Origin: Ruminococcus bovis
GTDB lineage: Bacteria > Bacillota > Clostridia > Oscillospirales > Acutalibacteraceae
NCBI RefSeq assembly: GCF_005601135.1
Contig: NZ_CP039381.1
Coordinates: forward strand, 989,941 to 1,053,940
Direction: 5' to 3'
DNA length: 64,000 nucleotides
Part shown: one piece after another, positions 1-64,000 of the stretch
Layout of the letters: each line of letters begins with the position of its first letter
Position numbering within the stretch: the first letter of the stretch is position 1
Notes under the pieces: model-generated
The model's input: only the letters and a program-made list of their open reading frames with translations
Database searches by the model: none
What the model was told of the DNA's origin: nothing
Program-made: the position numbers and the translations under genes

Positions 1-441
1 AATGTTATCTTGTAAAGGTTTTCTTCTTAAATCAAGGTAACGATACTTTAGTCTAACATCTTCACTTGTCTTACAGTCATCAACAATTTCAAAAGGTGGT
101 GTCTGAGCCTTTGAAAGAACTCTCAAGTCCTCAACAAGAACTTCAATATCACCTGTTTTTATGTCAGGGTTCTTAGAACTTCTTTCCTGAACTACACCTT
201 TTGCACAAAGTACAAATTCTGCTCTGGCAGAAAAAGCCTTGTCAAAAATTTCTTTTTCTGTACTTTCATTAAAAGCTAACTGAACAACACCTGTTCTGTC
301 ACGCAAGTCAATGAAAATTAACTGTCCTAAATCTCTCTGTTTTGCAACCCAGCCACAAACAACAACTGTTTCACCTACATTGCATTCTCTTAAATCGCCA
401 CAATAATGGGTACGGCGAAGTTCTCCCATATATTCTGCCAT
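1..441 (-). CDS. aspS: Aspartyl-tRNA synthetase, N-terminal part (runs off the window)
   Basis: This is the first 147 codons of a class II aspartyl-tRNA synthetase, which charges tRNA-Asp with aspartate in the cytoplasm. The product opens MAEYMGELRRTHYCGDL and continues with an OB-fold anticodon-binding domain (GWVAKQRDLGQLIFIDLRDR, then GVVQLAF), as in bacterial AspRS. The catalytic domain lies outside the window to the left. The start at 441 is only 16 nt downstream of the hisS stop, so hisS and aspS are almost certainly co-transcribed, a common pairing in Firmicutes. The anticodon-binding domain alone could suggest an AsnRS, but the hisS-aspS pairing and N-terminal sequence favour AspRS. 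Confidence 0.93.
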   Translation of the reverse strand, partial: MAEYMGELRRTHYCGDLRECNVGETVVVCGWVAKQRDLGQLIFIDLRDRTGVVQLAFNESTEKEIFDKAFSARAEFVLCAKGVVQERSSKNPDIKTGDIEVLVEDLRVLSKAQTPPFEIVDDCKTSEDVRLKYRYLDLRRKPLQDNI

Positions 442-457
442 AATTTTCTCCTACTTC

Positions 458-1756
458 TTACATCTCTGCTATTTTCTTTGTTTCAGCATCAATAAGTACA
501 TCCTGAAAATCTGAAACAAAGTCATCTAATGAAACAGCAGTTTTTTCTCCTGTTTCCATATTTTTAACTTCTGCTTTATTTTCTTCAATTTCGTTGTCAC
601 CAATAACAACTGAGAACTTAGCACCGATTTTGTCAGCAAACTTCATCTGTGGACGAAGACCTCTGCCAACAATATCGCTCTGAGCAAATAGTCCGGACTT
701 TCTAACTTCTTCTACAATTGAGAAAGCCTTTAGCTGAGCTTTTTCTCCCATTGATGCAACATATAAGTCACAAGTTTCAGGCTTAGGAATTTCAACACCA
801 CTGTTTTCCATTAACAACAGTAGTCTTTCAATACCCATTGCACAACCAAGTGAAGGAGTGTGCTGACCACCTAATTCTTCAATTAAGCCGTCATATCGTC
901 CACCACCACAAACTGTACCTTGTGCACCGATATTATCTGAAACAAATTCAAAAACTGTCTTTGTATAATAATCAAGACCTCTTACGATTGATGGATTAAC
1001 TTCATACTTAACACCTGCAACATCAAGATAAGACTTAACGCTTTCAAAGTGTTCTTTACATTCGTCACAAAGAAAATCAATCACCTTAGGGGCATCCTTA
1101 GCAATACCACTGCAAATAGGACTTTTACAGTCAATAATACGCATAGGGTTTCTGTCTAATCTGCCAAGACAAGTTTCACACAACTGATCTTTGTAATTAG
1201 AAAAATATTCTTTTAACTTTTTGTGATATTCTGATCTACACTTTGGACAACCGATTGAGTTAATTTCAAGTCTGATATTTGATAGACCCAATCTTTCAAA
1301 TAGTCCGTTTGCAAGGCAAATAACTTCTGCATCAGCTGCAGGGTTTTGTGTACCGAAAACTTCCATACCAAACTGGTGGAATTCTCTCTGTCTACCTGCC
1401 TGAGGCTTTTCGTATCTATAACAAGTAGTTAGGTAATACTGCTTTGATGGTAAACCGTCATTTTGAACACCATGTTCAAGGAATGCTCTGGCTGCACCGG
1501 CAGTACCTTCAGGGCGAAGTGTAATACTTGCGTCACCCTTAGTTGAAAATGTGTACATTTCTTTTTGAACAACATCAGTTGTTTCACCAACACCTCTTGA
1601 GAATAGAGAAGTCTGTTCAAAAACAGGTGTACGAACCTCTTTGTAACCAAAAGACTCAGCCTGTTGACGCATAATATCTTCTACAAATTGCCACTTGTAA
1701 ACATCCTTAGGCATAATGTCTTCTGTACCTTTAATCTTTCTAATAATATCTCCCAT
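458..1756 (-). CDS. hisS: Histidyl-tRNA synthetase
   Basis: Class II synthetase that attaches histidine to tRNA-His. The 432-residue length is normal for bacterial HisRS. Motif 2 is visible around residues 110-128 (CYRYEKPQAGRQREFHQFG), preceded by TLRPEGTAGAARA near 80. The histidine-specific signature RGLDYYTKTVFEF lies near 260, CGGGRYDGLIEELGG near 285 and motif 3 GIERLLLL near 310; an anticodon-binding domain follows. A Cys-rich insertion (CPKC, CETC, CDEC) near 170-235 may bind metal. The gene lies between mgsA and aspS in a minus-strand run; no T-box leader is present in the 51-nt gap upstream. Confidence 0.97.
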   Translation of the reverse strand: MGDIIRKIKGTEDIMPKDVYKWQFVEDIMRQQAESFGYKEVRTPVFEQTSLFSRGVGETTDVVQKEMYTFSTKGDASITLRPEGTAGAARAFLEHGVQNDGLPSKQYYLTTCYRYEKPQAGRQREFHQFGMEVFGTQNPAADAEVICLANGLFERLGLSNIRLEINSIGCPKCRSEYHKKLKEYFSNYKDQLCETCLGRLDRNPMRIIDCKSPICSGIAKDAPKVIDFLCDECKEHFESVKSYLDVAGVKYEVNPSIVRGLDYYTKTVFEFVSDNIGAQGTVCGGGRYDGLIEELGGQHTPSLGCAMGIERLLLLMENSGVEIPKPETCDLYVASMGEKAQLKAFSIVEEVRKSGLFAQSDIVGRGLRPQMKFADKIGAKFSVVIGDNEIEENKAEVKNMETGEKTAVSLDDFVSDFQDVLIDAETKKIAEM

Positions 1757-1807
1757 TTCTCTTTCCTTTCAATAAGCACAAATAGCCTATACTATATATA
1801 AAGTAAA

Positions 1808-2203
1808 TTATTTAACAATATTTCTCCAATCAAGGTCGCCTCTTTCAAGACCATGAATAAGAACTTCTGCTGTAGCAATATTTGTAGCAACAGGAATGTT
1901 GTGCATATCACAAAGTCTTAGAAGGTTCATATCATTTGGTTCTGATAGCTTTGGATTTAGTGGGTCTCTGAAAAATAGTAGCATATCAATTTCGTTACAA
2001 GCTATTCTTGCAGCAATCTGCTGGTCACCACCTTGGCTACCACCAAGGAACTTCTGTACCTCTAGACCTGTTGCTTCTTCAACAAGTTTACCTGTTGTAC
2101 CTGTAGCACAAATAATATTTCTGCTAAGAATACCACAATAAGCAATACAAAACTGAACCATAAGTTCTTTCTTTTCATCATGAGCAATAAGTGCAATATT
2201 CAT
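1808..2203 (-). CDS. mgsA: Methylglyoxal synthase
   Basis: Converts dihydroxyacetone phosphate to methylglyoxal and phosphate, the glycolytic bypass that relieves phosphate limitation. The 131-residue protein starts [15 protein letters not shown] and shows the family signature [12 protein letters not shown] (the Asp is the family's catalytic residue), FFRDPLNPK and the C-terminal NIATAEVLI. Length is typical, somewhat shorter than the E. coli protein. It follows minD by 56 nt in the same direction and probably shares its transcript. In many Clostridia mgsA also sits next to the min/mre cluster, which supports the call. Confidence 0.95.
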
Positions 2204-2259
2204 CGTAAAACCTCCATATATCCTTAAAATACCTTTTCTTATCTATATATCAAAAAAAT

Positions 2260-3006
2260 TTAAAACTTCTTAGGAAAGGCAAGTTGTAAATTCTTGCCTG
2301 TTAATCTATCGGCAATTCTATCAAAAACTTCTTTAGAAATAGAATTGTTTAAGTTTGGCTTACCTGTCTGACTAAAGCTAACAAGTCTATAGTCATCAGG
2401 TACAACACCGATAAGTTGTGTTTCGCTTTTATCAACAACTTCATCTAAATCTTGATAAACACCAAGTTCCTTAAAGTTTTTAACATTCAGTCTATTGATA
2501 ACAAGTCTAATATTATCAACATTATGTTTTAGCAATGCTTGTCTAACCTTTACTGCACCTCTAACACTTGTAGGTTCAGGGTTAGTAACAATAATTGCTC
2601 TGTCAGCAGGTGTAATTGCTGTTATAAATCCACTACCGATACCGGCTGGGGAGTCAATCAAAATATAGTCATAACTATCCTTAATAGTATCAGTAAACTG
2701 TTTCATAACCTGTGGTGAAATCTCATCATCTGTGTCGATTGGTGCCGGTAACAGATACAAACCATCAACCGGTTCATACTTATAGATAGCATCCTCTGTA
2801 AAACAGTTTCCGGCAATAACATCACTGGTGTCATAGACAAGGTTCTTATCAAGACCAAGCATTAGGTCAAGACCTCTCATTCCACAGTCACAATCTATTA
2901 ATAATACTTTTTTTCCTTTATTACACAAAGCTACTGCAAGGTTAACGGTAACAGTTGTTTTACCTGTACCACCCTTACCGGAAGCTAAAACAATAATCTG
3001 ACTCAT
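2260..3006 (-). CDS. minD: Septum site-determining ATPase MinD
   Basis: ParA-type membrane ATPase that normally recruits MinC to block polar Z-rings. The deviant Walker A GKGGTGKTT (residues 10-18; Thr where Val is usual) and the MinD segment CDCGMRGLDLMLGLD identify the family rather than chromosomal ParA. The C-terminus (NLQLAFPKKF) could form the short amphipathic membrane anchor. It lies downstream of mreBCD-pbp2, where Clostridia commonly carry minC-minD-minE, but no minC or minE is found here: the 261 nt upstream are AT-rich and non-coding, and mgsA follows directly. Confidence 0.93.
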   Translation of the reverse strand: MSQIIVLASGKGGTGKTTVTVNLAVALCNKGKKVLLIDCDCGMRGLDLMLGLDKNLVYDTSDVIAGNCFTEDAIYKYEPVDGLYLLPAPIDTDDEISPQVMKQFTDTIKDSYDYILIDSPAGIGSGFITAITPADRAIIVTNPEPTSVRGAVKVRQALLKHNVDNIRLVINRLNVKNFKELGVYQDLDEVVDKSETQLIGVVPDDYRLVSFSQTGKPNLNNSISKEVFDRIADRLTGKNLQLAFPKKF

Positions 3007-3176
3007 AGTACACCTCTAGTACATTCTATCACAAAATCGCAAGATAAACAAATTTTATAGTGTAGAATAAATTAATTAAAATTTAGGCATATTGAATAAA
3101 ATATACACTAATGTTCATAATCAATATTAATTTTATATGTAAAATATTAATTATTACATAAATATTATACACTAAA

Positions 3177-3205
3177 ATCTTAAAAAATCATTGGTATTTT
3201 GTCAA
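3177..3205 (-). promoter_or_regulatory. Possible minD promoter
   Basis: On the minus strand a perfect TTGACA (3200-3205) is followed after 17 bp by TAAGAT (3177-3182), a weak -10. It lies about 170 nt upstream of minD in an AT-rich gap after pbp2, so minD-mgsA-hisS-aspS may have their own start as well as read-through from the mre genes. Confidence 0.4.
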
Positions 3206-3267
3206 ATCACTAAAAATTTTCTTACAAAATAACAAATAAATCATCAAAATAAAAATTTTTGCCAAAA

Positions 3268-5271
3268 TTACTCTTCACTTGGAGTATAGTCTTTGTTATA
3301 GAAATATTTATCAAGAAGTGCTTTTGCAACATCTGTTGAATATTTTTTCATTGAACCATGTTCAACTACAACAGCAATTGCAACCTCAGGTTTTTCATAT
3401 GGAGCATAACACATAAATACTGTATGGTCTGTACCACTGTTTTCAGCAGTACCTGTTTTACCGGCAACAGTTACACCGTAATTACTGAATACATCATAGG
3501 CAGTACCGTCACTTTCGTTACAAACACTCCACATACCTTTTTGTACTGCCTTTAAGTTTTCCTCATTTACCTTTAGTGTTGACTTAACCTCTACATTGCT
3601 TTCATTATTTTCTTTAATGGTCTTTTTTCTGTCATATGAAGTAATTTTCTTCATTAAGTGAGTTTGCAGTCTGGTACCGTTATTAGCAATTGTGGCAACA
3701 TAAGTTGCAAGTTGTGCCGGTGTAAATGCATTATCACTTTGACCGATAGCAGCTTGTACAGTATTACCGGCAGTCCAACTTTTACTATCTCTTCCGGCAA
3801 GGATACCTGTACTTTCATTAATTTCCACACCTGTAGGGAGACCTAAACCAAATTTCTCGGCATAACTGTAAATAGTGTTTATACCTAATCTTCTGCCGAC
3901 TTCTGCAAAATAATAATTACAAGAAACTGCAAGTGCTTTATTAAGCGAAGTATCACCATGATAACCCATACATTTAACAATATCAGTAGGGTAGTAGTCA
4001 TAATCTTGGGTACAAGTTATTACAGAATCTTTAGTAATTTTACCTTCCTCTAGACCGGCTAAAGCAACACAAGGCTTAAAAACCGAACCAGGTGCAAATG
4101 CACCATCAAAGGTTCTGCTGTAAAGTGGAGTTGTTTCATCATTAGAAAGTGAAGTGTAGTAGTCATAGTCACTATACTTAGAAATATCATAAGTAGGGAA
4201 TGATGCTGCTGCCAAAACCGAAAAATCCTTAACATTCAGCATAACAACACCACCGGCTACACAATCATTGGCAACTAAACTGTGACACTGATTAATATTA
4301 TATTCCAAAGACTCCAAAGCTACCTTTTGAAGACCACTGTCAATAGTTAGCCAAACAGTATTTCCGGGTTTTGCATTTTCAGTTTCTACTGTACCGATAA
4401 CATTACCTTTAGAATTTTTTTCCACATAAGCCTTACCAACTTCACCACGAAGTTCACTTTCAAAGGCTTTTTCTATACCAAACTTACCGATAAGGTCATT
4501 AAGTTCATAACCCTTATTTTCGTTATATTCTTCTTCATTTATTTTACCGACTGTACCTACAATATGAGGTGCTAAAGTACCGTTCTTATAAACTCTTTCA
4601 ACTTCTGTATCTACTTCAACACCTGACATACTCTGGGTATTTTCTGACACAATCTGCATCATATCATTAGAAATATTTTCAGCTAAAACATAGTCGTTAG
4701 TAGTTGAGAAATTACTTTTTTCCATATTAAATCTAACTGAAATTACATTTCTTTTTTCTTCTTCATTTTTAATATTTTTACAATCATATCTATCAGCTAA
4801 CTTTTCTATAAAGTTATCGGCTGAATCATCTTTATCAATATCCAAATAACCTAAAAATTCTTTACTTTTTAGGTATGACAAATTTTTCTTACTGTTATCG
4901 TCATTCTTAAAATTATAACTGTTATTTTTGTATGAAATAGGTAGGTTATCAATCCACTTTTCATTTCTTGTTTTTAACAAATCAAGTACCTTAATAATAG
5001 TATCATTCAGCTTATTATCATCAATATAACCTTTTTTCAGTACCACATTATATACAGTTTTGTTTGTGGCAAGTGGTTTACCGTCACTTGTCAGAATTTC
5101 TCCTCTTGTTCTGTTAGAAGTCAATGAATATGTGGAGTTGTTCTTTGCAATTTCTTTATACTTCTCACCATCTACAACTTGCCAAAAGAAAAGTCTTACC
5201 ATAAAACCGACAAAAATAACTATTGCAATTACAAGTACAAGGATACCTCTACGGTTCAATTTGTTTTCCAC
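3268..5271 (-). CDS. mrdA: Penicillin-binding protein 2 (elongasome class B transpeptidase)
   Basis: Class B PBP that cross-links peptidoglycan during side-wall growth. A single N-terminal membrane helix (about residues 9-28, ILVLVIAIVIFVGFMVRLFF) is followed by a PBP dimer domain and a transpeptidase domain with the three expected motifs: SxxK in GSVFKP (about 394), SCN (about 450) and KTG in AGKTGTAE (about 604). At 667 residues the length fits PBP2. Its position after mreB-mreC-mreD supports an elongasome role rather than sporulation SpoVD or divisome FtsI. No rodA follows it here, unlike many operons of this kind. Confidence 0.93.
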   Translation of the reverse strand: MENKLNRRGILVLVIAIVIFVGFMVRLFFWQVVDGEKYKEIAKNNSTYSLTSNRTRGEILTSDGKPLATNKTVYNVVLKKGYIDDNKLNDTIIKVLDLLKTRNEKWIDNLPISYKNNSYNFKNDDNSKKNLSYLKSKEFLGYLDIDKDDSADNFIEKLADRYDCKNIKNEEEKRNVISVRFNMEKSNFSTTNDYVLAENISNDMMQIVSENTQSMSGVEVDTEVERVYKNGTLAPHIVGTVGKINEEEYNENKGYELNDLIGKFGIEKAFESELRGEVGKAYVEKNSKGNVIGTVETENAKPGNTVWLTIDSGLQKVALESLEYNINQCHSLVANDCVAGGVVMLNVKDFSVLAAASFPTYDISKYSDYDYYTSLSNDETTPLYSRTFDGAFAPGSVFKPCVALAGLEEGKITKDSVITCTQDYDYYPTDIVKCMGYHGDTSLNKALAVSCNYYFAEVGRRLGINTIYSYAEKFGLGLPTGVEINESTGILAGRDSKSWTAGNTVQAAIGQSDNAFTPAQLATYVATIANNGTRLQTHLMKKITSYDRKKTIKENNESNVEVKSTLKVNEENLKAVQKGMWSVCNESDGTAYDVFSNYGVTVAGKTGTAENSGTDHTVFMCYAPYEKPEVAIAVVVEHGSMKKYSTDVAKALLDKYFYNKDYTPSEE

Positions 5272-5312
5272 ATAATCACCTCCATTGTAAGGAAAATTTT
5301 TAATTTTAATTA

Positions 5313-5828
5313 TTATTTTACAACACTGAATTTATTATGAATCACCTTATTAATACCATAGAAAATCGGTGAAATAATAAATGTATAAATCATAATAGGC
5401 ACAATATGATTTACATAATAAGTAATATAATCACTATAACCTAAAACAATATAATTAAATACAAAGTTTAAACTTATAAGAACAGGTACGGCAATAACAC
5501 TGACTATCAAAAAGAAAACTAATGATAAATTAAAAAAGTTTTCCACAATATAACCTATAAAAAAGCAAAGTATTGCCAAACTAAAAGTATAAAATCCAAA
5601 GTGACTACTTACACCAAAATCAATTAAACTACCACAAACTATACCATAAACCATAGCAGGAATTTCTTTTTCAAAAAATCCTATTGATAAAGCAATAGGC
5701 AAGAGGAAAAGTGGTTTTCCTTGCAATATTTCCGGAAAAAGGTTTGGTACACCTTCAAGTATGTAAAAAATTACAATCTCTATTACATAGGCAAAAAACT
5801 TTAGAAAGGTATATTTTCTTTCACCCAT
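5313..5828 (-). CDS. mreD: Rod shape-determining protein MreD
   Basis: Small multi-spanning membrane protein of the elongasome, with about five hydrophobic segments (for example FAYVIEIVIFYILEG and LSLVFFLIVSVIAVPVLI). Sequence conservation in this family is low and the call rests strongly on context between mreC and pbp2. An upstream in-frame ATG at 5855 exists, but a strong AAGGAGG-like site inside the 3' end of mreC sits 7 nt before the ATG at 5828, giving MGERKYTFLKFF and 171 residues. That start almost abuts the mreC stop codon and implies translational coupling. Confidence 0.9.
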   Translation of the reverse strand: MGERKYTFLKFFAYVIEIVIFYILEGVPNLFPEILQGKPLFLLPIALSIGFFEKEIPAMVYGIVCGSLIDFGVSSHFGFYTFSLAILCFFIGYIVENFFNLSLVFFLIVSVIAVPVLISLNFVFNYIVLGYSDYITYYVNHIVPIMIYTFIISPIFYGINKVIHNKFSVVK

Positions 5829-5829
5829 A

Positions 5830-6669
5830 CTAATCCTCCTTAGCAGAAACTTCACCTTGACCCTTAAAAGAAGTAATAACCACTACATCAAAAACGGTTT
5901 TTACATTTTCATAAGGTTCAACTACTGCATAAAGAGAAGTATCAAAGTCATTGTACTTTATTTCTTTTACTTTACCAATTGAAATATTCTTAGGATATAC
6001 TCCACCAACACCTGTTGTAGAGATTTGGTCACCTACTTTTATTTTGTTATTTTCTTCTAATTTCTTAAAAGTAACAAGTCCTTTGTCGCTATATTCAGGG
6101 TCACCGGAAATTAAGCCTTTATCCTTACTTTTCACATCAAAACCACCGGCAGAAAGGTCCGGTGAAAGTATAGTAGTTACTGTACTGTGGTTTCTGCTAA
6201 CACTGTTTACATAACCAACCAGTCCATTTTCAGAAACTACAGGGTCATTAACACTAATTTTGTCACTAGTACCTCTGTCAATTGTGAAAGAATAGAATTT
6301 ACTTTGGCTATCCCTTCTTATAACTGTTGATGGTACAAAGTCGTAACTGTCATCACTTTTCTTTAAGCCATAGAATTTCCACAGTCTGGCATTTTCAACC
6401 TTAGTGTCGCTATAATCGGCAAGTTGAGTTCTTAAAGTGGCAATTTCTTTCTTTAGTTCTTCATTTTCTGCCAACAACTCACTATAGGTCTTTTTACCCT
6501 TATTTTCTGTTACAGTGGCAGAAACTCTCTGCATACCGGTAGTTATATATCCCACTGCTGAGGAAATAATATTTGTACCAAATGCAGTTGAAGAAATAGT
6601 GCAAAGTGCCAACACAACTACAGTTATTATTAAAATTTTAAAACTTTTTGTTCTGAAAATTTCTCTCAT
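5830..6669 (-). CDS. mreC: Rod shape-determining protein MreC
   Basis: Bitopic membrane protein that scaffolds the cell-wall elongation complex outside the membrane. One N-terminal membrane helix (about residues 11-32, ILIITVVVLALCTISSTAFG) precedes a coiled coil (about 62-88, SELLAENEELKKEIATLRTQ) and the beta-rich MreC domain with VVSENGLVGYV, LSAGGFDVKSK and GDQISTTGVGGVYPKNISIG. The 279-residue length is typical. A GC-rich stem separates it from mreB upstream, and mreD begins at its stop codon. Confidence 0.95.
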   Translation of the reverse strand: MREIFRTKSFKILIITVVVLALCTISSTAFGTNIISSAVGYITTGMQRVSATVTENKGKKTYSELLAENEELKKEIATLRTQLADYSDTKVENARLWKFYGLKKSDDSYDFVPSTVIRRDSQSKFYSFTIDRGTSDKISVNDPVVSENGLVGYVNSVSRNHSTVTTILSPDLSAGGFDVKSKDKGLISGDPEYSDKGLVTFKKLEENNKIKVGDQISTTGVGGVYPKNISIGKVKEIKYNDFDTSLYAVVEPYENVKTVFDVVVITSFKGQGEVSAKED

Positions 6670-6699
6670 ACTATACCTCAGTAACCCATACTTTTAATT

Positions 6700-6722
6700 A
6701 AACCCCACCAAAGTGGGGTTTA
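6700..6722 (-). terminator. Stem-loop between mreB and mreC
   Basis: AACCCCAC and GTGGGGTT pair around a 4-nt loop in the mreB-mreC gap. On the minus strand it is followed by TTAATTAAAAG rather than a long T run, so it is more likely an mRNA-processing or attenuation stem than a strong terminator; it could set a high mreB to mreC ratio. Confidence 0.5.
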
Positions 6723-6730
6723 TAGCAAAA

Positions 6731-7738
6731 TTATCTTCTTCTATCTCTATAATAATCCTTAGGCATTACAGTTTCCAGCCTTTTACCTGCACCGTCAGCA
6801 ACACAGTCAAGTGGTCTGTCTGCAATATGCACCGGCATACCTGTTTGTCTACTGATTAATAAATCAAGACCCTTTAGCAAAGCACCACCACCTGTTAAGG
6901 TGATACCCCTGTCAATAATATCGGCAGAAAGTTCCGGTGGTGTTTTCTCCAAAGTATCAATAACACCATCAATAATTGTTGCAAGTGGTGAAGCTAAGGC
7001 ATTTCTAACTTCTTCTGCTGAGATAGTAACATCCTTAGGAAGTCCATCAACAGTATTTCTACCCTTTATTGTCATAGTCTTTTCATTTTCATGAGGATAT
7101 GCTGAACCAATATTAATTTTAACTTCTTCAGCAGTTCTTTCACCAATAGTCAAACCATACTTTTTCTTAACATAGGTCATAATTGCATCATCAAATTTAT
7201 CACCGGCAACTCTTACAGAATTGTGGGCAACAATATCACCTAGGGAAATAACTGCTACTTCTGATGTACCACCACCAATATCAAGTACCATACTGCCGGT
7301 AGGTTCACCAACAGGCAAACCTGCACCAATAGCAGCAGCCATAGGCTCTTCTATTAACTCAATATCTCTGCCACCGGCCTGACGGGCAGCATCTTCAACT
7401 GCTCTTTTCTCAACTTGAGTAACACCACTTGGAATACAGATAACTATTCTTGGTCTTGAAAAGAAATTGCTATGAACAACTTTCCTAATAAAGTGTTTTA
7501 GCATAATTGCAGTTATTTCAAAGTCGGCAATAACACCATCCTTTAATGGTCTAATTGCAGCAATAGAGCCGGGTGTTCTGCCAATCATTTCTTTTGCTTG
7601 AGCACCAACTGCAAGAACCTGATCCTCTCGAACATCAACTGCTACAACAGAAGGTTCACGAAGAACAATTCCTTTTCCTTTCATATAAACAAGAGTATTA
7701 GCAGTACCTAGGTCAATGCCAATGTCTTTAGTAAACAT
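6731..7738 (-). CDS. mreB: Actin-like cell shape protein MreB
   Basis: Bacterial actin that forms membrane-associated filaments and guides side-wall synthesis. The protein opens [23 protein letters not shown]; phosphate-binding and adenosine motifs are seen as [25 protein letters not shown] (about 155-170) and [12 protein letters not shown] (about 285). The 335-residue length is standard. It heads a minus-strand mreB-mreC-mreD-pbp2 run. An IS110 element is inserted immediately upstream: the base pair junction at 7747 falls inside the Shine-Dalgarno region, and the element's left end (ACGAGG in gene sense) now supplies the ribosome-binding site. The likely original promoter lies beyond the element at 9381-9409. 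Confidence 0.97.
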
Positions 7739-7751
7739 ACAATCTACCTCG

Positions 7752-7757
7752 TATAAT
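7752..7757 (+). promoter_or_regulatory. Left-end -10 half of a circle-junction promoter
   Basis: A perfect TATAAT starts 3 nt inside the element's left end. In the linear element it has no -35 box, but when the right end is joined to the left end through a single CT core, TTGACT (9298-9303) falls exactly 17 bp upstream. This matches the known IS110 scheme in which the excised circle turns on bridge RNA and transposase expression. The second copy has the same halves (51012-51017 and 52557-52562). Confidence 0.7.
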
Positions 7758-7763
7758 AAAGTA

Positions 7764-7945
7764 GTAGTATTTATAGACCCTCTCCAAGGTCTGTGTGCTA
7801 TAATGATAGAGATACTGTGGATTGTTTACAATCTCCTACCACTTGATGGTTTTTGAAAGGCTACAACCACAGTCTCTTTGTATATTTGTTAATTAGTTAG
7901 ATACCGCATGACGGTTTATTTAGAACGAGGTTACAATCGCAAGGA
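7764..7945 (+). ncRNA. Predicted IS110 bridge RNA, copy 1
   Basis: The 5' noncoding region folds as expected for a bridge RNA. Target loop: stem 7809-7820 with 7867-7876 (ACTGTGG with CCACAGT) encloses a left guide ACAATCTCCT (7828-7837) resembling the mreB-side flank, and a right guide TTTTTGAAAGG (7850-7860) pairing at 10 of 11 positions with CCTTCCAAAAA of the pre-insertion site. Donor loop: TAGTTAG (7894-7900) equals the right end next to the core (9309-9315) and ACGAGG (7925-7930) is complementary to the left end CCTCGT (7747-7752); a small ACCG/CGGT hairpin (7903-7915) lies between. Transcript ends are inferred, not seen. Bridge RNAs are established for the IS110 family; this instance is my inference from pairing. 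Confidence 0.75.
7803..7831 (-). promoter_or_regulatory. Possible outward promoter in IS110 left end
   Basis: Reading out of the element toward mreB, TTGTAA (7826-7831) and TATCAT (7803-7808) are separated by 17 bp. Matches to consensus are 4/6 and 5/6. It could replace the promoter the insertion displaced; the same sequence is present in the second copy at 51063-51091 facing the PHP gene. Confidence 0.35.
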
Positions 7946-7996
7946 GTACCAGTGGTCTAAACAGTATCAAAAATACACTCACAAGGAGTTTTCATT

Positions 7997-9172
7997 ATGA
8001 TTTATATTGGAATTGATGTTGCTAAAGATAAACACGACTGTTTTATTACCAATTCAGATGGTGAAGTCTTATTTAAATCTTTTACTATCTCTAACAATCG
8101 TGAAGGCTTTGAAACCTTATTTCAAAAAGTACAATCCATTTTAGATGATTTAACAAAAGTAAAAGTAGGACTTGAAGCTACCGGACACTATAGTTACAAT
8201 CTTCTGGGATTTCTTCTTGATAAAGGTTTGCCGACCTACATTATCAATCCATTACATACAAATCTATACAGAAAAAGTTTAAGTCTTAGAAAGACGAAAA
8301 CAGATAAAGTTGATGCCCGTACAATTGCTTCTATGATTATGTCTGATGTGAACTTAAAGTCCTACACAAATACATCATACCACAATGAGGAGCTAAAGTC
8401 ACTAACTAGATACCGTTTTGATAAAGTAAAAGAAAGAGCAAAATTAAAATCTTCTATTTCTAGACTTGTATGTATCCTTTTTCCTGAATTAGAAAAACTC
8501 GTTCCTACACTTCATATGGCTTCAGTTTATGCCTTATTATCTGAATTTCCATCTGCTAATGCTATTGCATCTTCACACCTTACCAGACTTACCAATTTGC
8601 TATCTGAAAATTCACATGGACGATATGGTAAAGATACAGCCAATCTAATTCGTAATGCTGCCAGAAATTCTATTGGTTCACATATGCCGGCAAAATCCTT
8701 AGAACTAAAACACACTATTAAGCTTATCAAAGAATTAACTACTGAAATTAATGAAATTGAAACAGAAATCAAATCTATTATGGATAAAATTGATTCTCCA
8801 ATACTTACAATCCCAGGTATCGGTTACAATACAGGAGCTATGATTATCGCTGAAATTGGAGATTTCAATCGCTTTGATTCAGCTGATAAAATACTTGCAT
8901 ATGCAGGTATGTCACCTTCTACCTACCAATCCGGTCAATTAGAGAACTGCCATTCTCATATGGAAAAGCGTGGTTCAAGGTACTTACGATACGCTCTGTA
9001 CAATGCAACAAAATATGTTTGTTACTGGGATGAATCTTTCGGTGTATATCTTGGTAAGAAACGCTCAGAAGGCAAACATTACAATGTTGCATTATCCCAT
9101 GCAACAAAGAAACTTGTTCGCTTAATTTTTGCAATGGAGAAATCTAAACAACCATACCAACCAACAGTTTAA
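7997..9172 (+). CDS. IS110-family transposase (DEDD recombinase)
   Basis: The 391-residue product is an RNA-guided recombinase of the IS110 type. The N-terminal RuvC-like domain shows the DEDD residues in IGIDVAKDKHD (about residue 5), GLEATGHYSY (about 59) and KTDKVDARTIA (about 100). The C-terminal Tnp domain has a HhH-like LTIPGIGYNTGAMIIAEIGD (about 270) and SPSTYQSGQ (about 310), where the family's catalytic serine resides. ATG 7997 is preceded by AAGGAG at 7983-7988. The long 5' noncoding region places it in the IS110 rather than the IS1111 group, whose RNA is 3' of the gene. Confidence 0.95.
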   Translation: MIYIGIDVAKDKHDCFITNSDGEVLFKSFTISNNREGFETLFQKVQSILDDLTKVKVGLEATGHYSYNLLGFLLDKGLPTYIINPLHTNLYRKSLSLRKTKTDKVDARTIASMIMSDVNLKSYTNTSYHNEELKSLTRYRFDKVKERAKLKSSISRLVCILFPELEKLVPTLHMASVYALLSEFPSANAIASSHLTRLTNLLSENSHGRYGKDTANLIRNAARNSIGSHMPAKSLELKHTIKLIKELTTEINEIETEIKSIMDKIDSPILTIPGIGYNTGAMIIAEIGDFNRFDSADKILAYAGMSPSTYQSGQLENCHSHMEKRGSRYLRYALYNATKYVCYWDESFGVYLGKKRSEGKHYNVALSHATKKLVRLIFAMEKSKQPYQPTV

Positions 9173-9197
9173 TTCTTTTCATAAATATCTTATTTTT

Positions 9198-9223
9198 GAG
9201 CACCATTTATGATGCTCTTTTTT
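9198..9223 (+). terminator. IS110 transposase terminator, copy 1
   Basis: GAGCA and TGCTC pair around a 10-nt loop and are followed by six T. It lies 25 nt after the transposase stop, inside the element. Confidence 0.75.
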
Positions 9224-9380
9224 GTCATGCTATTTTTACGATTCCAATACGATCTAAAGGATTTTTTTGATTAATTCAAAATATCTTCATTATAGCCTTG
9301 ACTTTTAATAGTTAGTCTTCCAAAAATAATAATCTCATAAATCCTGATGGTATAATAATCATCATTTTTAATGCTTAAGT

Positions 9381-9409
9381 ATTATACATTAATAACACCT
9401 TGTTTTCAA
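9381..9409 (-). promoter_or_regulatory. Displaced original mreB promoter
   Basis: On the minus strand TTGAAA (9404-9409) and a perfect TATAAT (9381-9386) are 17 bp apart and point toward mreB. Without the IS110 element the -10 would lie about 65 nt upstream of the mreB Shine-Dalgarno; with it, the distance is about 1.6 kb and any transcript must cross the whole element antisense. Confidence 0.65.
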
Positions 9410-9446
9410 CAATAACAAGTCGAATATTAGTGTGACAAAACCGTAA

Positions 9447-9890
9447 TTATTTCTTACCGGTTGAGCCAAAACCACCTTCACCTCTAACTGTATCTTCCAG
9501 GGAAGATACTTCTTCCACATTCATTAGAGAAACAGGTGCAATAACCATCTGTGCAACCCTTTCATTAGGTTCAATTGTGTATGGTTTGTTAGAAACATTA
9601 CAAAGACCGACACAAACTTCACCACGGTAGTCACTATCCACAACACCAACACCGTTTGATAAACAAATACCGTGTTTGATACCAAGTCCACTTCTTGCAT
9701 AAATATTTGCCATAAAGTCTCCACTAGGTAGTTCAATTGCAATACCGGTAGGAATAGTTACAAGGTCACCGGGATTAATAACCACACTACTGTCAATACA
9801 AGCATAAAGGTCCATACCGGCTGAACCCTCAGTTGCTCTTTTAGGAATAACTGCATTTTCTTTTAACTTTTTTATCTTAAGAACATTCAT
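9447..9890 (-). CDS. dut: Deoxyuridine 5'-triphosphate nucleotidohydrolase
   Basis: Trimeric dUTPase that hydrolyses dUTP to dUMP, protecting DNA from uracil and feeding thymidylate synthesis. All five motifs are present in the 147 residues: AGMDLYA (about 24), ARSG (about 64), SNGVGVVDSDYRGEV (about 77, with the catalytic Asp), NERVAQMVIAPV (about 107) and the C-terminal RGEGGFGSTG. The start has a GGAGTAG-like site just upstream. It is a single-gene unit between the displaced mreB promoter and the U32 gene. Confidence 0.97.
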   Translation of the reverse strand: MNVLKIKKLKENAVIPKRATEGSAGMDLYACIDSSVVINPGDLVTIPTGIAIELPSGDFMANIYARSGLGIKHGICLSNGVGVVDSDYRGEVCVGLCNVSNKPYTIEPNERVAQMVIAPVSLMNVEEVSSLEDTVRGEGGFGSTGKK

Positions 9891-10115
9891 TTTTCTACTC
9901 CTTCTTGCAAAATTACATTAAATCTTGCAAAAATAAAACTATGTTGAATTTTAAATTTATTTATCAAAAAAATAATAATTTTACTTATATAAAATATTAC
10001 AACTTTTTAATGCTTTTTAAGAAGTATTACAAGGTTGTAAAGTTTCCCTCACATTGCAATGTTAATAATGTGGAAAACTTAAGTTATTATCATTCCTCAA
10101 AAATAGTTTTCCACA
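9891..10115. repeat. AT-rich gap with inverted TGTGGAAAAC boxes
   Basis: No convincing gene is present in this gap. TGTGGAAAACTT (10069-10080) and AGTTTTCCACA (10105-10115) form an inverted pair just beyond the 3' end of the U32 gene. Further TTTTCCAC boxes continue into that gene's coding end at 10190-10221. Confidence 0.5.
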
Positions 10116-12170
10116 CTATTTTATGCCCCTGAAGTACATTCCACGTGTATATGTTGTGGTTTGACTCCGTTTTCCATTGTTTTCCCCGTAGTTTTCCACC
10201 TTTTCCACAGAGTTTTCCACATAGAACTTTTCCATTGTGAAAAATGTGAAAAACTTTTTATTAATCTCTGAGAGAATATTAAGTGGTACGGAATTTAATA
10301 CTTCCACACAGTTTCCGTCACAATAAAGTGAAAATTCGTATTTTTTTCTATCCTGCATTTTTCCATGTTTTTTGCAAGTTCTACAGTCTTTTCTACCACT
10401 CTTTACAGGACAATTTCTTGTTAGCATTAGTGGAATATAGCCATAACTTACTAATCCTCGCTTAATATTACCACCTAAAGCGTTGATTTGTTCATCAGTA
10501 ATTTCAATAGAAACCAAAATATCATCAAGTCCATATTCTTCTGCCCACAAAACAGATGCAGTATTTGTGATGTTTAGGAATTCTCCACCATGAACATTAA
10601 AACCAAGTTCTTTACAAAAATAAACTGCACCTAAATTATTACACAAAGTATCATTGATACCCTTTGCCTTAAATTCTTTTAGCTTTTCTATAATCTTATC
10701 TTCTCTGCCAAAAAGTCCTCTAGGTACAGAAATACCGATTTTACTGCATTTTTTCTTAACTTTTTCTAAATCTTCATCACTGATTGTGATAGGTACAAAG
10801 ATTAAGTCATAGTCATTACCGATTTTATCATCAATTTTTCTTACTTCTGCTCTTTTTTCGGTAATTCTCTGGTCTGCCGGTGTAAAGTCAATTTCAGGCA
10901 TAGTAAAGTTATAATTATAATCAAAATCCCTTTTACTATCCATAATACCTAGAACTTCTCTTCTGATTTTGTTTAGGAAAGAGATTGGCACAGTAATACC
11001 CTCATCAATTTCAGTTTCGATATTACTAAAGTAATATGGTGTACCACCTGTCTTAGAAAGCTGAGAAACTGCTTTTTCTTCACTTAAAGCTACTTTTAGA
11101 GCCTTTTCACCCTTAACATCATCACAAGTAGTAATAACTACATTTTTACCGTCAGTTACTTCAAAGGTAGGACTTTCATTTTCTCTAAGTGTAAACTTTC
11201 CCTTTAAAGGTACTCTCTGCATTTCATCCTTATAAGAAGTCCTGATTTCTCTAAACAACTTTTCTGTAGCAGAAACTACATCTTCCTTTTTTCTATAGCC
11301 AAACATATGGTGACCTAAATGATTTGTATAATAACCGTCAGTAAAACCTGTACGAGAAAATACATTTTTTAGGTTTTCCATTGTAGCAGTAGAGATAAAG
11401 CCTTTTTCTCTCTTTTCATAACAAGCCTTAACTGCTGATGCAACATATTCAGGGCGTTTCATTCTACCCTCAATTTTAGCTGAAGTTACACCTATACTTT
11501 CCATATCATCAAGGTAATAAATAATAGAATTATCCTTTAGACTTAGTGCATGGTCACAACCGTCAACCTTAAAAGGCAATCTACAGGTCTGAGCACAGTA
11601 ACCTCTGTTGCCACTTCTACCACCAAGCATAGCAGAAAAATAACATTGACCACTGACACACATACATAATGCACCGTGGACAAATATTTCAAGTTCAATA
11701 TCAAGGTTATCTGCAATATACTTAATTTCTTCTCTTGACATTTCTCTACTAAGGACAACTCTGGTAAAGCCCATTTCTTTCAGTAATTTTGCACCACTTA
11801 AAGTATGAACACTCATTTGAGTTGAACCATGTAAATGAAGACTAGGACAAGCCTTGTGTACCATATTAGCAAAACCAATATCCTGTACAATAAGTGCATC
11901 AATGTTACATTCACAAGCCTTTTTCACACACTCTAATGCATCTTCCAATTCTCTGTCAAAGATAAGTGTGTTCATTGTTACATAGACTTTAACATTTCTA
12001 ATATGACAATATGAAGTTGTTTCTTTTAACTCTTCAAAAGAAAAGTTCTTTGCTTCTTTTCTTGCAGAAAAATCTTGTAAACCAAGATAAACTGCATCAG
12101 CTCCACTTCTTACTGCAGAAATAACTGACTCAAAGCTACCTGCCGGAGCTAAAATTTCAATTTTTTTCAT
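10116..12170 (-). CDS. U32 family peptidase-like protein (RlhA/TrhP type)
   Basis: Member of the U32 family, now linked to tRNA/rRNA hydroxylation (TrhP, RlhA) rather than proven proteolysis. The N-terminal barrel begins MKKIEILAPAGSFESVISAVRSGADAVYLG; the conserved Cys-rich core GALCMCVSGQCYFS and GNRGYCAQTCRLPF lies near 165-200. A DUF3656-like C-terminal half follows, with another Cys cluster NCPVKSGRKDCRTCKKHG near 600. At 684 residues it fits the longer, RlhA-like class. The last ~50 residues are low-complexity and rich in VEN/NGK; that DNA contains repeated TTTTCCAC boxes, so the tail may be an extension. It follows zapA by 11 nt. Confidence 0.85.
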   Translation of the reverse strand: MKKIEILAPAGSFESVISAVRSGADAVYLGLQDFSARKEAKNFSFEELKETTSYCHIRNVKVYVTMNTLIFDRELEDALECVKKACECNIDALIVQDIGFANMVHKACPSLHLHGSTQMSVHTLSGAKLLKEMGFTRVVLSREMSREEIKYIADNLDIELEIFVHGALCMCVSGQCYFSAMLGGRSGNRGYCAQTCRLPFKVDGCDHALSLKDNSIIYYLDDMESIGVTSAKIEGRMKRPEYVASAVKACYEKREKGFISTATMENLKNVFSRTGFTDGYYTNHLGHHMFGYRKKEDVVSATEKLFREIRTSYKDEMQRVPLKGKFTLRENESPTFEVTDGKNVVITTCDDVKGEKALKVALSEEKAVSQLSKTGGTPYYFSNIETEIDEGITVPISFLNKIRREVLGIMDSKRDFDYNYNFTMPEIDFTPADQRITEKRAEVRKIDDKIGNDYDLIFVPITISDEDLEKVKKKCSKIGISVPRGLFGREDKIIEKLKEFKAKGINDTLCNNLGAVYFCKELGFNVHGGEFLNITNTASVLWAEEYGLDDILVSIEITDEQINALGGNIKRGLVSYGYIPLMLTRNCPVKSGRKDCRTCKKHGKMQDRKKYEFSLYCDGNCVEVLNSVPLNILSEINKKFFTFFTMEKFYVENSVEKVENYGENNGKRSQTTTYTRGMYFRGIK

Positions 12171-12181
12171 ATACTTTACTC

Positions 12182-12643
12182 TTATTTCTTAGTATTGTTG
12201 AAAAGACTTTGCTGAACTGCACCACCAAGAATCTTAGGTACAGACTTTTCAATTTTTCCTGTTGCAATAATTTTCTTTTCTGATGGTTTTTCAGTAACAA
12301 CATCATCAGGGTCAACATTAAGAATCTTGTTGATTTTCATTTGCATTTCTTTCTTTTCTCTCTTTAGGCTGTCAATTTCCATATGTAGTCGAGTAATCTC
12401 ACTAAGATACTGTTTCATCTGGTCCTTGTTTTCATCAAGTTTCTTCTTGATTTTGTATTCTTCATCACAGTAATCAAGAGAAGCCAAAAGTGCTGCTGAG
12501 TCCTTATCCAGCTTAGGATTTGTGGAAATAATAGAACGAAGTCTTGTATCAAGTCTTTCCACAATGTTCTTCATATATTCTTCACTTTCATCAGTGATAA
12601 TAGTAAATCTTTTTCCCCCTACAAAAACTACCTGTCTTCCCAT
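12182..12643 (-). CDS. zapA: Cell division protein ZapA
   Basis: Z-ring-associated protein that bundles FtsZ. The N-terminal ZapA domain reads RQVVFVGGKRFTIITDESEEYMKNIVERLDTRL and is followed by a long coiled coil (about 70-125), then a Lys-rich tail, longer than minimal ZapA. The open frame extends to an ATG at 12706, but that start has no Shine-Dalgarno; the ATG at 12643 (MGRQVVFVGG) is preceded by AAAGGTAG and matches where family members usually begin, giving 153 residues. It is followed closely by the U32 gene, an arrangement common in Clostridia. Confidence 0.85.
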   Translation of the reverse strand: MGRQVVFVGGKRFTIITDESEEYMKNIVERLDTRLRSIISTNPKLDKDSAALLASLDYCDEEYKIKKKLDENKDQMKQYLSEITRLHMEIDSLKREKKEMQMKINKILNVDPDDVVTEKPSEKKIIATGKIEKSVPKILGGAVQQSLFNNTKK

Positions 12644-12753
12644 AATGGACACTACCTTTCTTTTACGCATATTTTCTATAATATCATTATAATCTTTTTT
12701 CTTCATAAGAAAAAGTAATGTATTAATATTGTAATCATTCTATCGGTTTTGTT

Positions 12754-12782
12754 ACTTAATTTTCCCTATTTTAAATAGTATT
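12754..12782 (+). repeat. 29-bp direct repeat, left copy
   Basis: The 29-bp sequence beginning ACTTAATTTTCCC and ending AATAGTATT is perfectly repeated at 13926-13954, flanking the DDE transposon. It is most simply a long target-site duplication. Confidence 0.9.
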
Positions 12783-12815
12783 GTATGTGTTAAAATGATA
12801 TGACCCAATAAAAAA

Positions 12816-12886
12816 GAGGAGTAACTTCAAAATATGGTATAATGGAATCGCTAAAAAAACATTAACCTAAGAAAGAAGTACTCCTC
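12816..12886 (+). promoter_or_regulatory. Inverted repeat shielding the transposase start, with internal -10
   Basis: GAGGAGTAACTTC (12816-12828) is complementary, with one bulge, to GAAGTACTCCTC (12875-12886), which ends right at the transposase ATG. A TATAAT (12838-12843) lies in the loop. A transcript started inside contains only the right arm, whereas read-through transcripts from outside contain both and would fold over the start codon, a known way for insertion sequences to limit expression from external promoters. Confidence 0.6.
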
Positions 12887-13831
12887 ATGAATATGATAAC
12901 ACAAGAAGCAAAGAAAAAGCAAGCCATAGTAAAATACGCACTAAGAAAAGGAAAAAGCAAAGCAAGTAGAATGTACGGTGTAAGTCTTTCAAGCGTAAAG
13001 AGATGGTGTAAACAATATGACGGTACCTGGCAATCGCTATTGCCTAAATCACACAGACCACATAGTCATCCTAACAGGCACACAAAAAGAGAAGAAAGAC
13101 AAATTAGAAATTCTTTCAAAAAGTGCTATGAAAGATATGGATGGGATGGAGTATACAGTGATTTAAAGAGAAAAGGATATACAAGAAGCTACTCAGGAAT
13201 GATATATGCAGCTAAAAGAATGGGCTTAGTAAAATATAAAAAGACAAAGAAAAAGAGCCGTAAGCATAGAAGATATCCGGAACTGTTAATACCTGGAGAA
13301 AAGGTGCAGATAGATGTAAAAGAAGTGCCATATAATTGCTTAAGAGGTAAGGCTTTAAGGGACGGAAAGCATTTTTATCAATGGACTGCAATAGATGAAT
13401 GTACAAGGATGAGATTTGTATATGGGTTTGAAGAACACACACCTGAAAACTCAACCAAATTCTTGAAAATGTTATTGAAAGAATTTCCGTTTAAAATACA
13501 GACTATTCAAACAGATAACGGAAGAGAATTCACATATAAATATCAGAGCAGTGAAGTGAAAAGTCCTTTTGAAATAGAATTAAACAAACTAGGTATAAAT
13601 CATAAATTAATACCACCACGAACACCTTGGCACAACGGAAAGGTAGAAAGAAGTCATAGAAACGACCAAAAATATTTCTATGATTGGGAAACATTCAGAA
13701 ATATTGAAGAATTAAACACAAAATTAAAAGGACATTTGGAATGGAGTAATAACAAGACAATGAGAACACTTGATTATAAGAGTCCAATGCAGTTATTGAG
13801 TGAAAAGTTAGAATTGAAATCCATTCATTAA
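12887..13831 (+). CDS. DDE transposase (IS481/IS1202-like)
   Basis: The 314-residue protein has an N-terminal helix-turn-helix (KSKASRMYGVSLSSVKRWCKQY, about 23-44, split here only for description as SKASRMYG then VSLSSVKRW), a second HTH_29-like region and an rve integrase core: QIDVKEVPY (about 143), TDNGREFTY (about 208) and WHNGKVERSHRND (about 247) supply the D, D and E. The C-terminal LDYKSPMQLL is typical of integrase-core transposases. No stop codon or frameshift interrupts it, so it may be active. Start ATG lies directly after the right arm of the 5' inverted repeat. Confidence 0.93.
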   Translation: MNMITQEAKKKQAIVKYALRKGKSKASRMYGVSLSSVKRWCKQYDGTWQSLLPKSHRPHSHPNRHTKREERQIRNSFKKCYERYGWDGVYSDLKRKGYTRSYSGMIYAAKRMGLVKYKKTKKKSRKHRRYPELLIPGEKVQIDVKEVPYNCLRGKALRDGKHFYQWTAIDECTRMRFVYGFEEHTPENSTKFLKMLLKEFPFKIQTIQTDNGREFTYKYQSSEVKSPFEIELNKLGINHKLIPPRTPWHNGKVERSHRNDQKYFYDWETFRNIEELNTKLKGHLEWSNNKTMRTLDYKSPMQLLSEKLELKSIH

Positions 13832-13925
13832 TTAATATTCATAATCAAAATTCAGTAAAACAAGCGAAATATTAAATCGTATTTTATTTTTACCCTAAAA
13901 TGGGTCATATCTATTTACAACACAG

Positions 13926-13954
13926 ACTTAATTTTCCCTATTTTAAATAGTATT
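13926..13954 (+). repeat. 29-bp direct repeat, right copy
   Basis: Perfect copy of 12754-12782. It ends 3 bp before the -35 box of the GH13 gene, so the duplication leaves that promoter intact. Confidence 0.9.
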
Positions 13955-13957
13955 ATG

Positions 13958-13986
13958 TTGAAATATATAATAAACAAGAGTATAAT
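13958..13986 (+). promoter_or_regulatory. Promoter of the GH13 gene
   Basis: TTGAAA (13958-13963), 17 bp, TATAAT (13981-13986). The inferred transcript would start near 13993, downstream of the first in-frame ATG, which supports using the ATG at 14028. Confidence 0.75.
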
Positions 13987-14027
13987 AATAGTTGATTTCT
14001 GTACAAACAGAAGTAGGAGGGGTAATA

Positions 14028-15890
14028 ATGATAGCACCATATGATTCAAGGAATGAAGCATATCGTTCACCATTCGGTGCAGTAGAAGTAGGTACTGCAA
14101 TACGAATTACAATTAGAGTTCCACACGACCTTAACTGTTCTTTTGCCGAATTAGCAATAAAGTATGATTACGATTACAACTGGCAATACCACAAAATGTT
14201 CTGGTACTGTAATCACGAAGACCAATATGACAAGTGGCAATGTGAATTTGTACCAAAGAGAATAGGTCTTTACTGGCATGGTTTCAGACTTCATACACCT
14301 GAGGGCATAAAGTACATTATACCTACCGATGTAGATACAAAGTCTTGTATTTCCGATACACCGGGCAGAGCATGGCAGATTACTTCCTACAAAAAAGGAT
14401 TTGATACTCCAAAGTGGCCTGTTGGTGGTATTATGTATCAGATTTTCCCTGATAGATTTTTCTTTAGTGGTGAAAAGAAAGATATAGGCAGAAACGATAT
14501 TACAATAATGGATGATTGGTATGGTCTTCCACAATGGTGGCCTAATGAAAATGGTGAAATTACAAATACCGACTTTTTCCAAGGTGACTTAAAGGGTATC
14601 ACAATGAAACTTGATTACCTAAAGAAACTTGGTGTTACTTGTATTTATCTTAACCCAATTTCAAAGTCATACAGTAACCACCGTTATGACACAGGTGACT
14701 ATTCAGAAGTTGACCCAATGCTTGGTACAGAAGAGGACTTTATCACTCTATGTAAAGAGGCCAAAAAGCTAGGTATTCATGTTATTAATGATGGTGTTTA
14801 CAGCCACACAGGTTGCGACTCAAAATATTTCAACAGATTTGGCAACTATGGTGATGGTGGTGCTTATAGAGATAGAAATTCACCATACTTTAGTTGGTAT
14901 AAATTTAACGAATGGCCAAACAACTACAACAGTTGGTGGGGTTTCTACACACTACCGGAAGTTCACGAAGAAGACCCTAACTTTAATGAATATATTAATG
15001 GTGAAAACGGTATTGTAAGAAAATGGATGAGAGACGGTAACTCAGGTTGGAGACTTGATGTTGCTGATGAACTACCTGATGTTTTCCTAGAAAATTTAAG
15101 AAAAGCAGTTAAAGCAGAAAACCCTGAGGGCATTGTTATTGGTGAAGTATGGGAAGATGCATCAAATAAAGAAAGCTATGGTGCAAGAAGAAAGTTTATT
15201 CTTGGCGACCAGCTAGACTCAGTAATGAACTATGTTTTCAGAAATGCAATTATTGATTTCTGCAAGGGTGTTGATGCAAAGTATGTTATGAGTAATATCT
15301 TAAATGTACTTGAAAATTATCCAAGACCTGTAATCAGAGTTCTTATGAATCTACTTTCTACCCACGATACAGAGAGAATCTTAACAGTTATTGCCGGTGA
15401 ACCACTAAACGGTCGTGACCGTCAGTGGCAGGCAGAAACAAAACTAACTAAGAAACAAAGAGAAATTGGTTTGCAGTTAGTTAAGATTGCTACCGGTATT
15501 CAGTACACATTACCGGGTTTTCCTTGTGTTTACTACGGTGATGAGGCCGGTATGGAAGGTTATCGTGACCCATTTAACAGATGTGGTTTCCCATGGGGTA
15601 AGGAAGACAAAGACCTTGTAGAATGGTACAGAGACCTAGGTCAAATGAGAGGTTCAATCTCAGCATTTTGTGACGGTGAATTTAGACCTGTTTATGCTGA
15701 GGGTAATGTAATTTCTTACCTAAGATATGACAACAAGTCAGGCATTTACTGTGCATTTAATTCAGGTGATGTTGATGTAATTATGGATATTCCTTTCTCA
15801 GCATCACAAAGTACACCTTATATGGGTACTGAAGTTATTAAGAACAGAGTTGTTGTACCGGCTAAGGGCAGTGCATTTATCTCAATGTAA
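14028..15890 (+). CDS. GH13 neopullulanase / cyclomaltodextrinase-type alpha-glucan hydrolase
   Basis: Cytoplasmic GH13 enzyme likely acting on maltodextrins, pullulan fragments or cyclodextrins. A beta-sandwich N-terminal domain (residues 1-120) precedes the (beta/alpha)8 barrel with region I INDGVYSHTG, region II GWRLDVADE (nucleophile Asp), region III IGEVWED (acid/base Glu) and region IV LLSTHDTER. No signal peptide is visible. GTAGGAGGGG lies 7 nt before ATG 14028, so this start (620 residues) is preferred over the ATG at 13992. It is on the plus strand, against the local minus-strand trend. The exact subfamily and linkage preference are inferred. Confidence 0.88.
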   Translation: MIAPYDSRNEAYRSPFGAVEVGTAIRITIRVPHDLNCSFAELAIKYDYDYNWQYHKMFWYCNHEDQYDKWQCEFVPKRIGLYWHGFRLHTPEGIKYIIPTDVDTKSCISDTPGRAWQITSYKKGFDTPKWPVGGIMYQIFPDRFFFSGEKKDIGRNDITIMDDWYGLPQWWPNENGEITNTDFFQGDLKGITMKLDYLKKLGVTCIYLNPISKSYSNHRYDTGDYSEVDPMLGTEEDFITLCKEAKKLGIHVINDGVYSHTGCDSKYFNRFGNYGDGGAYRDRNSPYFSWYKFNEWPNNYNSWWGFYTLPEVHEEDPNFNEYINGENGIVRKWMRDGNSGWRLDVADELPDVFLENLRKAVKAENPEGIVIGEVWEDASNKESYGARRKFILGDQLDSVMNYVFRNAIIDFCKGVDAKYVMSNILNVLENYPRPVIRVLMNLLSTHDTERILTVIAGEPLNGRDRQWQAETKLTKKQREIGLQLVKIATGIQYTLPGFPCVYYGDEAGMEGYRDPFNRCGFPWGKEDKDLVEWYRDLGQMRGSISAFCDGEFRPVYAEGNVISYLRYDNKSGIYCAFNSGDVDVIMDIPFSASQSTPYMGTEVIKNRVVVPAKGSAFISM

Positions 15891-15916
15891 AGAAATATAA
15901 AATCATATATAATTTT

Positions 15917-15949
15917 AAAGGCAGAGAAAATAAAATTCTCTGCCTTTTT
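15917..15949 (+). terminator. Terminator after the GH13 gene
   Basis: AAAGGCAGAGAA and TTCTCTGCCTTT pair around an A/T loop and end in a T run. Confidence 0.85.
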
Positions 15950-15997
15950 GTTTTCCACATTATACTCATAAAATGTGGAAATTTTTATTTTTTACAT

Positions 15998-16031
15998 AAA
16001 AAAGAGGTGACTAAAAAGCCACCTCGTTTTT
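15998..16031 (-). terminator. gyrA terminator
   Basis: On the minus strand GAGGTGGC pairs with GTCACCTC around a short T-rich loop and is followed by six T, 4-10 nt beyond the gyrA stop. Confidence 0.85.
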
Positions 16032-16034
16032 TAA

Positions 16035-18581
16035 TTATTCTTCTGTGTTTTCTGTATTCTCAGTATCTTCTACTGTTTCGGTAGTTTCTGAATTTTCAGC
16101 TATTTCTTCATTATCAACTTTTTCAGCTTCTTCTTCATTTTCGTGAGGTGTTGTAGCAATAGTAACAACCTTATCATCCTCACCGATTCTCATAAGAGTA
16201 ACACCCTTACTTGGTCTGTTACAAATTCTTACAGAAGAAGTTTCAATTCTAATAACAATACCGGACTCAGAAATCATAATAATATCATCATCAAGGTTAA
16301 CAGACTGTAGTACAGCAACCTTACCGTACTTATCTGTGTGGTAATTGGTTAGACCTTTACCACCTCTTGACTGTACTCTGTAGTCAGTAGCCTTAGAAAT
16401 TCTACCGTAACCCTTTTCGGAAACAGTTAGAATCATATCATCATCTTGGGCAACACACATACCTACAATTTGGTCATCTTCAGCAAGTTTCATAGCCTTA
16501 ACACCACGAGCCTGACGACCCATTGCACGAATATCGTTTTCGTTAAATCTGATTGCCATACCCTTTTCGGTAGCAACAATAATATTATCGTTACCATCAG
16601 TCATTCTAACCCAAGCAAGTTCATCACCCTCATTTAGTTCAAGGGCAATTAGGCCACCTTTACGGGCAGTATTGTAAGCAGAAAGTTCAATTCTCTTGAT
16701 GATACCTTGCTTTGTAACCATAACAAGATACTTGTCATCTTCCATATTGTCAACTTTAATCATAGAAGTAACTTTTTCATCCTGGTCAATAGGGAGTAGG
16801 TTGGCAATATTCATACCCTTACTCTGACGAGAACCCTCAGGAATTTCGTAACACTTAATCTTATAAACCTTACCCTTATCGGTAAAGAACAAGATTAAAT
16901 CGTGAGAATTTACAACAAACATTTCCTTTGCCACATCTTCTTCTCTTCGTGACATACCGGAAACACCTCTACCACCACGATTTTGAATCTTGTAAGTATC
17001 GGCAGGAATTCTCTTAATATAACCGAACTGTGTTAAAGTAACAACACAATCTTCAACAGGAATAAGGTCTTCAATATCAACTTCACCTGATACTGCACAA
17101 ATTTCTGTTCTTCTTTGGTCGGCATACTTATTACGAACTGCAATAGTTTCTTCTTCTACAATCTTTAACTGTCTTTCTTTGTGTACAAGAATATCCTCTA
17201 AATCATCAATCTTTAGATGTAGTTCATTTAGTTCATTTTCAATCTTGTTTCTTTCAAGATTTGTTAACTGACCAAGACGCATTGCAACAATAGCCTGAGC
17301 TTGAATATCATCAAGACCAAATCTTTCACACAAATTAACCTTAGCAGTTGCCTGGTCCTTAGACTCTCTGATAACCTTGATAACTTCATCAATATTATCT
17401 TGAGCAATCTTCAAACCTTCCAGAATATGACATCTTTCTTTAGCTTTCTTTAGATCAAATTCTGTTCTTCTTACAATAACTTCTACCTGGAAGTCAATGT
17501 AATGTTGCAACATTTCCTTTAGTGTAAGAATCTTAGGTTCACCATTAACAATAGCAAGGTTAATTACACCAAAAGTAGTTTGTAGCTGAGTATTCTTAAA
17601 TAATAAATTAAGTACAACCTGAGGAGAGGCATCTCTCTTAATATCAATTTCAATATGCATACCATTTCTGTCGGAATGGTCTTCAATGTTGGAGATACCT
17701 TCAATTCTCTTATCTCTAACCATATCGGCAATAGTTTCAATAAGTCTTGCCTTATTAACCTGATATGGAAGTTCACTAACGATAATCTTAAATCTACCGT
17801 TTTTCTGTTCTTCAATTTCTGTTTTTGCTCTAAGAACAATCTTGCCTCTACCTGTAGCATAAGCAGCTCTGATGCCACTTCTACCCATAATAATACCACC
17901 GGTAGGGAAGTCAGGTCCGGGAAGACACTCCATAAGGTCTGCAACTTCAGCATCCGGATTGTCAATTAATAGGCACATTGCATCTACTACTTCACCTAGG
18001 TTATGAGGTGGAATATTAGTAGCCATACCTACGGCAATACCTGATGAACCGTTAACAAGTAGGTTAGGAAATTTAGCAGGAAGAACAGTAGGTTCTTCAA
18101 GTCTGTCATCATAGTTAGGCATAAAGTCAACAGTATTCTTCTCAATATCTGTAAGCATTTCTGTTGAAATTTTGCTCATTCTTGCTTCTGTATATCTGTA
18201 AGCAGCAGGAGGGTCACCGTCAACAGAACCAAAGTTACCATGACCGTCAACAAGCATATATCTCATTGAGAAAGTTTGTGCAAGTCTTACAAGTGCATCA
18301 TAAACAGATGCATCACCATGTGGGTGATAAGAACCAAGCACTGCACCAACAGTATCGGCACACTTATGGTATGGTTTGTTAGGTTCAAGTCCTTTTTCGT
18401 GCATTGTATATAAAATTCTTCTGTGTACAGGCTTTAGACCATCTCTTACATCAGGAAGTGCACGGGATACAATAACTGACATTGAATAGTCAAGAAATGA
18501 CTTTCTCATTTCTCTGTCAATATCTACTTCAATGGTTTTTGCTTCCGGCATTGAAATTTCATTATCTTTATTATCAGCCAT
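16035..18581 (-). CDS. gyrA: DNA gyrase subunit A
   Basis: Breakage-reunion subunit of gyrase, which introduces negative supercoils. The quinolone-resistance region reads [17 protein letters not shown] (about 82-98) with the usual serine and an acidic residue four later, i.e. a wild-type arrangement. The catalytic tyrosine is in [12 protein letters not shown] (about 126). The C-terminal beta-pinwheel begins after ~500 and carries the GyrA-box-like [10 protein letters not shown] and a second QSRGGKGL. The last ~40 residues are strongly acidic and Thr/Glu-rich. 848 residues. It follows gyrB by 13 nt. Confidence 0.98.
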
Positions 18582-18594
18582 TTTCTATCCCTCC

Positions 18595-20888
<2,294 letters not shown>

Positions 20889-20897
20889 AACTTTGCC

Positions 20898-21464
20898 TTA
20901 CTTTCTATCGTTTAAGTTAAAAGCCGCAGTTTTGTCTTTGAATAAATTTCTAGATATTGTATCTGATTCTACCTTATGCTCATCATCTTCAATGAAAGCC
21001 TTAGTTCTTGCTTGTTCTTCCTCAGTAATGATTTTTCTTTTTGCCTTAATTTGATTGAATACATCTGTATTGATTACAGGACCACTCTGTTCAAATTCAC
21101 TGTCTGTAATAGGTGGCAAAATCTCAGGCTTAATAAATTTCTGTTGTTGACTGACAAATTCTCTATATTTTTTCAGTGGTCTAAGTCTTACAAAGAATGG
21201 CACAAAAATATAGAAAATAAGGAAAGGTATCATTACAAACAAAAACATAAATGGGCTTTTTGTTGCAGTTTTCATAATAACAATAGTCATTATAATTGCA
21301 GCTACCATAAAGGTAAGGATAAAAGCAAGCCATATCTTTTTGTTAATATAAATATTGCTTTCTTTCTTGCATCTACTGCACTTGTATTCACCTTTTGATT
21401 TACTCATAAAAGCTGAAGAATATGACATTCTTCTTCCACAATAAGGACACTTTGCTAATTTCAT
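20898..21464 (-). CDS. Zinc-ribbon membrane protein, unknown function
   Basis: A 188-residue protein with an N-terminal zinc ribbon (CPYCGRRM and CSRCKKES) and two membrane helices (about 46-66, IWLAFILTFMVAAIIMTIVI, and 74-95), then a ~90-residue polar tail. The domain order matches its smaller downstream neighbour, so the two may be paralogues. The open frame begins at 21482, but GAAAGGAAG sits 7 nt before ATG 21464 (MKLAKCPYCG), which also avoids overlap with remB. Function unknown; the tail is not a domain I recognise. Confidence 0.75.
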   Translation of the reverse strand: MKLAKCPYCGRRMSYSSAFMSKSKGEYKCSRCKKESNIYINKKIWLAFILTFMVAAIIMTIVIMKTATKSPFMFLFVMIPFLIFYIFVPFFVRLRPLKKYREFVSQQQKFIKPEILPPITDSEFEQSGPVINTDVFNQIKAKRKIITEEEQARTKAFIEDDEHKVESDTISRNLFKDKTAAFNLNDRK

Positions 21465-21478
21465 AACAATACTTCCTT

Positions 21479-21730
21479 TCAAAAATTACTCTTTCTCTTC
21501 ATTAGAGTTTGGCTACTAATCTGGCTAACATAAACTTTTATCTCATTATTTTCATTACATACAACAAAGCTCTTCGGTAATTCCATAGAAACATTGATTA
21601 CCCTTTTATTTTTTGTTGCATTAGATAAATAGTCTTTGGTCCACTTTGAAATAGTGGATGTATCCATATCAAAAATCCCAATTATATTGTCAGTTCTAAC
21701 AACTGTATTTTCACCTAAATGCAGATACAT
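21479..21730 (-). CDS. remB: RemB/DUF370-like regulator
   Basis: An 83-residue protein of the DUF370 family (B. subtilis YaaB/RemB). Visible hallmarks are the opening MYLHLGENTVVRTDNIIGIFDMD, the central TISKWTKDYL and the recF-gyrB position identical to B. subtilis. Family members bind DNA or influence biofilm matrix genes; whether this one does is unknown. It begins 2 nt after the recF stop, so it is translated from the same message. Confidence 0.85.
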   Translation of the reverse strand: MYLHLGENTVVRTDNIIGIFDMDTSTISKWTKDYLSNATKNKRVINVSMELPKSFVVCNENNEIKVYVSQISSQTLMKRKSNF

Positions 21731-21732
21731 AA

Positions 21733-22836
21733 CTATTCCTCTGTAATTTTTCCTTGATTTACAACAAACAACTTACCCTCTTGAAGTTGCTTTTTGTCGT
21801 TATGTTCACAACAAGTTATAAAAACTTGATAGCCATCTATTTTATTAAGCAAATAATCTTGTCTTTTTGAGTCAAGTTCTGAAAGAACATCATCAAGTAG
21901 CAGTACAGGTTTTTCCTCCAAAATTTCACTTAAAACTGTAGCCTCAGAAAGTTTTAGGGAAAGTACTGCACTTCTCTGCTGACCTTGACTGCCAAAATTC
22001 TTTGCTTTCATTCCATTGATTAAAATATTTATATCATCTCTATGAGGTCCAACTGTTGTGTAGCCGTTATAGAGATCATCCTTTAATTTATTATTAAGTT
22101 CAGTTAAGAACTTTTCTTTAATTTCTTCAAGGTTATCCACATTTAGATCTTTAATTGTGGAAACATACTCAATGTCAAGAGTTTCTCTGTCATTAGAAAT
22201 ACCTGAATGAAAGAACTTTGCATTTTCTTTTAGCTTCTCTGCATACTTGATTCTTTCTGCAATTATATATGCTCCGAAAGAGGCAAGGTTTTCATTCCAA
22301 ATTTCTAAAGTAACCTGTAGTTCAGGATGTTTGTTTATATCTTTAAGTAGGGCATTTCTTTGGTTTAAGATTTGATTGTACTTAGAAAAATATTTTGCAT
22401 ACTTAAGTTTTTGCTGACACAAAGCACCATCAAGAAACTTTCTTCTAATACCGGGACCTGCCTTTACAAGGGATAAATGTTCAGGGGAAAACACCACACA
22501 AGAAAATTTTTCTATAAGGGATGCACCACTTTTTTTCTTTACACCGTTAATAAAAACTTCCTTTTTGTTACCTGTATATCGAATTTCTGCATTTTGCTCT
22601 CTGTCTTCACTTGTAAATTCAAGTTTTATTTTTGCAAATTTTTCATTGAAATTTATCAGTTCCTTTTCGGCAGAACCTCTAAAGGAGTGTCCACCACAAA
22701 AAAGCCATATACATTCAAGTAAATTTGTTTTACCTTGAGCATTTTCTCCAAAGATAACATTGGTGTTTTTGTCAGTAAAAATTTTATTTTTTTCTAAGTT
22801 TCTAAAGTTTTCAAATTCTAAAGAATTTACTCTCAA
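21733..22836 (-). CDS. recF: DNA replication and repair protein RecF
   Basis: SMC-like ATPase that loads RecA at gaps with RecO and RecR. Walker A is [13 protein letters not shown] (about 30-42), the signature LSLKLSEA lies near 290 and Walker [12 protein letters not shown] near 315; length 367 is normal. Its ATG overlaps the stop of the upstream S4 gene by 4 nt (ATGA), indicating coupling. A perfect consensus DnaA box TTATCCACA lies within the gene at 22133-22141. Confidence 0.97.
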
Positions 22837-23051
22837 GACTGTCTTACCTCTAAAATGTCATCATCAAGAGTAACTCTGTCACCGTTACGAATTTTTTTGC
22901 CTCTCATTGTGCAAATTTCTCCATTAACTGTAACAAAACCGTCTTGAATTAAGATTTTTGCTTGTCCACCGGTTTCAACCAGTCCTGCAAACTTTAACAA
23001 ATCCTGAAGTTTAATAAATTCTGTATCTATAAAAATTATTTGTTTTTCCAT
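22833..23051 (-). CDS. S4-domain RNA-binding protein (YaaA family)
   Basis: A 72-residue S4 protein found between dnaN and recF across Firmicutes. The S4 fold is seen in [20 protein letters not shown] and [26 protein letters not shown] (split: [25 protein letters not shown]). It probably binds structured RNA, perhaps on the ribosome. It starts within 1 nt of the dnaN stop (TAATG) and ends overlapping recF, so three genes are tightly coupled. Confidence 0.93.
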
Positions 23052-24148
23052 TATGATATTCTCATTGGTACGACTAGATATAGGAAGTCGTCACTTTTAA
23101 CCGGTTTAATAATCATAGGTGAAAGTCCACCATTTAAGATTAGTCTGATTTCGTCTGTTTCACAATTCTTAATTGCATCTAGTAAATATCTGTTGTTAAA
23201 GCCAATTTCAACATCATCACCTGCAATGGTAGTTCTGATACTGTCGTTAGCCTTACCCATAGATGTTTTACAAGTTAATTTAATTTCATCACTACTAAAT
23301 TCACATTTAACAGGGGATGGAATCTTTTCACTGGCAAGAAGACTCATTCTTTCTACTGCTGAGCTGATTTCTCTGGTATTTACAACTGCCTCGGTTGCAG
23401 TACCTGTTGGAATAGTTGAATTATAGTCAATAAACTGACCTTCAATTAGTCTGGAGATTACATAAAATGAACCGACTTTAAACAAAGTGTGTCTTTGACC
23501 GATTACAATTTCTACATTTTCTTCTTCATCAGTAATAAGTTTTAGTACTTCACTTTGAGTTTTCTTAGGAATTACAAAGCTGTTTTCTGAGTCACTGTCA
23601 ATTTGTTCCTTGCGAATAGCCATTCTGTAACCATCAATTGCAACAATAGTCATAATTTTGTCTTTGATTTCAAACAAAGAACCTGTATAAATTGGTTTTG
23701 ATGTGTTATCAGAAACTGCATATATAGTTTGGCGAATCATATCCTTTAGGATACCACCGTTAATAACAATCTTATCTGTTTCTTCAAACTTAGGTAAATC
23801 AGGATATTCGGCAGCTGACAAACCAACAATTTGGTAAGATGCATTACCACTTGTAATATAAGTAACCATTCTTTCATCAGTTTCGATAGTTACAACTTCT
23901 TCAGGTAACTTTCTGATAATGTCACCAAATAGCTTAGCAGAAACTACAATTTCACCTTCAGTATCAATTTGAACTTCAAGGTCAGTTGTAATTCCTATTT
24001 CAAGATCATAACCTGATAAATTTAGGTTACTGTCATATGCTTTTATTAATATACCTTCTAGGGAAGGTGTAGATGCTTTAGTTGCTACTGCTCTTTGAAC
24101 ACAAGTAACAGCATTGCTTAAATCTGTTCTTGAACAAGTAAATTTCAT
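23051..24148 (-). CDS. dnaN: DNA polymerase III sliding clamp (beta)
   Basis: Processivity clamp that rings DNA and tethers polymerase and repair enzymes. The 365 residues begin [20 protein letters not shown] and end YLVVPMRIS, close to the family's usual C-terminal PMR motif. Three clamp domains follow each other without obvious gaps. Its position downstream of dnaA across a 249-nt box-rich gap is the standard arrangement. Confidence 0.97.
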
Positions 24149-24397
24149 TTTAGTACCTTTCTTCCGTTTTTGCAGATTTTCCGTTTTAAATGAATTGATA
24201 TGTAAATTAAAATAGTAGTAGTATTAGAGTGTGTGAATTTGTAGAAAAACTCACAGTAGATTAGTTATCATCACATTTTTAACTCCTCACAGAAAATGTT
24301 GATAATTTTTCGGAATGTTGATAACTTTTTAAAATTCTAAAGTTTTCAACATTATGTGAATCTATGTGATGTTAATGTGTAAGGAAATGTGGAAAAC
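24149..24397. other. Candidate oriC (dnaA-dnaN intergenic region)
   Basis: The gap holds two TGTTGATAA sites 19 bp apart (24297-24305, 24316-24324), TTTTCAACA (24343-24351) and TGTGGAAAA (24388-24396, abutting the dnaA stop), all near-matches to the DnaA box TTATCCACA or its complement. The rest is A/T-rich. Gene strand switches just beyond dnaA, which agrees with an origin here or jointly with the dnaA-rpmH gap. Boxes are seen directly; origin function is inferred. Confidence 0.75.
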
Positions 24398-25714
24398 TTA
24401 TCTGTCTCTAATATTCTTAATTATGTCCTCAACAGACTCTTTTATATCATTATTTGTCTTCATATCTTTCTCAATATGTTCTGTTGCATACAGTACAGAT
24501 GAGTAGTGCATACCACCGAATTCTTTACCAACTTCTACAGCAGTTAAGTTAGTGATATTTCTTGCTATGTAGATTGCAATATGTCTTGCTTGGCTTAAGT
24601 CAGCTCTACGGCTCTTTGACTTTTTAATTTCATCAGGACTAAAGCCATAGTTTCTGGCAACTTCTTCAATAATCTTTTCTACTGTCAGTTCAGGTGGTGT
24701 GTCATCATTAAGAATATCGCTGATACCTTCTTTTACTACTGATAAAGATGGTTCTTCACCTGAAAGAAGAATTTTAGCCTTTAGTTTCTTTACAACACCC
24801 TCAAGCTGACGGATATTTGTTTTTAGATTTTTAGCAATATATTCACAAACATCATCACTTAGGTTAATACCAAGAATCTCAGACTTTCTTTTTACAATAG
24901 CAATTCTTGTTTCAATATCAGGTGGCTGAATATCAGCAAGTAAACCTGACTCAAAACGAGAACGAAGTCTTTCTTCCAAAGTCTTAATTTCTCTTGGAGG
25001 TCTATCTGATGTAAGAACAATCTGTTTATTAGCTTCATAAAGAGCATTAAATGTATGGAAGAATTCTTCCTGAGTCTGTTCCTTACCACCAATAAACTGA
25101 ATATCGTCCACCAAAAGAACATCAGCGTTTCTGTATTTGTTTCTAAGTCCTGAAGTTGAACCTTTTCTGATAGCCTCAACAAGTTCGTTAGTAAAATCAT
25201 CACCCTTAACATATACTATATTAGTTTCAGGATGATTTTTCTTTATTTCATTACTAATGGCACAAAGCAAGTGAGTTTTTCCAAGTCCACTGTGACCATA
25301 AAGAAAAAGAGGGTTATAAGCACCGGCTGGGTTTTGAGCAACTGCAATTGAAGCAGCATGAGCAAACTTGTTGGATGAACCTACAATAAAAGTATCAAAT
25401 GTAAAGTCATATCCTGTTTCAGCCGTTGACTTCTGTTCTTTTTCTTGAATGTTATTTACTTCTTGTGGAACTTGAAAAACAATTTGAAAATGAGTTCCAA
25501 AAACACTATCAAATGCATCATTTAAAAGTGGAATATAACATTTCTGGAGTGTTTGTCTGTGAAAATCATTTGGAACTAAAAGAGTAACTTCTCCCTTATC
25601 AAAGTCAAGACTTACAGGTTCAATCTTTTTAATCCAAACATCATATGCAAAAGTAGTTGTGTTGTTTTTACAATATTCACATATAATATTCCACGCCTCA
25701 TTAAACGAATCCAT
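24398..25714 (-). CDS. dnaA: Chromosomal replication initiator DnaA
   Basis: AAA+ initiator that binds oriC boxes and opens the duplex. Domain I is residues 1-~80, a short linker follows, then the AAA+ core with Walker A GHSGLGKTHLL (140-150), Walker B VLLVDDIQFIGG (about 200) and RLRSRFESGL. Domain IV has SRRADLSQARHIAIYIARN, but the usual RDH(S/T)TV helix reads FGGMHYSSVLYA, replacing residues that contact the DnaA box in other species. 438 residues. Expression likely starts from the TTGCAA/TATAAT promoter at 25802-25830. Confidence 0.97.
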   Translation of the reverse strand: MDSFNEAWNIICEYCKNNTTTFAYDVWIKKIEPVSLDFDKGEVTLLVPNDFHRQTLQKCYIPLLNDAFDSVFGTHFQIVFQVPQEVNNIQEKEQKSTAETGYDFTFDTFIVGSSNKFAHAASIAVAQNPAGAYNPLFLYGHSGLGKTHLLCAISNEIKKNHPETNIVYVKGDDFTNELVEAIRKGSTSGLRNKYRNADVLLVDDIQFIGGKEQTQEEFFHTFNALYEANKQIVLTSDRPPREIKTLEERLRSRFESGLLADIQPPDIETRIAIVKRKSEILGINLSDDVCEYIAKNLKTNIRQLEGVVKKLKAKILLSGEEPSLSVVKEGISDILNDDTPPELTVEKIIEEVARNYGFSPDEIKKSKSRRADLSQARHIAIYIARNITNLTAVEVGKEFGGMHYSSVLYATEHIEKDMKTNNDIKESVEDIIKNIRDR

Positions 25715-25801
25715 TTTTTCACTTCCTTAGTCGTACTATAGTATCAATTATTTGTATCAAATAAAAAAGGGCAAAATCCCACCCATACAAATTCACTATG
25801 T

Positions 25802-25830
25802 ATTATAACAAAAATCAAAAAAATTTGCAA
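25802..25830 (-). promoter_or_regulatory. dnaA promoter
   Basis: Minus-strand TTGCAA (25825-25830), 17 bp, perfect TATAAT (25802-25807), about 90 nt before the dnaA ATG. The remainder of the 25715-26081 gap is A/T-rich with no gene and no consensus DnaA box that I can see. Confidence 0.75.
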
Positions 25831-26005
25831 CAAATAATTTCTGTATTATGTATGTATATATTACTATTATAAAATATATACCGAATTATTTATTTTTTAG
25901 GTCATATAGGTAGTATTTAAAATTTAAGTTAATACTATATGTGGTGGGTTTTACACTTGTTTTTGAGTTTAAAGAAAATTTTAATGAAAAAAAAGAAAAT
26001 TTTTG

Positions 26006-26034
26006 TTGACTGTTATTGCAAAATAATATATAAT
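26006..26034 (+). promoter_or_regulatory. rpmH promoter
   Basis: TTGACT (26006-26011), 17 bp, TATAAT (26029-26034), diverging from dnaA. Confidence 0.85.
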
Positions 26035-26081
26035 TCTATATTGCAAGGTAATGTATTTAAATCCGAAAGGAGGGTTTCCTA

Positions 26082-26216
26082 ATGTTGAGAACATATCAGC
26101 CTAAGAAGCTTCATAGAAAGAAAGAACATGGCTTTAGAAAAAGAATGGCAACTAAGAATGGCCGTAAAGTTTTAGCAAGAAGAAGAGCTAAAGGTAGAAA
26201 GCAGTTGTCTTACTAA
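26082..26216 (+). CDS. rpmH: 50S ribosomal protein L34
   Basis: A 44-residue, strongly basic ribosomal protein: it opens [19 protein letters not shown] and continues [20 protein letters not shown], the L34 signature at normal length. AAAGGAGGG lies 9 nt before the ATG. It heads rpmH-rnpA-yidD-yidC-jag as in most Firmicutes. Confidence 0.98.
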
Positions 26217-26222
26217 AATAAG

Positions 26223-26253
26223 GGCCACTTTATTACAAAGTGGTCTTTCTTTT
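26223..26253 (+). terminator. Attenuator-like hairpin between rpmH and rnpA
   Basis: GGCCACTTT and AAAGTGGTC pair around ATTAC and are followed by TTTCTTTTATTTT. It likely reduces transcription of rnpA relative to rpmH. Confidence 0.7.
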
Positions 26254-26275
26254 ATTTTATCAAAAGGGGAACACT

Positions 26276-26617
26276 ATGGGAAAAAATGTTACTTTAAAAG
26301 AGAACAGGGATTTTCTCAGACTTTATCGTAAGGGTAAATGTTATGTTAGTTCTTCCCTTGTAACCTATGTTCTGAAAAACAGAAGTAATGAAAAAAGGTA
26401 CGGAATAACAACCAGTAAGAAAATTGGTAAGGCTGTGCAGAGAAACAGAGCAAGACGAGTTATCAGAGCTTCTCTTTATGATCTGTACAGTGATATTATT
26501 CCGGGTTATGACATTGTCTTTGTAGCTAGGGGCAAGACTCCTTATGTAAAAAGTGATGTTGTAAAGAAAGAAATGACTGATCATCTGAAAAAAGCGAAGG
26601 TTTTGAGGACTGCGTAA
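26276..26617 (+). CDS. rnpA: Ribonuclease P protein component
   Basis: Protein subunit of RNase P, which removes 5' leaders from pre-tRNA. The 113-residue form shows ENRDFLRLYRKGK, YGITTSKKIGKAVQRNRARRVIRASL (RNR motif) and GYDIVFVARG. The open frame extends upstream to 26240, but AAGGGGA lies before ATG 26276, which gives the normal N-terminus MGKNVTLKENRDF. Confidence 0.96.
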   Translation: MGKNVTLKENRDFLRLYRKGKCYVSSSLVTYVLKNRSNEKRYGITTSKKIGKAVQRNRARRVIRASLYDLYSDIIPGYDIVFVARGKTPYVKSDVVKKEMTDHLKKAKVLRTA

Positions 26618-26620
26618 ATA

Positions 26621-26866
26621 ATGAAAAAGATTTTTATAGCAGTTATTAAGTTTTATAAAAAATGCATTTCTCCATTAACCAGTTCAAAGTGTAAGTACTA
26701 TCCCACTTGTTCTTCATATGGATTAGAGGCTATCTCTGTACATGGTGCATTTAAAGGTGGTTTAATGACAATCTGGAGAATCTTAAGATGTAATCCTTTC
26801 TCCAAAGGGGGATATGACCCTGTACCACCAAAGAAAGAGAAAATAAAGAGGAGAAATCCAAAATGA
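26621..26866 (+). CDS. yidD: Membrane protein insertion efficiency factor YidD
   Basis: An 81-residue protein with the YidD/DUF37 core: [51 protein letters not shown]. It assists YidC-dependent insertion. It begins 3 nt after rnpA and its stop overlaps the yidC start by 4 nt. Confidence 0.96.
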
Positions 26867-27792
26867 TGGCAATATTTAACTTCTTCGGAAGTATATTCGG
26901 TTATGTTTTGTGGCCTATTTTCTATGTTGTACAAAACTACGGCATAGCAATTATCATTTTTGCAATTTTAGCTAAAATTGTTCTTTTTCCGTTTTCAATC
27001 AAGCAACAGAAGGCTATGGCCAATAATGCTAGACTTCAGAAAAAGCAAAAAGAAATTCAAGAAAAATATAAAAATAATAAAGTGAAAGCAAATGAGGAGA
27101 TGCAAAAGCTTTATCAGAAAGAGGGAGTTAACCCTTCTTCCGGTTGCTTAACCAGTATCGTACCTATGCTTGTTATGCTAGGTATCTTCTACAGTATTTC
27201 TTCTCCTCTTACAAATACATTACACCTAAACGGTGACCTAGTAAATTCTGCAGTAACATATGCACAACATATTCCGGGTATGCCTCTACATAGTGGTGTA
27301 AATACATATTATCAGCAGATTGAAGTTTTAAATAACTTTAGTGCAATGCTTAATACTGATTTTGTTCATAACTGTTTTACACAGACAGAAATAAGTCATA
27401 TTGAAATGTTAGCTAATGGTTTTGAATTAATTCCTGGTAGTGGAATTAGTATGCTACAGTTACCATCAACATATGGTTTCTTTGGCTCATTCTATACAAT
27501 TATTCCTGTTTTGTGTTTTGTTTCATCAGTTGTAACTCAGATTCTAACAATGAAGCTAAACGGCACACAGATGCAGGGTTGTATGATGGCAATGATGTTA
27601 GCAATGCCACTATTCTCAGCATGGATTGCTTATAATGTACCTGCTGCCGTAGGTTTCTACTGGATTTGTTCTACACTACTAGGTTTAGTACAGTCCATTG
27701 TTATGCACAAGTTCTACAACCCGGTTACAATGATTGCAAATCAAGAAGCAAGACATGTTGCTTTGCTTGAACAGAATGAAAGAAAATTGTAA
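26863..27792 (+). CDS. yidC: Membrane insertase YidC/Oxa1
   Basis: Integral membrane insertase of 309 residues. Hydrophobic segments include [20 protein letters not shown] (split at about 13-32), [20 protein letters not shown] (about 97-117) and two or three near the C-terminus ([33 protein letters not shown]). Between them lie the Lys/Gln-rich cytosolic hairpin [19 protein letters not shown]. No lipobox signal is present, unlike Bacillus SpoIIIJ. Start MMAIFNFF overlaps yidD. Confidence 0.95.
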
Positions 27793-27812
27793 TTATTTCA
27801 GAAGGTGAAAAA

Positions 27813-28589
27813 GTGATTAAGGAAGCTATTGGTGTTGGCGAATCCATAGAAATCGCCCTTCAAAATGCCTATAATGAACTTGGCATTGACTCCACAACTG
27901 AAGGTGTGGACTTTGAAGTTGTACAGCAACCTGAAAAGAAAAAGCTAGGTCTTTTTGGTGGTAAGGATGCTAAGGTTAAGGTAACATTTAAAGAAAAAGA
28001 GTCACCTGCAAAGGTAGCTACAGAATATCTTAGAAATATTTTAAATGCACTTGGTTTAACTGAAATTGAAATGACAGTTAAAGAAGATGAAAACGGTGCT
28101 GAAATAAACCTTGAAGGTGAAGGTATCGGTTATGTAATCGGCAGAAGAGGTGACACTCTAAATGCTCTACAGTACCTAACAGGTTTAGTTGCAAATCATG
28201 TAGAGAATAACTATTACAGAATTTCAATTAACACAGGTAACTACAGAGAAAAGAGAGAAAAAACTCTTGAAATTCTAGGTAGAAAACTTGCTTTTAAAGC
28301 AGCTAAAACAGGTGCAAAAACAGCCCTTGAACCAATGAACCCATATGAAAGAAGAATCATTCATACAGCAGTTCAAAAGGTTAGAGGTGCTACATCTTGG
28401 AGTGAAGGTGAAAATATGAACCGTCATGTTGTTATCGGTCCTGACCCTGATGCTCGACCAAGATATGACAGAAGAAATAACAATAATAATAGAGGCAGAC
28501 GTGGTGGTTATAACAGAAGTGGTGAAAGCACAACAAGCACACCAACCAGAGAGCCAATCAACGAAGGTAGCCTTTACGGAAAATTATAA
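27813..28589 (+). CDS. jag: RNA-binding protein Jag/KhpB
   Basis: KH/R3H RNA-binding protein (KhpB), involved in cell-shape and mRNA control. A Jag_N domain occupies residues 1-50 (IKEAIGVGESIEIALQNAY), the KH domain about 85-150 (GIGYVIGRRGDTLNALQYL), the R3H domain about 150-215 (NPYERRIIHTAVQ), and a Gly/Arg/Asn-rich tail follows. Translation starts at a GTG (27813), supported by GAAGGTGA 5 nt upstream. 258 residues. Confidence 0.95.
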   Translation: MIKEAIGVGESIEIALQNAYNELGIDSTTEGVDFEVVQQPEKKKLGLFGGKDAKVKVTFKEKESPAKVATEYLRNILNALGLTEIEMTVKEDENGAEINLEGEGIGYVIGRRGDTLNALQYLTGLVANHVENNYYRISINTGNYREKREKTLEILGRKLAFKAAKTGAKTALEPMNPYERRIIHTAVQKVRGATSWSEGENMNRHVVIGPDPDARPRYDRRNNNNNRGRRGGYNRSGESTTSTPTREPINEGSLYGKL

Positions 28590-28603
28590 TTGATTACTAA
28601 TGA

Positions 28604-28635
28604 TAGAGGCGATTTTTATCGTCTCTATTTTTTTA
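28604..28635 (+). terminator. Terminator between jag and mnmE
   Basis: AGAGGCGA pairs with TCGTCTCT around a T-rich loop and is followed by ATTTTTTT. Confidence 0.75.
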
Positions 28636-28652
28636 TAAAAGGTTGTGGTTTT

Positions 28653-30014
28653 ATGAGTACTATTGCAGCAATTTCTACTGCCCAAGGACAAGGTGGAATT
28701 GGTGTAATCAGAGTAAGTGGCGAAGATTCATTTACTATTGTAGATAAAATTTTTAAGTCAGTCAGTGGAAAAAAAATTATGGATATTAAGGGCTACACTG
28801 CCCTTTTCGGACATATATATAATAATGAAGAAGTGCTGGATGAGGCAGTTGTTCTAAAGTATGTTGCACCAAAAAGTTTTACAGGTGAAAATGTAGTTGA
28901 GATTTCTTGTCATGGTGGTATGTATATTACTAAAGAAGTTTTAAATGCAGTTATTATGTCAGGTGCATCTTTAGCTGAACCGGGAGAATTTACAAAGAGA
29001 GCATACCTAAACGGCAAGATGGACTTAACAGAAGCTGAGTCGGTTATGGATATTATTTCAGCTAAGTCAAAAAGTGCAGCAAGGGCTGCTTTGTTTGTTA
29101 AGGATGGTGCTTTGTTTAAGAAAAGTCAGCAAGTAAAACAGTTGTTACTTGATAAAGCAGCTCATCTTTCAGCTTGGGCAGACTATCCGGAAGAGGATAT
29201 TCCAGAAGTATCTGAGGACTCTATAATAGAAGCAATAGAAGAAAGTATTTCTATCCTTGAAAAACTACTTTCAACTTATGATATGGGACAAGTAGTGAAA
29301 GAGGGAATAGACACAGTTATTGCCGGTAGACCTAATGCCGGTAAATCAACTTTGATGAATTTACTTGTAGGTAGAGAAAAGTCAATTGTAACCAATATTG
29401 CCGGTACAACTAGGGATGTAGTTGAGGATACAGTTTTAGTTGGTAATGTAATGCTAAAACTATCTGATACTGCCGGTATTCGTGATACCGACAATGAAAT
29501 TGAAAAGATAGGTGTACAAAAAACCTTTGATAAAATCAACGGTGCAGGTTTAGTAATTGCACTGTTTGATAATAATGAAGAACTTAATACCGAAGATATT
29601 GACCTTATTAATAAAATAAAGGATATGCCTTGTATTGCCGTAATCAATAAAATTGATTTGGATGATAAGGTTGACAAAAAGTATATTACAGATAATATAG
29701 AAAATGTAGTTTATATATCAGCTAAACAACAGGATAATATTGATGAACTGAAGAGTATGATTGAAAAAATAGCCGGTACAGAGGACTTTGACCCTAGTGC
29801 TGGTATTATTGCCAATGAAAGACAAAGAAATGCAATCAGAAATGCAGTAAATAGTCTTTATGAAGCAAAAGAAAGTTTAGCAATGGGTATGACTATGGAT
29901 GCTATTACTGTTTCTTTACAAGAAACTATTGATTATTTATTAGAATTAACCGGAGAAAAGGCAGGAGAAGAAATTGTGGATTCAGTATTTCATAATTTCT
30001 GTGTAGGTAAGTAA
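28653..30014 (+). CDS. mnmE: tRNA modification GTPase MnmE
   Basis: Acts with MnmG to place cmnm5 groups on U34 of several tRNAs. The N-terminal folate-binding domain (STIAAISTAQGQGGIGVIRV) is followed by a G domain with G1 AGRPNAGKSTLMN (about 224), G3 DTAG (about 270), G4 NKID (about 335), and the C-terminal CVGK, the family's CxGK motif. The frame is open to a TTG at 28590, but AAAGG before ATG 28653 and the conserved N-terminus fix the start; 453 residues. Confidence 0.96.
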   Translation: MSTIAAISTAQGQGGIGVIRVSGEDSFTIVDKIFKSVSGKKIMDIKGYTALFGHIYNNEEVLDEAVVLKYVAPKSFTGENVVEISCHGGMYITKEVLNAVIMSGASLAEPGEFTKRAYLNGKMDLTEAESVMDIISAKSKSAARAALFVKDGALFKKSQQVKQLLLDKAAHLSAWADYPEEDIPEVSEDSIIEAIEESISILEKLLSTYDMGQVVKEGIDTVIAGRPNAGKSTLMNLLVGREKSIVTNIAGTTRDVVEDTVLVGNVMLKLSDTAGIRDTDNEIEKIGVQKTFDKINGAGLVIALFDNNEELNTEDIDLINKIKDMPCIAVINKIDLDDKVDKKYITDNIENVVYISAKQQDNIDELKSMIEKIAGTEDFDPSAGIIANERQRNAIRNAVNSLYEAKESLAMGMTMDAITVSLQETIDYLLELTGEKAGEEIVDSVFHNFCVGK

Positions 30015-30015
30015 T

Positions 30016-31884
30016 ATGGGATATAATGCAGGTAATTTTGATGTAGCAGTTATTGGTGCAGGTCATGCCGGAATTGAGGCAGCACTTGCATCTGCTAGAC
30101 TAGGATGTAAAACAATAATTTTCACAATTAACAATGATGCAGTTGGTAACTGCCCATGTAATCCATCAATCGGTGGTACTGCAAAGGGACATTTAGTAAG
30201 AGAAATTGATGCCCTTGGTGGTGAAATGGGTAAGACTGCTGATGAGTGTTTCTTACAGATGAGAATGTTGAACAGAGGTAAAGGACCGGCTGTACATTCT
30301 CTAAGAGCACAAATTGACAGAAGAAAATATGCCGATACTATGAAGCATAAGATTGAACTTCAAGAGAACCTAATCCTTCGTCAAGCTGAAATCACTGAAC
30401 TTGACAGAGATAATGACGGTACTTGGAAGCTAAAGACAAGAATGGATGCGATTTTTACTGCGAAAGCAGTAGTTATTGCTACAGGTACTTATTTAGGTGG
30501 TAGAATTTTTGTAGGTGAAACTTCTTATGAAAGTGGACCTGACGGTATTTTTCCGGCAAAATTCTTAGGTGCAAGTCTAAAAAATCTTGGTTTAAAGTTA
30601 AGAAGATTTAAAACAGGTACACCGGCTAGAGTACTTAGAAGTTCTATTGATTTTTCTGACCTTGAAGTACAAGAGGGTGATGTGCCACCTGTACCATTTA
30701 GTTATGATACTGAAAGTCTAGGTGATAACAAGGTAGTATGCCATATTTCTTGGACTAACGAAAAGACTAAGGAAATTATTTTGAATAATATTCAGAGAAG
30801 TCCACTATATGCCGGTAAAATTGAGGGTGTAGGCCCTAGATATTGCCCAAGTATTGAAGATAAGATTGTTAGATTCAGCAATAAGCAAAGACATCAGCTA
30901 TTTATTGAACCTTGTGGTCTTGAAACAGAAGAAATGTATTTGCAAGGTATGAGTTCATCACTACCTGAAGAAGTACAAACAGAATTCTATCATAGTATCA
31001 AGGGTCTTGAAAATGCAGTTATTATGCGTCCGGCTTATGCTATTGAATATGATTGTATTGACCCAACTCAGATGGATAATACTCTTGAGTTTAGAGATTT
31101 TTCAGGGTTATATGGTGCAGGTCAGTTTAACGGTAGTAGTGGTTATGAAGAGGCTGCTGCCCAAGGTTTAATTGCCGGTATAAATGCTGCACTAAAGGTA
31201 CAAGGCAGAGAACCATTTATTCTAGACAGAGCATCATCATATATTGGTACTTTAGTTGATGACCTAGTTACTAAAGGTTGTAATGAACCATATAGAATGA
31301 TGACTTCCCGTAGTGAATACAGACTTATTCTTCGTCAAGATAATGCTGATGTAAGACTTACACCACTTGGCAGAGAAATTGGTCTTATTACTGATGAAAG
31401 ATGGAATAAATATCTTAATAAACAAGAACTTAAGAAAGAAGAGTACAAGCGTATTAAGAATACTGTTCTTTCTCCAACTGATGAGTTAAACAACATACTT
31501 GTTTCACGTGAAACATCTCAGGTAACTACAGGTGTTAGAATGATTGACCTATTAAAAAGACCTCAGCTAAATTATGATTGTTTAACTGAGGTTGATAAGG
31601 ATAGACCTAATATTGACCATAATATTTTTGAACAAGTTGAAATTGAGATAAAATATGAGGGTTATATTAAGAAACAACTTGAACAAGTTGAGAAAATGCG
31701 TAAGTTAGAGAAAAAGCTACTACCTAAAGATGTTAACTATAAGACTGTTACAGGTTTAAGACTAGAGGCTCAAGAAAAGCTAAACAATGTTAAACCTGAT
31801 AATATTGGTCAAGCATCAAGGATCAGTGGTGTTTCACCGGCAGATATTAGTGTACTACTTATTTGGCTAACTCAAAGAGGTTAA
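30016..31884 (+). CDS. mnmG: tRNA modification FAD enzyme MnmG (GidA)
   Basis: FAD-dependent partner of MnmE. The Rossmann motif AVIGAGHAGIEAALA (about 10-24), the family signature GPRYCPSIEDKIVRF (about 275) and GCNEPYRMMTSRSEYRL (about 420) are clear. 622 residues. A perfect 16-bp parS lies inside the coding region (31500-31515). The gene starts 1 nt after mnmE and is followed at once by a small unknown gene. Confidence 0.97.
   Translation: MGYNAGNFDVAVIGAGHAGIEAALASARLGCKTIIFTINNDAVGNCPCNPSIGGTAKGHLVREIDALGGEMGKTADECFLQMRMLNRGKGPAVHSLRAQIDRRKYADTMKHKIELQENLILRQAEITELDRDNDGTWKLKTRMDAIFTAKAVVIATGTYLGGRIFVGETSYESGPDGIFPAKFLGASLKNLGLKLRRFKTGTPARVLRSSIDFSDLEVQEGDVPPVPFSYDTESLGDNKVVCHISWTNEKTKEIILNNIQRSPLYAGKIEGVGPRYCPSIEDKIVRFSNKQRHQLFIEPCGLETEEMYLQGMSSSLPEEVQTEFYHSIKGLENAVIMRPAYAIEYDCIDPTQMDNTLEFRDFSGLYGAGQFNGSSGYEEAAAQGLIAGINAALKVQGREPFILDRASSYIGTLVDDLVTKGCNEPYRMMTSRSEYRLILRQDNADVRLTPLGREIGLITDERWNKYLNKQELKKEEYKRIKNTVLSPTDELNNILVSRETSQVTTGVRMIDLLKRPQLNYDCLTEVDKDRPNIDHNIFEQVEIEIKYEGYIKKQLEQVEKMRKLEKKLLPKDVNYKTVTGLRLEAQEKLNNVKPDNIGQASRISGVSPADISVLLIWLTQRG
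31500..31515. promoter_or_regulatory. parS site inside mnmG
   Basis: TGTTTCACGTGAAACA, a perfect 16-bp palindrome identical to the conserved ParB-binding site. It encodes ordinary residues of MnmG (VSRETS). Confidence 0.95.
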
Positions 31885-31885
31885 T

Positions 31886-32104
31886 ATGGATAGAGAAATT
31901 ATAAATCTTGATGGTATTGAAGAAAAGGTCACTCACGAAAGGTATAACAGACCTACACCTAATGGTGGTGACTACTCTGAAATATTCTATATGGATGACA
32001 ACGGTAACTATGTAGATAAAAAGGTAGCTACCAAAGCTGTTATCTATGAATGTAAAAATGATGGTACAGCTATTAACAGAACTTTTATGGAGAAAAGAAA
32101 ATGA
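31886..32104 (+). CDS. Small conserved-context protein of unknown function
   Basis: A 72-residue acidic-to-neutral protein opening MDREIINLDGIEEKVTHERYN, with no membrane segment or motif I recognise. It starts 1 nt after the mnmG stop and its stop overlaps the rsmG start as ATGA, so it is almost certainly translated within the mnmG-rsmG message. The reading frame shows normal codon use for the region. Function unknown. Confidence 0.75.
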   Translation: MDREIINLDGIEEKVTHERYNRPTPNGGDYSEIFYMDDNGNYVDKKVATKAVIYECKNDGTAINRTFMEKRK

Positions 32105-32808
32105 TAGAAACTCTGGTAAATGCTCTTGCAAAAGAAAATGTTACATTAAATGATACTCAAATAGGCCAATTTAAAAAGTATTATCAGTTGCTTATAGAGT
32201 GGAATAAAAAAATGAACCTTACTGCAATAACTGAACCAACAGAAGTTGCAATTAAGCACTTTTATGATAGTATCACTTTTCTTTTCCACACAGATATAAA
32301 AGAATGTGGAAAAGTAATTGATGTTGGTACAGGTGCAGGTTTTCCCGGTATACCTTTAAAAATTATGAGACCTGACATTCAATTAACTTTGCTTGATAGC
32401 CTTAATAAAAGACTTATATTTTTACAAGAAGTTTGCGATAATATAGGTATTGATGCTGAGATTATTCATAAAAGAGCAGAAGAAGGTGGCAGAGATAAGA
32501 ATTTAAGAGAGAAATTCGATATTGCCACATCTCGTGCAGTTGCCAATATGAATACACTTTCAGAATATTTAATGCCATTCGTTAAGGTAAAAGGCAAAAT
32601 GGTTGCTATGAAAGGCAAAAACGGTGCTGAGGAACTTGAAAATGCAAAAGGTGCAATTAAAACTCTTAACGGTGAAATTGTAAAGTGTGATGAATTCTTA
32701 TTACCTAACGGTGATGAAAGAACTATCATTGTTGTAAATAAAAAATCCCATACACCAATGCAGTATCCAAGACAAGGTGGCAAAATAAAGAACAATCCAC
32801 TTAAATAA
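32101..32808 (+). CDS. rsmG: 16S rRNA m7G527 methyltransferase RsmG (GidB)
   Basis: SAM-dependent methyltransferase acting on G527 of 16S rRNA. Motif I is DVGTGAGFPGIPLKI (about 76-90), preceded by the family WNKKMNLTAI (about 34). TSRAVANMNTL near 143 is also typical. 235 residues, normal length. It ends the mnmE-mnmG unit before a terminator. Confidence 0.96.
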   Translation: MIETLVNALAKENVTLNDTQIGQFKKYYQLLIEWNKKMNLTAITEPTEVAIKHFYDSITFLFHTDIKECGKVIDVGTGAGFPGIPLKIMRPDIQLTLLDSLNKRLIFLQEVCDNIGIDAEIIHKRAEEGGRDKNLREKFDIATSRAVANMNTLSEYLMPFVKVKGKMVAMKGKNGAEELENAKGAIKTLNGEIVKCDEFLLPNGDERTIIVVNKKSHTPMQYPRQGGKIKNNPLK

Positions 32809-32815
32809 AGTTTTC

Positions 32816-32854
32816 AACATTCTTATTAACTAATGTTAGTAAGAATGTTTTTTT
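32816..32854 (+). terminator. Terminator after rsmG
   Basis: AACATTCTTA and TAAGAATGTT pair and are followed by a run of T. Confidence 0.85.
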
Positions 32855-32979
32855 ATTTTCCGACAAATTAATATATATAGTTACAAAACAAAATTTTTTA
32901 TTCGGTGCTAAAACGACAAGGTTTTTATATGGAATGGTGTATTATATAGTCACAGGGAAAACAAAGGAATGATTAAGAA

Positions 32980-33825
32980 ATGAAGTTGCTGACTAAATAC
33001 AATAAGAAAGTTATTGAAATACCAGCAAGAAAAATCAGACCTAATAAAACTCAGCCAAGACAAGACTTTTATGAAGAGGACTTGCGTTCACTTTCTCAGT
33101 CAATCTCCAACAATGGTTTACTGCAACCACTAACAGTTCGTAAACTAAAAAATGATGAGTATGAACTGATAGCAGGGGAGAGAAGACTAAGGGCAAGTGT
33201 AATGGCAGGGTTTACTAAGATTCCTTGTATAGTAATGAAGTGTTCCGACAAAGACTCAGCTATATTTGCTTTGATTGAAAATCTCCAAAGAAAAGATTTA
33301 GGAATGTTTGAAGAAGCTCGTGGTATTAACCGTTTGATTAGAAAATATGGCATAACTCAGGAACAAGCTGCAATACAACTTGGCAAAAAGCAATCTACTG
33401 TTGCCAATAAGCTAAGGTTACTTAGACTTTCATATGATGAACAGGACTGGATAACTCAAGCCGGATTAACTGAAAGACACGCAAGAGCTTTGCTAAAAAT
33501 TCAGGATGAGGACAGTAGAAAGGAAGTATTGTCACATATTATTGCAGAAAACTTAAATGTAAAAGAAACAGAAAAGTACATTGCTTCATTACTTGATAAT
33601 AAAAAGGTACAACCCTTACATAACAATACTGATAAAAAGATTGTGGTTAAGGATGTACGAATATTTGTCAATACCATAAGTCGAGCAGTAGATACTATGC
33701 GTATGTCGGGAATTGACGCAGTTAGTAACAAAGAAGAAACTGAGGACTATATAGAATATACAGTGAAAATTCCCAAAGAAACTGCACTGGAGAAATCCAG
33801 ATGCCTAAAAATGCTTTCCTCTTAG
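32980..33825 (+). CDS. noc: Nucleoid occlusion protein Noc (ParB family)
   Basis: ParB-fold CTP-binding protein placed between rsmG and parA, the Noc position. GERRLRASVMAG (about 67) is the ParB/CTP-binding signature. The recognition helix reads GKKQSTVANKLRLL: Gln and Lys stand where ParB has Arg and usually Thr, the residues known to direct Noc to its own site instead of parS. 281 residues. The downstream ParB retains Arg at that place, so the two likely bind different sites. A clear Noc site was not found in the window. Confidence 0.88.
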   Translation: MKLLTKYNKKVIEIPARKIRPNKTQPRQDFYEEDLRSLSQSISNNGLLQPLTVRKLKNDEYELIAGERRLRASVMAGFTKIPCIVMKCSDKDSAIFALIENLQRKDLGMFEEARGINRLIRKYGITQEQAAIQLGKKQSTVANKLRLLRLSYDEQDWITQAGLTERHARALLKIQDEDSRKEVLSHIIAENLNVKETEKYIASLLDNKKVQPLHNNTDKKIVVKDVRIFVNTISRAVDTMRMSGIDAVSNKEETEDYIEYTVKIPKETALEKSRCLKMLSS

Positions 33826-33889
33826 GATGGAGAAATTTATTTCTTTATCCGATCCACTCATACCCATTTCCTTATCTGAACCCCTTGCC

Positions 33890-33919
33890 AAAGGTCACAC
33901 AGCAATGTGTGGCCTTTTG
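33890..33919 (+). terminator. Terminator after noc
   Basis: GGTCACACA and TGTGTGGCC pair around GCAA and lead into TTTT. Confidence 0.85.
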
Positions 33920-33925
33920 GCGTTA

Positions 33926-33941
33926 TGTTTCACGTGAAACA
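33926..33941. promoter_or_regulatory. parS site upstream of parA
   Basis: Second perfect TGTTTCACGTGAAACA, between the noc terminator and parA. A half site, GTGAAACA, follows 8 nt later. Confidence 0.96.
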
Positions 33942-34001
33942 ATAATAGTGTGAAACAGAGAGAAAAATCTGAAAATATATAATAGAAATCACTGTAAATA
34001 C

Positions 34002-34030
34002 TTTAATTTTCACTATAGGTATGGTATAAT
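34002..34030 (+). promoter_or_regulatory. parA-parB promoter
   Basis: TTTAAT (weak -35), 17 bp, TATAAT (34025-34030), 43 nt before the parA ATG. Confidence 0.5.
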
Positions 34031-34072
34031 TTAAGGGTACGAAAGAATATTATGAATTTTTAAGGTGAAAAA

Positions 34073-34846
34073 ATGACAAAAGTAATTGCAGTTGCAAACC
34101 AAAAGGGTGGTGTAGGCAAGACTACCACTGCAGTAAATTTAGCTGCATCCCTTGGTTTATATAATAAAAAAGTATTACTAATTGATGTTGACCCTCAAGG
34201 AAATTCAACAAGTGGACTGGGTATTGACAGAAGAAATGTTAAGAACAGTACATATACAATTTTAACAGAGAGAATATCGGCAGAAGAATGTATAGTTGAA
34301 ACAGAGTTTCAAGGTCTTTCACTTTTGCCGAGTGATATTAACCTTGCCGGTGCTGAGCTTGAAATTGCCGATTATCCACACAGAGAGTCAATTCTGAAGA
34401 ATTCTGTAGTGTCTATTAAACAAGAATTTGACTATATTATAATTGACTGCCCACCATCTCTTGGTGTTATCACAACTAACGCTCTAACTATGGCAGATAC
34501 AATTCTAGTGCCAATTCAATGCGAATATTATGCACTTGAAGGTTTAAGTCAGCTAATGGCTACAGTTAGACGAGTAAAAAGAATGTACAATCCACACCTT
34601 GATATTGAGGGTGTGTTGCTTACAATGTATGACGGAAGACTTAATTTGACACAACAAGTAGTAGCTGAAGTAAAGAAGTTCTTTCCTAAGAAAGTATTTG
34701 CCACAGTTATTCCTAGAGGTGTTAGATTATCAGAAGCACCTTCCTTTGGTATGCCTTGTTATTATTTTGATAAGAAATGTAAAGGTACTGAGGCTTACCT
34801 TTCTCTTGCAACAGAAATTATAAAGAAGGAGAAAAGTAATGGCTAA
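34073..34846 (+). CDS. parA: Chromosome partitioning ATPase ParA (Soj)
   Basis: Walker-type ATPase that moves or loads ParB-parS complexes and, in Bacillus, regulates DnaA. The deviant Walker A reads KGGVGKTTTAVN (residues 11-22), with IDVDPQGNSTSG near 39 and DYIIIDCPPSLGV near 118. 257 residues. ATG 34073 follows AAGGTG; its stop overlaps parB by 8 nt, so the pair is coupled. Confidence 0.96.
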   Translation: MTKVIAVANQKGGVGKTTTAVNLAASLGLYNKKVLLIDVDPQGNSTSGLGIDRRNVKNSTYTILTERISAEECIVETEFQGLSLLPSDINLAGAELEIADYPHRESILKNSVVSIKQEFDYIIIDCPPSLGVITTNALTMADTILVPIQCEYYALEGLSQLMATVRRVKRMYNPHLDIEGVLLTMYDGRLNLTQQVVAEVKKFFPKKVFATVIPRGVRLSEAPSFGMPCYYFDKKCKGTEAYLSLATEIIKKEKSNG

Positions 34847-35696
34847 AAAAAGTGGACTAGGCAAGGGTTTGTCGGCAATCTTTATGGAAAATGAAAGTGA
34901 AGACCAGAACAACACTGTAACACTTAATATTTCAGAGATTGAACCTAACAAAGACCAACCAAGAATGGACTTTGATGATGAATCTTTAGCTGAACTTGCT
35001 GAAAGCATCAGTAAACATGGTATCTTACAACCACTACTAGTAAGACCACTACTTTATGGTGGTTATCAGATTGTAGCCGGTGAAAGAAGATACAGAGCAT
35101 CACGAATGGCCGGTTTAACAGAAGTACCGGTTGTTATTAGAGAACTTGACGACAAAGAAACAATGGAAATTGCCCTTATTGAGAACTTACAGAGAGAAAA
35201 CCTAACTCCTGTAGAAGAAGCTAAGGGTTACAAAACATTGATGGATACTTATGGTTTTACTCAAGAACAAGTTTCTGAGTCTGTAGGGAAGAGCCGATCG
35301 GCAGTTGCTAACTCGTTACGACTACTTAACTTGCCGGAAGAAGTACTTATCTTACTTGCTGACGGTAGAATTTCCAGTGGTCATGCAAGAGCATTGCTTT
35401 CCCTAGAAAATGTAGCTGATATGATTACTATTTCCCAAGAAATACTTGATAAGGACTTATCAGTTAGACAAACAGAAAAGATTACTCAGAATCTAAAGAA
35501 AGAAAAGAAAGAACCACCAAAGAAAGAAGAAAAGCCAAACTTCTTTAAAGAAGTAGAACTTGCACTAAATGAAAACTTAGGCAGAAAAGTTTCTGTTTCT
35601 AAAAAGAGTAAAGGCAAGGGTGGTACTATTACACTTGAATTTTACAGTCAAGATGACTTGATTGAAATTGCAAATAAATTAGAGGTTAAGGAATAA
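34839..35696 (+). CDS. parB: Chromosome partitioning protein ParB (Spo0J)
   Basis: Centromere-binding CTPase that spreads from parS and recruits SMC. The opening KKSGLGKGLSAIF matches Spo0J and can stimulate ParA; the CTP motif GERRYRASRMAG lies near 75, and the HTH reads GKSRSAVANSLRLLNLP with the parS-type Arg. Lys/Glu-rich linker and dimerisation domain follow. 285 residues. Two parS sites are in the window. serS follows by 11 nt. Confidence 0.96.
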   Translation: MAKKSGLGKGLSAIFMENESEDQNNTVTLNISEIEPNKDQPRMDFDDESLAELAESISKHGILQPLLVRPLLYGGYQIVAGERRYRASRMAGLTEVPVVIRELDDKETMEIALIENLQRENLTPVEEAKGYKTLMDTYGFTQEQVSESVGKSRSAVANSLRLLNLPEEVLILLADGRISSGHARALLSLENVADMITISQEILDKDLSVRQTEKITQNLKKEKKEPPKKEEKPNFFKEVELALNENLGRKVSVSKKSKGKGGTITLEFYSQDDLIEIANKLEVKE

Positions 35697-35707
35697 GGAG
35701 AACAAAA

Positions 35708-36994
35708 ATGATTGATATTAAATTTCTAAGAGAAAACCCAGATGTTGTAAAACAGAATATTAAGAATAAGTTTCAGGACAGCAAACTTCCACTTGTTGAT
35801 GAAGTAATTGAATTTGACAAGAAGTCAAGAGCAGTTAAGCAGGAAGCTGACCAGCTAAGAGCAAACAGAAATAAGTTTAGTAAGCAGATTGGTGCTTTAT
35901 ATGGTCAGGGCAAGAAAGAAGAAGCTGAAGAAATGAAGAAGCTTGTTACTGAACAGGGTGACAGACTTGCAGAACTTGAAAAGCAAGAAGCTGAGCTACA
36001 GGAAGAAGTAACAAGCAGAATGATGGTTATTCCTAACATCATTGATAAGTCAGTTCCTATCGGTAAAGATGATAGCGAAAATGTGGAAGTTCAGCGTTAT
36101 GGCGAACCTAAAGTACCTGATTTTGAAGTACCATATCACACAGATATTATGGAAAGATTTGATGGTATTGACCTAGATTCTGCTCGTAGAGTAGCCGGTA
36201 ATGGTTTCTATTATCTAATGGGTGATATTGCAAGACTTCACAGTGCAGTTATCTCTTATGCAAGAGATTTTATGATTAACAGAGGCTTTACTTACTGTGT
36301 ACCACCATTTATGATTCGTTCAGATGTTGTTACAGGTGTTATGAGCTTTGCTGAAATGGATGCTATGATGTACAAAATCGAAGGTGAAGACCTATATCTA
36401 ATCGGTACATCAGAACACTCAATGATTGGTAAGTTTAAAGACCAGATGTTAAAGGAAGAAGACCTACCTTATACACTAACTTCATATTCACCATGTTTCC
36501 GTAAAGAAAAGGGTGCTCACGGTATTGAAGAAAGAGGTGTATATCGTATTCACCAGTTTGAAAAGCAGGAAATGATTGTTGTATGTAAGCCTGAAGATAG
36601 TATGGAATGGTACGACAAGCTATGGCAGAATACTGTTGATTTATTCCGTTCAATGGATATTCCTGTTAGAACACTTGAATGTTGTTCAGGTGACTTAGCA
36701 GACCTAAAGGTTAAGTCTGTTGATGTTGAAGCATGGTCACCAAGACAGAAGAAGTACTTTGAAGTTGGTTCTTGCTCAACTTTAGGTGATGCTCAGGCTA
36801 GAAGACTAAAGATTAGAGTATCAGGTAAAGACGGTAAGTACTTTGCACATACACTAAACAACACAGTTGTTGCACCTCCAAGAATGTTAATTGCATTCCT
36901 AGAAAATAACCTAAATGAAGATGGTTCTGTAAATATTCCTGAAGCACTTCGTCCATATATGGGTGGTATGGAAAAAATGGTTCCAAAGAAATAA
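35708..36994 (+). CDS. serS: Seryl-tRNA synthetase
   Basis: Class II synthetase for tRNA-Ser. An N-terminal antiparallel coiled coil (about 30-105) is followed by motif 2 FRKEKGAHGIEERGVYRIHQ (about 262) and motif 3 GSCSTLGDAQARRLKIRV (about 355). 428 residues. AAGGAGAAC before ATG 35708 and the 11-nt gap from parB suggest a shared message. No T-box leader is present. Confidence 0.96.
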   Translation: MIDIKFLRENPDVVKQNIKNKFQDSKLPLVDEVIEFDKKSRAVKQEADQLRANRNKFSKQIGALYGQGKKEEAEEMKKLVTEQGDRLAELEKQEAELQEEVTSRMMVIPNIIDKSVPIGKDDSENVEVQRYGEPKVPDFEVPYHTDIMERFDGIDLDSARRVAGNGFYYLMGDIARLHSAVISYARDFMINRGFTYCVPPFMIRSDVVTGVMSFAEMDAMMYKIEGEDLYLIGTSEHSMIGKFKDQMLKEEDLPYTLTSYSPCFRKEKGAHGIEERGVYRIHQFEKQEMIVVCKPEDSMEWYDKLWQNTVDLFRSMDIPVRTLECCSGDLADLKVKSVDVEAWSPRQKKYFEVGSCSTLGDAQARRLKIRVSGKDGKYFAHTLNNTVVAPPRMLIAFLENNLNEDGSVNIPEALRPYMGGMEKMVPKK

Positions 36995-37004
36995 TGATAA
37001 AAAA

Positions 37005-37035
37005 AGTGCCTATCCAAACGGATAGGCATTCTTTA
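37005..37035 (+). terminator. serS terminator
   Basis: TGCCTATCC and GGATAGGCA pair around AAAC; A run upstream and TTCTTT downstream allow use from either side. Confidence 0.85.
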
Positions 37036-37082
37036 TAACTATAAATAGTTTTCCTTATTAAATTCTCAAAATGATGAAAACT

Positions 37083-37559
37083 TCAGCTATTTGTAAGTAT
37101 CTTTTTAACCTGAGTTTTCTTAGTATAGTTGTTAGAAAGCTTGTAGAACTTTCTTCTTTGCTTTTCCATTTTGTTGATAGCTTTTCTTACTTTACGATTT
37201 TTACAGAATTCATATTCATCACGAATAAGTCTTTCAGCATCATAGTAAGCATATCTTTTCTTAGGCTTAGCATCAACCAAAGTAAATTCCTCAATAAAGT
37301 TCTTTAGAAACTGCTTTCCGGTATAGTTTTCATTTTCAAATAGGACAGTAATTTGTTCATCACAAATTTCCATTTGATTACGAAGAAGATTTCTGACTTC
37401 AAGAATTTGATTACGGACTTCCTCTGTGTTGTTGTCAATTTTAGTAGTCAATAAGCTAAACTCTGTAAACTTAATTTCATAAATTTTTTCAATTGTATTT
37501 ATAATAGAAATAATGTTATTTTCAACACTTGTTGGTAGTTTAATTTCCTTATTTTTCAA
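37083..37559 (-). CDS. Hypothetical coiled-coil protein
   Basis: A 158-residue charged protein I do not recognise. The N-terminal half (MKNKEIKLPTSVENNIISII... to about 70) is predicted helical with heptad-like LLTTKIDNNTEEVRNQIL; the C-terminal third is very basic (KVRKAINKMEKQRRKFYKL). No signal peptide or membrane helix is visible. It is isolated on the minus strand between serS and guaB. It could bind nucleic acid, but no motif proves this. Confidence 0.65.
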   Translation of the reverse strand: MKNKEIKLPTSVENNIISIINTIEKIYEIKFTEFSLLTTKIDNNTEEVRNQILEVRNLLRNQMEICDEQITVLFENENYTGKQFLKNFIEEFTLVDAKPKKRYAYYDAERLIRDEYEFCKNRKVRKAINKMEKQRRKFYKLSNNYTKKTQVKKILTNS

Positions 37560-37649
37560 AAGTGTTCACCTCACAAATACTTTACTTTTAATATATCATA
37601 TTACGGTGTATTTTTCAACAAAATAACAAGGAAAATGTTGAAAATTATC

Positions 37650-37678
37650 TTGAATTTACAGGGCATTAATGGTATAAT
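37650..37678 (+). promoter_or_regulatory. guaB promoter
   Basis: TTGAAT (37650-37655), 17 bp, TATAAT (37673-37678), 51 nt before the ATG. Confidence 0.75.
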
Positions 37679-37725
37679 AATTGTCAATAAATAAAATAGG
37701 TAAGTATATATTTAGGAGGAAATGA

Positions 37726-39198
<1,473 letters not shown>

Positions 39199-39218
39199 TT
39201 AAAAACTTTGATTTTAAA

Positions 39219-39242
39219 CAGGGTTCTCGTTTGAGAGCCCTG
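39219..39242 (+). terminator. Stem-loop after guaB
   Basis: CAGGG(T)TCTC pairs with GAGA(G)CCCTG around a short loop; a T run is lacking, so termination may be partial and the SprT-like gene may be read through. Confidence 0.5.
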
Positions 39243-39255
39243 TACTTATGTTATT

Positions 39256-39753
39256 ATGGAAAATAAACTTACATATTTATATAGCCTTTATGAATTAGTA
39301 AAGGCAGATATGGACAAAATAAAGATACCTTATACTAAGAATGTAAAAATAAAAATAAATACCAGAGCAAAGAGAATGCATGGTTGTTGCAGAAAGGTCA
39401 ATGGTAGTTTTGTAATAGAAGTGTCTGACTTTCTTTTTAATTATTCAAAAGAAGAGATAATGAACACCATTGCCCATGAATTAATACACACTTGTTATGG
39501 TTGTTTCAACCATGGAAAAAGGTTTAAGTACTATTGTGATAAGATAAATCAACTTGGCTACAATGTTACAACAACATATAAGGGGAAAGAAGTAACTCAA
39601 ATTCAGAATGAAGCGAAGTACCTTGTTATGTGTGAGAACTGTAACACCAAAATGTATAGAATGAAAAAGTCGAAATTAATCACAAATCCTCAACTTTATA
39701 GGTGTTCAAAGTGTAAAGGAAAACTGATAGTATATAAAATTATAAAAAAATAA
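39256..39753 (+). CDS. SprT-like zinc metalloprotease-family protein
   Basis: A 165-residue SprT-like protein. The HELIHTCYGCFNHGKRFK segment (about 74) has HExxH plus a third His, as in SprT/Spartan proteins that digest DNA-protein cross-links in eukaryotes; bacterial roles are unclear. A C-terminal zinc ribbon is formed by CENC (about 130) and CSKC (about 153). It follows guaB with only a weak stem between. Confidence 0.85.
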   Translation: MENKLTYLYSLYELVKADMDKIKIPYTKNVKIKINTRAKRMHGCCRKVNGSFVIEVSDFLFNYSKEEIMNTIAHELIHTCYGCFNHGKRFKYYCDKINQLGYNVTTTYKGKEVTQIQNEAKYLVMCENCNTKMYRMKKSKLITNPQLYRCSKCKGKLIVYKIIKK

Positions 39754-39772
39754 AAAAAGTTTCAAAAAACAC

Positions 39773-39801
39773 TTGCAATTCTCTTTTTTATATAGTATAA
39801 T
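39773..39801 (+). promoter_or_regulatory. Upstream tRNA promoter P1
   Basis: TTGCAA, 17 bp, TATAAT (39796-39801). The following leader contains a CGTCTTA/TAAGACG hairpin near 39809-39830, before the second promoter. Confidence 0.6.
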
Positions 39802-39897
39802 AACATTCGTCTTAGAGAGGAAATAAGACGAAAAGACGCTTTTGAAGTCTTTACTAAAAGAAATAAGAAATTTTTTAAAAAAATTCTTAAAAAAGTA

Positions 39898-39926
39898 TTG
39901 ACAAATACAAACTTTTAGTTTATAAT
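39898..39926 (+). promoter_or_regulatory. tRNA promoter P2
   Basis: A full-consensus TTGACA, 17 bp, TATAAT, starting transcription about 30 nt before the first tRNA. Confidence 0.9.
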
Positions 39927-39962
39927 TATTTATGCTGACTTCCAAAAGAAAGCGCAAAATAC

Positions 39963-40039
39963 GGCGGAATAGCTCAGCTGGCTAGAGCATTCGGTTCATA
40001 CCCGAAGTGTCGTAGGTTCAAGTCCTATTTCCGCTACCA
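39963..40039 (+). tRNA. tRNA-Met (CAT)
   Basis: 77-nt cloverleaf with acceptor GGCGGAA/TTCCGCT, D-arm AGCTCAGCTGGCTAGAGC (split loop), anticodon loop TTCATAC, T-loop GGTTCAAGTCC and encoded CCA. The anticodon stem lacks the three G-C pairs of initiators, so it is an elongator Met tRNA or a lysidine-modified tRNA-Ile. Confidence 0.95.
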
Positions 40040-40043
40040 ATAT

Positions 40044-40118
40044 GGCCCGGTGGTCAAGCGGTTAAGACACCGCCCTTTCACGGCGGTAACACGGGTTCGA
40101 TTCCCGTCCGGGTCACCA
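40044..40118 (+). tRNA. tRNA-Glu (TTC)
   Basis: 75-nt cloverleaf with acceptor GGCCCGG/CCGGGTC, anticodon stem CCGCC/GGCGG around CTTTCAC (anticodon TTC), T-loop GGTTCGATTCC and encoded CCA. Confidence 0.97.
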
Positions 40119-40124
40119 AAATTC

Positions 40125-40212
40125 GCTGGTGTGGTGGAATAGGCAGACACAAGGGACTTAAAATCCCTCGGACTAATAATCCGTACCGGTTCAAGTCCGG
40201 TCACCAGCACCA
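40125..40212 (+). tRNA. tRNA-Leu (TAA)
   Basis: 88-nt type II tRNA with a long variable arm (CGGACTAATAATCCG), acceptor GCTGGTG/CACCAGC, anticodon TAA in CTTAAAA, and encoded CCA. Confidence 0.97.
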
Positions 40213-40253
40213 AATGCTGGGACTACCTTGTGTAACATCAGCATATCGGTTTA

Positions 40254-40277
40254 GACACCTTTTTAGGTGTCTTTTTT
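40254..40277 (+). terminator. tRNA operon terminator
   Basis: GACACCT and AGGTGTC pair around TTTT and are followed by six T. Confidence 0.9.
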
Positions 40278-40354
40278 CTTTTGTCATTTTTTCACTAGAC
40301 TATATTACTTTTATATTGTAAAATAATATTATATTAGTAATGAGGGTGATTTTT

Positions 40355-42307
40355 ATGAACAATAGTTTTAGCAAGTTGTTGTCTATAGTTATTGCAACAG
40401 TAATTGTGCTTTCAACTTTTACAACAGCTTTCGCTGTGGATAATGAGGAAGAGGTTAGTACAACAGAAACAACAGTTACTACAACAACTGAACCTGTTAC
40501 GGAAAGTAGTGACCCTACTGTAACAACACCAACTGACTCAACAGAGCCTACTGAACCTACAGAACCAACAATTAAGTATTCCGGTGTTGCAGGTGTTAAT
40601 TTAAAATATTATTTCAACAGAAATAACGGTACTTTGCATATTTCAGGTGTAGGTGCTACAATGAATAACTATTCAGAAAAGAACCTACCACCATGGCATA
40701 ACTTTGCAAGTGATGTTAAGGCAGTATATGTTAATAAGGCAACTAACCTAACTAACATCGGTTCATATATGTGTGCCGATATGATTAACTTGCAGAAAAT
40801 TTATTATAGCAAAAATTTAAAATCTATTGGCAAATGTGCATTTCTAAATACTAAAAAATTAACTGCAATAACTTTAAACCAGAATATTTCCAGAATTAAT
40901 GTAGATGCATTTAAGGACAGTAAAACACCTTTAATTAAGGTTTTAAATTCCAATTTATCAATTAATTTTGGTGGCTATACAATTCCTAAAACTACTAAAA
41001 TTCAATGTTATGGTACAAACACTCCTATTTATAAGTATGCCAGAGTAAACGGTAATAATGTTATCTTAATGATTAGCAGTATTACTTTAAATACTAAGGA
41101 AGTTGTTTGCAAGGAAAAGACTACTACAGTTAAGGCTAATTTAAATCCTAGTATTGCTACAAATAAAAAGGTAAAGTGGTTTACCACAAATAAGAATATT
41201 GCAACAATTGATAGTAATGGTAAAGTAAAAGCTAAGAAAAAGGGTACTTGCTATGTTTATTGCAAGTCAACAGATGGTAGTAACAAAACATCAAATAAGA
41301 TGAAAATTATAGTTACATCATTTCAGCTATACCAATACATTTTTACAAACAATAATTGTTATAAGGAGAGAACGGCTATTGACCCTAAGGGCATTGTAGT
41401 TCATTCAACAGGCGTTAATGCACCATACCTAAGAACTTATGTACCGGCTTGGAATGTTCCAACTCCCGGAGGTAGAGAGGTTTGTGTTCATGCATTTCTA
41501 GGTAAAAATTCTAAGGGAAAGTTAGAAGTATGGCAAGTACTGCCTTTTGAAATGGCTTGTTGGGGTGTAGGTGGTGGACCTAAAGGTTCATACAACTATG
41601 ACCCTGGGTATATTCAATTTGAATGTTGCGAAGATAGTAAGTACAACAGAACATACTTTAATCAAGTGTATGATGAGGCAACTGACTTCTGTGCATATTT
41701 ATGCTTAAGATATAGCTTGCCATATACTAAGGTTACCAGTCATGCAGGTGCTTGTGCAGAGGGTTATGGTAGTGCCCATGGTGACATTGACCATTGGCTA
41801 AAAATTTACGGTAAGAATATGAATGACTTTAGAAATACCGTAAAGAAAAAGATTTATGAAATTGATAAAAACCCTGACCTAAAGTCCGGTACATATCATA
41901 AGAAAATCAAGGCTAAAAGTGATTTGTATGTATGGTCTAAAGATATAGTTGATGAATATGGAAACAGTAGCAAGAAACTTCAGAAAATATCTAAAGGTCA
42001 AGAGGTTACTTTCTTAAGAGATAACTTTAACGGTTGGTCATATGTACAGATTTCCAACAAAAAAGGCTATGTACAAAACAACCTTACTAACCTTGCATAT
42101 GGCTCAAAGTATGTTAATAAAAAGGTAAATTATAAGGGTACTTATCTATATACTAAGCCTTGTGGTAATAAATATAAAGTAAAGTTCCTATCATACAACA
42201 CAAGAGTACAACTTGTTTCTGCTATCAATAAGGGTAAGAAAAAAGGTTACTCCTATGTGTGCTATAAGAATAATTACTATTATGTAAAGACAAATACATT
42301 GTATTAA
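40355..42307 (+). CDS. Secreted multidomain N-acetylmuramoyl-L-alanine amidase
   Basis: A 650-residue exported peptidoglycan hydrolase candidate. Signal peptide (residues 1-28, LLSIVIATVIVLSTFTTAFA) is followed by a Thr/Glu/Pro linker, BspA-like leucine-rich repeats (about 70-210), a Big_2 Ig-like domain (about 240-325), an Amidase_2 domain with VVHSTGVNAPY (zinc His), GVGGGPKGSYN and SHAGACAEGYGSAHGDIDHW (about 345-500, split for length as SHAGACAEG and GSAHGDIDHW), and SH3-like repeats at the end. GAGGGTG before ATG 40355 supports that start over 40340. Confidence 0.88.
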   Translation: MNNSFSKLLSIVIATVIVLSTFTTAFAVDNEEEVSTTETTVTTTTEPVTESSDPTVTTPTDSTEPTEPTEPTIKYSGVAGVNLKYYFNRNNGTLHISGVGATMNNYSEKNLPPWHNFASDVKAVYVNKATNLTNIGSYMCADMINLQKIYYSKNLKSIGKCAFLNTKKLTAITLNQNISRINVDAFKDSKTPLIKVLNSNLSINFGGYTIPKTTKIQCYGTNTPIYKYARVNGNNVILMISSITLNTKEVVCKEKTTTVKANLNPSIATNKKVKWFTTNKNIATIDSNGKVKAKKKGTCYVYCKSTDGSNKTSNKMKIIVTSFQLYQYIFTNNNCYKERTAIDPKGIVVHSTGVNAPYLRTYVPAWNVPTPGGREVCVHAFLGKNSKGKLEVWQVLPFEMACWGVGGGPKGSYNYDPGYIQFECCEDSKYNRTYFNQVYDEATDFCAYLCLRYSLPYTKVTSHAGACAEGYGSAHGDIDHWLKIYGKNMNDFRNTVKKKIYEIDKNPDLKSGTYHKKIKAKSDLYVWSKDIVDEYGNSSKKLQKISKGQEVTFLRDNFNGWSYVQISNKKGYVQNNLTNLAYGSKYVNKKVNYKGTYLYTKPCGNKYKVKFLSYNTRVQLVSAINKGKKKGYSYVCYKNNYYYVKTNTLY

Positions 42308-42311
42308 AAAA

Positions 42312-42348
42312 AGAGTGTGGCTATTATTAGTCACACTCTAAATTTTTA
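42312..42348. terminator. Bidirectional terminator (amidase / ogg)
   Basis: AGAGTGTG and CACACTCT pair, with A run on one side and TTTTTATT on the other, between convergent genes. Confidence 0.85.
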
Positions 42349-43185
42349 TTCAAATAATTCCGGATGCATTCTTGAGTAGTGGAAAATATATTGTTGTGCA
42401 ATACCGGCATAAGGTCCAAAGTCGCTACCTGTCATATTAGGAAATAGCTTTTCCATTGCTCTTTTCATCCACACATCAATAGGAAATGCCTCAATCCTAT
42501 GAAAGCCAAAAAGTAAAGTACAATCGGCTACCTTAACACCAACACCCTTGATTTTGCACAATTCAGCCTTTGCCTCATCATAGGAAATTTCTCTGCATTT
42601 ATCAAGGTCAACTTCACCGGTTGCAACCTTTTTACTTGCATCAATTATATATTTGTTTCTAAATCCTGCTCTAATAGGGGATAAGTCCTCAGGTGTTAGT
42701 TGTGACAGCCTTTCAGCAGTAGGAAAGGAAAAGTAACCTGTATCACCAATCCTATCACCAAAGGTTTCACATAGCCTTTCTACAATACCTTTAATTCGTT
42801 TTATATTGTTGTTTTGACTTATTATAAAGGTGCAAAGTGCCTCCCAAGAGTCTTGTTGCAAAATTCTAATACCTGATGCATATTCTGAGGCTTCCTTTAA
42901 TATAGGATGAATTTCACTAACTTCTTTTCTGATTTTGTCATAATCAAGTTCAAGATCAAAGTACCTTTTCCATATATTTTCAAAGTCCTCTATACTACTG
43001 TTTTCAATTATAAAGTCATTGCCCTTAAGTCTAACAGTAACGACCTTGCCATAGGCAACACCTGTAAAAGATTTGTCAGAGTTTTCAACCCATCTAAAGG
43101 ACTGACCACAATCTAAAGTTTCAGCTAAATTTAGTGCAGTAACATTATGTACCACAACATTATTGTTAATTAATTCATAAATCAT
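42346..43185 (-). CDS. ogg: 8-oxoguanine DNA glycosylase (OGG1 type)
   Basis: Bifunctional glycosylase/lyase excising 8-oxoG. The N-terminal OGG domain has CGQSFRW (about 27) and the HhH-GPD core has ISQNNNIKRI (about 125), KIKGVGVKVADCTLLFGF with the catalytic Lys and the Asp in FPIDVWMKR (about 240). The ATG at 43185 (MIYELINNN) is preferred over a GTG at 43197 because GGTGA lies just upstream. 279 residues. Confidence 0.92.
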   Translation of the reverse strand: MIYELINNNVVVHNVTALNLAETLDCGQSFRWVENSDKSFTGVAYGKVVTVRLKGNDFIIENSSIEDFENIWKRYFDLELDYDKIRKEVSEIHPILKEASEYASGIRILQQDSWEALCTFIISQNNNIKRIKGIVERLCETFGDRIGDTGYFSFPTAERLSQLTPEDLSPIRAGFRNKYIIDASKKVATGEVDLDKCREISYDEAKAELCKIKGVGVKVADCTLLFGFHRIEAFPIDVWMKRAMEKLFPNMTGSDFGPYAGIAQQYIFHYSRMHPELFE

Positions 43186-43263
43186 TATATTCACCACAAT
43201 TATTATAGCATAAATAAAAGTTATATGATATACTTAATGTATCTTAAATTAAGGATGTAAGCT

Positions 43264-43938
43264 ATGAAAGAAGATATTCGCACAATACCAATTAATGATA
43301 TTTTTATGGAGAAAAAGGGTTGTCCTTTTTGCACTATGGAAAAAATGCTTGAGAAAATTCAAGTTGACTATATTATAGGTGACGCTATGATGGAGCCTAA
43401 TACCAGAATAGAAACCAACAAAAAAGGTTTTTGTCATAGACACTTTTCAATGATGCAACAGTCAGGTAAAAAGCTACCTAATGCACTTATTATGGAAAGC
43501 CACCTACAAGAAATTATTGATGCATTGCCTAAAGGTAAAAAGCCTGACAAAAAGTTCTTAGCAAAGATAAAAGAGCTGACTCACAGTTGTTATGTTTGTG
43601 ACAGAATAGAAAGCAATATGAATCATCTTATCCAAATTGTTTTTACAGAATGGAAAAAGGGCAATGACCTTCAAAATCTTTACAAAGACCAAGATTTTAT
43701 TTGTCTTGAACATTACGGAAAGGTACTTGAAAATGCAAGTGGAAAGTTAAAGGGTAAGGATTTAACCGATTTCTACGAAACAACAACAAATCTTTTCAAA
43801 AACTATCTTCTTGAATTAAAAGAAGATACAACATATTTTTGCAGTATGTTTGATTATCGTAACCAAGGCAAGGATTGGGGAAAGAGTATCAATGTTATTG
43901 AAAGAAACATCGAATTCTTAACTAAAGAAAAACCATAA
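43264..43938 (+). CDS. DUF6062-like cysteine-rich protein
   Basis: A 224-residue soluble protein resembling DUF6062 proteins of gut Clostridia, as far as I can tell from memory. Two Cys/His sets are seen: CPFC (20-23) with GFCHRHFSMM (about 57), and HSCYVCDRI (about 106) with FICLEHYGKV (about 139), suggesting a duplicated metal-binding module, and a later CSMFDYR. Function unknown. It diverges from ogg by 78 nt. Confidence 0.7.
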   Translation: MKEDIRTIPINDIFMEKKGCPFCTMEKMLEKIQVDYIIGDAMMEPNTRIETNKKGFCHRHFSMMQQSGKKLPNALIMESHLQEIIDALPKGKKPDKKFLAKIKELTHSCYVCDRIESNMNHLIQIVFTEWKKGNDLQNLYKDQDFICLEHYGKVLENASGKLKGKDLTDFYETTTNLFKNYLLELKEDTTYFCSMFDYRNQGKDWGKSINVIERNIEFLTKEKP

Positions 43939-43951
43939 ATTATAAATAAAA

Positions 43952-43989
43952 AGGCAGTTCAAATGTGGAAAACTTGAACTGCCTATTTT
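43952..43989. terminator. Bidirectional terminator containing a TGTGGAAAACTT loop
   Basis: AGGCAGTTCAA and TTGAACTGCCT pair between convergent genes; the loop carries the recurring TGTGGAAAACTT motif (43964-43975). Confidence 0.88.
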
Positions 43990-44495
43990 TATTCAATGTT
44001 AAAGTCAAGAACAATCTTGTCCTTAGTAGGTTTAAACTGTGTCAGCTTAACACCGGCTGATGTTAACATTCTTTCTGATGCCTTAGTTGCATCGGTATCT
44101 TTATATTTATTAGATAGATATACAATTTCCTTTATGCCTGACTGAATAATAGCCTTTGCACATTCATTGCAAGGGAATAGTGATACATATAACTTTGCAC
44201 CAACAAGAGACTTGCCACCGGCATTAAGAATTGCATTTAACTCAGAATGTACTACGAAAGGATATTTTGTTGCATTTGGTGCACCGGTTCTGTCCCAAGG
44301 AAATTCATCATCTGAACAACCGTAAGGAAAACCGTTGTAGCCTGTTGATATAATAACATTTTCAGGATAAGGACTGTCCTTGCCACTGACAATACAGCAA
44401 CCTACCTGAGTATTAGGGTCTTTACTTCTCTGTGCTGCAAGTAAAGAAATACTCATAAAGTATTCGTCCCAGCTTATATAATCTTGTCTTTTCAT
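43989..44495 (-). CDS. dCMP deaminase family protein
   Basis: Zinc-dependent cytidine-type deaminase, most likely converting dCMP to dUMP (ComEB-like). Zinc ligands are in VVHSELNAIL (HxE, about 82) and SLFPCNECAKAI (PCxxC, about 109). SISLLAAQRSKDPNTQVGC and TGYNGFP are typical. 168 residues. With dut elsewhere in the window it would feed dUMP for thymidylate synthesis. Confidence 0.9.
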   Translation of the reverse strand: MKRQDYISWDEYFMSISLLAAQRSKDPNTQVGCCIVSGKDSPYPENVIISTGYNGFPYGCSDDEFPWDRTGAPNATKYPFVVHSELNAILNAGGKSLVGAKLYVSLFPCNECAKAIIQSGIKEIVYLSNKYKDTDATKASERMLTSAGVKLTQFKPTKDKIVLDFNIE

Positions 44496-44554
44496 ATACT
44501 CACCTCATAAGGTACTTTGATTATATTGTACAATCTTAGAATATATAAGTCAAT

Positions 44555-44583
44555 AAAAAAGCCATCCAAAATTATGGATGGCT
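44555..44583 (-). terminator. glcK terminator
   Basis: On the minus strand GCCATCC and GGATGGC pair and are followed by six T. Confidence 0.88.
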
Positions 44584-44606
44584 TAGTGTTATTTAGGTTT
44601 CAAAAA

Positions 44607-45560
44607 TTATAGCATTGCTGCACCGATAATACCGGCATCATTACCTAGAGATGCAGTACAAATAACAGTTTGCTTTTCATTGTATTTTGTGATTCTTTCT
44701 TTCTCAACAATAGCTCTTACAGGAGCAAGTAGGTTTTCACCTTGTCTGCAAACGCCACCACCGATACAGATAATATCAGGCTGGAAGATGTTTACGATAT
44801 TTACAAGACCTGTTGCTAAGTAGCCAACATACTTGTTAATAACTTCTTTACCTGTTGAGTCACCTGCAAGCATTGCGTCAAATGGTGTCTTGCCGTTAAC
44901 CTTGTTAATGTCACCACCAACAGACTTTAGCATATATGAGAATTCAGCATTTTCATTCATAATAGCTTCTTTAGTCATTCTGATTAGTGCATTAGCTGAT
45001 GCGTATGCTTCCCAACAACCTTTTCTGCCACAACCACATTCTTGACCATCTTTAACGATTACCATATGACCAAGTTCTGCACCGGCATAGTTGCTACCAC
45101 TGTATAGCTTACCGTCAATGATGATACCACCACCAACACCTGTACCAAGTGTAATAGCTACAGCATTTTTACAGCCCTTTGCTGAACCTGCTAGGAATTC
45201 ACCCCAAGCAGCAGCATTAGCGTCATTTTCAATCTTTACATACTTATGAAGTCTTTCTTCTAGCATCTTGCTGATTTCCCAGTTTTGGAAACGCAAGTTA
45301 GGACAAGTTTCTACAATTCTTGTTTCAGGATTTACTGCACCCGGTACACCGATACCAATGTGTGCAATATCATCCATTGTTAGATTTGCTCTTGCAATAG
45401 CTTCTCTAACGATTTCTGCCATTGAGTCACATACTTCACTTTCAGGTCTAGGAATAGCAGTTTTACACTCTGCTCTTGCAATAATGTTAAATTCTTTATC
45501 TACAACACCTGCAACAATATTTGTACCACCAAGGTCGATACCTATTTTATATTCGTTCAT
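44607..45560 (-). CDS. glcK: ROK-family glucokinase
   Basis: Phosphorylates glucose with ATP. The ROK features are YKIGIDLGGTNIVAGV at the N-terminus, ENDANAAAWGEF (about 103), LGTGVGGGIIIDG and the zinc motif CGCGRKGCWEAYASA (about 165, split CGCGRKGCWE). The frame extends to 45620, but TAGGAGG lies 9 nt before ATG 45560 and starts the conserved domain; 317 residues. Confidence 0.92.
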   Translation of the reverse strand: MNEYKIGIDLGGTNIVAGVVDKEFNIIARAECKTAIPRPESEVCDSMAEIVREAIARANLTMDDIAHIGIGVPGAVNPETRIVETCPNLRFQNWEISKMLEERLHKYVKIENDANAAAWGEFLAGSAKGCKNAVAITLGTGVGGGIIIDGKLYSGSNYAGAELGHMVIVKDGQECGCGRKGCWEAYASANALIRMTKEAIMNENAEFSYMLKSVGGDINKVNGKTPFDAMLAGDSTGKEVINKYVGYLATGLVNIVNIFQPDIICIGGGVCRQGENLLAPVRAIVEKERITKYNEKQTVICTASLGNDAGIIGAAML

Positions 45561-45754
45561 GGGAATTAACCTCCTATTATTTATGCTAAGAATTATACCA
45601 CAAATAGGTACTATTTTCAATGGTAATCATCAGAAAATGGGATAAATGCTGAATTATTTTTTAAAATAGCAAATGAGTATAAGTGAGTATACGAGAGAAT
45701 AAAGGAGTATTTAAGAGATTGTATAAAGATAAATTAAAATATTTCAAAAAAGTG

Positions 45755-45783
45755 TTGACTTCTCTTTACAAAGGTGATAAAAT
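45755..45783 (+). promoter_or_regulatory. rplM-rpsI promoter
   Basis: TTGACT, 17 bp, TAAAAT (45778-45783), about 43 nt upstream of rplM. No larger leader structure can be supported. Confidence 0.8.
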
Positions 45784-45825
45784 CATCTTTGCAATTAAAG
45801 ATTAACGAACAAGGAGGACAATTTT

Positions 45826-46254
45826 ATGTCAACTTATATGGCTAAAAAAGGCGAAGTTGAACGCAAGTGGTATGTAATTGACGCTAAGGGCAAGACTCTT
45901 GGTAAGGTTGCTGCTGAAGCTGCTACTCTTCTAAGAGGCAAGCACAAAGTAACATACACACCACATGTTGACTGCGGTGATCACGTAATCGTTGTAAACT
46001 GCAAGGACATCGTTCTAACTGGTAATAAACTAACTCAGAAAGTTTGGTACAGACACACAGGTTATATCGGTCATCTAAAAGCTACACGCTATGATACACT
46101 TATGGCTACACGCCCAGAAAAGGCTGTTGAACTTGCTGTTAAGGGTATGCTACCTGATAACTCACTAGGTAGAGCACAGATTCTAAGACTAAGACCATTT
46201 GCTGGTGCAGAACACAATCATGCTGCTCAGTCACCAGAAGCATATGAAATTTAA
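45826..46254 (+). CDS. rplM: 50S ribosomal protein L13
   Basis: 142-residue primary-binding ribosomal protein. [35 protein letters not shown] and [16 protein letters not shown] are standard L13 segments. AAGGAGGAC precedes the ATG. It is followed by rpsI as in nearly all bacteria. Confidence 0.98.
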
Positions 46255-46271
46255 GGAAGGAGGCTATTATA

Positions 46272-46673
46272 ATGTACGATAAGACACCATTTTTCTATGG
46301 CACAGGTAGAAGAAAATCATCAGTAGCTCGTGTAAGACTATATCAGGGTACTGGTAAGATCACAATCAACGACAGAGATATCGACGAATATTTCGGTCTT
46401 GATACACTAAAGCTAATCGTTCGTCAGCCTCTTGAACTAACAGAGACAGGCGAAAAGTTCGATGTTGTATGTAGAGTTGCAGGTGGTGGCGTTACCGGTC
46501 AGGCCGGTGCAATCCGTCACGGTATTTCAAGAGCACTTCTACAGTACGATAGCGAAAACCTAAGATCAGCTCTTAAGAAAGCTGGCTTCTTAACTCGTGA
46601 CCCTCGTATGAAGGAAAGAAAGAAGTACGGTCTAAAGGCTGCTCGTCGTGCACCACAGTTCTCAAAGAGATAA
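46272..46673 (+). CDS. rpsI: 30S ribosomal protein S9
   Basis: 133 residues; [16 protein letters not shown] at the N-terminus, [19 protein letters not shown] in the middle and the conserved C-terminal tail APQFSKR that reaches the P-site tRNA. AGGAGG lies before the ATG. Confidence 0.98.
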
Positions 46674-46695
46674 TTTTTGCACAACAAATATTATT

Positions 46696-46728
46696 TTCCC
46701 TTGGAGTTATTCCAAGGGAATTTCTTTT
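46696..46728 (+). terminator. rpsI terminator
   Basis: TTCCCTTGGA and TCCAAGGGAA pair around GTTAT, followed by TTTCTTTT. Confidence 0.88.
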
Positions 46729-46778
46729 ATAAAGAATTGTTTATAAATATAAGGATTATGGGAAAAGGATAATATACT

Positions 46779-47360
46779 ATGAATTTTTTAGAAGAAAGAA
46801 TAGTTAAAGACGGTATTGTAAAAGAGGGTAATGTTCTTAAGGTTGACAGTTTCTTAAATCACCAAATGGATATTGACCTATTTAATCAGATGGGTGAAGA
46901 ATTTAAGAGAAGATTTGAAGGCAAGAACATCAACAAGATTGTTACTATTGAGGCTTCCGGTATCGGTATTGCTTGTGTAGTAGCTCAGCACTTTGGTGTA
47001 CCGGTTGTTTTTGCTAAAAAGTCTAAGAGCATTAACATTGAGGGTGAAATGTATATTGCTGAGGTTGAGTCTTTCACACATAAATGTAAGAACCAAGTTA
47101 TTGTTTCTAAGAAGTTTTTAAACGAAGATGACCATGTACTTGTTATTGATGACTTCCTAGCTAACGGTTGTGCATTACAGGGACTTATATCTATTATTAA
47201 CCAAGCCGGTGGTACTGTTGAAGGTATCGGTATTGCTATTGAAAAAGGTTTCCAGGTTGGTGGCAATATTATTCGTAATCTTGGTTATCAGCTGGAGTCA
47301 CTTGCTATTGTTGAAGATATGGATGAAAAAACAGGCAAGATTACTTTTAGAGAACAGTAA
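46779..47360 (+). CDS. xpt: Xanthine phosphoribosyltransferase
   Basis: Salvages xanthine to XMP with [19 protein letters not shown] (about 54) and the PRPP loop [17 protein letters not shown] (about 122) match Xpt; [14 protein letters not shown] is also typical. 193 residues. It is followed 10 nt later by a purine permease. No purine riboswitch aptamer fits in the ~50 nt between the rpsI terminator and the start. Confidence 0.94.
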
Positions 47361-47370
47361 GGGGTACATA

Positions 47371-48696
47371 ATGACTAAAGAAAAAGTTAATAATAAAGAA
47401 ATGGATGCAATATACACCCTTGATGGAAAGATAAGTCTTTTAAAAGCTTTTCCATTTGGACTACAACACATCCTTGCAATGTTTGTTGCAAATATTACAC
47501 CTATTATTATTGTTGCCGGTGCTTCAGGTTTATCCACTAAAGATGCCAGTATGTTACTTCAAAGTGCAATGATAATTGCCGGTATCGGTACACTTATTCA
47601 GCTATTTCCACTTTGGAAAGTAGGTTCGGGACTTCCTATTGTTATGGGTATTAGCTTTACATTCGTTTCCCTAGCTTGTACAGTAGGTGCACAGTATGGT
47701 TACGGCACTATTATCGGTTCTGTACTTATTGGTGGCTTGGTAGAAGGTGTGTTGGGACTATTTGCTAAGTATTGGATTAAGATAGTTTCTCCTATTGTTG
47801 CAGCCACAGTTGTTACTGCCATTGGTTTCTCACTTCTATCAGTAGGTGCTCAGTCCTTTGGTGGTGGTTCAGGTGTTGATAACTTTGGTGCAGTTGAACA
47901 TTGGATTCTTGGTATGGTTACACTTGTAAGTTGTATTTTGTTCAACATTTTTGCAAAAGGTTTCTTAAAGCAACTTTCAGTTTTATTCGGTCTTGTTGTA
48001 GGCTATATTTTGGCTTTATGTATGGGTATGGTTGACTTCTCAGCATTTAAGGATGTTAGTATTGTTTCATTACCTCATATTCTTCCATTTAAACCTGAAT
48101 TTAATATAAACGCAATTATTGCATTCGTACTAATCTTTATGGTTTCAGCTACAGAAACTATCGGTGACACATCAGCACTTGCATCTTCAGGTTTAAACAG
48201 AGATGCAACAACTAAAGAAACTTCCGGTTCTATTGCTTGTGATGGCTTTGTAAGTTCTTTGTCCTCAGTATTTGGTTGCTTACCTATCACATCATTTAGC
48301 CAGAATGTTGGTCTTGTAGCTATGACTAAGGTTGTTAATAAATATGCTATTGCTACAGGTGCAGGGATTATGATTCTTGCCGGATTTTTCCCTTATATCG
48401 GTACACTACTTGCTACTTTACCTAGTGCAGTTCTTGGTGGTTGTACTATTATGATGTTCGGTACAATTGTTATCAGTGGTGTACAGATGATTGGTAAATG
48501 TGGTTTCTCTCAGCGTAACATTACTATTGCAGCACTATCCCTTAGTGTAGGTCTTGGCTTTACTCAGTGTCCGGAAATTTTCGATATTTTCCCAACACTT
48601 GTTAAGACAGTATTTGCCGAGAACTGTGTTGCTCTTGTGTTTGTAACTGCAATTATTCTTAACCTTATCCTTCCTAAAAAGATGGAACAACAGTAA
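47371..48696 (+). CDS. pbuX: NCS2 xanthine/uracil permease
   Basis: Proton-linked nucleobase transporter with about 12-14 membrane segments. SATETIGDTSALASSGL (split) near 255 and QNVGLVAMTKVVNKYA near 310 are NCS2 signatures; early segment GLQHILAMFVANITPIIIV. The frame is open far upstream, but AAGGGG before ATG 47371 gives MTKEKVNNKEMDAIYTL and 441 residues. Pairing with xpt indicates xanthine as substrate. Confidence 0.92.
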   Translation: MTKEKVNNKEMDAIYTLDGKISLLKAFPFGLQHILAMFVANITPIIIVAGASGLSTKDASMLLQSAMIIAGIGTLIQLFPLWKVGSGLPIVMGISFTFVSLACTVGAQYGYGTIIGSVLIGGLVEGVLGLFAKYWIKIVSPIVAATVVTAIGFSLLSVGAQSFGGGSGVDNFGAVEHWILGMVTLVSCILFNIFAKGFLKQLSVLFGLVVGYILALCMGMVDFSAFKDVSIVSLPHILPFKPEFNINAIIAFVLIFMVSATETIGDTSALASSGLNRDATTKETSGSIACDGFVSSLSSVFGCLPITSFSQNVGLVAMTKVVNKYAIATGAGIMILAGFFPYIGTLLATLPSAVLGGCTIMMFGTIVISGVQMIGKCGFSQRNITIAALSLSVGLGFTQCPEIFDIFPTLVKTVFAENCVALVFVTAIILNLILPKKMEQQ

Positions 48697-48719
48697 TTTA
48701 ATTATTTATATATAACACT

Positions 48720-48748
48720 AAAGGCATTCTCAGAGAGGATGCCTTTTT
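48720..48748 (+). terminator. pbuX terminator
   Basis: AAGGCAT and ATGCCTT pair and run into TTTTT; a TGTGGAAAACTT box follows at 48750. Confidence 0.85.
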
Positions 48749-48863
48749 ATGTGGAAAACTTTTTAGTTTTTATAACTTGACATTTACTGTTTAGAGTTGT
48801 TAAACTGTTATTGATGATTAATAATAAAACCATATTAATGTGGAAAACTTAGGAGATATAATT

Positions 48864-49532
48864 ATGAGTTTAGATATGAAAGAAAGAATGCTAAACGGTA
48901 AGCCTTGTTTAACATTCGAAAAAGAATTAGCAGAAGAAAGACAGCATCAACAGAGATTGCAGTTTAAGTTTAACAACCTTGACCCTGATGATTTTAAAGG
49001 TAGAATTGCACTTCTTAAAGAAATGCTAGGGGGAACAGGTGAAAGAGTATGGATGGAAAGACCTATCTACTTTGATTATGGCAAGAATACATATGTAGGA
49101 GAAGGCTTTTATGCCAACACAGGCGTAACTATTCTTGATGGTGCAAAGGTTACTATCGGTGATAATGTGTTTCTTGCTCCATATGTAGGTATTTATACTG
49201 CAGGTCATCCTGTTCATCCTCATCCAAGAAATTTAGGGATTGAATACAATTTTCCTGTAACTATTGGTGACAATGTATGGGTAGGTGCTCAGACAGTAAT
49301 TAATCCGGGTGTTACTATCGGTAGTAATGTTGTTATTGGTTCAGGGAGTGTTGTAACTAAGGATATTCCGGACAATGTAGTTGCAGTTGGTAATCCTTGT
49401 AGAGTAATAAGGAAAATTACCGAGGAAGACAGAAATTATTATTTTAGAGATATGGAAATTGACAAAGAACTATATGATTATGCCGAAACAGGTGTTGATA
49501 TAGAAAACAATTTTGGCAGTCAAGGAGAATAG
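48864..49532 (+). CDS. Maltose/galactoside O-acetyltransferase family
   Basis: Left-handed beta-helix acetyltransferase of the Maa/LacA group. MKERMLNGKPCLTFEKEL is the Mac N-terminal domain; ANTGVTILDGAKVTIGDNVF and the hexapeptide repeats follow, with GHPVHPHPRN (catalytic His, about 113). TAGGAG before ATG 48864 fixes the start over the ATG at 48840; 222 residues. A TGTGGAAAACTT box (48839-48850) ends just ahead of the Shine-Dalgarno. Confidence 0.9.
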   Translation: MSLDMKERMLNGKPCLTFEKELAEERQHQQRLQFKFNNLDPDDFKGRIALLKEMLGGTGERVWMERPIYFDYGKNTYVGEGFYANTGVTILDGAKVTIGDNVFLAPYVGIYTAGHPVHPHPRNLGIEYNFPVTIGDNVWVGAQTVINPGVTIGSNVVIGSGSVVTKDIPDNVVAVGNPCRVIRKITEEDRNYYFRDMEIDKELYDYAETGVDIENNFGSQGE

Positions 49533-49541
49533 GAGAATGTT

Positions 49542-50171
49542 ATGAAGAAAGGGATAATATTTGATTTAGACGGTACACTTTGGGATACCGTTAACCTTAC
49601 AGTAAAGGGTTGGAATGAAGTTTTAAGCAAATATGACTTTTGCAAATTATTAACAAGACCACTAATGGAAAGTTATATGGGCAAAACTTTGGAGCAAATT
49701 GCAGAACTTCATATGCCTGACCTTGACTATGATACAAGAATGAAAATAGCTAAAGAGTGTGACAAAAACAGTTATAAGGTGCTAAACTCAAGTTGTGGAG
49801 AAATTTACCCTAAGGTTGAAGAAACACTTAACAGTATGAAGGATGAATATTCTTTCTATTGTGTAAGTAATAGTGAGAATGGTTATGTTCAAATTTTTAT
49901 GGAGGTTTCTCACCTAGGTTATTTGTTTGAGGACTTTGAAATGGCAGGTAGAACCGGTAAATGTAAAGGTGAAAATATTAAGATGGTTGCAGAAAGAAAC
50001 AACCTTGATATGGCTTGTTATGTTGGTGATACTGTTATGGATAAAGAGGCATCTGTTATTGCTAATGTTCCATTTATCTATGCTAAGTATGGTTTTGGTG
50101 ATACTGATAGTGAGTTTGTACTGGAACAGTTCTCTGATTTACCTAAGGTAGCTAAAGAAATTTTTAAATAA
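49542..50171 (+). CDS. HAD-superfamily phosphatase
   Basis: Haloacid dehalogenase-like hydrolase of 209 residues: motif I IIFDLDGTLWDT (residues 5-16), motif II CVSNS (about 106), motif III Lys in GKCKGENIK and motif IV YVGDTVMDKEAS (about 162). A helical cap lies between motifs I and II, so it is subclass I, PGP/beta-PGM-like. Substrate unknown; it follows the acetyltransferase by 9 nt. Confidence 0.88.
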   Translation: MKKGIIFDLDGTLWDTVNLTVKGWNEVLSKYDFCKLLTRPLMESYMGKTLEQIAELHMPDLDYDTRMKIAKECDKNSYKVLNSSCGEIYPKVEETLNSMKDEYSFYCVSNSENGYVQIFMEVSHLGYLFEDFEMAGRTGKCKGENIKMVAERNNLDMACYVGDTVMDKEASVIANVPFIYAKYGFGDTDSEFVLEQFSDLPKVAKEIFK

Positions 50172-50175
50172 AAAT

Positions 50176-50207
50176 AAGGTGGGTGCTAATTAAAGTACCC
50201 ACCTTTT
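50176..50207. terminator. Bidirectional terminator (HAD / PHP)
   Basis: AAGGTGGGT and ACCCACCTT pair between convergent genes and are followed by T. Confidence 0.85.
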
Positions 50208-50217
50208 CTATATCTTA

Positions 50218-50997
50218 TTATGGTTTAATAATGTTGATTTCATCAAAATCAAGTAGCTTAATACCTAAGTCGTTAAGCTCATTTACACATTCATCCCGTA
50301 AATCTGTCTTTAACATAAATGTAGGTGTATGTGCATCAAAACCGATTACAGCAGTATTTCCAACTTCCTTAGCAATATTCCAAAATACCTTGTTAGGATA
50401 GTTCCTACCGTAATATTTACCTAGCATATTGTATTCTAAAGGAATATTAAGTTCCTTTGCTTTTTCACAAAGTCTTGTCATTTCCTTAATATATACTTCT
50501 TTACTGCCTTTATGATTAACTAAGTCAGGGTGACAGAGGTAGGTGAATACACCTTTTTCAAGTCCTTCAATTACTTGGTCAGTGTATTTCTTTAGGTAAT
50601 CATCACCACCACGCTCACCGGTATAAAACTGTTCTTCATCATATTCATTACCGATTAGGTGTTCACCAAGAATTAAGTAATCTGTATCTAAATCTCTAAT
50701 AGTTTTAATAAGTTCATCATAAGTTTCAGGATAATACTCAGTTTCAAAGCCTAAAAGAATTTTAATGTCATCCTTGTATTCCTCAGCTAAATCTCTAACT
50801 GACTGTGCATATTTTTCCACAAAAATAGGACGCATACGGAAGTGACTGTAGTAGTTAGGCTTTTTGAAGAATTGAGGACAATGGTCGGAAAAACCAAGAA
50901 CCTTAACACCTGATTGTATAGCATATTCAACATATGCCTTGTCCTCACCTGTAGCATGATTACATCTGAATGTATGTGTATGAAGATTATATAACAT
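50218..50997 (-). CDS. PHP-domain phosphatase (histidinol-phosphatase-like)
   Basis: Metal-dependent PHP phosphoesterase, 259 residues: NLHTHTFRCNHA (residues 4-15), GFSDHCPQF (about 35), GFETEYYP (about 83), YLCHPDLVN (about 153) and IGFDAHTP (about 216). It resembles HisJ/HisK, but no other his gene is near, so the substrate is unproven. An IS110 copy is inserted in its Shine-Dalgarno; excision would restore AAGGAGATTTGATATG. Confidence 0.86.
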   Translation of the reverse strand: MLYNLHTHTFRCNHATGEDKAYVEYAIQSGVKVLGFSDHCPQFFKKPNYYSHFRMRPIFVEKYAQSVRDLAEEYKDDIKILLGFETEYYPETYDELIKTIRDLDTDYLILGEHLIGNEYDEEQFYTGERGGDDYLKKYTDQVIEGLEKGVFTYLCHPDLVNHKGSKEVYIKEMTRLCEKAKELNIPLEYNMLGKYYGRNYPNKVFWNIAKEVGNTAVIGFDAHTPTFMLKTDLRDECVNELNDLGIKLLDFDEINIIKP

Positions 50998-51023
50998 ATC
51001 AAATCTCCTCGTATAATAAAGTA

Positions 51024-51205
51024 GTAGTATTTATAGACCCTCTCCAAGGTCTGTGTGCTATAATGATAGAGATACTGTGGATTGTTTACAATCTCCTACC
51101 ACTTGATGGTTTAATAAAGGCTACAACCACAGTCTCTTTGTATATTTGTTAATTAGTTAGATACCGCATGACGGTTTATTTAGAACGAGGTTACAATCGC
51201 AAGGA
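51024..51205 (+). ncRNA. Predicted IS110 bridge RNA, copy 2
   Basis: Identical to copy 1 except bases 51113-51115, AAT in place of TTG. The right guide TTTAATAAAGG pairs for seven consecutive positions with CCTTTAT at its own pre-insertion site, and the left guide AATCTCCT is identical to the left flank, giving a 12-nt match AATCTCCTTTAT across the core. Donor guides (TAGTTAG and ACGAGG) are unchanged. It could still act in trans with the intact transposase. Confidence 0.75.
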
Positions 51206-51256
51206 GTACCAGTGGTCTAAACAGTATCAAAAATACACTCACAAGGAGTTTTCATT

Positions 51257-52431
51257 ATGATTTATATTGGAATTGATGTTGCTAAAGATAAACACGACTG
51301 TTTTATTACCAATTCAGATGGTGAAGTCTTATTTAAATCTTTTACTATCTCTAACAATCGTGAAGGCTTTGAAACCTTATTTCAAAAGTACAATCCATTT
51401 CAGATGATTTAACAAAAGTAAAAGTAGGACTTGAAGCTACCGGACACTATAGTTACAATCTTCTGGGATTTCTTCTTGATAAAGGTTTGCCGACCTACAT
51501 TATCAATCCATTACATACAAATCTATACAGAAAAAGTTTAAGTCTTAGAAAGACGAAAACAGATAAAGTTGATGCCCGTACAATTGCTTCTATGATTATG
51601 TCTGATGTGAACTTAAAGTCCTACACAAATACATCATACCACAATGAGGAGCTAAAGTCACTAACTAGATACCGTTTTGATAAAGTAAAAGAAAGAGCAA
51701 AATTAAAATCTTCTATTTCTAGACTTGTATGTATCCTTTTTCCTGAATTAGAAAAACTCGTTCCTACACTTCATATGGCTTCAGTTTATGCCTTATTATC
51801 TGAATTTCCATCTGCTAATGCTATTGCATCTTCACACCTTACCAGACTTACCAATTTGCTATCTGAAAATTCACATGGACGATATGGTAAAGATACAGCC
51901 AATCTAATTCGTAATGCTGCCAGAAATTCTATTGGTTCACATATGCCGGCAAAATCCTTAGAACTAAAACACACTATTAAGCTTATCAAAGAATTAACTA
52001 CTGAAATTAATGAAATTGAAACAGAAATCAAATCTATTATGGATAAAATTGATTCTCCAATACTTACAATCCCAGGTATCGGTTATAATACAGGAGCTAT
52101 GATTATCGCTGAAATTGGAGATTTCAATCGCTTTGATTCAGCTGATAAAATACTTGCATATGCAGGTATGTCACCTTCTACCTACCAATCCGGTCAATTA
52201 GAGAACTGCCATTCTCATATGGAAAAGCGTGGTTCAAGGTACTTACGATACGCTCTGTACAATGCAACAAAATATGTTTGTTACTGGGATGAATCTTTCG
52301 GTGTATATCTTGGTAAGAAACGCTCAGAAGGCAAACATTACAATGTTGCATTATCCCATGCAACAAAGAAACTTGTTCGCTTAATTTTTGCAATGGAGAA
52401 ATCTAAACAACCATACCAACCAACAGTTTAA
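51257..52431 (+). pseudogene. IS110 transposase, frameshifted
   Basis: Same gene as 7997-9172, but one A is missing from the A run near 51386. Translation from ATG 51257 stops at 51410-51412 after 51 residues, losing the second to fourth catalytic acids. The remaining 314 codons (51487-52431) are intact and nearly identical to copy 1, so the lesion is recent. Confidence 0.92.
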
Positions 52432-52456
52432 TTCTTTTCATAAATATCTTATTTTT

Positions 52457-52482
52457 GAGCACCATTTATGATGCTCTTTTTT
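52457..52482 (+). terminator. IS110 transposase terminator, copy 2
   Basis: Same GAGCA/TGCTC hairpin and T run as in copy 1. Confidence 0.75.
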
Positions 52483-52595
52483 GTCATGCTATTTTTACGA
52501 TTCCAATACGATCTAAAGGATTTTTTTGATTAATTCAAAATATCTTCATTATAGCCTTGACTTTTAATAGTTAGTCTTTATATATTAGTATAAGT

Positions 52596-52621
52596 AAAGC
52601 CTTCTATCACTAGAAGGCTTT
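52596..52621 (-). terminator. Hairpin after the antiporter gene
   Basis: AAAGCCTTCTA and TAGAAGGCTTT pair perfectly. Read from the minus strand it lacks a strong T run, so the PHP gene may originally have been served by read-through. Confidence 0.7.
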
Positions 52622-52634
52622 AGTAGTATATGTT

Positions 52635-53912
52635 TTAAGCAGGTTGTTTATCCTCTAGACGAGGACCGTTTTCGCCATTATCTTTATCCTTAGCAAATAG
52701 AACCTTTAGGATAATAGGAGCAATGATAGTTGTAAGTACAACAACAATAACAAGTGGACCAAATAGCTTAGGATCCATTAGACCACAACTTTCACCTTTC
52801 TTGGCTACGATAAGAGCAACTTCACCTCTTGAAATCATACCTGCACCAATCTGGAAACATTCTCTTGTTGAGTAGCCACAAATCTTACCACCTAAAGCAC
52901 AACCGAATAACTTAGTTGCTACAGCAACAATAGTAATTAGAATTGCAAATACCAGTAGCGAAACTGTTAATTCAGGCATTTCGATTGTCAGACCGATACA
53001 AGCAAAGAAGATTGGAGAAAGTAACATATATGATAGTGTTGAGAATCTGTTTACCAGGTATCTCTTACGGTTAGTCATTGAAAGTACAAGACCTGCAACA
53101 TAAGCACCTGTAATATCAGCAACACCAAAGAATACTTCAGCTACGAATGAAGATACCAGGCAGTAAGCAAAAGCAATAATAACATGTCTTCTGCTATCTC
53201 TTGAAGTATGCTTATTCATCCACTTGTATATCTTTAGCATAATGAAACCAAGAATTGCAGCAAAGATAAAGAATAGAACAATCTTGATTAGTACGAACCA
53301 AATGTTTACATCCTTACTCTTAAAGCTTGTGATGATTGTTAAAGCAATAATACCAAGAACATCATCTATAATAGCAGCACCAAGAATTGCATTACTTGCA
53401 GGAGTGTTTAACTTGCCAAGTTCCTTTAGTGTTTCAACAGTAATTGAAACAGAAGTAGCAGTTAGAACAACACCAATGAAAATAGATTTTAGTAATCTTT
53501 CTTGGCTATTAGGGTCGTCAATAAAGAAGTAACTTGCAAAAGCACCAAAGATAAGTGGTGTGACAACACCGATAACTGCAATAATCAATGAGGCTTTACC
53601 ACATTTTTTCATTTCCTGAACATCAGTTTCAAGACCTGCACCAAACATCAGTACAATAACACCAAGTTCGGAAAGCATACCGAATAGCTGATCAGAACCG
53701 GCTGCTTGTGAGAAGAAACCATCACCTGTACTCCAACCTACAATAGCATTTACAACAGGACCAAGAATAACACCGGCAACCAATGCACCAAGAACCTGTG
53801 GCAAACGAACCCATCGTGAGAAAAGTCCAAGTAGTTTTGTAGTTAGCAAAATTGCAGCTAAAACTAAAAGATAGCTGTAACTATGCAAACTTGTTAGATC
53901 AATAAAATCCAT
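52635..53912 (-). CDS. CPA2-family Na+/H+ (or K+/H+) antiporter
   Basis: Integral membrane exchanger, 425 residues with about 12 hydrophobic segments. LPQVLGALVAGVILGP (about 38) and the ion-binding pair in GAAIIDDVLGIIAL (about 188) are CPA2 hallmarks; the Asp-Asp pair suggests electrogenic exchange. ISRGEVALIVA (about 365) matches the cross-over helix region. No TrkA-N domain follows, so it is the short NapA-like form. Ion preference is inferred. Confidence 0.9.
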   Translation of the reverse strand: MDFIDLTSLHSYSYLLVLAAILLTTKLLGLFSRWVRLPQVLGALVAGVILGPVVNAIVGWSTGDGFFSQAAGSDQLFGMLSELGVIVLMFGAGLETDVQEMKKCGKASLIIAVIGVVTPLIFGAFASYFFIDDPNSQERLLKSIFIGVVLTATSVSITVETLKELGKLNTPASNAILGAAIIDDVLGIIALTIITSFKSKDVNIWFVLIKIVLFFIFAAILGFIMLKIYKWMNKHTSRDSRRHVIIAFAYCLVSSFVAEVFFGVADITGAYVAGLVLSMTNRKRYLVNRFSTLSYMLLSPIFFACIGLTIEMPELTVSLLVFAILITIVAVATKLFGCALGGKICGYSTRECFQIGAGMISRGEVALIVAKKGESCGLMDPKLFGPLVIVVVLTTIIAPIILKVLFAKDKDNGENGPRLEDKQPA

Positions 53913-54437
53913 TTTTTAACCCCCGTTTTTAACACCCTCTATATACTATATATAATAGAAAGAAAATTAGATTAATAATGTTCGTTTCTACGATAAAAGT
54001 AATAGAAAAATGTCTTATAAAATTGTGAGTGTTTCTTGTCATAAAAACACCCAAAAATCAACTTCATTATATACCCATTTACCTTAAAAGTCTATACGAA
54101 AAATTCAATAAAAATAGCTCTTTTTGCAGAAAAAGAATAAAAAATCAGCCCAAAATAGGGGAGAAAACAGTATTTGTTACAGAGTTGTAACAAATATTTT
54201 TCTTGCATTTAATAAATTAAATGGAGAAAACCTAGATTTAATGGGCTTTCTCAAATTTTTGTAATAAATTTGTTTCTAAATCAGAACTAAAGATTACAGA
54301 AAAGTTACAGATAACTTTCTCTATTTTGCACAACAAAAAGCCATTAATAATTCTTTTAAAGAATATAATTTTAGCAAGTCCAAAGGATTTACCCTCTTTG
54401 TTGTATATTATGCACAAATTCAAGGGTCGTTATATGT
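53913..54437. other. Gene-free A/T-rich stretch with one palindrome
   Basis: No reliable gene is present between the antiporter and the wall protein. The only clear structure is ATTTGTTAC...GTAACAAAT (54174-54197) followed by ATTTTTC, possibly an operator or weak terminator. I looked for a cyclic-di-AMP (ydaO-type) riboswitch, common before such wall genes, and could not support one. Confidence 0.5.
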
Positions 54438-54466
54438 TTGACATAAACAAATCAAACGGATATACT
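54438..54466 (+). promoter_or_regulatory. Promoter of the G5/3D wall protein
   Basis: Perfect TTGACA, 17 bp, TATACT, 57 nt before the start codon. Confidence 0.8.
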
Positions 54467-54522
54467 ATAGACCGTAGGCAATTTGCGTCTATGAAAAATT
54501 AAGAAAAGGAGAGTTAATTATT

Positions 54523-55743
54523 ATGGCTATTAACAAGAAGAGCTTGTTTGTATTAGTTTCAATAGTGTTAACATTGGTTATTACTTTTGCAACAGTTCTT
54601 TCAGTTGCTGCTCTTACTAATGATGAAGCAACTTATGGCACAGATATGAATACTCCTACCACATCAGACATTAATACAGATAACATTTTGGATAAGGCCA
54701 GTCTTCAGCTTTCAGATGATGATGAAGTTATCAGAACAGACAACAACGGTCTTATCAGTATTACTATTTTAAAGGCTTTTCAACTTCCTATTGAACACAA
54801 TGGAAAGACAACATCAGTTACTATGGCAAGTGGTACAGTTGCCGATGCACTTGATAAAGCCGGTATTACAGTAGCAAATGACGAGAAGGTTAGCCCTTCA
54901 CTTACAACAGAAGTTGATAAGAATACTAAGATTGTTATTAACAAAACAGTAAACATTACTGTAACAGTAAGTGGCGAAACTGATTCTTACGAAGTACCTG
55001 AGGGTACAGTTAAGGAAGCATTAGAAAGTCTTGACCTTGGTTATAAGAAGGCTGACAAGCTAAATGTAAAGGCTAATGCAAAAGTTTATGACGGTATGGA
55101 AGTTAATGTAACTAAGGTTACTGTTAAGAATGTAAAGGAAACAAAGACTATTGACTTTGATACTAAGGTAACTAAGGATAGTTCAATGAAAAAGGGAACA
55201 TCAGTTATCACTCAGTATGGTGTTGAAGGCAAAAAGGTAGTTACTAAGAAATGTACATATGAAGATGGTGTTCTTGTTTCTTCAAAGGTTGTTTCAACTA
55301 AGGTAACAAAGAAACCTGTACCACAGAAAAAGACAGTTGGTACTAAGGTTACTAAGAAGAAAACTACTAAGAAAACTAACTCATACACAAGTGGTGGTAG
55401 TAACAACGGTGGTAATACATTCGTAGATAACAACGGTAACACAGTTTCTTACAAACAGATTATCACAGGTTCAGGTACTGCTTATACTGCTCCTGCAGGT
55501 TCAGGTACTGCAACAGGTAACCTAGCACAGGTTGGTGGTGTAGCAGTTAACCCTAACATTATCCCTTATGGCAGTAAGCTTTATATTAAAGCATCTGACG
55601 GTAGTTATGTATATGGTTATGCAACTGCTATTGATACAGGTGGTGCTTTAATGGATGGTTCAGCAATTGTTGACTTATTTATGGATTCCTATGCTGACTG
55701 CGCTGCATTTGGTAGAAGAAATGTAACAATTTATGTTCTATAA
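54523..55743 (+). CDS. Secreted cell-wall protein with DUF348, G5 and 3D domains
   Basis: A 406-residue exported protein of the YabE/resuscitation-factor type. Signal/anchor segment at residues 7-31 (LFVLVSIVLTLVITFATVLS), two DUF348 repeats (about 80-175; VTMASGTVADALDKAGI and YEVPEGTVKEALESL), a G5 domain (about 185-255), a Lys/Thr/Gly/Asn-rich linker, and a 3D domain (about 315-405) with GSGTAYTAPAGSG, GGVAVNPNIIPYGSKLYI, TAIDTGGA and the Asp residues of a lytic transglycosylase-like fold (DLFMDS). Probably remodels peptidoglycan. AAAGGAGAG precedes the ATG. Confidence 0.9.
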   Translation: MAINKKSLFVLVSIVLTLVITFATVLSVAALTNDEATYGTDMNTPTTSDINTDNILDKASLQLSDDDEVIRTDNNGLISITILKAFQLPIEHNGKTTSVTMASGTVADALDKAGITVANDEKVSPSLTTEVDKNTKIVINKTVNITVTVSGETDSYEVPEGTVKEALESLDLGYKKADKLNVKANAKVYDGMEVNVTKVTVKNVKETKTIDFDTKVTKDSSMKKGTSVITQYGVEGKKVVTKKCTYEDGVLVSSKVVSTKVTKKPVPQKKTVGTKVTKKKTTKKTNSYTSGGSNNGGNTFVDNNGNTVSYKQIITGSGTAYTAPAGSGTATGNLAQVGGVAVNPNIIPYGSKLYIKASDGSYVYGYATAIDTGGALMDGSAIVDLFMDSYADCAAFGRRNVTIYVL

Positions 55744-55756
55744 TTTATAACTGATT

Positions 55757-55786
55757 ACAGAGTAGCTCATGGTTACTCTGTTTTTT
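55757..55786 (+). terminator. Terminator of the G5/3D gene
   Basis: ACAGAGTA and TACTCTGT pair and are followed by six T; a TGTGGAAAACTT box abuts at 55788. Confidence 0.88.
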
Positions 55787-55812
55787 ATGTGGAAAACTTT
55801 TTAAGCAAAGAA

Positions 55813-55851
55813 AAGGACTCCTAGATTATTAGTAATCTAAGAGTCCTTATT
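55813..55851 (-). terminator. Terminator of the acyl-CoA synthetase gene
   Basis: AAGGACTC and GAGTCCTT enclose a second inner stem TAGATTA/TAATCTA; reads into TTTTC on the minus strand. Confidence 0.85.
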
Positions 55852-55864
55852 TATATGTGGAAAA

Positions 55865-57568
55865 TTAAAGTGTTTTCATTTCTTCAAGTCTTTTAACCTT
55901 GTTAGTTGCAGTTTTGATTAGTGGTTCTTTAGAAACCACAACACCTCTGATTGCTTTATATACAGGCAATGTTCTGTTAATGGCTTTAACTTCTTGGAAC
56001 AATGCTTGTTGGATTTCTTTTTCATCAGTTAGGTGGTAAACTCTTTCCATAGTTTCAGGATCGTAAACAATCTTAACATGAATACGAAGGTCATCCTTGT
56101 CAGCACCATGTTGTTTACCGTAGATTAGTGATTCTTGTACACCTTCAATTTTGTTTACGATAGCTTCCATTTCTTCAGGGAAGATGTTTTTACCGTTCTT
56201 AAGAACAATAACATTCTTCTGACGACCACAAATAAAGATAAATCCATCCTCATCAATTTTTGCAAGGTCACCGGTATGAAACCAACCATTTTGCAAAACT
56301 TGTGCAGTAGCCTCAGCATTGGCGTAATAGCCCATCATAACATTAGGACCTTTTACCACTAATTCACCAATACCGTTAGCATCAGGATTAGCAATTCTAG
56401 CCTCAACACTGGGAGCAGGTTTACCAACTGAACCAAGTTTATAGTTTTCTTCATTTGCCATAGATACAACAGGTGAAGTTTCTGTTAGACCATAAACTTG
56501 TAGTAGGTTAAGACCAAGTTCTCTGTATCTTCTTTCATAATCCCTATCAAGTGGTGCAGCACCACTGATTAGGTATCTAATATTACCACCAAGCATATCG
56601 TGTATGTAGCTGAAAATTTCCTTTTTCTTTTCCATAGAATCATGCTTATGTAGTTTCTTTAGCTTAACAATGTTCTTTTGCTTACCGGCTTTATCAAGTG
56701 CTTTGTTAACATGTTCAAAGATTTTTTCATACATAGCCGGTACACAAGCAAGGAAAGTAACCTTGTAGTCGTGTAAGTTTTTAACAATCCTTCTTGCACT
56801 ATCAGCAAAAACAATTTTTGCACCCTTATAAATAGGGAACAGAAAACCTACTGTACATTCAAAAACATGGTTTAATGGTAGGAAAGATAGAAAAATATCT
56901 TCATAACTAATATCCAGAATTTTGTCAATGTCTAAAAGGTTAGAACAAATATTGTACTGAGAAAGTGCAACAACCTTTGATTGACTGGTTGTACCGGATG
57001 TGAACAACATAATGTTCATTGTGTAAGGATTGATTTTTGCATCAATGTATTCATTAAATCCGGCATCAATTAGGTGATTACCGTATTCAGTCAATTCTTT
57101 TTGACTATAAACACCACCACTATGCTTTTCTTGATCCATAGAGATAAGGTGTCTTAGGTTGTTTTGTCCACCAAACTTAATTCTGGTCAATGCATCCTTA
57201 TATTTTTCTGAATAAAAAATTGCACTGACTTCTGAACGCTCAATAACACTTTTAAGTTCATTTTCCGGTAAAGTCTTATCAATAGGAACAACAATGCCCA
57301 CACCACATACAATGGCAAGGTAAGCAATTTCCCATTCAATACGGTTTTCACCGATAATTGCAATTTTCTGACCTTTAAGTCCCATATTTATAAGACCTGT
57401 TCCAAGACCCTGTACCATATTCAGTACATCTTTATATGTGTAATGTGTAAAAGTACCATCACTGTTCTTTATTTGATAAGCGTCTTTTTCACCGTAGAGC
57501 ATAGCTGATTTGTTAAGCATATCTTTCAAATTAGCTATTGCAGGAGGTGTAAATGTTACATTATCCAT
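55865..57568 (-). CDS. AMP-forming long-chain acyl-CoA synthetase family
   Basis: ANL-superfamily adenylate-forming enzyme, 567 residues. P-loop LFTSGTTSQSKVVALS (about 188), YGLTETSPVVSM (about 362), HTGDLAKIDEDGFIFICGR (about 430) and the final lysine motif TATNKVKRLE are all present. Best viewed as a fatty acyl-CoA ligase; exact chain length is unknown. It is a single-gene unit. Confidence 0.9.
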   Translation of the reverse strand: MDNVTFTPPAIANLKDMLNKSAMLYGEKDAYQIKNSDGTFTHYTYKDVLNMVQGLGTGLINMGLKGQKIAIIGENRIEWEIAYLAIVCGVGIVVPIDKTLPENELKSVIERSEVSAIFYSEKYKDALTRIKFGGQNNLRHLISMDQEKHSGGVYSQKELTEYGNHLIDAGFNEYIDAKINPYTMNIMLFTSGTTSQSKVVALSQYNICSNLLDIDKILDISYEDIFLSFLPLNHVFECTVGFLFPIYKGAKIVFADSARRIVKNLHDYKVTFLACVPAMYEKIFEHVNKALDKAGKQKNIVKLKKLHKHDSMEKKKEIFSYIHDMLGGNIRYLISGAAPLDRDYERRYRELGLNLLQVYGLTETSPVVSMANEENYKLGSVGKPAPSVEARIANPDANGIGELVVKGPNVMMGYYANAEATAQVLQNGWFHTGDLAKIDEDGFIFICGRQKNVIVLKNGKNIFPEEMEAIVNKIEGVQESLIYGKQHGADKDDLRIHVKIVYDPETMERVYHLTDEKEIQQALFQEVKAINRTLPVYKAIRGVVVSKEPLIKTATNKVKRLEEMKTL

Positions 57569-57764
57569 AATATTCTCCCGAAATTAAATATACTTCTTTT
57601 ATACTTAAATAATTTTAGCATATTAAAGTATGTTAAGTCAAACAATATAGTGTGTATTATTCAACATTTTTTAGAAATATGTAAGTTTGTTAAAAAAATA
57701 TCGAAATAAGGCCCTTTTTGTACTTATATTTCTTTAAATGATTTATAATGTATTTTCTATATTG

Positions 57765-57770
57765 TATAAT
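57765..57770 (+). promoter_or_regulatory. Probable fba -10 box
   Basis: A perfect TATAAT lies 57 nt upstream of fba; the matching -35 (TTTATA at 57742) is weak. Confidence 0.45.
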
Positions 57771-57826
57771 ACCATTGTAAGACAATAAATTATTATGTCA
57801 CAATTTAATTTACGGAGGAATTCAAA

Positions 57827-58693
57827 ATGCCATTAGTAAATGCAAAAGAAATGCTTACAAAAGCAAAAGCTGGTCATTATGCAGTTGGTCAGTTTAACAT
57901 TAATAACCTAGAATGGACAAAGGCTATTCTTCTAACAGCAGAAGAACTAAACAGCCCTGTAATCCTTGGTGTATCTGAGGGTGCAGGTAAGTATATGTGT
58001 GGCTACAAGACAGTAGTTGGTATGGTAAACGGTATGCTAGAAGAACTTAACATTACAGTTCCTGTAGCACTTCACCTAGACCATGGTTCATACGAAGGTG
58101 CAAAGGCTTGTATCGAAGCTGGTTTCTCATCAGTAATGTTTGATGGTTCTCATTATGATATTGACGAAAATGTTGCAAAGACAACTGAACTAGTTAACAT
58201 CTGTAACGAAAAGGGTCTATCAATTGAAGCTGAAGTTGGTTCAATCGGTGGCGAAGAAGATGGCGTTATCGGTGCCGGTGAATGTGCTGATCCTGAAGAA
58301 TGTAAGAGAATTGCTGACCTAGGTGTAACAATGCTTGCAGCAGGTATCGGTAATATCCACGGTAAGTACCCAGCAAACTGGAAGGGTCTATCATTTGAAA
58401 CACTAGACGCTGTTCAGCAGAAGACAGGTGATATGCCTCTAGTTCTTCACGGTGGTTCAGGTATCCCTGATGAAATGGTTAAGAAGGCTATCACTCTTGG
58501 CGTAAGCAAGGTTAATGTTAACACAGAATGTCAGTTAGCATTTGCTGATGCAACAAGAAAATATATTGAAGCTGGTAAGGATCTAGAAGGTAAGGGCTTT
58601 GACCCAAGAAAGCTTCTTGCTCCTGGTTTTGAAGCAATCAAGGCTACAGTAAAAGAAAAGATGGAACTATTCGGTTCTGTTAACAAGGCTTAA
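57827..58693 (+). CDS. fba: Class II fructose-1,6-bisphosphate aldolase
   Basis: Zinc-dependent aldolase of glycolysis. VALHLDHGSYEGAKACIEAG (about 79), FDGSHYD (about 104), EAEVGSIGGEEDGV (about 136), GNIHGKYP (about 178) and LHGGSGIPDE (about 208) carry the zinc ligands and catalytic residues. 288 residues. Codon use is strongly biased as in highly expressed genes. CGGAGGAA precedes the ATG. Confidence 0.97.
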   Translation: MPLVNAKEMLTKAKAGHYAVGQFNINNLEWTKAILLTAEELNSPVILGVSEGAGKYMCGYKTVVGMVNGMLEELNITVPVALHLDHGSYEGAKACIEAGFSSVMFDGSHYDIDENVAKTTELVNICNEKGLSIEAEVGSIGGEEDGVIGAGECADPEECKRIADLGVTMLAAGIGNIHGKYPANWKGLSFETLDAVQQKTGDMPLVLHGGSGIPDEMVKKAITLGVSKVNVNTECQLAFADATRKYIEAGKDLEGKGFDPRKLLAPGFEAIKATVKEKMELFGSVNKA

Positions 58694-58723
58694 GATTATT
58701 TCGGAAAAACTTCCATTTTTCAA

Positions 58724-58755
58724 ACTCCCTAACTTCGGTTGGGGAGTCTTTTATT
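58724..58755 (+). terminator. fba terminator
   Basis: ACTCCC(T)AAC and GTT(GG)GGAGT close on a TTCG tetraloop and lead to CTTTTATTT. Confidence 0.88.
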
Positions 58756-59223
58756 TCCAAAAATTTTTATCAATTTATATTATTTAATTTATTATTCATC
58801 ACTCATAAAGTTTTACACAATATCATCAATAATATGGGAGAAAATATATTTATTAAAAGCATTTTCATTTCACAAAATAATCGGAATAAAAAAGTGCAGG
58901 TATATGCACCTCATTATTTAAAGTTCCCTTTAGGGTAAATTATTGGCAAAAATTGTTATATAGAAAACTTTGGAAAATGACTTTCTTATACCTGCACCAC
59001 CTTATGATGAAAATAAAAATCCACATTACCAAATGATAATGTGGAAAACTTTCTTTTTAAATTTTTGTCTGTGGGTAAAAGTTAGTTCGATAAATTTGGG
59101 TTTGTCTTTTTAATTTTGATTGTGGATAAAGGTGAAACTGATATAAATTTAGTTGAGTATAAAGGAAAATCTGCAAAATTATCATTCTTTATATTATTAA
59201 AAAAGTGTGGCTAACAGGTGTAG
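58756..59223. other. Gene-free stretch after fba
   Basis: No gene is supported. GTGCAGGTATA (58894-58904) and TATACCTGCAC (58988-58998) are an 11-bp inverted pair, TGTGGAAAACTT is at 59040-59051, and a perfect consensus DnaA box (TGTGGATAA) is at 59121-59129. Confidence 0.5.
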
Positions 59224-59387
59224 GGTCCAACACTGTTGGACCGAGCAAATTAGCAATTTATATAGGTATTTTGCCCTATGTAGTTACTTTGAATTTGTAC
59301 ACATTCGCCAGTCGCCCTTTACACAAGGGCGACTGACTAATCTCTGCTAATTTAAAATATCTACACAGGGCAAAGTACCTATATAAA
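59224..59387. repeat. Compound palindromic element
   Basis: GGTCCAACA/TGTTGGACC (59224-59242) is followed by a 27-bp inverted repeat (59257-59283 with 59361-59387, 25 of 27 matching) that encloses AGTCGCCCTT/AAGGGCGACT (59310-59334). No protein is encoded. The shape suggests a MITE-like repeat or a structured RNA. Confidence 0.7.
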
Positions 59388-59463
59388 GATAAATTTGAAA
59401 CTTGTAATTCATAATTTTTCTTGTATTTTGTAGTTAGAAATAAAGGAAAGTTTCAGCTATGAT

Positions 59464-59569
59464 GATATTTTAAACAAGTTTAAAATATCAACCACTCCTT
59501 CAGTCGATTTATAAAAGGTAAATTGCCGTACCGTCAATTTACAATCGACAGCTCCCTCAGCGAGGGAGC
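59464..59569 (+). repeat. Modular REP-like element, copy A
   Basis: Order: a perfect 12-2-12 palindrome (GATATTTTAAAC, 59464-59489), ACTCCTTCAGTCGA, a hairpin GTAAATTG/CAATTTAC within TCGATT/AATCGA, and GCTCCCT/AGGGAGC (59551-59569). Copy B has the same order on the other strand. Similar CTCCCTCAGCGAGGGAG intergenic repeats are familiar from related Clostridia. Confidence 0.7.
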
Positions 59570-59658
59570 CTTTGACTTTACTAATATTTTTAATTATTTA
59601 TTAGTCTGTACTATTTAAAAATTTTCGTACTAATTCTAATTTTGCACAAACTATTTTG

Positions 59659-59733
59659 CCTCCCTCGCTGAGGGAGGTGTCACCGAATGGTGACGGAAGG
59701 AGTGATTGGAATTGTAAATTCATTTACAATTCC
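59659..59733 (-). repeat. Modular REP-like element, copy B
   Basis: Read on the minus strand: a perfect 12-2-12 palindrome (GGAATTGTAAAT, 59708-59733), CACTCCTTCCGTCACC with GGTGAC hairpin, and CCTCCCT/AGGGAGG (59659-59677). It faces copy A across about 90 bp of A/T-rich DNA. Confidence 0.7.
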
Positions 59734-59851
59734 ATATTAGTTAAAACTATCAAATAGCACTACAAACCCTAATTTACGAATTCACCGTTGCTCACAATTT
59801 AAATTGAAAAACCCCAATTTACATATCTAACATAAAGTAAAAAATCAAAAC

Positions 59852-60568
59852 TTACTGATGAAAACCGGAAACATTACCTCTTTCCATAGCACCAAATAGC
59901 TTAGCTTTAATATCCGGGTAAGTTTTTTCAAGATTTGTAATGTATTCTTTGGTATTTTGCCTTTCTGTAACACCATCGGCAGGGCATTTGCTTTTGACTA
60001 TCGGAAGATTTTCTCTTTTACAAGCATTGGCAACTTCATTTTCCCATAAGTAAAGCATAGGTCTTATAAGGGTAATATCTTTTCTTGAAAGATATGTTAC
60101 CGGACTAAAACAACCAATCTTGCCACCGTTAAATAGGTTAATAAGGAAAGTTTCAATTGCATCATCACCATGGTGTCCTAAAGCAATTTTGTTACAACCG
60201 TTTTCTTTTGCACAGTTGTGAATAATTCCTCTCCTCATTCTGGCACATAGGGAACAAGGGTTAGGTTCTTTTCTGTCCTCAAAGATAATGTTGTATAAGG
60301 AAGTTTTTCTTATAATATATTCAACATTAATTTTTTCGCAAAGTTCTTTGATTGATTGGTAGTTACCCGGTTTATTTTCAAAGTAAGGGTCAACAGTAAT
60401 TGCTTTTACCGTAAATTTTTTTGGATAAAAGTCCCTTAACCTTGCTAATGCACACAGAAGTACAAGACTATCCTTTCCACCGGATACACCAACTGCAATA
60501 CAGTCATTTTCTTCAATCATATTGTATTTATCAATACAAGCTCTAAATTTTCCTAGTATCTTATCCAT
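59852..60568 (-). CDS. TtcA-like tRNA thiolation / PP-loop ATPase
   Basis: PP-loop ATPase of 238 residues with VGVSGGKDSLVLL (about 27-39), a CxxC in NPCSLCARMRRG (about 104) and a third Cys in KSKCPADG (about 195), the layout of TtcA, which binds an Fe-S cluster and makes 2-thiocytidine-32 in tRNA. GHHGDDAIETFLINLF is also typical. A related TtcA/TtuA-like family member acting elsewhere cannot be excluded. Confidence 0.87.
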   Translation of the reverse strand: MDKILGKFRACIDKYNMIEENDCIAVGVSGGKDSLVLLCALARLRDFYPKKFTVKAITVDPYFENKPGNYQSIKELCEKINVEYIIRKTSLYNIIFEDRKEPNPCSLCARMRRGIIHNCAKENGCNKIALGHHGDDAIETFLINLFNGGKIGCFSPVTYLSRKDITLIRPMLYLWENEVANACKRENLPIVKSKCPADGVTERQNTKEYITNLEKTYPDIKAKLFGAMERGNVSGFHQ

Positions 60569-60586
60569 AACATTTATTATATACTA

Positions 60587-60615
60587 TTGAAAATAAAAAA
60601 GAAATAGGGTATAAT
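60587..60615 (+). promoter_or_regulatory. Promoter of the lipoprotein gene
   Basis: TTGAAA, 17 bp, TATAAT (60610-60615), 31 nt before the start. Confidence 0.75.
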
Positions 60616-60645
60616 AAAAACACTTTGAAAAAAATAGGTGATTTT

Positions 60646-61179
60646 ATGAAAAGAACAATGACACTAGTTGCTGCAATTTTAATGTTAGCATTATGTATTA
60701 CAGGTTGTGCAACAACAACTCAGCAAAAAGATGTAAAGGTAAAGCTATCTGATACTTTACAGACACTAAAAGATAAAATGGTAGATAAGGGTTATATTCC
60801 TAAGAAAGATGTTACTAATACAGAAATGTCCCCTGTAAAGCAGAAGGGTACTGATGGTAAAGAAAATGAATATGGTGGCTACTTATCAATCGGTGCAGTT
60901 GAAGGTGTAAGATATGCTTTCAAATACAACAATAGTGATGTAAATGTTGAACTTTATCGTTACGATAGTAAGAAGAATACAGACCTTTCTAAGAGAATTA
61001 TTGATGAAGTTAAGAATCATGGTTACTTTACTTATGAAGGTACTGATGAAAAGGTTGATGCTACTTTAAGTGCTGATGATAATTTCCTACTTATCTATCA
61101 GGACTCTAGTACAGAAAAGAAGAATGAAAATAAAAAGGCAGATGCTGAAAAGTTCTTCAAAGAATACAAAGCAAAATAA
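60646..61179 (+). CDS. Putative lipoprotein, unknown function
   Basis: A 177-residue exported protein. The signal MKRTMTLVAAILMLALCITGC ends in a lipobox-like ITGC with the acylated Cys near 21. The mature part is Lys/Asp-rich with no domain I recognise (SIGAVEGVRYAFKYNNSDVN). AGGTGA before ATG 60646 is preferred to the upstream ATG at 60625, which would add KKIGDF before the signal. It diverges from the ttcA-like gene. Confidence 0.78.
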   Translation: MKRTMTLVAAILMLALCITGCATTTQQKDVKVKLSDTLQTLKDKMVDKGYIPKKDVTNTEMSPVKQKGTDGKENEYGGYLSIGAVEGVRYAFKYNNSDVNVELYRYDSKKNTDLSKRIIDEVKNHGYFTYEGTDEKVDATLSADDNFLLIYQDSSTEKKNENKKADAEKFFKEYKAK

Positions 61180-61196
61180 TTTACTTAACCTCTTAA

Positions 61197-61234
61197 TGTT
61201 TATTACATTGAGAGGTTTTTCTTTTATAATGCCT
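61197..61234 (+). terminator. Terminator of the lipoprotein gene
   Basis: AACCTCT(TA)ATG and CAT(TG)AGAGGTT pair and are followed by TTTCTTTT. Confidence 0.85.
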
Positions 61235-61350
61235 ATTGTTGTACCTTTAATATGCTGAAATTTCCATTGTACTAAATGATATATAATAGGTATAAAGATA
61301 TAATTCCTATGATAAATATTATCGGATATAAATATAATAAGACAAAAAGA

Positions 61351-61377
61351 AAGCCACTATCTAGCTGATAGTGGCTT
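61351..61377 (-). terminator. Terminator of the N/Q-rich membrane protein gene
   Basis: AAGCCACTATC and GATAGTGGCTT pair; on the minus strand TTCTTTTTGTC follows. Confidence 0.85.
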
Positions 61378-61391
61378 ATGTAGTTTATGGA

Positions 61392-62582
61392 TTATTCGTA
61401 AGGATTGTTGTTTAAATCGTTGTTGATTTGGTTTTCCATATTCATTTGATTGCTTAACTGCTGACTTGGATTTTCAAAACCATCAAAATAAGCGTTATTA
61501 TCAATAGGCTGATTTGGTACTGTAGTTTGTTGATTAGGAATAGGTTGCTGATTTACAAAGTTTTGATTGTTATAACCTTGGTTGTTTGGGTAAGGTTGAT
61601 TAAAGTTATTGTACTGACCGTTGAAATTAGGATTGTACTGATTTTGGTTATACTGATTAAATTGATTGAAACCATTATTATAAGGGTTAAAGTCAGGTGT
61701 AGGTGGTACTGTCTTTGCCATTTTGTTGTAACCAAGAGCAATGATACCTTCAAGTACTAAAGCAAATACAGTGATAAATCCTGTAAAACCGGAAATAATA
61801 ATGATAAGAGGAATATTCTTTGAAATAGCAATAAAAGGTAATAGGTCTGATAAAGCAGTAATATCAGTTGCAAAATCATTACTGTTATATAGAACAAAAC
61901 CGAAGAAAATAGTTCCCAAACATACTAATAAATTAATTGCAGCTTGGATAATAGAAAAAATACCGTAAACAGTACCTGATGGATATACTCTATCACTGGA
62001 CATACTTTTCTTAGCTGAACTGAAGAACTTAGCTTTAGCAATACTATAGATTAATGAAATAACAGAATTGATTAATAGTATAATAGAAACAACAATTAAT
62101 AAAGCTGAAATAAAGGACATCATTTCCTGTTCAGAACTAGTCATATCATCATAAGGTAATGCCATACCGATACCAAGTAAGAAAAATAGTCCGGAACAAA
62201 TAATTGAAAGAGCTGAACCGACAATACCTAAAACTGCGAATACAAAGTTAACTGTAAAAACTGTGTCAGGCTTTCTATTAATATTGTTACTTTTTGCTGA
62301 AAGGTAAATCCATAACCAAAGTGCAGCAGGTATAAGTGCAATAACTGAATTAATAATTACACTGGGAATGGATGATGCAACTGATAAAGATGAGAACTCA
62401 TATAAATCAGCATCATGGGATACGGTGGCCAAAGTTCTCAAAAGGTCGTTAACTGCTCCAACGGTAAATATACCTAAAAAGCAAGAAATAAAAACGGTGA
62501 CAGCCTTGCAGACAGTAAGAACTAATATAGATGGCTTTCTAAAATAGTTCTTAATGTGTTGAACATTAATTTGATTGTACAT
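61392..62582 (-). CDS. Membrane protein with Asn/Gln/Pro-rich cytosolic tail
   Basis: A 396-residue protein I cannot name. About six hydrophobic segments lie in residues 20-285 (for example ILVLTVCKAVTVFISCFLG, VIINSVIALIPAALWLWIYL, IIIISGFTGFITVFALVLEG). The last ~105 residues are low-complexity, built of NQ, YN, FN and PN units (FNQYNQNQYNPNFNGQYNN), resembling a prion-like domain. It is a single gene upstream of the rRNA operon, facing away from it. Role unknown. Confidence 0.8.
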   Translation of the reverse strand: MYNQINVQHIKNYFRKPSILVLTVCKAVTVFISCFLGIFTVGAVNDLLRTLATVSHDADLYEFSSLSVASSIPSVIINSVIALIPAALWLWIYLSAKSNNINRKPDTVFTVNFVFAVLGIVGSALSIICSGLFFLLGIGMALPYDDMTSSEQEMMSFISALLIVVSIILLINSVISLIYSIAKAKFFSSAKKSMSSDRVYPSGTVYGIFSIIQAAINLLVCLGTIFFGFVLYNSNDFATDITALSDLLPFIAISKNIPLIIIISGFTGFITVFALVLEGIIALGYNKMAKTVPPTPDFNPYNNGFNQFNQYNQNQYNPNFNGQYNNFNQPYPNNQGYNNQNFVNQQPIPNQQTTVPNQPIDNNAYFDGFENPSQQLSNQMNMENQINNDLNNNPYE

Positions 62583-62773
62583 AAAAAACTCCTTTAAAAA
62601 ATTTTTTCTAAATATTTTTTAGAATTTATCTTAATTATATATGATATTAGTTAATAAATCAACTATAATTAAAATCATATGTTCTGTATATTGTGGTGTT
62701 ATAATATATTAACCACAAGTTATAGTAATGTTAAAATTAATTTAAAAAAATTGAAAATTTTTTCAAAAAAGTG
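62583..62773. other. A/T-rich gap upstream of the rRNA promoter
   Basis: No gene seen. A/T-rich runs just before 62774 may act as an UP element for the rRNA promoter. Confidence 0.4.
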
Positions 62774-62802
62774 TTGACAAGAGGGGAAAAAAGGCATATA
62801 AT
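62774..62802 (+). promoter_or_regulatory. rRNA operon promoter
   Basis: Consensus TTGACA, 17 bp, TATAAT, preceded by A/T-rich DNA. The leader that follows has a CGTTCC/GGAACG hairpin (62809-62826) and CCTTGAAAATTAAACAACG, a sequence often found in Firmicute rRNA leaders. Confidence 0.92.
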
Positions 62803-63044
62803 AAAACACGTTCCGCTGAGGGAACGGAAAAACTTAAGAGAAATCGAGAGTAAGAAGTTCAGTCAGAAGGAACAACGGACCTTGAAAATTAAACAACGAA
62901 CAAGAAACCCGAAAATGACTTTGAGTTAAATGACTCAAGTTGAGGATAGTGAATGTGAACACTAAAAAAACACAAACACGCAAGTATTCAGAAATGAGCT
63001 TGACGATTTAATAAGATGTTAAACCGAAAGGTCTAATATACAAA

Positions 63045-64000
<956 letters not shown>

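Follow-up and report, generated by a model that had tools for sequence, protein, structure and literature searches.

Clusters of DnaA boxes that lie outside oriC have been argued to help set the timing of replication; their origin and persistence are poorly known. Six such clusters are present in Bacillus subtilis (Okumura et al. 2012), and loss of all six leads to earlier initiation (PMC5295017, PMC13220808). As far as these accounts go, DnaA can be overproduced in B. subtilis without over-initiation, the role of the clusters is weak, and none has been identified with a significant role (PMC5295017, PMC13220808). In Escherichia coli, datA, DARS1 and DARS2, each a compact set of DnaA boxes located elsewhere than at oriC, act on DnaA (PMC5295017), and single boxes accumulate near oriC with a lagging-strand bias (PMC12371093). 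A DnaA site within a gene is also on record: that of B. subtilis rplB, seen in vitro, whose stable binding in vivo is doubted (PMC4447404).

The array described here, site A, resembles the B. subtilis clusters in being a group of DnaA boxes outside oriC in a Firmicute, datA and the DARS sites in its compactness and its position away from oriC, and the rplB site in lying within a reading frame. It differs from the B. subtilis clusters, as the reviews describe them, in having a fixed three-box layout that is kept by codon choice and is common to one other site (site B); from datA and DARS, described as non-coding in the account consulted (PMC4585315), in being coding; and from the rplB site in its codon-level conservation, which does not figure in the available description of rplB (PMC4447404). 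DnaA-box clusters outside oriC are thus already known, and it is the coding location with frozen synonymous sites, together with the layout common to site B, that sets site A apart. A literature search, which covered few subscription journals, found no account of synonymous codon choice preserving DnaA boxes, nor of a cluster linked to U32. We consider it rather probable that site A is an origin-proximal DnaA-binding array outside oriC, placed in the last codons of a U32 gene, which takes up DnaA after initiation.

The window analysed is a stretch of 64,000 nucleotides (G000:C1:989941-1053940) within a single contig of 2,440,231 bases of the focal genome, G000. Its U32-family gene (10116-12170, minus strand; Peptidase_U32 and DUF3656 domains) contains site A at its 3′ end and is followed by dut, encoding dUTPase (9447-9890, minus strand). 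The dut-U32-zapA block is flanked by an IS110-family transposase (7997-9172) and an rve-type transposase (12887-13831). The gene for the presumed binder of the boxes, dnaA (24398-25714, minus strand), is separated from dnaN (23051-24148, minus strand) by a gap (24149-24397, no strand assigned) that we take as the probable oriC because it contains TAGTAGTAGTA (24213-24223), two copies of TGTTGATAA (24297-24305 and 24316-24324), TTTTCAACA (24343-24351) and TGTGGAAAA (24388-24396); the first of these is presumably a DnaA-trio. The GC skew switches sign around 25-26 kb of the window. Site A lies about 14 kb from the gap, in agreement with the distance to oriC given in a preliminary description of this DNA. 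It lacks the features sought in an oriC, which would be located next to dnaA, where the GC skew switches, and would include a DnaA-trio or an unwinding element; no TAG-repeat was seen by eye in 10060-10260. The window also contains two perfect parS-like sites, TGTTTCACGTGAAACA, at 31500-31515 and 33926-33941; parS was rejected as the identity of the boxes, as these sites are located elsewhere and differ in sequence.

In the genus, U32 is found downstream of dnaA at a distance of 9.5-43.5 kb in 21/21 genomes with both genes on one contig, on the dnaA strand in 18 and on the opposite strand in 3; the other 14 of the 35 genus genomes with both genes have them on different contigs. In G046, a box-free relative from another genus, U32 is likewise near oriC, at 22 kb.

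The preliminary description had reported at least five boxes in both orientations within 153 bp, three of them in coding sequence, and this is what was found. Five copies of TTTTCCAC lie within 10069-10221, at 10070-10077 (minus), 10107-10114, 10192-10199, 10201-10208 and 10213-10220 (all plus), and the last three (10192-10220) are inside the U32 reading frame, where they encode VENSVEKVEN in the final codons. On the minus (gene) strand these make up site A (10192-10221), which was recognised from its sequence, positions and conservation: three head-to-tail boxes, TGTGGAAAA at 10221-10213, TGTGGAAAA at 10209-10201 and GGTGGAAAA at 10200-10192, reading TGTGGAAAAC-TC-TGTGGAAAA-GGTGGAAAAC, with 9-mers at 0, +12 and +21 all in the same direction. 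It is clear that the cluster combines several close matches to the DnaA box in a short stretch with a position outside oriC. Outside the frame, one copy of TTTTCCACA abuts the U32 stop codon on its downstream side (10107-10115, plus strand) and another, inverted relative to it, lies in the intergenic gap between U32 and dut (10069-10077, minus strand); boxes just past the stop codon are also present in G019 and not in the near relative G022. Two adjacent variants, TTTTTCACA, which are not generally conserved, are found beside the cluster in the U32 frame (10236-10253, minus strand). In the window as a whole TTTTCCAC occurs 21 times, compared to an expectation of 4.2, and 0/100 shuffles reached 21.

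The site A array is kept at the DNA level. The same-genus set, of gut bacteria, comprised 40 genomes, the focal one included, of which 39 have U32 (in G006 the match was no more than weak and partial). In every one of the 39 tails there is a pair of boxes, at 0 and +12, with a score of 17/18 or higher against TGTKGAWAA; homologues with the tail and without the boxes, which by the preliminary description would refute its proposal, numbered 0/39. At +21, a third box reaches 8/9 or more in 16 of the 30 tabulated genus loci and 7 or more in 25 of them. The 30 proteins are 51-56% identical to the focal one (G022, 71%), and the excess of synonymous identity among their genes peaks at the boxes, where the value of 0.344 ranks first of 567 nine-codon windows (mean 0, sd 0.065). 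This windowed pairwise test of 30 loci is the one relied upon, with relatedness not fully corrected for. A single-column codon test (353 columns) was less clean, because related genes have codons in common, and its best column lies off the array: Ser at codon 173 is TCG in 24/30 genus genes, against 4.5 expected, the strongest single codon preference of the gene.

The codons of the tail show conservation beyond the protein's need. In the codon preceding box 1 and in that preceding box 2, the third position is T in 60/60 cases over the 30 genes (24.7 expected), and yet the residue varies between S, T, Y, N and F. In 29 of the 30 loci (L015 was left out of these codon counts, the windowed test and box scores using all 30), tail valine is GTG 65 times and GTT 17 times out of 82, with GTA and GTC at 0, compared to 502/1317 in the rest of the gene; glutamate is GAA in 84/84 cases and asparagine AAC in 56/58. 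A GTT at the valine gives TGTTGAAAA, and boxes with GTG and with GTT both occur beside dnaA too. In the G023 tail, aspartate replaces glutamate and the canonical box TGTGGATAA results.

Selection on a VEN-rich protein tail alone, or chance repeat expansion, is scarcely credible as an explanation of these data. The end of the tail (TRG...RGV) is indeed conserved as protein with and without boxes, but the synonymous sites are frozen under the boxes and the same layout recurs outside the U32 gene; protein-only selection and plain repeat expansion were both rejected on the codon evidence. The repeat expansion offered in the preliminary description as the origin of the tail is insufficient alone, because the layout recurs at the mostly non-coding site B and because, beyond the genus, the tail at this position is FTTES-like and free of boxes in most relatives. 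The tail had also been described as VEN/NGK-rich: the VENSVEKVEN under the array is shared, whereas, of the genus tails compared, the focal one alone has NGK. Preservation of the boxes appears, rather, to have shaped the U32 protein tail; this would be a clear example of protein sequence dictated in part by an element in the DNA. Since the array is conserved across the genus inside a gene, the constraints on protein and DNA are separable by synonymous recoding.

Outside the genus 65 genomes matched U32, and the tail counts for other genera of the family were drawn from 55 of these. The two-box array, full or slightly degenerate (at least 16/18), is present in 8/28 tails from other genera of the family and in one (G076) of the 23 tails read among 27 further ones fetched, L220, L227, L230 and L248 giving no frame. 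Among tails from outside the family it occurs in 0/29 (best 14/18), two of them having a single TGTTGAAAA. On a tree of 52 U32 proteins, built from the first 600 residues and hence without the tail, the 21 rows with the full array (at least 17) all fall within one clade of 36 rows (support 96/94), and the focal genus clade has the array in 13/13 rows. The distribution needs 8 changes, 5 of them forced by well-supported branches, so that the array has been gained or lost repeatedly.

The layout is not confined to U32. The composite TGTKGAAAACTMTGTKGAA was searched for in 50 genomes, 40 from the genus and 10 others mostly picked for boxes in their U32 tails, and gave 67 matches in 42 of them, at one to three copies per genome, compared to 0 with the pattern reversed. 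Judged by coordinates, U32 accounts for 40 of these matches; the other 27, spread over 25 genomes, lie elsewhere, and 26 of them were examined, in 24 loci, the remaining one being that of G046 (L253). In 22 of these 24 loci (not L261 or L267) homologues of a 102-aa ORF, a DUF6512 protein and/or rlmB adjoin the site. This second site, site B, lies upstream of the small 102-aa ORF, DUF6512 and rlmB, and is mostly non-coding, 24 of the 26 matches being in no open frame of at least 100 codons. In the focal genome it is found at L294 301-330, up to G000:C1:1234666, about 220 kb from oriC. Its boxes are often TGTTGATAA or TGTGGATAA, and in G016 a run of 30 identical bases is common to site B and the U32 tail. 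A natural comparison with site A is offered by the same layout at a second place.

Upstream of rlmB, two boxes of at least 8/9 at 0 and +12 are present in 22/25 genomes, while neither shuffled stretches (0/100) nor control stretches taken mostly from rlmB itself (0/25) have them. The exceptions are G013, where the boxes are weaker (9 and 7), G046, which has none, and G117, where an array lies beside the 102-aa ORF elsewhere. In the wider family, a broader composite pattern was found in 30/80 genomes (reversed control 0). A homologue of the 102-aa ORF is beside the match in 9 of the 30 loci (G090, G067, G117, G082, G052, G041, G102, G109 and G054), and in three of these nine (G067, G082 and G109) an open frame of at least 100 codons overlaps the match. 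As far as the tails were read, site B is present without site A in G041, G052, G090, G102 and G109.

That the array is a conserved RNA element in the U32 transcript, and not a DNA-binding site, is very improbable. The focal strand does fold better than its own shuffles (z -6.1), mainly via the inverted pair past the stop codon, but RNAalifold gave 0 pairs for 12 of the 30 genus sequences, boxes in the same orientation are unable to pair with each other, site B faces the opposite way relative to its own gene, and Rfam returned one sub-threshold hit (E 0.64).

It is also unlikely, if somewhat less so, that DnaA on site A acts on transcription, controlling dut and the genes beyond it or blocking U32 read-through, in time with the replication cycle. 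Such a role would fit the gene order, dut following U32 in 29 of 30 genus loci with the contig ending there in the other, and also the setting of site B, which immediately precedes a gene and has conserved TATAC and TATTATTC motifs next to it (in the site B alignment L290, L291 and partly L272 are badly cut and were given no weight). However, dut is a common neighbour of U32 with or without boxes, following it in 12/20 box-free family loci compared to 6/8 with boxes, which leaves the link to dut ambiguous, and in L139 the array is present with no dut within 10 kb. Further, the orientation of site A relative to the following gene is the opposite of that of site B, and no promoter-like motif was seen beside site A in an alignment of 12 loci. 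The role that we infer is to limit free DnaA and not to regulate transcription.

The identification of the boxes with those of DnaA was examined by comparison with the region beside dnaA. In the 300 bp past dnaA of 23 genus genomes, TGTTGATAA occurs 11 times, TGTTGAAAA 10 times and TGTGGAAAA 5 times, where mononucleotide shuffles, used as the expectation, gave 0.2, 0.4 and 0.0 (together 0.6); TGTGGATAA occurs 0 times there (shuffles 0.1), a point against the DnaA reading. The variants of the site A boxes match those of the dnaA-dnaN gap, and in G081 the composite itself has one match about 80 bases from the 3′ end of dnaA. Among 24 genus DnaA proteins the recognition-helix motif has HY in 17 (focal GGMHYSS), DH in 6 and HH in 1; B. 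subtilis DnaA has DH, the usual reading. These residues presumably contact the box, and the U32 tails of both the HY and the DH groups have boxes. This variation in DnaA while the boxes stay the same, and a composite far more specific than single boxes at one to three copies per genome, would be expected if a regulator other than DnaA read the TGTKGAWAAC direct repeats. Such a regulator is nevertheless improbable, as the array agrees, in its letters and in the changes it tolerates, with the boxes beside dnaA, and the canonical box is one of its variants. Judged by its sequence, the array very probably binds DnaA.

In the focal genome the boxes are also concentrated around the origin. The genome as a whole has 88 copies of TTTTCCACA (73 of the reversed pattern), most densely grouped at the U32 3′ end, with 4 in 153 bp compared to at most 2 in 160 bp elsewhere. 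Within 50 kb of oriC there are 24 of the 88, compared to 3.6 expected (binomial p about 9e-14), or 20 sites with the U32 cluster excluded, and the leading strand carries TGTGGAAAA in 20/24. For copies in the inner 100 kb, TTTTCCACA ranks first among 1260 letter permutations, the next two being shifted versions of the same word. The textbook box TTATCCACA shows no comparable concentration, with 65 sites in the focal genome and 5 in the inner 100 kb. This enrichment near oriC with a strand bias is like the accumulation described for E. coli (PMC12371093), although the latter is a statistical enrichment of single boxes and site A is one conserved array; further, the enrichment seen here is not general in other genomes of the genus. 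In seven of these, where it had been expected, TGTGGAAAAC has 4 to 11 sites each, similar to the reversed control, with no general enrichment genome-wide or near oriC. In G046, from another genus, 7 of 34 sites are within 25 kb of dnaA (0.7 expected), by a cut-off picked afterwards, and in G085 0/12 are. Taken together, the conservation at the DNA level, the variants common to the dnaA-dnaN gap and the concentration around oriC in the focal genome lend good support to the earlier description of the boxes as DnaA-like. Inverted pairs of TTTTCCACA whose arms are separated by 14-15 bases were also observed at three places, window 32282-32313 (inside gidB), G000:C1:900011-900042 and G000:C1:228578-228610.

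How site A might work can be suggested from its layout and position. Steps of 12 and 9 bases would place neighbouring DnaA molecules close enough to touch, most likely side by side along the three head-to-tail boxes (0, +12 and +21). Replication reaches the site soon after initiation, and for this reason site A would most likely take up DnaA shortly after its own duplication and so lower the amount available at oriC just after firing, an uptake of the kind proposed for the B. subtilis clusters and datA. Counting against such a putative sink, which the preliminary description had likened to a titration site, are the nearness of U32 to oriC in the box-free G046 and the lack of general TGTGGAAAAC enrichment in the seven genus genomes. 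Whether the array plays a part in the control of initiation we regard as evenly balanced.

It is possible, though doubtful, that the clade has a two-locus DnaA control system in which sites A and B are the clostridial counterpart of datA and DARS and the small ORF is a DnaA-controlled cell-cycle protein. Site B would then be the more widespread of the two. Site A, a further array with this layout, would have originated within the U32 frame close to oriC, converting an FTTES-like tail into a VENSVEN-like one. The 102-aa ORF (L250 2211-2519 and its homologues; L294 about 470-736) lies downstream of site B in several genera, and matched nothing in Pfam and nothing meaningful in NCBIfam. The composite occurs a third time in G032 (L273 1718) and G034 (L274 13345), about 10-11 kb from the other match; the G032 copy is about 140 bp upstream of an ORF of 597 aa.
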